DNA from: an uncultured Spirochaetales bacterium | GTDB lineage: Bacteria; Spirochaetota; Spirochaetia; Sphaerochaetales; Sphaerochaetaceae | DNA: 32,374 nt | Reading direction: 5' to 3' | Assembly: GCA_949283235.1 (NCBI GenBank) | Contig: CASDRY010000084.1 | Location: 1-32,374, forward strand | Shown here: piece after piece, positions 1-32,374 of the stretch | Position numbering within the stretch: position 1 is the first letter of the stretch | How the letters are laid out: every line of letters starts with the position of its first letter | The notes under the pieces: generated by a model | The model's database searches: none | Seen by the model: only the letters and a program-made list of their open reading frames with translations | What the model was told of the DNA's origin: nothing | Made by a program: the position numbers and the translations under genes

Positions 1-2
1 GT

Positions 3-716
3 AAGGAAGCATATGTACAAGGGCTTGTTTCAGGTATTCTAACGAATGATATTGAGAAGCGGTATAAGATTGCGTATAAGGAAGCCTTTGAAAGAATGGC
101 TCAGCATCTTATGAACATAGCACCTTCCAAAATTAATTATGCCGATATCTCTTCCTTGTTTGGTTTCCGGTCAAAGCATACAGCTGCGAACTATGTCGGA
201 TATCTTGAAAAGGCTTATCTCATGTGCCTGATTCCAAAGTTCTCTTACAAAAGCCAGAAACGGATACAGGGGAATAAGGCTTATACTATAGATATATCAC
301 TGATGAATATGAGAAGGGATGCCTTTGCCTCTGAAAATCTTGGGTGGAGGTTGGAGTCTATAGTGTTGATAGAGTTGCTTCGTAGAGGTCGTCCAGAAGG
401 ACTGGATATAGCCTATTGGGAGGAAAGGAGCAGCGAATGCGATTTTCTGGTTTGCAGAGGCCGTGACGTCATAGCAGTTGTCCAAGTCTCATATGATATT
501 TCAAATGAAAGGACATTGAAACGTGAGATAAAGGGGCTTGTATCTGCGGCTCAGAAGACTGGATGTAAAAATCTTCTGCTTATAACTGATTATGAGAATA
601 AGGTATTCGAAGAATCTGGATTTACGATAAGAATCGTTCCTGCATATGCATGGCTTTCTGATAGGAAACCATTGGAAATCTCGTCGGTTGATAATGGGAA
701 ATCTCGTCGGTTGTGA
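3..716 (+). CDS. AAA+ ATPase, DUF4143 C-terminal part (5' partial)
   Basis: This is the C-terminal part of a predicted ATPase of the AAA/DUF4143 type. The frame is open from base 3 to the left edge, so the N-terminal ATPase half with its Walker motifs lies outside the window; the ATG at 96 is internal. The visible part has a winged-helix-like segment (SSLFGFRSKHTAANYVGYL, then KAYL) followed by a restriction-endonuclease-like fold with E-C-D-F and V-V-Q-V-S, the pattern usual for DUF4143 C-termini. The family is widespread and multicopy in gut anaerobes; its cellular role is not established. The last codons (EISSVDNGKSRRL) are encoded by the first two units of a 23-bp tandem repeat, so the native C-terminus may have been replaced by repeat sequence. 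Family call fairly sure; function unknown. Confidence 0.75.
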   Translation, partial: KEAYVQGLVSGILTNDIEKRYKIAYKEAFERMAQHLMNIAPSKINYADISSLFGFRSKHTAANYVGYLEKAYLMCLIPKFSYKSQKRIQGNKAYTIDISLMNMRRDAFASENLGWRLESIVLIELLRRGRPEGLDIAYWEERSSECDFLVCRGRDVIAVVQVSYDISNERTLKREIKGLVSAAQKTGCKNLLLITDYENKVFEESGFTIRIVPAYAWLSDRKPLEISSVDNGKSRRL

Positions 717-765
717 TTTGGAAATTCTGTCGGTTGATAATGGGAAATCTTGGCGGTTGTGTTTT
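674..765. repeat. Four 23-bp tandem repeats with alternating ends
   Basis: Four head-to-tail 23-bp units lie at 674-696, 697-719, 720-742 and 743-765. Each begins with a variant of GGAAATCTCGTCGGTTG. Units 1 and 3 end in ATAATG; units 2 and 4 end in TGATTT or TGTTTT, giving a 46-bp higher-order period. Unit 3 reads TTCTG and unit 4 reads TTGGC in the middle, so the array is degenerating to the right. The stop codon of the upstream ATPase gene lies in unit 2. There are no unique spacers, so this is not a CRISPR array. Confidence 0.9.
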
Positions 766-913
766 GTATGCAATAAAATTCAAATGGCATATATTCTAAG
801 TCTGATTCATAGAAAGCTTGTTTTTTGATAAAGACATTTTTAGTTGTTGTTATCATTCGATGATGATTAGGAAATAGTTTTTCTCGATAAACTTGGAATA
901 TAGGAGGTATAGC

Positions 914-1108
914 ATGGCTATTGAATCATTCAGCAGAACATTCACTGTAAATCCTGATTGGGGTATCAAGAACCTTGGGAAAGCTATCGACAACGGATCT
1001 CCTACTGTAAAAAGGTTAAGTACACCAGAAGCCAAAGCCTGGTTTAAAGAAGCAACTACCATGACTCCTGAAAAAGCAGCTAGACTTAAAGTAAGGTATG
1101 GCAAGTGA
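914..1108 (+). CDS. Small hypothetical protein, 64 residues
   Basis: I do not recognise this gene. The start is set by a strong ribosome site, AGGAGG at 902-907, seven bases before the ATG at 914. The protein starts MAIESFSRTFTVNP and is basic at the C-terminus (EKAARLKVRYGK), with no membrane segment or cysteine. The short size, one beta-like start and helical C-terminal half recall antitoxin-like orphan proteins, but no toxin partner is adjacent, so that is only a guess. It stands alone between the repeat-ended ATPase gene and a broken outer-membrane gene. A possible promoter (TTGATA at 825, 17 bp, TGTTAT at 848) is weak. Real-gene call rests on the ribosome site and clean reading frame. 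Confidence 0.6.
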   Translation: MAIESFSRTFTVNPDWGIKNLGKAIDNGSPTVKRLSTPEAKAWFKEATTMTPEKAARLKVRYGK

Positions 1109-1307
1109 GATTGTCTAGTTATATGTAGCTCTGTAATGTAGAAGAGGGGAAGAGCTCTGAAAGCTTTATCATTTTGCATATCTATGATTGATATAGCTAG
1201 CTTTTCTTGATTCATCCAATTCTCTTTTCCTTGGCTTTGGATTTAGACAAAATATCACAAGTGTGGCAAAAGTAGATGATTTTGGAAGCTGCTCGGTAAA
1301 GCTACAT

Positions 1308-1313
1308 TATAAT
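1308..1313 (+). promoter_or_regulatory. Possible -10 box before the barrel pseudogene
   Basis: A perfect TATAAT lies 30 bases before the start at 1343. The best -35 candidate, TTGGAA at 1282, gives a 20-bp spacer, longer than usual, so this is a weak call. Confidence 0.35.
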
Positions 1314-1342
1314 TAAAGGCATCATAGATATCGGAGGTGTTT

Positions 1343-1993
1343 ATGAAAAAGGTAGTATCTATCCTTCTTTGTCTGGTGCTTTTAACAGGAGCAGTTTTCG
1401 CAGCAGAAGGAAGAATCGGTGTATCGTTGGTGCCTGAGTGGTTCTTTGGTGGTCCAAAGGTTAATAATGAAGTTTCCGATAATACAGGATCTACATCATT
1501 TATGCTTTTGGCTGAAGGTGCGAACTATTTTTGAAAAGAGGGCGGACTTGGTATCGAGTATGGTCTTGGTGTCAAATTCCCTATAAATACCTGGACTGGA
1601 GATATCAAAGCAGAAGATGATAGTGCATCCGCTTTTGCAGTTAAGGTCGGTCTTGGATATAGACATGAATTCAATGATCTGATTGGTATTTCTCTTGGTG
1701 CAGGTGCTCTTGGTAGTGTAACAAGGGTGTCTGAAGGTGGTGAGATATTCGGTCAGACTATTTCAGGATCATCCACAACATTCATCCTTGATCTTTATGG
1801 AAGTGTAGCTGCAGATTTCACGCTAATTGATGTTCTCCGTTTGGAAGTTGGTGCAATGCTTGGCGGACCTGTATATACAGGATCTTCAGCTGAAGTTTCA
1901 ATCGGCGGCGGCTCTTGGGGAAGCGATCCTGTAGATCTTAACTACGGCGGTTTCAATCTTGCCCCATTTGTAAGAGTTTCTTTCGTTTATTAA
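1343..1993 (+). pseudogene. Outer-membrane beta-barrel protein, interrupted by in-frame TGA
   Basis: The gene starts at ATG 1343 behind GGAGG (1333-1337) and encodes a signal peptide (MKK, hydrophobic core, AVFA) followed by short alternating, glycine-rich strands. A single TGA at 1532-1534 stops it after 63 residues. The same frame then continues without another stop to 1993, encoding KEGGLGIEYGLGVKFP, several more amphipathic strands and a C-terminus ending PFVRVSFVY, typical for a small outer-membrane barrel whose last residue is aromatic. Restoring the TGA to a glycine or tryptophan codon gives one intact protein of 216 residues. Either a recent nonsense mutation or a sequencing error explains this. 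A terminator-like hairpin follows at once. Confidence 0.8.
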
Positions 1994-1998
1994 TTCAT

Positions 1999-2035
1999 TT
2001 CCCTCTGGATTTGTTTGTGTCCAGGGGGGATTATT
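1999..2035 (+). terminator. Terminator-like hairpin after the barrel gene
   Basis: TCCCTCTGGA (2000-2009) can pair with TCCAGGGGGGA (2020-2030), with one G-T wobble and an extra G, over a T-rich loop. It is followed by TTATTCTGTT. It closes the broken barrel gene before the next gene. Confidence 0.6.
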
Positions 2036-2073
2036 CTGTTAACTGATAGCTCTTCTTTTGCTATCATGCAGTC

Positions 2074-2805
2074 GTGTCTGATTTCTGGAAAACGAGATTC
2101 ACTATAGATGATGGTCTTGGTATGGGAAGCTATAGCATTGGGCATTTTGCCTGGCTTCTTCTCATGTTTATCCTTATATTCATCGTTGGCAGAAGATATA
2201 GAAGCTCTGACGAGAGAGGAAGAAACAGAATCAGATGGGTAGTTGCTTCCCTTATTCTTCTTGATGAGATCGTAAAGGATATAATCACGCCATTAACTGG
2301 GCAGTGGGACTGGAGTTTCCTTCCGCTGCATCTCTGCTCGATATCTGTTTTCGTGGTGCTTTTCCATGCAATCACAAAAAGTAAGTTCTTAGAGGAGTAT
2401 CTGTATGCATTAACGCTTCCGACAGCTTGTATGGCAATGGTCTTCCCGGATTGGACAGGAAAGCTTCCTTTTTTCAATCTGATGTGCATCCATTCATTCT
2501 CAATACATCTTCTTCTGGTGCTTTATCCTTGCCTTCTTTTGTATGGTGGATTCAAGCCATCCTGGAAAAGGCTCAGGGTTATAATCCCCATTGTAGCTGT
2601 TATTGCTGTTATAATGCATTTTGTAAACAATGCACTATCAACTAACTTCTTCTTCGTAAATGGGGGAGGAGATGGTGCGAATCCGCTTTCTCTTCTAGAG
2701 AATTATGTGGGATGGTGGTATCTTCTCGCCATGCCTGTCATTGGTGCTATTTGCTGGATTCCTATGTATCTTATCCCAAATAGGCACAAATCCAAGAAAA
2801 AGTAA
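2074..2805 (+). CDS. YwaF-like (TIGR02206 / TMEM164-type) integral membrane protein
   Basis: A polytopic inner-membrane protein of 243 residues with about six or seven hydrophobic helices and a basic cytoplasmic tail (RHKSKKK). It fits the YwaF/TIGR02206 family, marked here by a GHFAWLLL start helix, WDWSFLPLHLCSIS in the middle, and a late segment with ENYVGWWYLL. The biochemical role of the family in bacteria is not well defined. The start is uncertain: the GTG at 2074 gives the full N-terminal segment but has no clear ribosome site, and the next in-frame start is ATG 2122 just before the first helix. A stop at 2047 rules out longer forms. It stands between a terminator and the serA promoter, so it is probably monocistronic. 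Confidence 0.75.
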   Translation: MSDFWKTRFTIDDGLGMGSYSIGHFAWLLLMFILIFIVGRRYRSSDERGRNRIRWVVASLILLDEIVKDIITPLTGQWDWSFLPLHLCSISVFVVLFHAITKSKFLEEYLYALTLPTACMAMVFPDWTGKLPFFNLMCIHSFSIHLLLVLYPCLLLYGGFKPSWKRLRVIIPIVAVIAVIMHFVNNALSTNFFFVNGGGDGANPLSLLENYVGWWYLLAMPVIGAICWIPMYLIPNRHKSKKK

Positions 2806-2843
2806 GCAGAATTTTAAGATTACGTCAGAAAGTCCTATTTGAT

Positions 2844-2872
2844 TTGACAGCTACCGCAACTCATGTGATACT
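2844..2872 (+). promoter_or_regulatory. Strong predicted promoter for serA-serC-lrp
   Basis: TTGACA at 2844-2849, a 17-bp spacer, and GATACT at 2867-2872 preceded by TG-T (extended -10). Transcription would start near 2879, about 23 bases before serA, leaving a short leader with AAAGGAG. Confidence 0.75.
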
Positions 2873-2901
2873 GATTTCGTAAAACATTAAAAGGAGTGCC
2901 T

Positions 2902-3783
2902 ATGCTGATTCTAATCTCCGATGCATTCGACAAGAGCCTTCCCCAGAAGCTCTCTGTCTACGGCGAAGTCACAGACGATAAGTCTAGACTTGGCGAAGCT
3001 GATGTGGTCCTTATCCGTTCAAAGACAAAAGCCACAAAGGAATATATTGATTCTGCTCCTAATCTCAAGCTGATAATCCGAGGTGGTGTCGGTATGGATA
3101 ATATCGACAAGGAGTATTGCAAGGAAAAAGGAATAATAGCTGTCAATACTCCAAAGTCCTCAGCTATAGCTGTTGCTGAGCTTGCGTTTGCTCTGATGAT
3201 CTCGGTTCCTTGTCATATTCCATTCTATGATGGGACAATGAAGAAAGGGGAGTGGCAGAAGAGCGTAAAGCGTACAGAGCTCTATGGAAAGACACTTTGC
3301 CTGCTTGGAATGGGAAACATCGCAAGAAAGGTTGCGGAGAGGGCAAAAGCCTTCGGAATGAGAGTTGTCGCATATGATAAATATGTCGAGACTTCGGAGT
3401 TTGCAGAGATGATGAGCCTGGAAGATGCTGTCAAGGATGCAGATTATATCTCAATGCATCTTCCTTATACTCCAGAGACAGATAAGATGGTAAATGCCTC
3501 CCTGATTGCAAAAATGACTAAGCATCCTGTGATCATCAATACAGGAAGAGGCAAGTGTGTAGATGAAAATGATGTCGCAGAAGCGCTGAAGAGCGGAGCT
3601 CTTTCCTGGTTCTGCACAGATGTCTACTCATCTGAGCCACCTGCTTCGGATAATCCGCTTCTCTCTTGTGAGAATGTCACATTCACGCCGCATGTAGGTG
3701 CAAATACAGTTGAGAACCTCCTGAGAATAGGAGAGGAGGTCTATGAAACTATAGGTAAGCTGAAGGAGGAAGGAAAGATATGA
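2902..3783 (+). CDS. serA: D-3-phosphoglycerate dehydrogenase, short form
   Basis: Oxidises 3-phosphoglycerate to 3-phosphohydroxypyruvate with NAD, the first step of serine synthesis. From ATG 2902 (AAGGAG at 2891) it is 293 residues. The Rossmann motif is G136-M-G138-N-I-A141 with an acidic D159 for the NAD ribose; the catalytic set of the D-2-hydroxyacid dehydrogenase family is visible as R216 (NTGRG), E245 (SSEPP) and H264 (TPHVG). The protein ends soon after the catalytic domain, so the ACT or other C-terminal regulatory domain of long SerA forms is absent and serine feedback through ACT is not expected. Its last codon overlaps serC by ATGA. A related hydroxyacid dehydrogenase would look similar, but the serC neighbour makes SerA by far the likeliest call. 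Confidence 0.92.
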   Translation: MLILISDAFDKSLPQKLSVYGEVTDDKSRLGEADVVLIRSKTKATKEYIDSAPNLKLIIRGGVGMDNIDKEYCKEKGIIAVNTPKSSAIAVAELAFALMISVPCHIPFYDGTMKKGEWQKSVKRTELYGKTLCLLGMGNIARKVAERAKAFGMRVVAYDKYVETSEFAEMMSLEDAVKDADYISMHLPYTPETDKMVNASLIAKMTKHPVIINTGRGKCVDENDVAEALKSGALSWFCTDVYSSEPPASDNPLLSCENVTFTPHVGANTVENLLRIGEEVYETIGKLKEEGKI

Positions 3784-4862
3784 GAAAACTCAATTTCGCA
3801 GCAGGTCCATCTGTAATGCCGATGGAAGTCCTGGAGGAAATCCAGAAGAATATCGTGGACTACCATGGAAAGGGCCTTTCGATTATCGAGGCTTCCCATA
3901 GAGGCGGTATGTTTGAGGAGATGTATGATGAATGCCTTGCAGATTTCCGCTCGATTCTTTCCATTCCCGATGATTACGATGTTTACTTCCTTGGAGGTGG
4001 TGCAACCCTTCAGTTCACCATGATTCCTATGAACTTCCTCTTGGAGGGAAAGCACGCAGATTACACAAAGACAGGATCCTGGTCGAATAAAGCCGCAGAC
4101 GATGCTGCAAAGCTTGGTAATGTGAATATCATCTTCGATGGAAAGGAGAGCGGTTACACGACTCTTCCAGATCCGAAGACCATCAAGCCAAGCGATGGCT
4201 CATGCTATTTCTATCTCTGCTCCAATGAGACAATAGGAGGAATCGAATGGCAGGATTTCCCGGATACCGGTGATGTTCCTCTCATCGCTGACATGTCCTC
4301 TGATATGCTCTCCCGTCCTGTGGATGTTTCCAAGTTCGCTATGATCTATGGAGGTGTGCAGAAGAACCTAGGTCCTGCAGGAGCTACATTCATCATCATG
4401 AAGCATGACATGCTTGAGAAGCGCAATCCTGGAATGACAGCATACATGGATTATGCTAAGCATGCTAAAGACAGAGGTCTTTATAATACCCCTCCTGTAT
4501 TCTCGATCTGGGCTGTCGGTCTTGTCCTGAAATGGATCAAGGAGAATGGCGGGGTAAAGGGTATGCAGGAGAATGCTGCTGTAAAGTCTGGATACATCTA
4601 TGATGTTATAGATAATTCCTCCGGCTTCTATCGTTCTCCTGTAGATTCCAGATACCGCTCAAGGATGAATGTCGTGTTCCGCTGTCCATCTGAGGAGCTT
4701 GAGGCGAAATTCCTTGCCGAAGCTCAGAGAGAGGGAATGATAGGTCTTAAAGGACACAGATCCGTTGGTGGACTCAGAGCAAGTCTTTACAATGCGCTTC
4801 CTGTTGAAGATGCTGCGTCGCTTGCAATGTTTATGAAGGATTTTGAGAAGAGGAATGGTTAA
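3780..4862 (+). CDS. serC: Phosphoserine aminotransferase
   Basis: PLP enzyme that transaminates 3-phosphohydroxypyruvate with glutamate to give O-phosphoserine. Length 360 is the usual size. Features in order: the N-terminal NFAAGPSVMP segment; SHRGGMFEEM; the PLP-phosphate loop GGGATLQF (about 72-79); SNETIGGIEW, with D171 in ADMSSD; and the PLP lysine K195 in YGGVQKNLGPAG. The C-terminal GLKGHRSVGGLRASLYNA matches the substrate-binding end of SerC. The ATG overlaps the serA stop by four bases, so the two are translationally coupled. The 3' end overlaps the Lrp-type gene by eight bases. No serB (phosphoserine phosphatase) is seen nearby. Confidence 0.97.
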   Translation: MRKLNFAAGPSVMPMEVLEEIQKNIVDYHGKGLSIIEASHRGGMFEEMYDECLADFRSILSIPDDYDVYFLGGGATLQFTMIPMNFLLEGKHADYTKTGSWSNKAADDAAKLGNVNIIFDGKESGYTTLPDPKTIKPSDGSCYFYLCSNETIGGIEWQDFPDTGDVPLIADMSSDMLSRPVDVSKFAMIYGGVQKNLGPAGATFIIMKHDMLEKRNPGMTAYMDYAKHAKDRGLYNTPPVFSIWAVGLVLKWIKENGGVKGMQENAAVKSGYIYDVIDNSSGFYRSPVDSRYRSRMNVVFRCPSEELEAKFLAEAQREGMIGLKGHRSVGGLRASLYNALPVEDAASLAMFMKDFEKRNG

Positions 4863-5310
4863 GAAACTAGACGACACTAACAAAGCCATCATCAAGGCCC
4901 TTGGTGATGGCCGTCGCCCTTATTCCGCAGTTGCCGATGAGCTAGGGATTACAGAGAATACTGTACGCTCCAGAGTCAACAGGATGATTGATGAAGGGGT
5001 TCTCAGAATTACAGCGCTTGTTGATCCTTCCCTAATCCCTGGTGTTCAGGTAGTTGTGATGGGGGTTAAGCTGAAGACAATGGATCTGGAGAGAAAGGCT
5101 AGGGAGTTCTCAGCACTCAGAGGTGTCTTCTCCGCATCCGTTGTCACCGGACGGTATGATTTGATAGTTCAGCTGCAGCTGTCTGAGGAGGAGGGGTTAT
5201 CATTACTGGACTTCTTCAAATCGGAGCTTGTAAAAGTTGCGGAGGTGCAGGAGGTTGAGACTTTCGTGGTTTATCAATCATATGAACTCTGGATTCCATA
5301 CTGTATATGA
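4855..5310 (+). CDS. Lrp/AsnC-family transcriptional regulator
   Basis: A 151-residue Lrp/AsnC protein: an N-terminal helix-turn-helix (about residues 20-46, RPYSAVADELGITENTVRSR) and a RAM ligand-binding domain (about 65-145, with VVTGRYDLIVQLQLSEEE in the middle). Start ATG 4855 has GAAGAGGA before it, inside serC; TTG 4843 is a less likely alternative. It overlaps serC by eight bases and so is the third gene of the serine operon. Lrp/AsnC proteins bind amino acids and often regulate their own operon, so control of serAC by serine or a related amino acid is a fair inference, not shown. A strong terminator follows directly. Confidence 0.9.
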   Translation: MVKKLDDTNKAIIKALGDGRRPYSAVADELGITENTVRSRVNRMIDEGVLRITALVDPSLIPGVQVVVMGVKLKTMDLERKAREFSALRGVFSASVVTGRYDLIVQLQLSEEEGLSLLDFFKSELVKVAEVQEVETFVVYQSYELWIPYCI

Positions 5311-5316
5311 CTGAAA

Positions 5317-5340
5317 GCCCTCTTCGGAGGGTTTAATTTA
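5317..5340 (+). terminator. Rho-independent terminator of the serine operon
   Basis: CCCTC (5318-5322), loop TTCG, GAGGG (5327-5331), then TTTAATTTA. The C(UUCG)G tetraloop is unusually stable; it starts seven bases after the lrp stop. Confidence 0.9.
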
Positions 5341-5353
5341 TATTGCCGTTTCA

Positions 5354-5362
5354 TGCTATAAT
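5354..5362 (+). promoter_or_regulatory. Extended -10 promoter
   Basis: TGCTATAAT, that is TG-n plus a consensus TATAAT, 25 bases before the ATG at 5387. There is no good -35 at the right distance, as is common for extended -10 promoters. It drives the three-gene unit 5387-8075. Confidence 0.65.
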
Positions 5363-5386
5363 GAAAAACCTAAGAAGGAGTGAATA

Positions 5387-6358
5387 ATGATTTCAACTAA
5401 ATATATGGGATTGGATCTCAGGTCCCCGATTATAGTTTCCTCGGGACCGCTGACACAGAATATAGTATCGCTGAAGAAGGCTGAGGAGGCTGGAGCTGGA
5501 GCTGTCGTGCTGAAATCTATTTTCGAGGAGCAGATTGAGAAAGATGTCTCTTCTGAAATAGAGAGCAATGCGGAGTATCTTGGCCACTCTGAGGAGTCTT
5601 ATGCAGCATTCTCCAGAGATCGCTATATCGATAGATACATGAAGCTTCTTGCAGAAGCTAAGAAGACGCTTTCGATTCCTGTTATTGCATCTGTAAGCGC
5701 AAAGACGATGGATAACTGGATTGAATACGCTGAGTGTTTCGTGAAGTGCGGTGCAGATGGAGTCGAGCTGAATTACTATCCTATCTCATCGCAGGCAGAT
5801 GTCAGCGGTGCAGAAGTAGATAAGCGCATCGTAGCTTTTGCAGCAAAAGCAAGAGAAGCTATCGACGGACCTCTTTCAATAAAGATCGGCTACAAGTACT
5901 CATCGCTTGCTAATATCATCGCTTCCCTTGATAAAGCTGGAATAGATGGCATCGTGCTTTTCAACAGGTTCTTCCGCCCTGATATCGATATAGAGAATCT
6001 TCAGATCACAGCTCCCAATGCTCCTGTATCAGAGCCATCTGAGTATAGTGAGGCGCTTAGGTGGATTGGTCTTATGAGCGGAGAGATCAAGGCTGATCTC
6101 TGCGGAAATACAGGTATTCACTCTGGAGAGACTGTAGTTAAGATGCTCCTTTCCGGTGCTAAGGCTGTTGAAGTCTGCAGCGCTATCATAAAGAATGGAT
6201 TCTCAGTGATAGGTGAGATGAACTCCTTTATTGAAGGATGGATGGAGAAGCATGGCTATTCTACGCTGGATGAGTTTATCGGGCTTCTTTCACAGGAGCA
6301 TATCGAGGATGGCTGGAAGTGGGAGAGAACCCAGTTCCTGAAAACAATTGGTGAGTAA
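5387..6358 (+). CDS. Dihydroorotate dehydrogenase-like flavoprotein
   Basis: A 323-residue TIM-barrel protein of the dihydroorotate dehydrogenase-like group. It starts STKYMGLDLRSPIIVSSGPLT, as these proteins do, and keeps LSIKIGYKYS (flavin/substrate lysine), VLFNRFFRPDIDIENL, and the phosphate-binding end LCGNTGIHSGETVVKMLLSGA. The group is annotated as DHOD-like, but its real substrate is often uncertain, and no other pyrimidine gene is close. I therefore do not assign pyrD. ATG 5387 has AAGGAG 12-7 bases before it. The next gene starts eight bases after the stop, so they form an operon. Confidence 0.85.
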   Translation: MISTKYMGLDLRSPIIVSSGPLTQNIVSLKKAEEAGAGAVVLKSIFEEQIEKDVSSEIESNAEYLGHSEESYAAFSRDRYIDRYMKLLAEAKKTLSIPVIASVSAKTMDNWIEYAECFVKCGADGVELNYYPISSQADVSGAEVDKRIVAFAAKAREAIDGPLSIKIGYKYSSLANIIASLDKAGIDGIVLFNRFFRPDIDIENLQITAPNAPVSEPSEYSEALRWIGLMSGEIKADLCGNTGIHSGETVVKMLLSGAKAVEVCSAIIKNGFSVIGEMNSFIEGWMEKHGYSTLDEFIGLLSQEHIEDGWKWERTQFLKTIGE

Positions 6359-6366
6359 GGAGCAAT

Positions 6367-7497
6367 ATGGATTTCTCTAAATACAGCAATATAGCACCAT
6401 ACAGGGGAAAAGACGTTGATGATGCGATAAAAAGAGTTCTTGGTCATAAAGAGGAGCTTGGAGCTTTTGTCGCGATGCTTGTAGGGGATGGGGATAAGGA
6501 AGCTATCGGGAAATACCTTTCCATCATCATGGATAATATCGGTAGGGTGAAGTCATATACCGACTTCCAGAAGATGATTACAGCTGGGATATTCGTTCCC
6601 ACGATAATAGGACATACGATGAAGGGATTCTCCGACTCCGGTTATGATTCCATCGATCCAGGAAAGGGATATCTCTTCCTTTCGAACCACAGGGACATAA
6701 TCCTTGATTGCGCGCTCCTTGATTATACTCTTCTCAATCATAATAAGCCTCTTGTTGAGATGGCCTTTGGTGATAACCTCATGATCAATCAGTTTGTTGA
6801 GGATCTTTTCCGCCTTAATGGTGGTATCATCGTCCGCAGAGCGCTGAGCATGAAGGAGAAGTATCTCTCTTCGATAGAGCTCTCTTCATACTTTGTTGAG
6901 GGAATAACTGAGGAGAACCTTTCAATCTGGCTCGCACAGCGTTCAGGAAGAGCCAAGGATGGAATCGATGAGACCCAGCCTTCGATTATCAAAATGCTCT
7001 ATCTTTCACAGCGTGGTAAAGGAGTTTCGTTCTCAGAGCTTATCAACAAAATGAATATTCTTCCTGTTTCTATCAGCTATGAATATGACCCTAATGATAT
7101 CAACAAAGGTCGTGAAGAGATTCTGAAAGAACAGCAGAATGGCGAGTATGAGAAGAAGAAATATGAGGATCTGATTTCCATGACAAAAGGAATGAAGGAT
7201 CAGAAGGGCAGGGTGCATCTTGCTGTTGGTACCCCGATAAGCGGGGATTTCAGCACCCCGGAGGAAGTTGCCCGCGAGGTTGATAGACAGATCCATCTCA
7301 ATTACAAGCTCTGGGATACTAATCTCTTTGCCTATGATTATATGGAAAAGACAGACAGATTCGCCAAGGAGCTTTCGGATTTCGATGGAGAAGCTTTCCT
7401 TTCAAGATTCTCCCATCTAACTCCTGCTGTCCGTGACTTCGTGCTCAATAGCTATGCAAATCCAGTTCGTTCAAGGCTTAAGGAGGAAGAGGTATGA
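6367..7497 (+). CDS. Lysophospholipid-type (PlsC-like) acyltransferase
   Basis: A 376-residue member of the glycerolipid acyltransferase superfamily. The catalytic block is SNHRDIILD (N107-H108 to D114): the usual H-x4-D spacing is H-x5-D, with a nearer D110, a form I associate with the NHRDI-type subgroup of these enzymes. Further blocks are GGIIVRR (about 152-158), and SIWLAQRSGRAKDG (about 186-199), which matches the acyl-acceptor binding region; then LPVSISYEYDP. It probably transfers an acyl group to a lysophospholipid or glycerol-phosphate at the membrane. It has no clear signal peptide. AAGGAG precedes ATG 6367, and its stop overlaps the next gene by ATGA. Confidence 0.8.
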   Translation: MDFSKYSNIAPYRGKDVDDAIKRVLGHKEELGAFVAMLVGDGDKEAIGKYLSIIMDNIGRVKSYTDFQKMITAGIFVPTIIGHTMKGFSDSGYDSIDPGKGYLFLSNHRDIILDCALLDYTLLNHNKPLVEMAFGDNLMINQFVEDLFRLNGGIIVRRALSMKEKYLSSIELSSYFVEGITEENLSIWLAQRSGRAKDGIDETQPSIIKMLYLSQRGKGVSFSELINKMNILPVSISYEYDPNDINKGREEILKEQQNGEYEKKKYEDLISMTKGMKDQKGRVHLAVGTPISGDFSTPEEVAREVDRQIHLNYKLWDTNLFAYDYMEKTDRFAKELSDFDGEAFLSRFSHLTPAVRDFVLNSYANPVRSRLKEEEV

Positions 7498-8075
7498 GAG
7501 CTCTATGGCTTCTCGCCATGCTCTTCCTTACATCCTGTGCAGCTGAAGAGTTCACTGTATCATCCCTTTCAATGAATCTTGAGAGGGAGGCAGTGATTGC
7601 AGAAAGCATAAGCGAAACAGATACCCTCTCTCTTTCTGCGTCTTTTTCAATGCCTGAGAATACTTACACTTTCCGTCTCGTTTCCCCTGATGGAGATTTA
7701 TCCTGGGAAGGAGCATTCACAGGAAGCGATGAGGTGAAGACTTCGGAGAATCTTGAAATTACCCCCAATGCTGCTTTTCAGAAAGGGGAGTACTCTATAA
7801 TCATCTATTCAGATAATGGTACAGAAGTAAAGGAAACTCTTTCTCTCTCCTATGATGATGGCTTAAGACACTTCGAGAGCGGTATTCTCTCTGGAAGTGC
7901 TTATGTAAGTGAAATGAATGAAGGTGGAGAGGTTATTGCAGAAGGAAGGAGAGAGAAGGGCTATTCTCTCTCTTCCGGTACAGCCTCAGCTGAAATTGAG
8001 TACCAGGATAGCTATGGGCAGAGTGTCAGTATCACTGAGTTCTTCCCACCATCAGACGAAGATCCTTCTCTTTAA
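7494..8075 (+). CDS. Predicted lipoprotein of unknown function
   Basis: The N-terminus MRALWLLAMLFLTSC is a short lipoprotein signal with the lipid-attachment cysteine at residue 15 and alanines after it. The remaining 178 residues are beta-rich, acidic and serine-rich (FTVSSLSMNLERE, SYGQSVSITEFF), with no family that I can name. It overlaps the acyltransferase by ATGA, so it is its translational partner; a role at the envelope beside a phospholipid enzyme is inference only. The 3' end overlaps the 3' end of mutL on the other strand by 44 bp. Confidence 0.75.
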   Translation: MRALWLLAMLFLTSCAAEEFTVSSLSMNLEREAVIAESISETDTLSLSASFSMPENTYTFRLVSPDGDLSWEGAFTGSDEVKTSENLEITPNAAFQKGEYSIIIYSDNGTEVKETLSLSYDDGLRHFESGILSGSAYVSEMNEGGEVIAEGRREKGYSLSSGTASAEIEYQDSYGQSVSITEFFPPSDEDPSL

Positions 8076-9834
8076 GCTTTATAAGGAAAGTACGACCATG
8101 AGGGCATGCAGGCTCTGAGAGCTTGAATACTTTCTCAAGCAGAGCTTCTGCGCTCCATCTGTCTATATCATCTCCTGCTTTGATGGCAGCCTTGCATGCG
8201 ATAACTGCAAATAACTTCGCCTCCAGCTCCTTCTCATCGAGTCTGGAGGACTCTATGAAGTCTATGATTTCGCTCTCAATTGCTCTGCATGAAGCTGGAA
8301 GGGCATTTATCTCCCAAATCCCATCTCCCGTTCTTGAAAGCATGATTCCAAGCTTAGTATATACTTCAGCATTCTTCTGCAGGAATTCATCTCCGATGCT
8401 GTCCAACTCGAGTTTAATTGGCACTAATAATGACTGGACAGTTTTCTGCGAAAGAAGCTCATCATAGAGAATCCTCTCATGTGCCGCATGCTGATCGACA
8501 AGGTATAGCTCATCTCCTCTTTCAGCTATGAGAAACAGGTGAAAAGCCTGTCCGATGTAGCGAATAGGAATCCCTTCATCTTTCTCCTCTTCCTTGACGG
8601 GTAGGGGAGCTTCGTTTTTCATCTTCTCCCTTGCTTCCTGCAGTGCCTTAGCCTTTTCAAGCCATTTTGAGTCTTTCTCCCTGTACTCCTGGGAAATTCT
8701 TTCAGTGACCTTGCTCTCTGAAGTCCTCTGCTGTGGAATGTAGTAGCTTGGAGTTGTCTTTCTCTCTGGAATGAACTCTGTATCCTGCTTCTTGGTATTC
8801 TCCAGATAGAATTCATTCTGCACTGGAGTTATTTCAGGAATCTTCCTTTTGATACCATTCTGAAGCAAGGTGGTTATTGCATGATGGATTTCAGCCCTGT
8901 TTCTTATCTTTACTTCCCTTTTAGCGGGGTGGATGTTGAAATCCACAAGCTCAGGAGAATCATTGATGAAGACAGCTGCATAAGGGAATGAGCCTCCTGG
9001 AAGGAGTTCTCCATAGCCATATGTCACTGCCTGCACGATGGAATACTCATCAACAGGACGATTATTCACATACACCCTTATTTCTTTCCTGTCTGAGCGC
9101 TTCACCGCAGAATTTCCCGCTATGATATCAACAGTGAATGAATCTCCATCAAAATGCAGTGCCTCAACGTCTGCATCTGCAATTCCATCGCCCCTGTAGA
9201 GGAACATCACTCTCTCTTTCAGCGTGTCGCACTTAGGCCAATCAAGGCGAATCGCACCATCTGAGATAAGCGTGAAGCGTACATGGGGAAAAGCCAGTGC
9301 TTTTGAAACTAAGAGCTGTCTGCACATTGATGCTTCAGAACTTGCTCTTTTAAGGAATGAACGACGAGCAGGAATTTCGGAGAAAAGGTTCTCGGAGGAG
9401 ACGATCGTGCCCTTGTCAGGGGAGGAGGAGGTTATCTCCTTTCTTTTACCATTATCTATGACAAGTGTTGAGCCTTCATTCGTCTCTGAAGAGAATGTTG
9501 AGACTGTCAGCTTTGAGACAGCACCTATCGAATAGAGAGCTTCTCCCCTGAATCCCAGGGTATGGATATCGTAAAGATCATCCTGCGTGTGGATTTTGCT
9601 TGTTGCGTGTCTGGCCCCTAGAAGCTGGAGATCTTCCCTTGCTATACCGCTTCCGTTATCAGAGACGGAGAGTTTATCAATTCCTCCTCCGTCTATCGTG
9701 ACTCTGATCTCATCAGCTCCAGCATCGAGAGCATTATCAAGAAGCTCTCTTAAAACCGATTGGGGTCTTTCAATAACCTCTCCTGCGGCAATGCGCGAGG
9801 AGAGGAGTGGATCTAAAAGATTGATTCTTGCCAT
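8032..9834 (-). CDS. mutL: DNA mismatch repair protein MutL
   Basis: A 600-residue GHKL ATPase that acts after MutS in mismatch repair. The N-terminal ATP site is clear: E30 and N34 (RELLDNALDAGAD), DNGSGI (59-64) and GFRGEAL (94-100). After a variable charged linker, the C-terminal dimer domain carries the metal endonuclease motifs: DQHAAHE (447-453), ACK (546-548) and CPHGR (577-581). This nicking type fits lineages without MutH. One detail is unusual: the last acidic residue of the DQHA-x2-E-x4-E motif is D458 with E459 just after it. ATG 9834 overlaps the stop of the upstream large membrane protein by one base (TAATG), so translation is coupled. Confidence 0.97.
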   Translation of the reverse strand: MARINLLDPLLSSRIAAGEVIERPQSVLRELLDNALDAGADEIRVTIDGGGIDKLSVSDNGSGIAREDLQLLGARHATSKIHTQDDLYDIHTLGFRGEALYSIGAVSKLTVSTFSSETNEGSTLVIDNGKRKEITSSSPDKGTIVSSENLFSEIPARRSFLKRASSEASMCRQLLVSKALAFPHVRFTLISDGAIRLDWPKCDTLKERVMFLYRGDGIADADVEALHFDGDSFTVDIIAGNSAVKRSDRKEIRVYVNNRPVDEYSIVQAVTYGYGELLPGGSFPYAAVFINDSPELVDFNIHPAKREVKIRNRAEIHHAITTLLQNGIKRKIPEITPVQNEFYLENTKKQDTEFIPERKTTPSYYIPQQRTSESKVTERISQEYREKDSKWLEKAKALQEAREKMKNEAPLPVKEEEKDEGIPIRYIGQAFHLFLIAERGDELYLVDQHAAHERILYDELLSQKTVQSLLVPIKLELDSIGDEFLQKNAEVYTKLGIMLSRTGDGIWEINALPASCRAIESEIIDFIESSRLDEKELEAKLFAVIACKAAIKAGDDIDRWSAEALLEKVFKLSEPACPHGRTFLIKLKEKDLRLMVGRTQ

Positions 9835-12800
9835 TAGAATGAAAGCCTTGCCTTCATCGAGAGAAGTACATCAGCCTGAGCGCTATGTCCAGGAACGTTG
9901 ATGTAATCGCTTCTGCCGTTATCGAAGGAGGACTGAAGCTCTGCCGTGAAACCGACTCTTCCGAATGTGAAGTCAGCTCCAAGTGAGAAGAGCGCGTCAG
10001 TTGTGATGTAATCCATGAATGGAAGAGCATCTTTGAAGGACGCTGTCAGATTGTCCTTTGCAAATGCAGCATAGAGTCTGACTGTATCATTCACGTTTCC
10101 ACCGATTGAGAGCGAGATATAATCTCCTGGCTCTGAAGCATAGGCGAGAAGATCGCTTACTCTATACGTCATATCAACTCCGATGAAATCGAAATCGAGG
10201 GAGACGGAAGCTGCGGCATAGTATTTTAGCTCATTATTTCCGCTTCTAGATGCGATCTCGCTGAGTGTTCCAGCTGTATCATGTCTGCTAGCTGAAAGCT
10301 CATTGAAGAGGGCAGATGTAAGACGACCATTATTTCTTATACCGCCATCAAGGATGAATCCGACATTTCCAAGATCCATACTGAACTGGAGACCTGCCAT
10401 GTAATCATTCATAGCACCAGCTGAGAAATCATAGATCATGTTGGAATCAACCATCTCGCCATTCTGATAGACTGTTGAAATCTCTCCGCTCGCATATATG
10501 CTGATTGCATAGTTATCTGCAAACGGAACAGATACTCTGAACTCTGGGTAGAATATGAGAGCGTAATCCTTGAAGCTTGATGCCATCAGGATTTCACCAG
10601 GAACAGTTATGCTGATAGAAGGTCCACCGAATGTTCCAGGATAGAATACAAGTCCTCCCTCAACGATATGAGGTGCTTCTGCATTGTCAGCATAGAAGGA
10701 GAGGGAGAGGTTCGGGAAATTGAAACCGAATCTCATTGAAAGCTCATCATCCTCACCATACTCGGAGAAGAGAGTTCCATTCTTTCTATATCCTCTTTCT
10801 GCGCTGAGATATGCGATATCATAGCTAGGATCTCCAAGATTTATACCCTCAATGAGGGCAAAAGAATCTGTAACAGCGCGGTAGATCTTCATTCCCTCAT
10901 CGCTCTCACTAGCTCCGAAGTCCCAGGACTCAAAACCATTGAAGCCTCCGAGAATGAAATCATTGTTCTCATATGTCATTCTAAGTGGCGCTCTGAGTGC
11001 GATTGAGTAGTTCTCATTACCGATGAAGATTTTAGGTGTCACTGTGAACACAGGGTTTGTTTCCTCTCCTGTAAGAAGATATTCAAATCCGGTTTCCAGT
11101 TCAGCCTCGAATGGGATATCTCCAGAGAACTCTTCAGCTTTCTCTCTGTCCTTTCCGAACATTGAAACAGAAGATGCGAATGTAAGAGCAAAGCCATCTT
11201 CCTTGTTGTAGTTCATCATTATCTTGGAATCGAGAGGACCGAGATCAGCTCCGACTCCTCCGTAGTACTCTGCGTTTCCGAGTGCATCGCTGAACTGTGT
11301 TCTGAATCCTCCAAAGAATGAAAGTCCCCAGAGATTTACAAAAGCTGAAGTCTCGACATAGCTGTTGTCAGCAGAAACTCTCGCAGCATCAAGGTCGTAA
11401 TCCATCCAGCCTTCTGCCCTGATACCGAAGTATTCATTTCTGTAATCAGCGAGAGCTCTTATTGTCACATAATTTCCGACAGCAGGGGAGTAGAGAGTGT
11501 TGCCGAGCATTCCATAGTGCATGCCTTCTGTTGACCACGCAGCTCCTGCCTCGAATGTGAATCCATCGAAGCTGAAAGGAATTGACGCGGCGATGAGCAT
11601 TCCATTCTCCGTGAATGGATTTACTGTATAATCATTGAAATATGCAGTAGCTGCAGACGCTTTAAGACCAAGGTTGAAGTCACCCCAGAGCATTGGAATA
11701 TAGAGAGCAGCTTCAGGATAGAAATCGACGCTGAGTGTCTCGATATTGAATGATGCCGCTCCTCCGAGTGTGATTGTCATTGGATAGCTGTCACCAGTTC
11801 TCAGTGTGAGTGCGAGACCGCCATTACCGCTGTTGTCTCCGTATCTTCTGAACGAAAGATCATCGAACCAGATGCGGTGGCTATAGAACTCGCTGGAGAA
11901 TTCATGATTGAGCGAGAGTGCTGTGTAAGCGTCATCGTAGTTGTGATCAAGTCCAGTGAAAAGACCTGCAGTGTCTCCTCCAAGATAACTTGTCCTGTCG
12001 ATAGCGAGGAGGGCGTTCTCTCCATAGTAGCTTATCTCGCTGATGAAATCTGTAGCAAAGCCTACCCAGTCAGAAACGCTCTTTGATTCGATTCCGTTCA
12101 CGATAGCAAATGGATCAATGCTGAGGGTGAGTGTGAATGATCCGATGCTAAGTGATGGCTGGATATATGCACTGACAGTTTCCTCTCCATGCTGATTACC
12201 ATAGACTCTTCCACCAAGCTTGAGGTCGAAAACACTCTCGCTTTCTTCCTCCTCAAGAACTGGAGGTGTTATAGCTGGTACCGCTGGAAGTGTCTCCTCT
12301 GGAGTTTCTTCTTCGGTTACCGCAGGTTCTTCCACAGCAACTGCTGTTTCCTCAGCAGGTGCAGTTACCTCTTCAGCAGGTTCTTCTATTATAACCTCTT
12401 GCACTGTGTCTGTTGGTATTTCAATAACAGTCGCTTCTTCGGAGACCTCTATTACAGGTTCTCCAATAACAGGCTCTGTTATATCCTTTACAATCTTTCC
12501 ATCTTCCTTTGTTATCTCGATGATGGTAGGAGATGGCTGAACATCAAGAGAAGGCTCTGAGAGAGAAGGAGATGCAGGAACGCTTATTTCCTTCTCGATA
12601 TTAATCTCAACAGGCGCTGGAAGTGCTACTTCAACATCTGGCTCAGTAAGCGATGGAGATGATGGGATTCTTGGTTCCTCTGTTTTCTCAATCCCCACTC
12701 TTCTTGGCCATGCAAGGAAATCGAGGGATTCCATTGTACCTACTTCCTCGTAGATCCCTCTGATACCATCATATGCTGAGACTGTATTATCTGAGTAATT

Positions 12801-13217
12801 CCTGAATATCTCCGCATCATCATTTGTGATGAAGGCGTACTCTCCATAGCCTGGGATTGCTACTGAGATAGCAGGTGTATATACAGTAATCGGGAGATTC
12901 TCCTCCATCTTTATATTCATCTCTCCATAGACAAGATAGAGGGAAGGAGATGCGATATCGAAGCTTGTAAGCGCCAGAAGGGAATTACCGCTTAGCTGGA
13001 TAACTCCATAGTCTGATGCAAATGAAGCATCATCCTCTCCTGTCCTGATGACCATTCCGGTTTCTCCGACATCGGATAGTGAGTCAAGTATAGTTCCATC
13101 GGGAGCGTATATAGTGATGGAATCAAGATTGCCTTCACTTATAACCAGACCGGGGGAAGCGAACGATGCGGATGCAAACATCAGCATGATCAAAAGCAAC
13201 GATAGAATCTTCTTCAT
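9834..13217 (-). CDS. FecR-like domain plus outer-membrane beta-barrel protein
   Basis: A 1127-residue exported protein in three parts. It has a signal peptide ending ASASFAS; then an N-terminal FecR-like region (about 25-175) with short beta strands such as VIQLSGNSLLAL and YTPAISVAIPGYGEY; then a Pro/Glu/Val-rich linker (about 185-325) that contains two related blocks, SPSLTEPDVEV and SPSLSEPSLDV. The rest (about 330-1127) is a long run of alternating strands that ends LLSMKARLSF with a terminal Phe, as in outer-membrane barrels. The linker could cross the periplasm. The function is unknown; the layout suggests an envelope-spanning structural protein or porin. The start has GGAGGG at 13232-13227, abutting a hairpin. 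Expression is coupled to mutL downstream. Confidence 0.8.
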   Translation of the reverse strand: MKKILSLLLIMLMFASASFASPGLVISEGNLDSITIYAPDGTILDSLSDVGETGMVIRTGEDDASFASDYGVIQLSGNSLLALTSFDIASPSLYLVYGEMNIKMEENLPITVYTPAISVAIPGYGEYAFITNDDAEIFRNYSDNTVSAYDGIRGIYEEVGTMESLDFLAWPRRVGIEKTEEPRIPSSPSLTEPDVEVALPAPVEINIEKEISVPASPSLSEPSLDVQPSPTIIEITKEDGKIVKDITEPVIGEPVIEVSEEATVIEIPTDTVQEVIIEEPAEEVTAPAEETAVAVEEPAVTEEETPEETLPAVPAITPPVLEEEESESVFDLKLGGRVYGNQHGEETVSAYIQPSLSIGSFTLTLSIDPFAIVNGIESKSVSDWVGFATDFISEISYYGENALLAIDRTSYLGGDTAGLFTGLDHNYDDAYTALSLNHEFSSEFYSHRIWFDDLSFRRYGDNSGNGGLALTLRTGDSYPMTITLGGAASFNIETLSVDFYPEAALYIPMLWGDFNLGLKASAATAYFNDYTVNPFTENGMLIAASIPFSFDGFTFEAGAAWSTEGMHYGMLGNTLYSPAVGNYVTIRALADYRNEYFGIRAEGWMDYDLDAARVSADNSYVETSAFVNLWGLSFFGGFRTQFSDALGNAEYYGGVGADLGPLDSKIMMNYNKEDGFALTFASSVSMFGKDREKAEEFSGDIPFEAELETGFEYLLTGEETNPVFTVTPKIFIGNENYSIALRAPLRMTYENNDFILGGFNGFESWDFGASESDEGMKIYRAVTDSFALIEGINLGDPSYDIAYLSAERGYRKNGTLFSEYGEDDELSMRFGFNFPNLSLSFYADNAEAPHIVEGGLVFYPGTFGGPSISITVPGEILMASSFKDYALIFYPEFRVSVPFADNYAISIYASGEISTVYQNGEMVDSNMIYDFSAGAMNDYMAGLQFSMDLGNVGFILDGGIRNNGRLTSALFNELSASRHDTAGTLSEIASRSGNNELKYYAAASVSLDFDFIGVDMTYRVSDLLAYASEPGDYISLSIGGNVNDTVRLYAAFAKDNLTASFKDALPFMDYITTDALFSLGADFTFGRVGFTAELQSSFDNGRSDYINVPGHSAQADVLLSMKARLSF

Positions 13218-13226
13218 AGACTTTCA

Positions 13227-13247
13227 CCCTCCAGACAAAAATGTCTG
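13227..13247 (-). promoter_or_regulatory. Leader hairpin abutting the ribosome site
   Basis: On the minus strand CAGACA-TTTT-TGTCTG (13247-13232) forms a perfect 6-bp stem whose last base is the first base of GGAGGG (13232-13227). The predicted transcript start lies only a few bases upstream, so the mRNA would begin with this stem. Confidence 0.55.
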
Positions 13248-13256
13248 ACTGAAATC

Positions 13257-13265
13257 ATTTTAGCA
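13257..13265 (-). promoter_or_regulatory. Extended -10 promoter for the FecR-barrel/mutL pair
   Basis: Minus strand TGCTAAAAT (TG-C plus TAAAAT) at 13265-13257. No convincing -35 is present at 16-18 bp. The start would fall near 13250. Confidence 0.5.
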
Positions 13266-13292
13266 CAGGAGAACAAGTAAAGACCACAGAAT

Positions 13293-14084
13293 TTAGTTTT
13301 GTGGATATATGTTGTCATTTTTCCTCTCATCCATCAAACATGCGGAGAAGTCGTGAGCGTTGTAAATATGCTCCCTTGTGAGCTTATCTATATGCGATAG
13401 CTCCTGGATTATAGGCTTTAGGCGGGCCCTCACATTTGTCTGATCATAAGGGCACACTGGCTTTATTACAGGAAGGTCATACAGCTCTGCAAGTCTTCTC
13501 GTCACGCTCTCCCTTGTTTCTATCAAAGGCCTTATTATGTGCATCTTGCCTGAGAAGAATTCCTGTACTGGGAGCATTGTTGAGAATGAGGCCCTGAAAC
13601 AGAGATTCATCAGCGTTGTTTCCGCAAGGTCGTCAAGATGATGCCCCATAGCAATGAGCTTTGTCCCTGTCTCCTCCGCATAGCTGAAAAGGACTCTTCT
13701 CCTGTTCCTTGCGCAGAGATAGCAGTTGAAATCATCCTTGAACGATGTGGGAAACTGCGACTCATCCTTTATCTCGAATGAGATATCTAAAGCCTCAAAG
13801 TACTCTCTGAGCTTATCTCTGTATTCCTCCGGGATTGGGTGTTCTATCCAGTTGATCATCAGCGCTCTCAGGTTATAGCTTACAGGAAGCCACTTCCTGC
13901 GGATGGAGAGGGCAAGGGCTAGGGCAAGGGAATCCTTTCCCCCTGATGCCGCTATAAGAATATCATCTCCTCCCTGTATCATCCTGTAATGATTGATAGC
14001 TTTCCCCGTTCCCTTTATGAATCTCATCACCCATGGTGGGATATCTCCTTCAATGAGGCTTTTGTAGGATATCTTCTCATCCAT
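13293..14084 (-). CDS. ttcA: tRNA 2-thiocytidine synthetase-type PP-loop protein
   Basis: A 263-residue ATP pyrophosphatase of the TtcA group, which adds sulfur to C32 of some tRNAs. The PP-loop is SGGKDS (47-52). The Fe-S cysteines expected in TtcA are visible as C121 and C124 (CYLC) and C211 (VCPYD), and GHHLDDLAETTLMNLC is the typical second block. The start is ATG 14084, behind GGAGG at 14095-14091; a longer form from 14114 lacks such a site. It overlaps the HD-domain gene by eight bases and so lies in one operon with it. Related TtuA/TilS-type enzymes are less likely given the cysteine pattern. Confidence 0.85.
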   Translation of the reverse strand: MDEKISYKSLIEGDIPPWVMRFIKGTGKAINHYRMIQGGDDILIAASGGKDSLALALALSIRRKWLPVSYNLRALMINWIEHPIPEEYRDKLREYFEALDISFEIKDESQFPTSFKDDFNCYLCARNRRRVLFSYAEETGTKLIAMGHHLDDLAETTLMNLCFRASFSTMLPVQEFFSGKMHIIRPLIETRESVTRRLAELYDLPVIKPVCPYDQTNVRARLKPIIQELSHIDKLTREHIYNAHDFSACLMDERKNDNIYPQN

Positions 14085-15315
14085 TGTCAGCCTCCATGAA
14101 AGCATCTCTTGCATCCTGCTCCTTTATGTAGGAAGGAAGGTACAGCGCTGTTTTCCTGAGGCTTCCGGAGAAGAGGGTAGGCGCTTTTGAGAATAGCATC
14201 TCATCTTCTTTGGGCCTGTTAACACTTCCATCCTCCCTGAGTATCCTTACATCTGTTTCGAAGCTTATAGGCTCTGGGATATCTATTATGACCTCATACT
14301 CCTTCAGCTCCGGATAGATAGGAGAGAGAAGGGAGAATATCTCGCTCTCAGCTTTGTAGCGTGATGTTATATCATGGGCTTTGTTTTCAAGCTTTCCATC
14401 TTTCTCGAAAGGTTTCCATACAAGGCGTTCCTCAATCTCCCCATTCTCAACCTTATCCACAAGAGTAAATGGAGGAAAATCCATATGCTTCCTGCAGAGT
14501 TCAAGGAAGGAGTAATCATCCTTGAGATAAAGATCAGTAAGGGCAATCACACCATCTCTGAGAGCTGAGATTACAGCTTTCTTTATCATGGCAGTAGCGC
14601 CTCTGACTCCTTTGTGCCAATAGAGGTTTCTGTACATCATGTACTTGGAGAACAGAACCTGCTCAACCAATGATATAGCCCCCTCATCGAGAACGATGGA
14701 GCCATCAGAGAATGCCATCGATGAGATTATGTAGCTTGTATCCTGCTTGCCGTAGGGAATCCCTGCAAAGAAGGCATCGCGGGAAAGATAATCAAGTTTA
14801 TCAGGGTCCAGTGTTCCTGAGAGCACACCTCGATAGAAAAGCGTCTCCTTATCATCTGTCTTTCTCTTCGTATCGATGATGAGCCCTGTCATTTCGGGAT
14901 CCGCTCCAGTCTCGCTTACAGCTCTCTCCAGCTCAGGTATTCCTGTAATCAGTTCCCTTGCTATCTCCTCATGTTCCTTCACTGAAAGCTCTTTCAGCGA
15001 ATGAGCGTAGGGAAAATGCCCTATATCATGAAGAAGACATGCTGCGAGGAAGCTTCTGAGTCCTTCTTCAGTGAAAGGCAGCTCATCGCTTCTTCTTGCA
15101 AGAGCTGTCATTATCTCACGCCCAAGGTAGTACACTCCGACTGAGTGGCTCAGCCTTGTGTGTACAGCTCCGGGATAGATATGAAAAGCAGGACCATTTT
15201 GTTTGATTCTCGAAAGCTTCTCGACTTCCCTTACATCCAGAACGCTTCTCAGCGCTTCTGTCATTGGTATATTCCCCCAGAGGGGATCTTTAACAGTATG
15301 CGTGAATCTACGCAT
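14077..15315 (-). CDS. HD-domain phosphohydrolase, dGTPase/SAMHD1-like
   Basis: A 412-residue metal-dependent phosphohydrolase. HD motifs from ATG 15315: HTRLSHS (H52, H57), LLHDIGHFPYAHSL (H96-D97, H100) and DPDKLDYLSRDA (about 170-181), the arrangement seen in dGTPase and SAMHD1-like proteins (COG1078 type). It may hydrolyse a nucleotide such as a dNTP; the substrate cannot be read from the sequence. Start: ATG 15315 has AGGA six bases upstream; a GTG at 15345 would add ten residues but coincides with the predicted transcription start. The gene ends inside the start region of ttcA. Confidence 0.85.
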   Translation of the reverse strand: MRRFTHTVKDPLWGNIPMTEALRSVLDVREVEKLSRIKQNGPAFHIYPGAVHTRLSHSVGVYYLGREIMTALARRSDELPFTEEGLRSFLAACLLHDIGHFPYAHSLKELSVKEHEEIARELITGIPELERAVSETGADPEMTGLIIDTKRKTDDKETLFYRGVLSGTLDPDKLDYLSRDAFFAGIPYGKQDTSYIISSMAFSDGSIVLDEGAISLVEQVLFSKYMMYRNLYWHKGVRGATAMIKKAVISALRDGVIALTDLYLKDDYSFLELCRKHMDFPPFTLVDKVENGEIEERLVWKPFEKDGKLENKAHDITSRYKAESEIFSLLSPIYPELKEYEVIIDIPEPISFETDVRILREDGSVNRPKEDEMLFSKAPTLFSGSLRKTALYLPSYIKEQDARDAFMEADNG

Positions 15316-15351
15316 GAGTATTCCTAATGCATCATTTCCAGTCACAGTGAG

Positions 15352-15379
15352 AGAGTAGCACGTTAAAGGGTATTCACAA
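15352..15379 (-). promoter_or_regulatory. Promoter for HD gene and ttcA
   Basis: Minus strand TTGTGA (15379-15374), 16-bp spacer, TACTCT (15357-15352) preceded by TG-C. The transcript would start near 15345, which favours ATG 15315 as the true HD-gene start. Confidence 0.55.
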
Positions 15380-15408
15380 AGATTCTTTTTGATGGGAAAA
15401 TCAGAAAT

Positions 15409-15765
15409 ATGCTGAAATTGCTTCTCATTCTGCTTATTTCCTTCTCCCCGCTCTATGCTGTCGCTCCTGTTTCCGCTACAGTCGGGCGTGTTCAGTGCTC
15501 TGTAGTCCCTCAGTCGATTACCGAGATAGCTCTGAAAGCAGCTTCAGAGGAGTATACTGAAGCCTGGCTCGATGAATACGCTGTTGATAAAATCTCCTTC
15601 GGGGAGGCTTATTCAGAGATCCTTTCTGCATCTCTTCCCTTAGATAACCCCATAGCAGGGGAGGGAAAAAACAGCGCCGTCACACTGAGAAGCTTAACAG
15701 ACGGCACTGTGTTATCATTCATATTTCAGAATGGACGGATCGCAGCTATCAGCGAATCCCCCTGA
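15409..15765 (+). CDS. Small secreted protein of unknown function
   Basis: A 118-residue protein with a clear signal peptide (MLKLLLILLISFSPLYA, likely cleaved before VAPV). The mature part is about 100 residues, acidic, with one cysteine and no known motif; the end (LSFIFQNGRIAAIS) looks beta-stranded. The ribosome site is poor (GGGAAAATCAGAAAT), so the start is a little uncertain. It diverges from the HD gene and its last 17 bp overlap the 3' end of pepF on the other strand. Confidence 0.55.
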   Translation: MLKLLLILLISFSPLYAVAPVSATVGRVQCSVVPQSITEIALKAASEEYTEAWLDEYAVDKISFGEAYSEILSASLPLDNPIAGEGKNSAVTLRSLTDGTVLSFIFQNGRIAAISESP

Positions 15766-17527
15766 GCTCCTTGAAGCGCTCCAGGAGAGCTGAGAAATGC
15801 TCTGTCGCCGCTTTCACCGGAGCTGGAGTACTCATATCAACCCCTGCTTTCCTGAGTGACTCAATAGGATAGGAAGAACCACCGGATTTAAGGAATGAGA
15901 TATAATCCTCCCTTTCTTTCTCTCCACCTGAAAGAACCCTTTCAGAAAGTGCTATCGATGCAGATATTCCTGTAGCGTATTTATAACAATAGAAAGCATT
16001 GTAGAAATGCGGCACCCTGAGTCCCTCTAGATCGCTCACTTCCTCGAACTCCATCATCGGACCGAAGTAGGCTTCAAGAAGCTTTCTGTACTCTGCACGC
16101 ATAACAGATAGCGTAATAGGCTGCTTCTTCTCCGCAAGCGTGTGGATTATAAGCTCAAACTCCGCAAACATAGTCTGCCTGAAGAGAGTTGCTACCTCAT
16201 CATCGAGATTCTTGCCAATGATATATGCTTCCTCTTCCTTCGATTCTGCATGCTCGATAAGATACCTTGAAAGAAGATTTTCATTGAAAGTCGAAGCTGT
16301 CTCCGCTTCGAAGATCGAATAATCGTAATTCATGTAAGGATTGTTCCTTACCGAATACCAGGAATGCATCGAGTGTCCACCTTCATGTATGAGGGTGAAG
16401 ACAGAGTCCAGTACATCCTCCTCGAAATTGGTCAGGATATAAGGATTTCCGAAGTAGCCTCCTGCGGAGAATGCTCCGCTTCGCTTTCCTTTGTTCTCAT
16501 ATCTATCAACCCAGCGATCTGTAGTGAGGCCATTGATGAGGGTTATTCTATACTCCTCCCCAAGTGGCTTTACCGCTTCATTTATGAGAGCTACTGCCTC
16601 CTCATATGTATGATGGCTCTTTATTCCCTCCACCATTGGCATATATGCATCCCAGTGATGTAGCTTCTCCTTTCCAAGCACCGCGGCTTTTACCCTGTAG
16701 TATTCATGAAGGGCAGGGAAGGCCTCATGCACTGTCTTTATAAGGGAAGTATAGACAGATGTCGGAATCTTATCTGGAAAGAGAGCGGCTTCAAGAGATG
16801 ATTTGAATCCTCTTGCTCTGGAGCGGAATATATCCTCCTGCACTGAAGATTCATAGAGATCTGCGATGGTATGCTTATGCTGATCATAGCCTTTGTAATA
16901 ATTCCTGTAAGCTTTCTCCCTTATCTTCTCATCTGGATTCTTAAGGAATATTGAGTAGGTGCTATGGGTGAGGGGATTCCCGTCTACATCCTCGAATGTC
17001 AGATCGGAGTTGTTGAGGTCCATGAACGCTTTCTGAGCAGATCCAGATACAGGAAGGTAAAGGCTCATGAGCTTCTCTTCCTTCTCTGAAAGCACATGGT
17101 CCTTCTCCCTCAATGTCTTCTTCATCCATATCCTGTATTCCTTGAATCTCTTCTCCTTCATCCATTCTTTGATGGTAGCCGTATCGATTGCCATCAGCTC
17201 TGGAGTGAAGTATGAGAAGCGCTCTGAGAAATCTGCAGCTGCTGCCTGATAGCTTGCAAGCCGTCTCATGTTATCTGGATCGGTTCCATCTGTCTCATAC
17301 ATCAGGAATGCCCAGTTCCCGATTCTCTCAGCCTCCATCGAGGTGTTCTTGTAATACTCCAGCGCCTTGAAAAGCGAGTCAGCGCTCTCTCCGAGCTTTC
17401 CCTTGAAAGCGGAAGCTTTCCTGAATGCGGCAGAAAGCTTCTTCATAGACTTGTCCCACTCATCGCCGTTCTTTACAAGTCCTGAAAGATCCCATGTATT
17501 CTCTATCTTCTGTTCATTCCTTGTCAT
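15749..17527 (-). CDS. pepF: Oligoendopeptidase F (M3B metallopeptidase)
   Basis: A 592-residue cytosolic zinc peptidase that cuts short peptides. The zinc site is HEGGH (381-385) within LIHEGGHSMHSWYS, with the downstream glutamate of FEAETAS (about 407-409) as third ligand. The C-terminal FYNAFYCYKYATGISASIALS is also typical of PepF. N-terminal TWDLSGLV fits the family start. ATG 17527 has GGAGG behind it and overlaps rdgB by 14 bases, so the two are cotranscribed. It probably supplies amino acids by peptide turnover. Confidence 0.95.
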   Translation of the reverse strand: MTRNEQKIENTWDLSGLVKNGDEWDKSMKKLSAAFRKASAFKGKLGESADSLFKALEYYKNTSMEAERIGNWAFLMYETDGTDPDNMRRLASYQAAAADFSERFSYFTPELMAIDTATIKEWMKEKRFKEYRIWMKKTLREKDHVLSEKEEKLMSLYLPVSGSAQKAFMDLNNSDLTFEDVDGNPLTHSTYSIFLKNPDEKIREKAYRNYYKGYDQHKHTIADLYESSVQEDIFRSRARGFKSSLEAALFPDKIPTSVYTSLIKTVHEAFPALHEYYRVKAAVLGKEKLHHWDAYMPMVEGIKSHHTYEEAVALINEAVKPLGEEYRITLINGLTTDRWVDRYENKGKRSGAFSAGGYFGNPYILTNFEEDVLDSVFTLIHEGGHSMHSWYSVRNNPYMNYDYSIFEAETASTFNENLLSRYLIEHAESKEEEAYIIGKNLDDEVATLFRQTMFAEFELIIHTLAEKKQPITLSVMRAEYRKLLEAYFGPMMEFEEVSDLEGLRVPHFYNAFYCYKYATGISASIALSERVLSGGEKEREDYISFLKSGGSSYPIESLRKAGVDMSTPAPVKAATEHFSALLERFKELRGIR

Positions 17528-18113
17528 TCAATTCCTCCTTGAGAAGTGTCAGCATCTTCCTTGCTGCCTTTCCTCTATGTGAATAGATATCCTTATCTCC
17601 TTCTGGAAGCTCTGCTGCTATCATGCCGGCATCGTTAACGAAGAATACAGGGTCATAGCCAAAACCATTTGTCCCGGAAGGGGAGGTGGCTATTTCTCCT
17701 TCGCACGTTTCCTGTATGATGTATTTCCTCTCAGGTGAGAGAATAAGGCAGAGCGCTGTAACGAAAGTTGCGCTTCTGTCTTCCTTTCCCTCCATGTTCT
17801 TTAAGAGGAGCATGTACTTCTCCCTTGCAGAGAGCTTCTTTCCGGCATCATCGCCATACCTGGCTGTATGGACTCCTGGAGCTCCTCCAAGTGCCTTCAC
17901 CATCAAACCTGAATCATCAGCAAGAACTGGCTGATGGACAATGCTGTAGAGAGCTTCGGCTTTTATCAGGGCATTCTCAATGAATGTAGAACCGTTTTCC
18001 TCAGGATCAAACTCAATACCTTCTTCTTTTGGAAGGACAAGCGCAAAGCCTCCAAGAAGTCTTGTCATTTCTTCTTTCTTATGGCTATTGCCAGATGCAA
18101 AATAAAGCTTCAT
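17514..18113 (-). CDS. rdgB: XTP/dITP diphosphatase (RdgB/HAM1 family)
   Basis: Hydrolyses non-canonical purine triphosphates (XTP, dITP, ITP) to monophosphates, keeping them out of DNA and RNA. At 199 residues it has the usual size. Visible motifs: N-terminal ASGNSHKKEEM, VLADDSGLMVKALGGAPGVHTARY in the middle, and the substrate loop GTNGFGYDPVFF, followed by SHRGKAARKM at the end. ATG 18113 has no good ribosome site, but the start matches the family. It lies 32 bases after a sigma-like gene and overlaps pepF, so the three are probably one unit. Confidence 0.95.
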   Translation of the reverse strand: MKLYFASGNSHKKEEMTRLLGGFALVLPKEEGIEFDPEENGSTFIENALIKAEALYSIVHQPVLADDSGLMVKALGGAPGVHTARYGDDAGKKLSAREKYMLLLKNMEGKEDRSATFVTALCLILSPERKYIIQETCEGEIATSPSGTNGFGYDPVFFVNDAGMIAAELPEGDKDIYSHRGKAARKMLTLLKEELNDKE

Positions 18114-18145
18114 ATAAGGAATATACTCGGTCTGGATGATTGAGG

Positions 18146-19132
18146 CTATATAGGACTCGAAATCATTTTCAGTGATTTCCTCATCTCATTGATGTCATGG
18201 GAGACAGATGATCTTGATATCCCGAGAATATCTGAGATCTCTTTCTGTGTCAGACCATTATGGGCTTTCGCTATTTCAGCTCTTCTCATTCTGTATATAT
18301 CAGAAAGCCTGTGGTACTTTCCGAGGAGGAGGCTTTTTCTCTCGGCATCTTCCTCAAACCAGATAGCCCTTCTGAGCTTTGCCATAATCTTCCAGTGCCT
18401 GGCAGCTGTAAGTTCGAGCCGTTCTATCGTGCTTCCATTTGCCTCATAGAGATACTCATGACGTAGCGTGTAGAATCTTGAAATGACTGAGATATCATTT
18501 CGGAGAAGCCTGGATACTCCTGCAATGAAGCCGGGAGTTTCTGTTTCGGGAAGGGACAGGAGAAAGGAGAGAAACTGCCTTCTTTTCCTCGTTTTCCTTA
18601 GCAGTATTGAAAGATTTTCTTCCTCCTCTGTCAGTGCCATAAGCTTCTCGCTCTGGAAATGTATTATGTGGTTCGATACCTCTGCAAGATTCATCTCGGA
18701 GACATCCTTTGCTTCCGTGCAGTATGGTACGCATTTCTCGCTTAAGGGCTTTTCATAGACAGTCACATCTGAAAATGATAACGCCGCATCGAGTGCTTTG
18801 TTCTTCTGGTTTCTCTTCGTGTACCTTGTTACCCTGTACCTGCAGATCTGTGAAAGATACTTGTTATATGAAAGTCCAGAGAGCCTGAATGATGAGATTA
18901 TCCAGTCAATATCTTTCTGTATATCCAGAAAGAAACCGCCAGCTTCCTCCTCTTCAAGGTACAAGCTATACATCGGAATCATATAGAGAAGCAGGGAGGT
19001 TCTTGCCTTTATCCTGTTCTCCAGCGCGATGAGTTTCACCTCATCCTCTTTGTTCTCTCTAAGCTTGTTGTATTCGATTACAAGCTTTGTGAATGCAAGA
19101 TCTTCCTCTGTGCTGAGTAACCTATATTCCAT
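18146..19132 (-). CDS. Sigma-70-like regulator, diverged, with C-terminal HTH
   Basis: A 328-residue protein that I cannot place in a named family. Residues about 45-108 have a helical layout like sigma region 2 (FFLDIQKDIDWIISSF, then YNKYLSQICRYRVTRYTKR), where sigma factors have the DLIQEG-x-IG-L and F-x-x-YA blocks. The middle (110-270) is charged and helical with no match that I see. The C-terminus (about 294-322) is a clear helix-turn-helix resembling region 4.2: LTQKEISDILGISRSSVSHD. The start ATG 19132 has AAGGAG at a good distance. It heads the unit with rdgB and pepF. It may be a divergent sigma factor or a DNA-binding regulator that only keeps the HTH; the HTH part is firm, the region 2 part is inference. 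Confidence 0.6.
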   Translation of the reverse strand: MEYRLLSTEEDLAFTKLVIEYNKLRENKEDEVKLIALENRIKARTSLLLYMIPMYSLYLEEEEAGGFFLDIQKDIDWIISSFRLSGLSYNKYLSQICRYRVTRYTKRNQKNKALDAALSFSDVTVYEKPLSEKCVPYCTEAKDVSEMNLAEVSNHIIHFQSEKLMALTEEEENLSILLRKTRKRRQFLSFLLSLPETETPGFIAGVSRLLRNDISVISRFYTLRHEYLYEANGSTIERLELTAARHWKIMAKLRRAIWFEEDAERKSLLLGKYHRLSDIYRMRRAEIAKAHNGLTQKEISDILGISRSSVSHDINEMRKSLKMISSPI

Positions 19133-19250
19133 CCTAAACTCCTTGCATTTCTCTATGCATGTGGCATACCTGAAGTGAAGAAGTTAGCTGGTGTATGATT
19201 ATTTCTTTGTTTTCTCAGGAAATATTCTGCTTGCTATTTCATACAGATGT

Positions 19251-19279
19251 AAGAAAAGACAGCCTTTCAGCTGTCTTTC
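19251..19279 (-). terminator. Terminator overlapping the end of the nrnA-like gene
   Basis: Minus strand AAAGACAGC and GCTGTCTTT form a 9-bp stem with loop TGAAAG (positions 19278-19255), followed by TCTTAC. The stem includes the last codons and the stop of the DHH gene. It closes the tig-clpP-clpX-nrnA unit. Confidence 0.8.
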
Positions 19280-20259
19280 TTCTCTATCGCTTTCCGGATG
19301 CTCTCAACAAGGAGGCTTTCTGCTTCCTCCGGTTTCTTTTCTGAGAGAGTTGCTCCCGCGGCTTTTGCGTGTCCGCCTCCACCGAATGCAGATGCAATAG
19401 CTCCGACATCTATTCCAGCTTTGTTTTTTGATCTGAGACCAATTTCGATTGCCTCTCCCTTGTCCTTGATGAAAAGCACGACCATGACATTCTCAGCTTC
19501 CAGCAGGGAAGCGTAGACTCCATCGCTGAGGCGTGCGTTCATCATCGTCTCCGGCTGGTACGCCACGATAAGGCGTCCATCAAGAAGCGGCTTTGCAGAC
19601 TGGATTATCGAAGCAGTATCCTTTATATCCTGCAGTTTCCTTCCATCATGCATCTCATCATAGACTTCATATGGAGAGATTCCTTCTGCAGTGAATGCGG
19701 CAACGCGTCTAAGACATTCAGGAGCCGCTTCTGCTGATAGGAAATGATAGAACCCTGTATCTGTTGCAAAGCCCCTGTAAAGATAACCTGCTATTTCCCT
19801 GTCGAGCTCAACTTTCAAAGCTTCTCTTACCACATCTACAAGAAGGGTTGTCGATGGAGACTGGGGAACAATATAGCTCATTCCTTCTTCTGTAAATGGA
19901 ACTCCGGATGAATGATGATCTATCACGATTCTCTGAAGATGGGAAACTGCTTTGAATGGCTCTCCCGGTCTGTCCGGGGTAGAGCAGTCCAGGATTATCA
20001 CAAGAGGATTTTTCTCTATGAAGGTTTTATCTGCTTCTTTCCTGAATACCGGTTCCAGTTTTTTTATATCATCACGAAGAAATGGGCCTTCATTTAGAAG
20101 CAATGTCTTCTTTCCAAGTTTTGAAAGAATCCTCTCCATTGCAAGAGAGGAGTAGAGAGCATCGCCATCGGGATTGCGGTGGGCAATCACAATGGCATAC
20201 TCGGTTTTGTTTATCGCCTCTATAAGGCGCTTGTCACATTGCGGGAATATACTTGTCAT
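19267..20259 (-). CDS. DHH/DHHA1 phosphoesterase, NrnA-like
   Basis: A 330-residue manganese phosphoesterase. The DHH domain shows [10 protein letters not shown] (H27, D31, D33), [10 protein letters not shown] (D at about 92) and IDHHSSG (about 113-119); the DHHA1 domain ends with [12 protein letters not shown]. The size and motifs fit NrnA, which degrades nano-RNA and pAp, although c-di-AMP-degrading relatives (DhhP, GdpP type) share them, so the substrate is not certain. ATG 20259 has AAAGGA upstream inside clpX, and the gene overlaps clpX by 26 bases. It is the last gene of the trigger factor/Clp operon. Confidence 0.85.
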
Positions 20260-21484
20260 CTTCCTTTATGATCTTAGGTTCTGTACGCTTCTCGACATTT
20301 TCCCTGTCTACGATAACTTCCTTGACGCCTTTCATTGAAGGAATCTCATAACTGATTCCCAGCATGAGGTTCTCGACAATAGATCTCAAGCCTCTGGCTC
20401 CTGTTTTTTCCTTGAAAGCTTTTTCAGCTATCGCATTGACAGCCTCATCTGTGAAGATGAGCTTTATGCCATCGAGCTCAAAGGATGTCTCGTACTGTCT
20501 GAGAATCGAATTCTTCGGTTCTGTTATGATCCTTTTCAGATCGGACTGGGAAAGATTATTAAGAGTGACATGAACAGGAAGTCTTCCGATGAATTCAGGA
20601 ATAAGACCGAATTTTATCAGATCATCTGGATGAAGCTCTCTATAAAGCATTTCCAGATTCTTGTTCTCTTTCTTCTCAATATCTGCACCGAATCCCATTG
20701 CGGAGACAGAGATTCTCTTCTCTATGATTTTATCGAGACCTACAAATGCACCACCGCAGATGAAGAGGATATTGGAGGTGTCGATCTTGAGCATCTCCTG
20801 GTTCGGATGCTTCCTGCCTCCCTGAGGAGGAACAGACGCAATCGTTCCTTCAATAATCTTCAGCAGCGCCTGCTGAACACCTTCTCCCGATACATCTCTT
20901 GTTATTGAGACATTCTCTCCCTTCTTGGAAATCTTATCGATCTCATCGATGAAGACGATGCCGTGCTGAGCTCTGGAGATATCATAATCGGCAGCTTCTA
21001 TAAGCTTGAGAAGTATGTTCTCTACATCTTCTCCGACATAGCCAGCTTCCGTGAGAGTTGTCGCATCTGCAATAGCGAAAGGAACATCAAGCTTCTTCGC
21101 GAGTGTTCTTGCAAGAAGTGTCTTTCCAGTTCCTGTAGGACCGATCATCAGGATGTTCGATTTATCGATCTCTACTCCTGAGTTGGCTATCAGATCTGCA
21201 TATTTGACTCTTTTGTAGTGGTTATATACAGCAACTGAAAGGACCCGCTTCGCCTGATCCTGACCGATTACATACTGATCAAGGTACTCCTTCAGTTCTT
21301 CCGGAGTAGGTATTTCCTTTACATCACTGGTGTTTGTTTCAGTTGAGTTTGCTCCCTTGCGGAGGATCTCGCTGCATGTTCTGACGCATTCCTCGCAGAT
21401 TGCAACTCCTGGACCTGAAACATATCTGACTGTGCCATCGAATGGACGGCCACAGAAAGAGCAATATTTAGCGTTTCTTGCCAT
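20234..21484 (-). CDS. clpX: ATP-dependent Clp protease ATPase subunit ClpX
   Basis: AAA+ unfoldase that recognises and threads substrates into ClpP. The N-terminal zinc finger has C8, C11, C30 and C33; Walker A is GPTGTGKT (115-122); Walker B is IVFIDEID (D180, E181). The GYVGEDVEN pore-loop motif and the RKH loop (GGRKHPNQE) are present, as is the [18 protein letters not shown] segment typical of ClpX, which here precedes a sensor region ending TGARGLRSI. At 416 residues it is of normal length. Only one base separates its ATG from the clpP stop. Confidence 0.98.
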
Positions 21485-21485
21485 A

Positions 21486-22067
21486 CTACCTTCTGATTAC
21501 CTTATCAACAATACCATACTGGAGAGCAGCATCCGCATCCATGTAGCAGTCCCTGAGGATGTCTTTCTTTATCTCTTCCTCGCTCTTTCCCGTGTGGAAT
21601 GAGAGCAGGTGAGAAGTGACATCGTAGATTCTCTGCAGCTCTCTTGATGTGACAACGATATCTGTTGCCTGTCCTTCAGCTCCGCCGGAAGGCTGATGAA
21701 TCATCACTCTTGCATTAGGAAGAATGGATCTCTGTCCTTTTTCTCCCGCTGCGAGAAGGATTGCGGCCATTGAGCAAGCCTGTCCAATGCAGATTGTCTG
21801 GATAGGGCAGCGTACATACTGCATCGTGTCATAGATCGCAAGACCTGCTGTGACGCTTCCTCCTGGGCTGTTTATATAAAGATTGATTTCCTTCTCAGGA
21901 TTTTCACTCTCCAGAAATATGAGCTGTGCCACTACAAGATCTGCAGTGGCATCCGTAATCTCCCCGTCAACGAAGATTATTCTTTCCTTCAGAAGACGGG
22001 AGAAAATATCATACTGTCTTTCGCCTCTTCCCGACTGTTCAATGACATAGGGAACAAGCGTATTCAT
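21486..22067 (-). CDS. clpP: ATP-dependent Clp protease proteolytic subunit ClpP
   Basis: Serine protease subunit. From ATG 22067 (AAAGGATG upstream) it is 193 residues, the usual length, beginning [23 protein letters not shown]. Catalytic residues are S99 (GQACSMAA), H124 (MIHQPSGG) and D173 (LRDCYMDA). A longer frame open to 22175 would add a non-homologous N-terminus and overlap tig, so I reject it. It sits 22 bases after tig and one base before clpX, the standard gene order. Confidence 0.97.
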
Positions 22068-22089
22068 CCTTTCGTTCAATGTGTTCCTC

Positions 22090-23424
22090 TCAAAGACCCA
22101 TAGCCTCGCTGTAGCTCTTCTTCTCTCCACTCTTGAATGTGTTGTTCTCAATGAGGAATGGAGTGACCTTTGCAAACTGCAGCTCGTCCTTGATCATGCT
22201 CTTATAGGATTCCTTGTCTGCTTCAGGAACGTTCTGGAGCTGCTTCTCCGCTTTTTCATTGAGCTCCTCATCGCTTACCTCGAAGTTCTCAGTCTCGCGG
22301 ATCTTCTCCATAATCAGCTGCTCTTTGAGCTCCTTGATTGTTTCTGGCTTCCACTCTTCCTGAATGGATTCCTTTGTAGAAGACTGCATTGCCATGAACT
22401 TCTCGATCTGGGCTTCTGTAAGACCTGTCTGGCGGATGAAGCCTCTCCAGCGGTTATCAAGCTCAGCCTGAATCATAGACTGTGGAATATCGATTACTGT
22501 CTCTTCTGCAAGCTTTGAAAGAATTGCAGAGATCTTCTCGTTCTTCAGATGCTCTTCGACATTCTTTTCGAAGCGGTCTCTGATTCCCTTTCTGAGATCT
22601 GCAACAGTCTTGTACTCATCCTTGATATCCTCTGCGAAATCATCATCAACTGCCGGGAGTTCACGGTTCTTGAGAGTATCAAGCTTAACACGGAGGGTTA
22701 CAGTCTTTCCTGCATATCCTGGAACATTGTCCTCTTCTGTGTATGTCTTTGTGACTGTCTTCTCATCGCCAGCTTTCATTCCGATAACATCGCTGTCGAG
22801 CTTGTAGAAGTTGTAGCCTGAACCAAGTGTGAATGTGAATCCATCGCGCTTTGTGCTTTCAATCTCCTCTCCATTCTCGTTAAGCTCAACGTAATCAACA
22901 GTTACGATATCGCCATTCTCTGCTGCTCCATCCTTTGTGCGGATGATTGCATTCTGCTCGCGGTATCTCTCGATTTCCTTGTCGATATCCTCTTCTGTTA
23001 CCTCGATAGCTGGAACCTCAACCTCAAGTCCCTTGTAAGAAGGAAGCTCGAAGCGTGGGAATACATCATAAACGACAGTGAAGGTAAGATCCTCATCCTT
23101 CTTGAAAGGAAGGAGCTTCTCTTCATCCTGAAGAACAGGTGTGGAGAAAACGAGCGGTGTGTGCTCCTTGTCGAGTGTGGAGTAGGCTTCCTTCAGGGAA
23201 TCCTCCATCAGGTCGAATGTGCTTTCCTCGCGGATCATTGCACCGAATTTTCTCTCGATGACCGATACTGGAACCTTGCCCTTTCTGAAGCCAGGAATCG
23301 TTATGTCCTTGGCATACTTCTGGATTCTCTTGTTGTATGCTTCCTCAATTGAAGCAGCATCCAATGTCAGCGTAAGCGCTGCCTGGGAGTTCTCTAGCTC
23401 CTTAACGCTCTTGTCGGTAATCAT
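22090..23424 (-). CDS. tig: Trigger factor
   Basis: Ribosome-bound chaperone and peptidyl-prolyl isomerase, 444 residues. The ribosome-binding signature is GFRKGKVP in the N-terminal domain (about residues 46-53), followed by the FKBP-like domain (about 155-240, [16 protein letters not shown] to [12 protein letters not shown]) and a helical C-terminal chaperone domain. ATG 23424 has AGGATGG upstream; a TTG three bases before it is less likely. It is the first gene of the tig-clpP-clpX-nrnA unit. Confidence 0.96.
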
Positions 23425-23478
23425 CAATACCCATCCTTTATATACTTTCTGATTAAATGCATGTTCTGCAACTTATGT

Positions 23479-23507
23479 AATATAAACATTTTTTCCTGTT
23501 AAGTCAC
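23479..23507 (-). promoter_or_regulatory. Promoter of the tig-clp operon
   Basis: Minus strand GTGACT (23507-23502), 17-bp spacer, TATATT (23484-23479). The start would be near 23472, about 48 bases before tig. A perfect dyad lies just upstream. Confidence 0.55.
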
Positions 23508-23509
23508 TA

Positions 23510-23531
23510 CCTTGCAGAAATCCATGCAAGG
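23510..23531. promoter_or_regulatory. Perfect 7-bp dyad upstream of the tig promoter
   Basis: CCTTGCA (23510-23516) and TGCAAGG (23525-23531), eight bases apart. It lies two bases upstream of the predicted -35. It resembles neither CIRCE nor the CtsR repeat. Either an operator or a second small hairpin after the ABC operon terminator. Confidence 0.4.
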
Positions 23532-23532
23532 C

Positions 23533-23563
23533 ATGAAAAAAGGACTCCTTTTCAGGAGCCCTT
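23533..23563 (-). terminator. Terminator of the ABC importer operon
   Basis: Minus strand AAGGGCTCC-TGAAAA-GGAGTCCTT (23563-23540), one mismatched or wobble pair, followed by TTTTT. It lies 16 bases after the last gene of the operon. Confidence 0.85.
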
Positions 23564-23578
23564 AAGAGAGAGGATTCA

Positions 23579-24109
23579 TCAGAAATCCATTGTCATGTCA
23601 CCGAACATATCGGCCTCGCTGACCATTGGATCTGTCTCCTCTGCACTCTGCGGTGCGCTTCCGCCTTTCTGGAGGCCAAGCTGCTGAGCCATCGGAACGA
23701 ATTCCGTAAGATACTGGCTCTGATCAAGACCTGCAAGCAGGGCAGGGAGGGAAAGCACAACCTCTTTCTCGTTTACAGGAAGAGTGAACTCGGCATCGAA
23801 CTCAACTTCGTTGAAATCATCATCCTCGTATACAACGTGGACTGTATGCTTCTGCCTCATTACAGTTTCCTCTCTTCTTGTTCTAGGGGAGTACTCCTGT
23901 TCCTCTCCGCCATCGACAGAGACCATTGCCCAATCGAGTGCTCTATATGATTCACCATCGATTTCGATGGTTCTGTTGTCTACATAGACTGTGTGCTGCA
24001 TACCATAGTGGTAAAGGAATACAGCAAGCAGAATGACAACAACAATCACTGCAAGACGTACATAGAAGGACAGGTTGAAGAAGTCCTTCAGATTCTTCTT
24101 ATCGCTCAT
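23579..24109 (-). CDS. Membrane-anchored protein of the ABC importer operon (DUF6672-like?)
   Basis: A 176-residue protein with a short basic cytoplasmic start (MSDKKNLKDFFNLSFYVR), one membrane helix (about 19-35) and an extracytoplasmic beta-rich domain (VYVDNRTIEIDGESY to FDAEFTLPVNEKEVV) that ends in a disordered acidic tail with MFGDMTMDF. I think that it may belong to DUF6672, but this is from memory and not sure. It overlaps the upstream permease by ATGA and is the last gene before a terminator. Probably an accessory of the transporter; mechanism unknown. Confidence 0.65.
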   Translation of the reverse strand: MSDKKNLKDFFNLSFYVRLAVIVVVILLAVFLYHYGMQHTVYVDNRTIEIDGESYRALDWAMVSVDGGEEQEYSPRTRREETVMRQKHTVHVVYEDDDFNEVEFDAEFTLPVNEKEVVLSLPALLAGLDQSQYLTEFVPMAQQLGLQKGGSAPQSAEETDPMVSEADMFGDMTMDF

Positions 24110-25224
24110 GCCCTTGCTCCCTCCTTCTGCATGTCTGCAAGCTCTCTAGCTGATTCAGCCTTTTCACGTCTTGTCCTGATCTCATAGAGAACAAGTGCAA
24201 GTGTGATGACTCCGTAGGAGACGAATACACGGAAGTACTCACCGATCTGAGCCTGTCCCATGAGCTCTCTACCAGCCTGCGGAGTAAGGATGAACATCAG
24301 GTGGAAGAGGATGATTCCAAGGAATACGTTCTTTATAGAAGCCTTGGAAACTGAAGCTCCTCCAACGAGAAGTGCCGCGATACTGAACATACCGATCTGA
24401 GAGTGGGAATTGTATGTGTTGAGTGTTCCCATGTTAGAAAGGTAAAGAATCATTCCGTATGCAGCGAAGACTGTTGAGATCACGATAGCGAGGATCCTGG
24501 TTCTGTCAACCTTGATACCAGCTTCCCTTGCAACCTCTAAGTCCTGTCCTACAGCTCTCATATCCTGACCAAGCTTTGTCTTTCTGAACCAGATAATGAC
24601 AACGCAGAGAAGAGCAATGAGGATAATCGTGAGGATAGGGATATTGACTCCTCCGATTGAGATCTGCCAGAAGGAATCAACAGACTGCCTTACGTTGATA
24701 AGGTCGATTGTGTTCCTTACACCATAGCCTCTAGGAAGGATTACCGTGTCGGAATGGATAGGGATAACAGGTCCCATTCCATAGAGAACGATAAGCTGGT
24801 AAACACCATTCATGAAGAATGAGATCATGTAGCTTGTGATCATCTCACGGCCTCTTGCCATGTTGAGCATCTTGCCGCAGAACCATCCGAGGAGGACCGC
24901 AATAGGGGTTGCTATGATAGCAGCGAGGAGAAGACCAGGAATACCGACTACATTCCATGCAGTGATGAAGATGATACCAATCTGTCCTGCCATAGCTCCT
25001 AGTGTCATACCAAAGTTGAGACCCATACCTGCCATGATAGGAATCAGGAGGGAGAGTACGAGGAAGCTGTTACGCATGATTCTTGTGATGATCTGGCTGA
25101 CAAGGTACTGTCCTGAATATCCTGCGATAGGAATACAGATTACACAGATCACAATGAAGATGATTGGAACTATGTTGTTTGCCAGGAAGTTCCTGACGTC
25201 TTTCTTTGTTATAGTCTTGTTCAT
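24106..25224 (-). CDS. ABC importer permease (second)
   Basis: A 372-residue inner-membrane permease of the sugar/nucleoside (RbsC/BMP-type) family with about nine or ten hydrophobic helices. It has the family pattern AVGQDLEVAREAGIKVDRTRI (the cytoplasmic coupling loop that contacts the ATPase), then a late LLVGGASVSKASIKNVFLG block. It overlaps the first permease and the membrane-anchored protein by four bases each (ATGA). The two permeases are diverged paralogues and most likely form a heterodimer. Confidence 0.88.
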   Translation of the reverse strand: MNKTITKKDVRNFLANNIVPIIFIVICVICIPIAGYSGQYLVSQIITRIMRNSFLVLSLLIPIMAGMGLNFGMTLGAMAGQIGIIFITAWNVVGIPGLLLAAIIATPIAVLLGWFCGKMLNMARGREMITSYMISFFMNGVYQLIVLYGMGPVIPIHSDTVILPRGYGVRNTIDLINVRQSVDSFWQISIGGVNIPILTIILIALLCVVIIWFRKTKLGQDMRAVGQDLEVAREAGIKVDRTRILAIVISTVFAAYGMILYLSNMGTLNTYNSHSQIGMFSIAALLVGGASVSKASIKNVFLGIILFHLMFILTPQAGRELMGQAQIGEYFRVFVSYGVITLALVLYEIRTRREKAESARELADMQKEGARA

Positions 25225-26261
25225 CTAGATGCCCCCGATTTTCTTGTCAGAGCGTAGAGGATCATACCATTTGAAACGATGATTCTCAGAACTTCTGACA
25301 TATCTGTATGAATCAGGTTGTTCATTACCGACGGGGTCATTGTAACTATTCCCTGATATAGAATCGTACCGATGATAACATTCACGATCGAAGCCTTGTT
25401 TACTGAAGCGCCTCCGATGAGGATAGCGGAAACAGCTGGCATAGCCATGTACATAGGTCCCTGATAGAGCTGGATGAATCCATATCCCTGCTGATAGCAG
25501 AGGATTCCAAGCGCACCAAGCCATGTAGACATGATAACCGAGAGAGTTCTCTGCTTATCGATGTTTATTCCTGAGGCTCTTGCAAATACAGGGTTCGAAC
25601 CAACCGCTGTCATCGCAGTTCCTGTCTTTGTGTGGAGGAATGCCCAGATTATGAAAGCGAAGATAGCAAAGAAGAGAAGCTCTCCAAGCGAGATCGAGAG
25701 GGTTCCGATGTTTATCTGGAGGAAATCCTTCAGGATGTGTGAATAGAAACCATCTGTTGATATTGTAGTTCTCAAACCGCTTCCTGAGTAACCCCAGACC
25801 ATTGTAGGTGACTTATATGGAAGGATGAGCCACATGATGGACATGAAAGCAACCGATGAGAAACCTACATAGGTCGCGATCATCATCTCGCTGCCTTTGA
25901 CCCTGTTCAGAAGCTTTCCATATCCCCATCCGAAGATGATTGCGAATGGAGTGGAGTAGAGGATAGCAAGCAAGAATGAAAGCGGTCCTGTAACTCCAGT
26001 TTCAATCGAAAGCGTTGCTCCAAGAAGCCCTGAGATGATTCCAAGCGGAAGACCGAAGTTAAGTCCACAGCCTGAGTGGATCATCGGGACCATGGCAAGA
26101 ACCATGATTGAGTTCATTCCGAAGCGGGCTAGGGTATCTGTAATACCATTGCCAACCTTGATTCCTACAAATGGTGCGATTATGAAGAGCAGGACAAGGA
26201 ATCCTGCGATGATAAGTCTTGGCAGACCAAAAGATTTAAGTGCTGCTTTGATTTTCTCCAT
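25221..26261 (-). CDS. ABC importer permease (first)
   Basis: A 346-residue permease of the same family as the second. It carries the coupling loop AVGSNPVFARASGINIDKQRTLS and the block ILIGGASVNKASIVNVIIG. ATG 26261 overlaps the ATPase stop by one base (TGATG) with AGGAGG seven bases upstream; a GTG at 26264 is possible. Hydrophobic segments number about nine or ten. With the second permease it would form the channel. Confidence 0.88.
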   Translation of the reverse strand: MEKIKAALKSFGLPRLIIAGFLVLLFIIAPFVGIKVGNGITDTLARFGMNSIMVLAMVPMIHSGCGLNFGLPLGIISGLLGATLSIETGVTGPLSFLLAILYSTPFAIIFGWGYGKLLNRVKGSEMMIATYVGFSSVAFMSIMWLILPYKSPTMVWGYSGSGLRTTISTDGFYSHILKDFLQINIGTLSISLGELLFFAIFAFIIWAFLHTKTGTAMTAVGSNPVFARASGINIDKQRTLSVIMSTWLGALGILCYQQGYGFIQLYQGPMYMAMPAVSAILIGGASVNKASIVNVIIGTILYQGIVTMTPSVMNNLIHTDMSEVLRIIVSNGMILYALTRKSGASR

Positions 26262-27865
26262 CACTTAGCCTCCTTTCCAGTCTTTCCGACCATCAGCATA
26301 CCGAAGTCTTCGCTTGGTGTGGTTGCAGGAAGAATTCCGGATACAGCTCCATCTGTGACGATAGCGATTCTGTCACAGCACTGTCTGAGTTCTTCGAGCT
26401 CGGAGGAGATCATGACGATTGTTACACCATTCTGTCTGTTGTACTCCTTGAGAGCCTGGAGAACGAGAGCTTTTGCTCCGATATCGATACCTCTTGTAGG
26501 CTCTGAGACAAAGAGAAGCTTCGGCTGAAGCGCAAATGACTTCGCAAGACAGATCTTCTGCTGGTTACCGCCTGAAAGCTCCTTAGCCTTCTGCTTAGAG
26601 GATGTACATTTGATCTGAAGCTGCTTGATGTATTTATTCGTGATTTCCTCGATAGCTGCCTGATCACGCCACTTGATAAGTCCTCCAAGATACTGCTTGA
26701 GGAACTTGTTCTGAATCTGCATTGCGGTGAATGCCACATTCCATTCAAGTGATTCATCGAGAAGAAGTCCCACACCACGTCTATCTTCAGAGACAAACGC
26801 GAGGGAAGAATCGAGACATGCGCGAGGATTGTTGAGCTCGATTGGCTTTCCATTAAGCTCTATATGGCCTCCAGCAGGGTAGAGCCCCATGATTCCATTA
26901 GGAATACCGATCTTTCCCTGTCCTGCAAGTCCGCCGATTCCAAGGAATTCTCCCTGATGCACATCGAGATTGACGTTCTTCACGATCTCACCAGGCATAT
27001 CGACCCAGAGATTCTTGATTGAAAGAACAATCTTATCTGAAAGCGGTCTTGCCTCTTCGGTCCTGACCTGAGTGCCTCCAACTTCGCGGCCAACCATCAA
27101 TCTCGCCATTTCAGCAATAGAGGTCTTTTTTGCATCGAGCTCGGAGATGATCTTTCCATCCCTCATGACGATGACTTTGTTGCAGACATCTATGATTTCC
27201 TGAAGACGATGTGTGATGAATATCACGGAGATGCCCTGAGCGGAGAGATTCTTGATGGCCTTGAGAAGCATCTCTGCTTCCTTCTCCGACAGAACAGCGG
27301 TAGGCTCATCGAGGACAAGCAGCCTGATAGAGCTCTTTGATATTTCCCTGGATATCTCCGTGAACTGCTTATGGCCAACTGGCATTTCAGATACGAGCAT
27401 ATCTGGGTCGAGCTTGACTCCAAGCTTTGTTATGGCCTCGATTGCTTTTTTCTGTAAAGCCTTTCTATCTATAGTGTTAGCCCTCTTTCCAAATACAAGT
27501 GAGAGGACACTTTTATTTTCTGGTTCCCTGTTCAGGACAATGTTCTCAGCTGCGGTGAATCCGGGGAGCAGAGAGAACTCCTGGTGTACCATGCCGATGC
27601 CTGCTTTAAGCGCATCCAAAGGTGATGTAAACTTTACTTCTTTTCCATCTATGAGGACCTTTCCCCCATAGCCTCCCGTCTGATGAATGACGTCCATTCC
27701 GAAAAGAATGTTCATGAGAGTACTCTTTCCGGCTCCGTTCTCTCCGACTAGGCCAAGCACTTCTCCTGCTTTTAGCGTGAAATTAACGTCTTTCAGTACG
27801 GGGTTTCCATTGTAATCCTTGCTTACGTTCTGCATTTCTAGCAAGGGCTTTGTCATTTCACTCAT
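26261..27865 (-). CDS. ABC importer ATPase with two fused nucleotide-binding domains
   Basis: A 534-residue tandem ATPase of the sugar/nucleoside importer type. In the first domain Walker A is GENGAGKS (41-48) and Walker B is LDEPT (185-189), but the signature is MPVGHKQ (161-167) and not LSGGQ-like. In the second domain the signature is a clean LSGGNQQ (430-436), but the P-loop reads GLAGQGKIG (312-320), with no Ser/Thr after the lysine, and Walker B has VSEPT (453-457), a serine for the aspartate. The good motifs combine into one site and the degenerate ones into the other. AAGGGG precedes ATG 27865. A hairpin separates it from the binding-protein gene. Confidence 0.93.
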   Translation of the reverse strand: MSEMTKPLLEMQNVSKDYNGNPVLKDVNFTLKAGEVLGLVGENGAGKSTLMNILFGMDVIHQTGGYGGKVLIDGKEVKFTSPLDALKAGIGMVHQEFSLLPGFTAAENIVLNREPENKSVLSLVFGKRANTIDRKALQKKAIEAITKLGVKLDPDMLVSEMPVGHKQFTEISREISKSSIRLLVLDEPTAVLSEKEAEMLLKAIKNLSAQGISVIFITHRLQEIIDVCNKVIVMRDGKIISELDAKKTSIAEMARLMVGREVGGTQVRTEEARPLSDKIVLSIKNLWVDMPGEIVKNVNLDVHQGEFLGIGGLAGQGKIGIPNGIMGLYPAGGHIELNGKPIELNNPRACLDSSLAFVSEDRRGVGLLLDESLEWNVAFTAMQIQNKFLKQYLGGLIKWRDQAAIEEITNKYIKQLQIKCTSSKQKAKELSGGNQQKICLAKSFALQPKLLFVSEPTRGIDIGAKALVLQALKEYNRQNGVTIVMISSELEELRQCCDRIAIVTDGAVSGILPATTPSEDFGMLMVGKTGKEAK

Positions 27866-27886
27866 TCTTACCCCTTATATTCATAG

Positions 27887-27912
27887 AAGAAAGGGGAGGA
27901 AGCCTCCCCTTT
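27887..27912 (-). terminator. Attenuator-like hairpin between binding protein and ATPase genes
   Basis: Minus strand AAAGGGGAGG and CCTCCCCTTT form a perfect 10-bp stem with a 3-base loop (27912-27890), followed by CTTCTATG. The T-run is weak, so it is probably leaky and makes binding protein more abundant than the ATPase and permeases. Confidence 0.75.
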
Positions 27913-27930
27913 CCCGAGGATTGAAGTTTA

Positions 27931-29148
27931 TTAGTTGAACTCCTTTCCAGTCATGTAGAATGCCCACTCTGGGACTTCTACGTCTGTGTTGCCCATGTAG
28001 TATCCCGGATCACCCATGATGTATGTATCCTGATATACGAGGACGAAGTTATCGCTGGAAACACCGGAATTTGCATCTACATAGTAGGATCCATTCCAGT
28101 TAGCACCAGGTGTATAGTAAGAGAATGCCTGTCTGATGTTGCGGATTGATGTGTAATCGAAATCCTCACCATTCATCTCAGCTTCGATTGCTTCATATGC
28201 GAGGCGTCCGAGACCAGCTGTAGTTGTGTAACCATAGCTGTATGCCCATGTTCCGAAGCGTCCTGCACCACCCTGCTCAACAACAGCAGCCTCAACCTTT
28301 GCAAGGATTGCAGGGAAGTCGCCAGCTTCTGCTGAAAGGTCGATTCCGAGAGCTCCAGGATATCCCATAAGTGGGGAAGGAAGGTCAGCTTCTACAAAGT
28401 ATCCGCCATACTGCATGAGCTGTCTGAGAAGAGGCTCTGTATGTGCGTCATTTGTACAGAAGAATGCTGTGTTCTCACCATATCTCTCGATCCATGCTGG
28501 AGTCTGCTCGAGGATGTACTGCTGAGCACCTGCGATACCTACGTCGGATGTCGGGTCTGGAGCAGATACGTCTACGAATGTCATTCCAAGCTCGTTACAT
28601 GTCTGGATCATGATAGCTCTTCTTCTCTGCATCTTCTCCATTGCGAGGTGGCGTGGAAAGGAGATGTGTACGAATGTATCGCATCCGAGCTCGTGAGCTG
28701 CATTGATCATGAGGTATCCACGTGCTACGAAATCGTTCGAAGTTACGAGATCAGCAGCGCCGGAGATGAGGTAAGGCTCCTCATGTGCTTCTCCTGCGAA
28801 GCAAAGGATGTCTGGTCTTACAGCCTTGATCTGGCGGAATGCCTCAGCTGTGCCAGGAACAGCCTGGTTTACGATGACTGCCTTCATGAGAGGATCGTCA
28901 GCAAGACCAGCAATAACGGAGATTGTTGTTTCCTGCTCTTCCATGAAGTTGTCAGGGTATGTCATGTGCTGGATATATCCGCCATCTGCTACAGCGCCAT
29001 ATTCAGCAATGAGAGCCTCTGCACCGCGGAGGTCATCCTCTGACTGTGATACAGTTCCAGTAACAACACCGATGTGGAACGGTGCATCTGCGAAAGCTGC
29101 AGAAGAAAGAACTACAAGCACCATGAGTGCTGTTAAGAGTTTCTTCAT
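27931..29148 (-). CDS. DUF3798-type periplasmic substrate-binding protein
   Basis: A 405-residue exported protein: signal peptide (MKKLLTALM start, AAFA end) and a mature two-lobed periplasmic-binding fold of the BMP/ribose-binding type. Clear segments are HIGVVTGTVSQSEDDLRGAE, VIAGLADDPLMKAVIVNQAVPG and TAFFCTNDAHTEPLLRQLM. I assign it to DUF3798 from the start and layout; the ligand is unknown (sugar or nucleoside are the guesses). I see no lipobox cysteine. AAGGAG lies before ATG 29148. It is the first gene of the five-gene importer operon. Confidence 0.85.
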   Translation of the reverse strand: MKKLLTALMVLVVLSSAAFADAPFHIGVVTGTVSQSEDDLRGAEALIAEYGAVADGGYIQHMTYPDNFMEEQETTISVIAGLADDPLMKAVIVNQAVPGTAEAFRQIKAVRPDILCFAGEAHEEPYLISGAADLVTSNDFVARGYLMINAAHELGCDTFVHISFPRHLAMEKMQRRRAIMIQTCNELGMTFVDVSAPDPTSDVGIAGAQQYILEQTPAWIERYGENTAFFCTNDAHTEPLLRQLMQYGGYFVEADLPSPLMGYPGALGIDLSAEAGDFPAILAKVEAAVVEQGGAGRFGTWAYSYGYTTTAGLGRLAYEAIEAEMNGEDFDYTSIRNIRQAFSYYTPGANWNGSYYVDANSGVSSDNFVLVYQDTYIMGDPGYYMGNTDVEVPEWAFYMTGKEFN

Positions 29149-29175
29149 TGTGTACTCCTTATCTAGTATTGCTTG

Positions 29176-29205
29176 ACTTTACCATCCTATCGGGAAAATA
29201 TGCAA
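29176..29205 (-). promoter_or_regulatory. Promoter of the ABC importer operon
   Basis: Minus strand TTGCAT (29205-29200), 18-bp spacer, TAAAGT (29181-29176) preceded by TG-G (extended -10). The -35 box is one arm of the ATGCAA dyad. The start would fall near 29169. Confidence 0.6.
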
Positions 29206-29236
29206 GCTTTTGCATTGATTTTCATTGAATATGCAA
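29198..29236. promoter_or_regulatory. Dyad plus third copy of ATATGCAA, candidate operator
   Basis: ATATGCAA at 29198-29205 and, inverted, TTTTGCAT at 29208-29215 form a dyad; a third ATATGCAA is at 29229-29236, 31 bp (about three helix turns) from the first. It overlaps the -35 of the importer promoter. Confidence 0.45.
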
Positions 29237-29264
29237 AGAAATGTATGCTGAAATCGATTTATAG

Positions 29265-29279
29265 CGACATTATATGTCG
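29265..29279. promoter_or_regulatory. Perfect dyad CGACAT-TAT-ATGTCG before the sigma gene
   Basis: A 6-bp inverted repeat with a 3-base centre. A weak TATAAA at 29292-29297 follows; if that is the -10 box of the sigma gene, the dyad covers its -35 region. Confidence 0.4.
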
Positions 29280-29317
29280 TAGTGAATGTTCTATAAATTC
29301 TCCTGAAAGGAGAGCTT

Positions 29318-30055
29318 ATGAACAGAGCTGTTTTAACCAGTGCAAAGAGTGGTAATCCTAAGGACAGAGAGAGGCTTTTGCTCGATTTCGATGGTCTTAT
29401 AAGGTCGATTGCAAAGAGCTATGCATCAAGGATAGAAGGAGCTGAATCTCTTGAGGATCTTATCCAGGTCGGAAGGATAGGTTTTCTGGATGCGCTTGAT
29501 CGATTCGATGAGAACATAGCACCGGCATTCATTCCCTATGCAAAGGAAGGTGTGAGGATGGCTATAAGGGATCATCTTAACAAAGCTATGAGACTGATAA
29601 GACTCCCTAAAAGCGCAATCGAAAGCGTGAAGGTGCTCTCTGCGGCTTATTCCGAACTGCAGGAGGAAGGGGAAGACATGCCGCAAAGGGGAAAGGTCCT
29701 GGAAAAGACAGGCTTTACAGAAAGAAAACTTAAAAATGCTGAACGAAACTGGAAGCTTCAGATGCCTATGAGCCTTGATTACCAATATGGTGATGATAAC
29801 ATTCTCTCTGATTTGATTGACTCGGGTGTATCTGAAGTGGAGAGGGCGGACACCGATATGCTTATAGACAAACTTCACTCATCACTTTCCTCGCTTTCTA
29901 TCGATGATAGATTTCTTATCAATTCGCTCTATGGTTCATTCGGAGCTAAGAAGCTGAAGCCTTCTGACATAGCTGCAAAGCTTTCTATTTCCGTTGGTGC
30001 GGTGAGAAACAGACAGCGGCGTATAGAGTGTTCTCTGTACAGAGCAATCTCCTGA
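29318..30055 (+). CDS. Sigma-70 family RNA polymerase sigma factor
   Basis: A 245-residue alternative sigma factor with regions 2, 3 and 4. Region 2 is clear: LIRSIAKSYAS, then DLIQVGRIGFLDALDRFDE and AFIPYAKEGVRMAIRDHL. Region 3 (about 115-160) has an HTH-like RGKVLEKTGFTERKLKNAE, then region 4 with KPSDIAAKLSISVGAVRNRQRRIE. No anti-sigma gene is adjacent. ATG 29318 has GAAAGGAG upstream. It might be a flagellar, stress or envelope factor; the class is not settled from the sequence. It diverges from the importer operon. Confidence 0.9.
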   Translation: MNRAVLTSAKSGNPKDRERLLLDFDGLIRSIAKSYASRIEGAESLEDLIQVGRIGFLDALDRFDENIAPAFIPYAKEGVRMAIRDHLNKAMRLIRLPKSAIESVKVLSAAYSELQEEGEDMPQRGKVLEKTGFTERKLKNAERNWKLQMPMSLDYQYGDDNILSDLIDSGVSEVERADTDMLIDKLHSSLSSLSIDDRFLINSLYGSFGAKKLKPSDIAAKLSISVGAVRNRQRRIECSLYRAIS

Positions 30056-30070
30056 TGGTAGTCTTTGAGT

Positions 30071-30556
30071 ATGATCAGAAAGGCAGAGCTAGGCGATCTT
30101 GATACGATAATCTCCATCTATGACAAGGCCAGGGCTTATATGAGAGCTAACGGCAACAGAAAGCAGTGGATAAATGGATACCCTGGGCGTGAGGCGCTTT
30201 TGTATGATATCGAGGCTGAGCGGCTATATGTGCTTGAAGATACATTCGGTCTCTACGGGGTTTTCATGCTGCGTGTTGGTGATGATCCGACTTATGCGGA
30301 GATAAGAGATGGTGAGTGGATGGATGGGAGTGAGTACGCAGTCCTTCACAGAGTAGCCTCCTCTGGCCGCAGAAAGGGGGTGCTTCATGAAGTCATTGAG
30401 TTTGCTGCCTCCAAATGTCCTCATATAAGGATAGATACCCATGAAGACAATCTTCCGATGCAGAATGCGCTCAGGAAGGATGGTTTTTCCAGACGTGGCA
30501 TAATCGTCTGCGATGATGGAACTGATAGAGTCGCATTTGAGAGAGTTTTTAATTGA
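30071..30556 (+). CDS. GNAT-family N-acetyltransferase
   Basis: A 161-residue GNAT protein: start MIRKAELGDLDTIISIYDKARAYM, acetyl-CoA-binding loop VASSGRRKGVLHEVIEFA (R/G-x-x-G pattern), then RIDTHEDNLPMQNALRKDGF, the usual motif B. The substrate is unknown. ATG 30071 lacks a good ribosome site; a TTG at 30065 is another candidate. It lies 15 bases after the sigma gene and is likely cotranscribed with it. The stop overlaps the next promoter's -35 box. Confidence 0.8.
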   Translation: MIRKAELGDLDTIISIYDKARAYMRANGNRKQWINGYPGREALLYDIEAERLYVLEDTFGLYGVFMLRVGDDPTYAEIRDGEWMDGSEYAVLHRVASSGRRKGVLHEVIEFAASKCPHIRIDTHEDNLPMQNALRKDGFSRRGIIVCDDGTDRVAFERVFN

Positions 30557-30581
30557 GTTCTCTTCTCTTTGGTTGTATTCT
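30553..30581 (+). promoter_or_regulatory. Predicted promoter of the sugar kinase gene
   Basis: TTGAGT (30553-30558), 17-bp spacer, TATTCT (30576-30581). The start would be near 30588, at the edge of a dyad. Confidence 0.65.
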
Positions 30582-30588
30582 TTTCTTC

Positions 30589-30613
30589 AGAAATGAAACG
30601 TTGTTTCGTTTCT
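30589..30613. promoter_or_regulatory. Dyad at the transcript start, KdgR-like operator
   Basis: AGAAATGAAAC (30589-30599), GTT, GTTTCGTTTCT (30603-30613): an 11-bp inverted repeat with one G-T wobble. The core GAAAC-n3-GTTTC resembles the site I remember for KdgR-type control of KDG and uronate genes. It sits between the promoter and the ribosome site GAGGAG (30614-30619). Confidence 0.6.
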
Positions 30614-30626
30614 GAGGAGTTAAGTA

Positions 30627-31712
30627 ATGTCTGTCATCGTAACCTTCGGAGAAGTTTTAGCAAGGATAACAACAGAAGGATACTATACTTTCCGCCAGTC
30701 TCTTCCTGGTCGTGTCACCTTCTCTTTTGCAGGAGCTGAAGCAAATGTAGCCTCATCGATTTCCCTCCTGGGTGGAAAGTCGAGGTATATAACAGCCCTC
30801 CCTGATAACGATATTTCCGAGGCATGCCTTGGTAATCTCAGGAATCTTGGAGTTGATGAGTCCTATATTCTCAGAAAGCAGTCCGGGCGCCTTGGTCTGT
30901 ATTATGTTCAGGCTGGTGCGGATCAGCGTCCAAGCAAGGTAATTTATGATAGGGAGGGTTCGACTTTCTCAACCACGGAAGGCTATGAGTATGACTGGGA
31001 TGCGGTATTCGAGGGAGCTTCGATTCTTCATGTCTCTGGAATAACTCCTGCAGTTTCAAAGACTGCGGCAGAAGCTCAGCTTTTGTGTATGAAGAAGGCG
31101 AAGGAGCATGGTCTTCTTATTTCATTTGACTGCAATTTCCGTTCAAAGCTCTGGAACTGGGAACCGGGAACCCCTAAGGAGAAGCTTGCTGGCAGGGTAA
31201 TAGGGGAGATGATGGATTATGTTGATATTCTCTTCGCGGCAAGGCGTGATGCTGAGGAGCTTCTTGGAATCAAGGTAGATTGTGACAAGAACGCGACTAG
31301 AATAGATGAGCAGCCTTATATCGCAGAGGCTATAAACAGGCGTTATGACTCTGTGAAGCTTCTTCTGACAACGATGAGACAGTCAATAAGCGCGACATAC
31401 AATAAATGGGGTGCTGCCATGTATGATATCTCAGATGGAATGCAGTATGTCTCTCCATGTGTTGATGGAAAGTATGTTCCTTATGATATCACATCAATTG
31501 TTGATAGAATCGGGGCAGGGGACAGTTTCGCTGCAGGGCTTCTATATGCGCTTACAGATCCTGAGCTGAAGAAGGATAAGCAGATGGTTATCGATTTCGC
31601 TACAGCTGCTTCCTGTCTCTGCCACACTATTCTTCAGGATATAAACTTCGTTTCCAAGGAGGATGTTCTTTCCTTGATGCGAAGCGGTGGACATGGGACT
31701 GTTTCGAGGTAA
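30627..31712 (+). CDS. kdgK: PfkB-family sugar kinase, 2-keto-3-deoxygluconate kinase-like
   Basis: A 361-residue PfkB-type kinase that most resembles KdgK, which makes KDPG from 2-keto-3-deoxygluconate with ATP. Motifs: N-terminal TFGEVLARIT, the substrate segment FAGAEANVASSISLLGG, then ISFDCNFRSKLW, LFAARRDAEELLG, and the PfkB signature 2 DRIGAGDSFAAGLLYAL with the catalytic Asp. ATG 30627 has GAGGAG. It has its own promoter and dyad. Related kinases (fructokinase) are possible, but the NFR-x-LW and GAEAN segments favour KdgK. No aldolase is seen nearby. Confidence 0.8.
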   Translation: MSVIVTFGEVLARITTEGYYTFRQSLPGRVTFSFAGAEANVASSISLLGGKSRYITALPDNDISEACLGNLRNLGVDESYILRKQSGRLGLYYVQAGADQRPSKVIYDREGSTFSTTEGYEYDWDAVFEGASILHVSGITPAVSKTAAEAQLLCMKKAKEHGLLISFDCNFRSKLWNWEPGTPKEKLAGRVIGEMMDYVDILFAARRDAEELLGIKVDCDKNATRIDEQPYIAEAINRRYDSVKLLLTTMRQSISATYNKWGAAMYDISDGMQYVSPCVDGKYVPYDITSIVDRIGAGDSFAAGLLYALTDPELKKDKQMVIDFATAASCLCHTILQDINFVSKEDVLSLMRSGGHGTVSR

Positions 31713-31767
31713 CTTGCCATTATGAAAATGAGGTATTACCTTTAATATATAATTTAAGGAGAAAGTT

Positions 31768-32145
31768 ATGGGATTTTCAGTTTATAAATGCCCGGATTGC
31801 GGGACAATCGTAATGATGATCAAGAAGGGTGGATGCACACCATCATGCTGTGGCCATGCTATGCCTGAGCTTTCAGCAAATACAACAGATGCCGCACAGG
31901 AGAAGCATGTTCCAGTTGCAGAGGTCAAGGGAAATGAGATTGTGGTAAAGGTTGGCTCAGTTGCACATCCAATGACAGAAGAGCACCTTATCGAATGGAT
32001 TGCTCTTGAGACAAAGAGCGGAGTAGAGATCAAGTATCTCAAGGCTGGAGAGACTCCGGAAGCAGTATTCGCAAACAAGGGAGATGCAGTTGCAGTTTAT
32101 GCGTATTGCAATCTTCATGGGCTATGGAAATCAGAGCTTAACTAA
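31768..32145 (+). CDS. Desulfoferrodoxin / superoxide reductase, two-iron form
   Basis: Reduces superoxide to hydrogen peroxide without making oxygen, a usual defence of anaerobes. The 125-residue protein has both metal sites. Center I is the desulforedoxin-like Fe(Cys)4: C8 and C11 (CPDC), C27 and C28 (SCC), with an extra C23. Center II ligands are H47 (EKHVP, with E45 and K46), H67, H73 (EEHLIEW), C114 and H117 (YCNLHGLW). The mononuclear neelaredoxin form seen in some treponemes lacks center I cysteines. ATG 31768 has AAGGAG. It follows the kinase by 55 bases; a consensus TATAAT at 31748 is too close to the ribosome site to be a normal promoter. Confidence 0.95.
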   Translation: MGFSVYKCPDCGTIVMMIKKGGCTPSCCGHAMPELSANTTDAAQEKHVPVAEVKGNEIVVKVGSVAHPMTEEHLIEWIALETKSGVEIKYLKAGETPEAVFANKGDAVAVYAYCNLHGLWKSELN

Positions 32146-32172
32146 ATTAAACTGCTATAAGTATAATATGGA

Positions 32173-32205
32173 TTAAGGGGTGAAGTGATATCACCCCTTA
32201 ATTGT
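32173..32205 (+). terminator. Terminator after the superoxide reductase
   Basis: TTAAGGGGTGA (32173-32183), loop AGTGATA, TCACCCCTTAA (32191-32201): a perfect 11-bp stem, then TTGTTT. The A-rich left side lets it also act on the minus strand. Confidence 0.85.
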
Positions 32206-32211
32206 TTAACT

Positions 32212-32227
32212 ATGATACGTATATCAT
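32212..32227. repeat. Small perfect dyad ATGATA-CGTA-TATCAT
   Basis: A 6-bp inverted repeat with a 4-base centre, in the gap after the terminator. It may be an operator for the promoter at 32255; no further support. Confidence 0.35.
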
Positions 32228-32254
32228 TATAATAAAAGCCCTATCTGCACAGCG

Positions 32255-32283
32255 TTGCAACATATGAACAATAGACATAATAT
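32255..32283 (+). promoter_or_regulatory. Predicted promoter before the right-edge structured element
   Basis: TTGCAA (32255-32260), 17-bp spacer, TAATAT (32278-32283). The start would lie near 32290, where the series of stems begins. Confidence 0.55.
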
Positions 32284-32285
32284 TT

Positions 32286-32374
32286 GTACACTCAATTCTG
32301 AGTACAGGGCATGTAGCTGAGTGATGTGGTAGTCCCGGCTACATCGTCCCGTTATCCAGAATAGGGACTACCAC
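32286..32374 (+). other. Structured element with interleaved stems, cut by the window edge
   Basis: There is no reading frame of note here. Three stems are visible: GTAC-A-CTCA/TGAG-TAC (32286-32305); ATGTAGC (32311-32317) with GCTACAT (32338-32344), extended by GGG/CCC across an internal loop; and GTGGTAGTCCC (32326-32336) with GGGACTACCAC (32364-32374). The last two interleave as in an H-type pseudoknot. It may be a regulatory RNA leader, a small RNA, or the end of a mobile or repeated element; I do not recognise a known class. Confidence 0.5.

Follow-up and report, generated by a model that had tools for sequence, protein, structure and literature searches.

The window, the whole stretch of DNA that was analysed (32,374 nucleotides), is an entire contig (C84) of an Ornithospirochaeta-like spirochaete MAG of 147 contigs, from a genus that contains a record named Candidatus Ornithospirochaeta (G029). 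Near its right end lies a gene (31768-32205) whose translation we take to be that of a desulfoferrodoxin/superoxide reductase, followed by a terminator-like hairpin (GGGGTGA..TCACCCC). About 35 bp beyond this begins the left end of an insertion sequence (IS) of the IS1595 group, 140 bp on the forward strand (32235-32374), as are all the parts of it described below, and cut by the contig end. It opens with a 26-bp terminal inverted repeat, AAAGCCCTATCTGCACAGCGTTGCAA (32235-32260), which recurs at the other IS end. The promoter-like hexamers TTGCAA (32255-32260) and TAATAT (32278-32283) are 17 nt apart; the promoter proposed in an earlier sequence-only reading is correct in spelling and spacing but weak, with four of six matches per hexamer and a score under the threshold of a consensus scanner, and the pair is a candidate for a weak internal promoter of the transposase gene. 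A small hairpin, ACTCA-ATTC-TGAGT (32290-32303), described in the same reading as a third stem, follows.

The remainder of the IS end is dominated by two helices, S1 and S2, found where that reading had placed its 7-bp and 11-bp pairs. The core of S1 pairs ATGTAGC (32311-32317) with GCTACAT (32338-32344) over 7 bp, or 9 bp if one G-U is allowed (arm a, 32311-32319; arm a', 32336-32344), and S2 pairs GTGGTAGTCCC (arm b, 32326-32336) with GGGACTACCAC (arm b', 32364-32374) over 11 bp with no mismatch. The helices interleave in the order a-b-a'-b', with base 32336 common to b and a' when both are taken at full length, and a Shine-Dalgarno (SD)-like AGGGA (32363-32367) overlaps b'. Besides pairing itself, arm a is backed by a native duplex better than all swapped ones, a' by an energy estimate, b by the comparison of S2 columns and the pair count, and b' by homologues. 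When the 89 bases were shuffled 20,000 times with dinucleotides preserved, interleaved pairs of 7 and 11 bp never arose, bearing out the claim that both pairings are improbable by chance; an 11-bp perfect pair alone arose in 14 of the shuffles. Scanning the rest of the window in steps of 10 gave no further 89-nt stretch with such an interleaved arrangement. No intrinsic terminator was found, and an HDV-like ribozyme, considered for its nested topology, was ruled out by the lack of space for P3 between b and a'.

The window thus ends in the left terminus of an IS1595-group insertion sequence that is present in several copies. A mismatch-free repeat of 139-140 bp ends five contigs (C84, C37, C6, C68 and C65), among which the sequence before AAAGCCC is unrelated; besides C84, two contigs stop at the identical base and two more one base sooner. 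C84 stops there because the IS repeat broke the assembly, and since the contigs break off after 139-140 bases of this sequence, the 11-bp repeat at the edge marks an assembly-graph branch point. Its position flush with the window edge is thus real, but it is an effect of assembly common to the other contigs, and the shared ends of about 140 bases probably represent the k-mer overlap left by an assembler that used k=141. As alternatives to a structured RNA, the sequence-only reading had offered a transposon end or an assembly-breaking repeat; given the five-contig repeat and C119, which carries a complete relative in this genome, both hold at once, and the element is therefore not a free-standing unknown RNA. 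A riboswitch or host RNA is ruled out by the five copies with differing flanks.

The right IS end is found on four contigs (C58, C31, C32 and C29), where the same 26-bp repeat adjoins a different 114-nt interior which, read towards the repeat, is an open frame ending in YEKVRFILDRMISTSVIVRYPRKRPDYHTKDNYDV and a stop. The last 35 codons of this frame, the only visible part of the transposase of the window's own IS, match positions 310-329 of a 331-position transposase profile. The flank TTATATAA is common to C37 (left end) and C58 (right end), which fits an 8-bp target duplication of this IS. Exact matches to the 26-bp terminal repeat were absent from the genome-contig and viral-contig collections scanned, as were matches to the transposase profile among the viral contigs. 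A second IS type lies near the start of C79 (L031/L033, G000) and encodes a DDE_Tnp_1 (IS4-like) transposase of 483 aa; it was ruled out as the source because its C-terminus differs.

The relative on C119 is a complete element of 1188 bp with the terminal repeat AAACTCCTATCTGCACAGCGTTGC, flanked on both sides by the 8-bp target duplication AAAACTTT; 8-bp duplications also occur at several further complete copies. Its transposase (331 aa) contains an IS1595 DDE domain, borderline at 27.3 bits against PF12762 (DDE_Tnp_IS1595; cut-off 27), and an N-terminal IS1/IS1595 zinc domain (NF050000; 40 bits, cut-off 28). IS1595 elements have one gene, encode a DDE enzyme with a zinc finger in most cases and duplicate 8 bp of target (PMC8101967; PMC12561309, both citing Siguier et al. 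2009 as the source for the family). The present elements resemble the family in their DDE_Tnp_IS1595 and zinc domains, single gene and A/T-rich 8-bp duplications, so that by sequence C119, with its terminal repeats and its borderline DDE domain, is assignable to IS1595, but these transposases form a separate group, as the NCBIfam IS1595 model NF033547 gives 70.4 bits, just below its cut-off of 75. Transposase relatives on plasmids share at most about 29% identity.

Transposase homologues were gathered from 17 of the 48 genomes of the genus and 37 of the 139 of the family. Directly upstream of the transposase start, the order a-b-a'-b' is present in about 18 sequence types of the IS group, from one spirochaete family and one genome of another family. 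Every full leader read comprises arm a, a loop mostly ending in GAT, b (GTGGWAGNC..), a' and b' (..GNCTWCCAC). The start codon lies 0-4 nt after b', a layout that is slightly shifted or changed in K, O and Q, the most distant types; for the window's own IS it falls beyond the contig end, and the gap is read from these homologues. The S1 arms show no sequence kinship between types and yet stay complementary, as in types B (GGGAAGGCCAGA/TCTGGCCTTTCC), D (ACAGCATGATGG/TCATCATGCTGT), G (GGCTGGATAG/CTATCTGGCC), M (GGAATGATTTGTT/AACAAGTCATTCC) and P (GCCGGCCGG/CTGGCCGGC); taken singly, types C, J, K and L each have a modest S1. Changes in S2 are compensated from T-A to A-T in column 5, A-T to G-C in column 6 and T-A to C-G in column 8, and C-G, T-A, A-T and G-C all occur in column 10. 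The bare S2 sequence pattern was discarded as a search of the genus, being too loose and yielding many chance matches.

In support of S1, a swap test on the whole a and a' regions, with no preselection of paired segments, found the duplex energy of a leader's own a/a' to be better than every cross-type combination in 23 of 25 leaders; in each of the remaining two, one swap was equal or better. Across 17 types, 98.5% of cells are paired and double changes occur in 10 of 16 pairs, a count that leans towards S1 because its segments were picked by complementarity, and the covariation score for these types is 0.727, against 0.155 for shuffled and at most 0.125 for slid alignments. In 23 of 25 leaders, interleaved helices by the start codon were equalled in only 0-1 of 200 dinucleotide shuffles, in a test whose 7-bp minimum and no-overlap rule left out type C, with an S1 of 6 bp, and the window, where S1 and S2 have one base in common and which was scored separately. 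A covariance model of S2 (R2), built from 15 other leaders with the window left out, matches the window at 32320-32374 with 33.7 bits and an E value, for the window as a whole, of 2.1e-6. Homologues thus compensate rather than break the pairing of both stems, the comparison on which the sequence-only reading had staked its claim, and the window stems almost certainly belong to a conserved a-b-a'-b' structured RNA. That they are repeats arisen by chance in an ordinary transposon end is extremely improbable: the stretch is such an end, but the shuffles and the compensation over 17 types stand against chance and the homologues contradict it.

The repeats lie less than 140 bp from one terminal repeat, as subterminal transposase-binding sites or single-stranded DNA hairpins would, in which case the RNA pairing would be incidental. 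Such a role at the level of DNA is very unlikely, as S1 preserves complementarity and not sequence, the distance of the arms is fixed to the start codon and not to the terminus, and the 114-nt interior of the other end of the window's IS has no such repeats. In the reading as RNA, the two interleaved helices, each backed by compensation, carry the mark of an H-type pseudoknot as far as sequence comparison can supply it. No Rfam family exceeded its threshold for the window leader or the homologous leaders, and homologues were recovered from related genomes; of the proposed unknown structured RNA there survives a pseudoknot-type RNA absent from Rfam and with compensated pairing, though neither free-standing nor a riboswitch.

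The stems would form the 5' leader of the transposase mRNA. In most types AGGA, AAAGGA or GAGG lies 7-10 nt ahead of the start codon, within or at the edge of b'; b' of types B and L has no clear SD, and that of types F and H a weak one. Because of these SD-like bases, a closed S2 is predicted to hide the SD and start region, and their place inside a putative helix is a mark of leaders that sequester the ribosome-binding site (RBS). In the proposed mechanism the leader folds as an H-type pseudoknot: S1 would close a hairpin with b in its loop, and b would then pair with b' just before the start codon, blocking the ribosome, so that transposase is made rarely and transposition is limited. Since the element contains the two arms in full, transcripts reading in from host promoters would be silenced too. 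S1 would probably fold first, while the RNA is still nascent, leaving b' briefly free, and S2 would close afterwards. S1 can also grow into a long hairpin in competition with S2, and the leader is thus probably bistable. By analogy, the most likely role of the leader is repression of transposase translation, and on balance we favour an IS-end leader that is an H-type pseudoknot, possibly exchanging with the long S1 hairpin, and limits transposase translation; we infer the presence of both helices in one molecule, the lowered translation and the timing alike.

Judged by nested energies alone, most leaders favour the long S1 hairpin, which leaves b' free. By a crude stacking sum, the pseudoknot of the window amounts to -27.3 and the long hairpin to -28.6 kcal/mol, about 1.3 apart; most types fall within a few kcal/mol either side, and types A, I and K clearly disfavour the pseudoknot. 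The leader may accordingly alternate between open and closed states. A tentative extension of this, which we regard as possible but doubtful, is a two-state RNA timer, in which the long S1 hairpin frees the start on the nascent RNA and the pseudoknot shuts it; transposase would then be translated only briefly after transcription, and compensatory evolution in two partly exclusive folds would keep the switch across many IS types. Some plasmid replication genes, for example IncI-type repZ, need an activating fold, and the same preference for a hairpin with b' free could be read as positive control, with the pseudoknot or the long S1 hairpin exposing or positioning the start site as an activator or standby-site fold. 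This is quite unlikely, since S2 covers the SD directly and is kept by compensation, which repression fits better. Slightly less unlikely is an autogenous operator, in which the pseudoknot binds the transposase (or a host protein or antisense RNA), locking the fold and repressing translation when enzyme suffices. The enzyme carries a zinc ribbon and its N-terminus is basic, and b/b' (GATGTGGWAGTCC / GGACTWCCAC) are conserved beyond the need for pairing, suggesting a sequence reader; this conservation could, however, reflect common descent, the SD or pairing alone, and RNA binding is putative.

H-type pseudoknots over start sites are found in T2/T4 gene 32, ribosomal protein leaders and preQ1 class II. 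The leaders described here share with these the a-b-a'-b' topology and a 3' arm at the RBS, but differ in having no known ligand or protein, and S1 extends to about 20 bp, beyond simple H-type geometry if S2 is also formed. Transposase leaders that hide the RBS are already known: a fold in the 5' leader of IS200 tnpA does so (PMC12594629), and in the 5' UTR of ISPpu9 tnp a fold buries the RBS and its weakening raised expression of a fusion 26-fold (PMC8450116). The present leader, predicted from sequence, likewise places a fold over the transposase RBS. IS200 differs in belonging to another IS family and in using a stem-loop, where two interleaved helices are kept by compensation here, and ISPpu9, also of another family, has a 245-nt UTR that is opened by an antisense RNA, with no pseudoknot mentioned (PMC8450116). 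A literature search, conducted mostly outside subscription journals, returned no account of an IS1595 pseudoknot or of a pseudoknotted transposase leader; the RNA fold appears to be new and the mobile element ordinary. Self-limitation of the transposase is common to most IS elements, and the RNA devices that serve it are known only in part. With the pseudoknot kept over about 18 IS types while the sequence of S1 has changed wholly, the leaders constitute a candidate new RNA family, one that offers a testable function, the control of transposase translation, together with natural variants, and the IS leader accounts for a motif that recurs at contig ends in MAGs of gut spirochaetes.

Within the order, R2 matches 27 of 139 genomes, and those matches that were examined fall either at the start of a transposase or, inside the element, at the edge of a contig; among 395 genomes of the class there is one further match, in another family (G207), which is also an IS leader. 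The motif is absent from a remote spirochaete IS1595 relative (L194), and the leaders of ISOar1, ISCaje5 and a streptococcal phage IS1595 element, from other bacteria and phages, look ordinary, so the conserved form belongs to one clade. A possible parallel case outside it is carried by a plasmid of Tenericutes bacterium MO-XQ (CP017949.1; L139, 611-714), where an a-b-a'-b' arrangement ends 2 nt before the annotated start of an IS1595-like transposase that is a remote relative (about 25% identity). Its S1 of about 25 bp and S2 of 8 bp (GACGTTCC/GGAACGTC) are unlike the spirochaete leaders in sequence; because the order is the same, a timer of the kind outlined above, if real, may be in use among IS1595 elements far outside the spirochaetes.

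Further observations were made near related elements. A copy of the archaeal IS1595-family element ISH4 (L143) has a perfect palindrome, GGGTGACGCGGCCGCGTCACCC, shortly upstream of the transposase start at 568, perhaps another means of hiding a start. Group II intron domains (RF02001, RF01998) lie on the reverse strand at 600-884 of L036, about 0.5 kb from an IS1595-type element, and 3' of the transposase in L040 a TnpB-like ORF with the C-terminal zinc motif CPICGHKHDG..CPVCGYTEERDTKGA lies near another such element.
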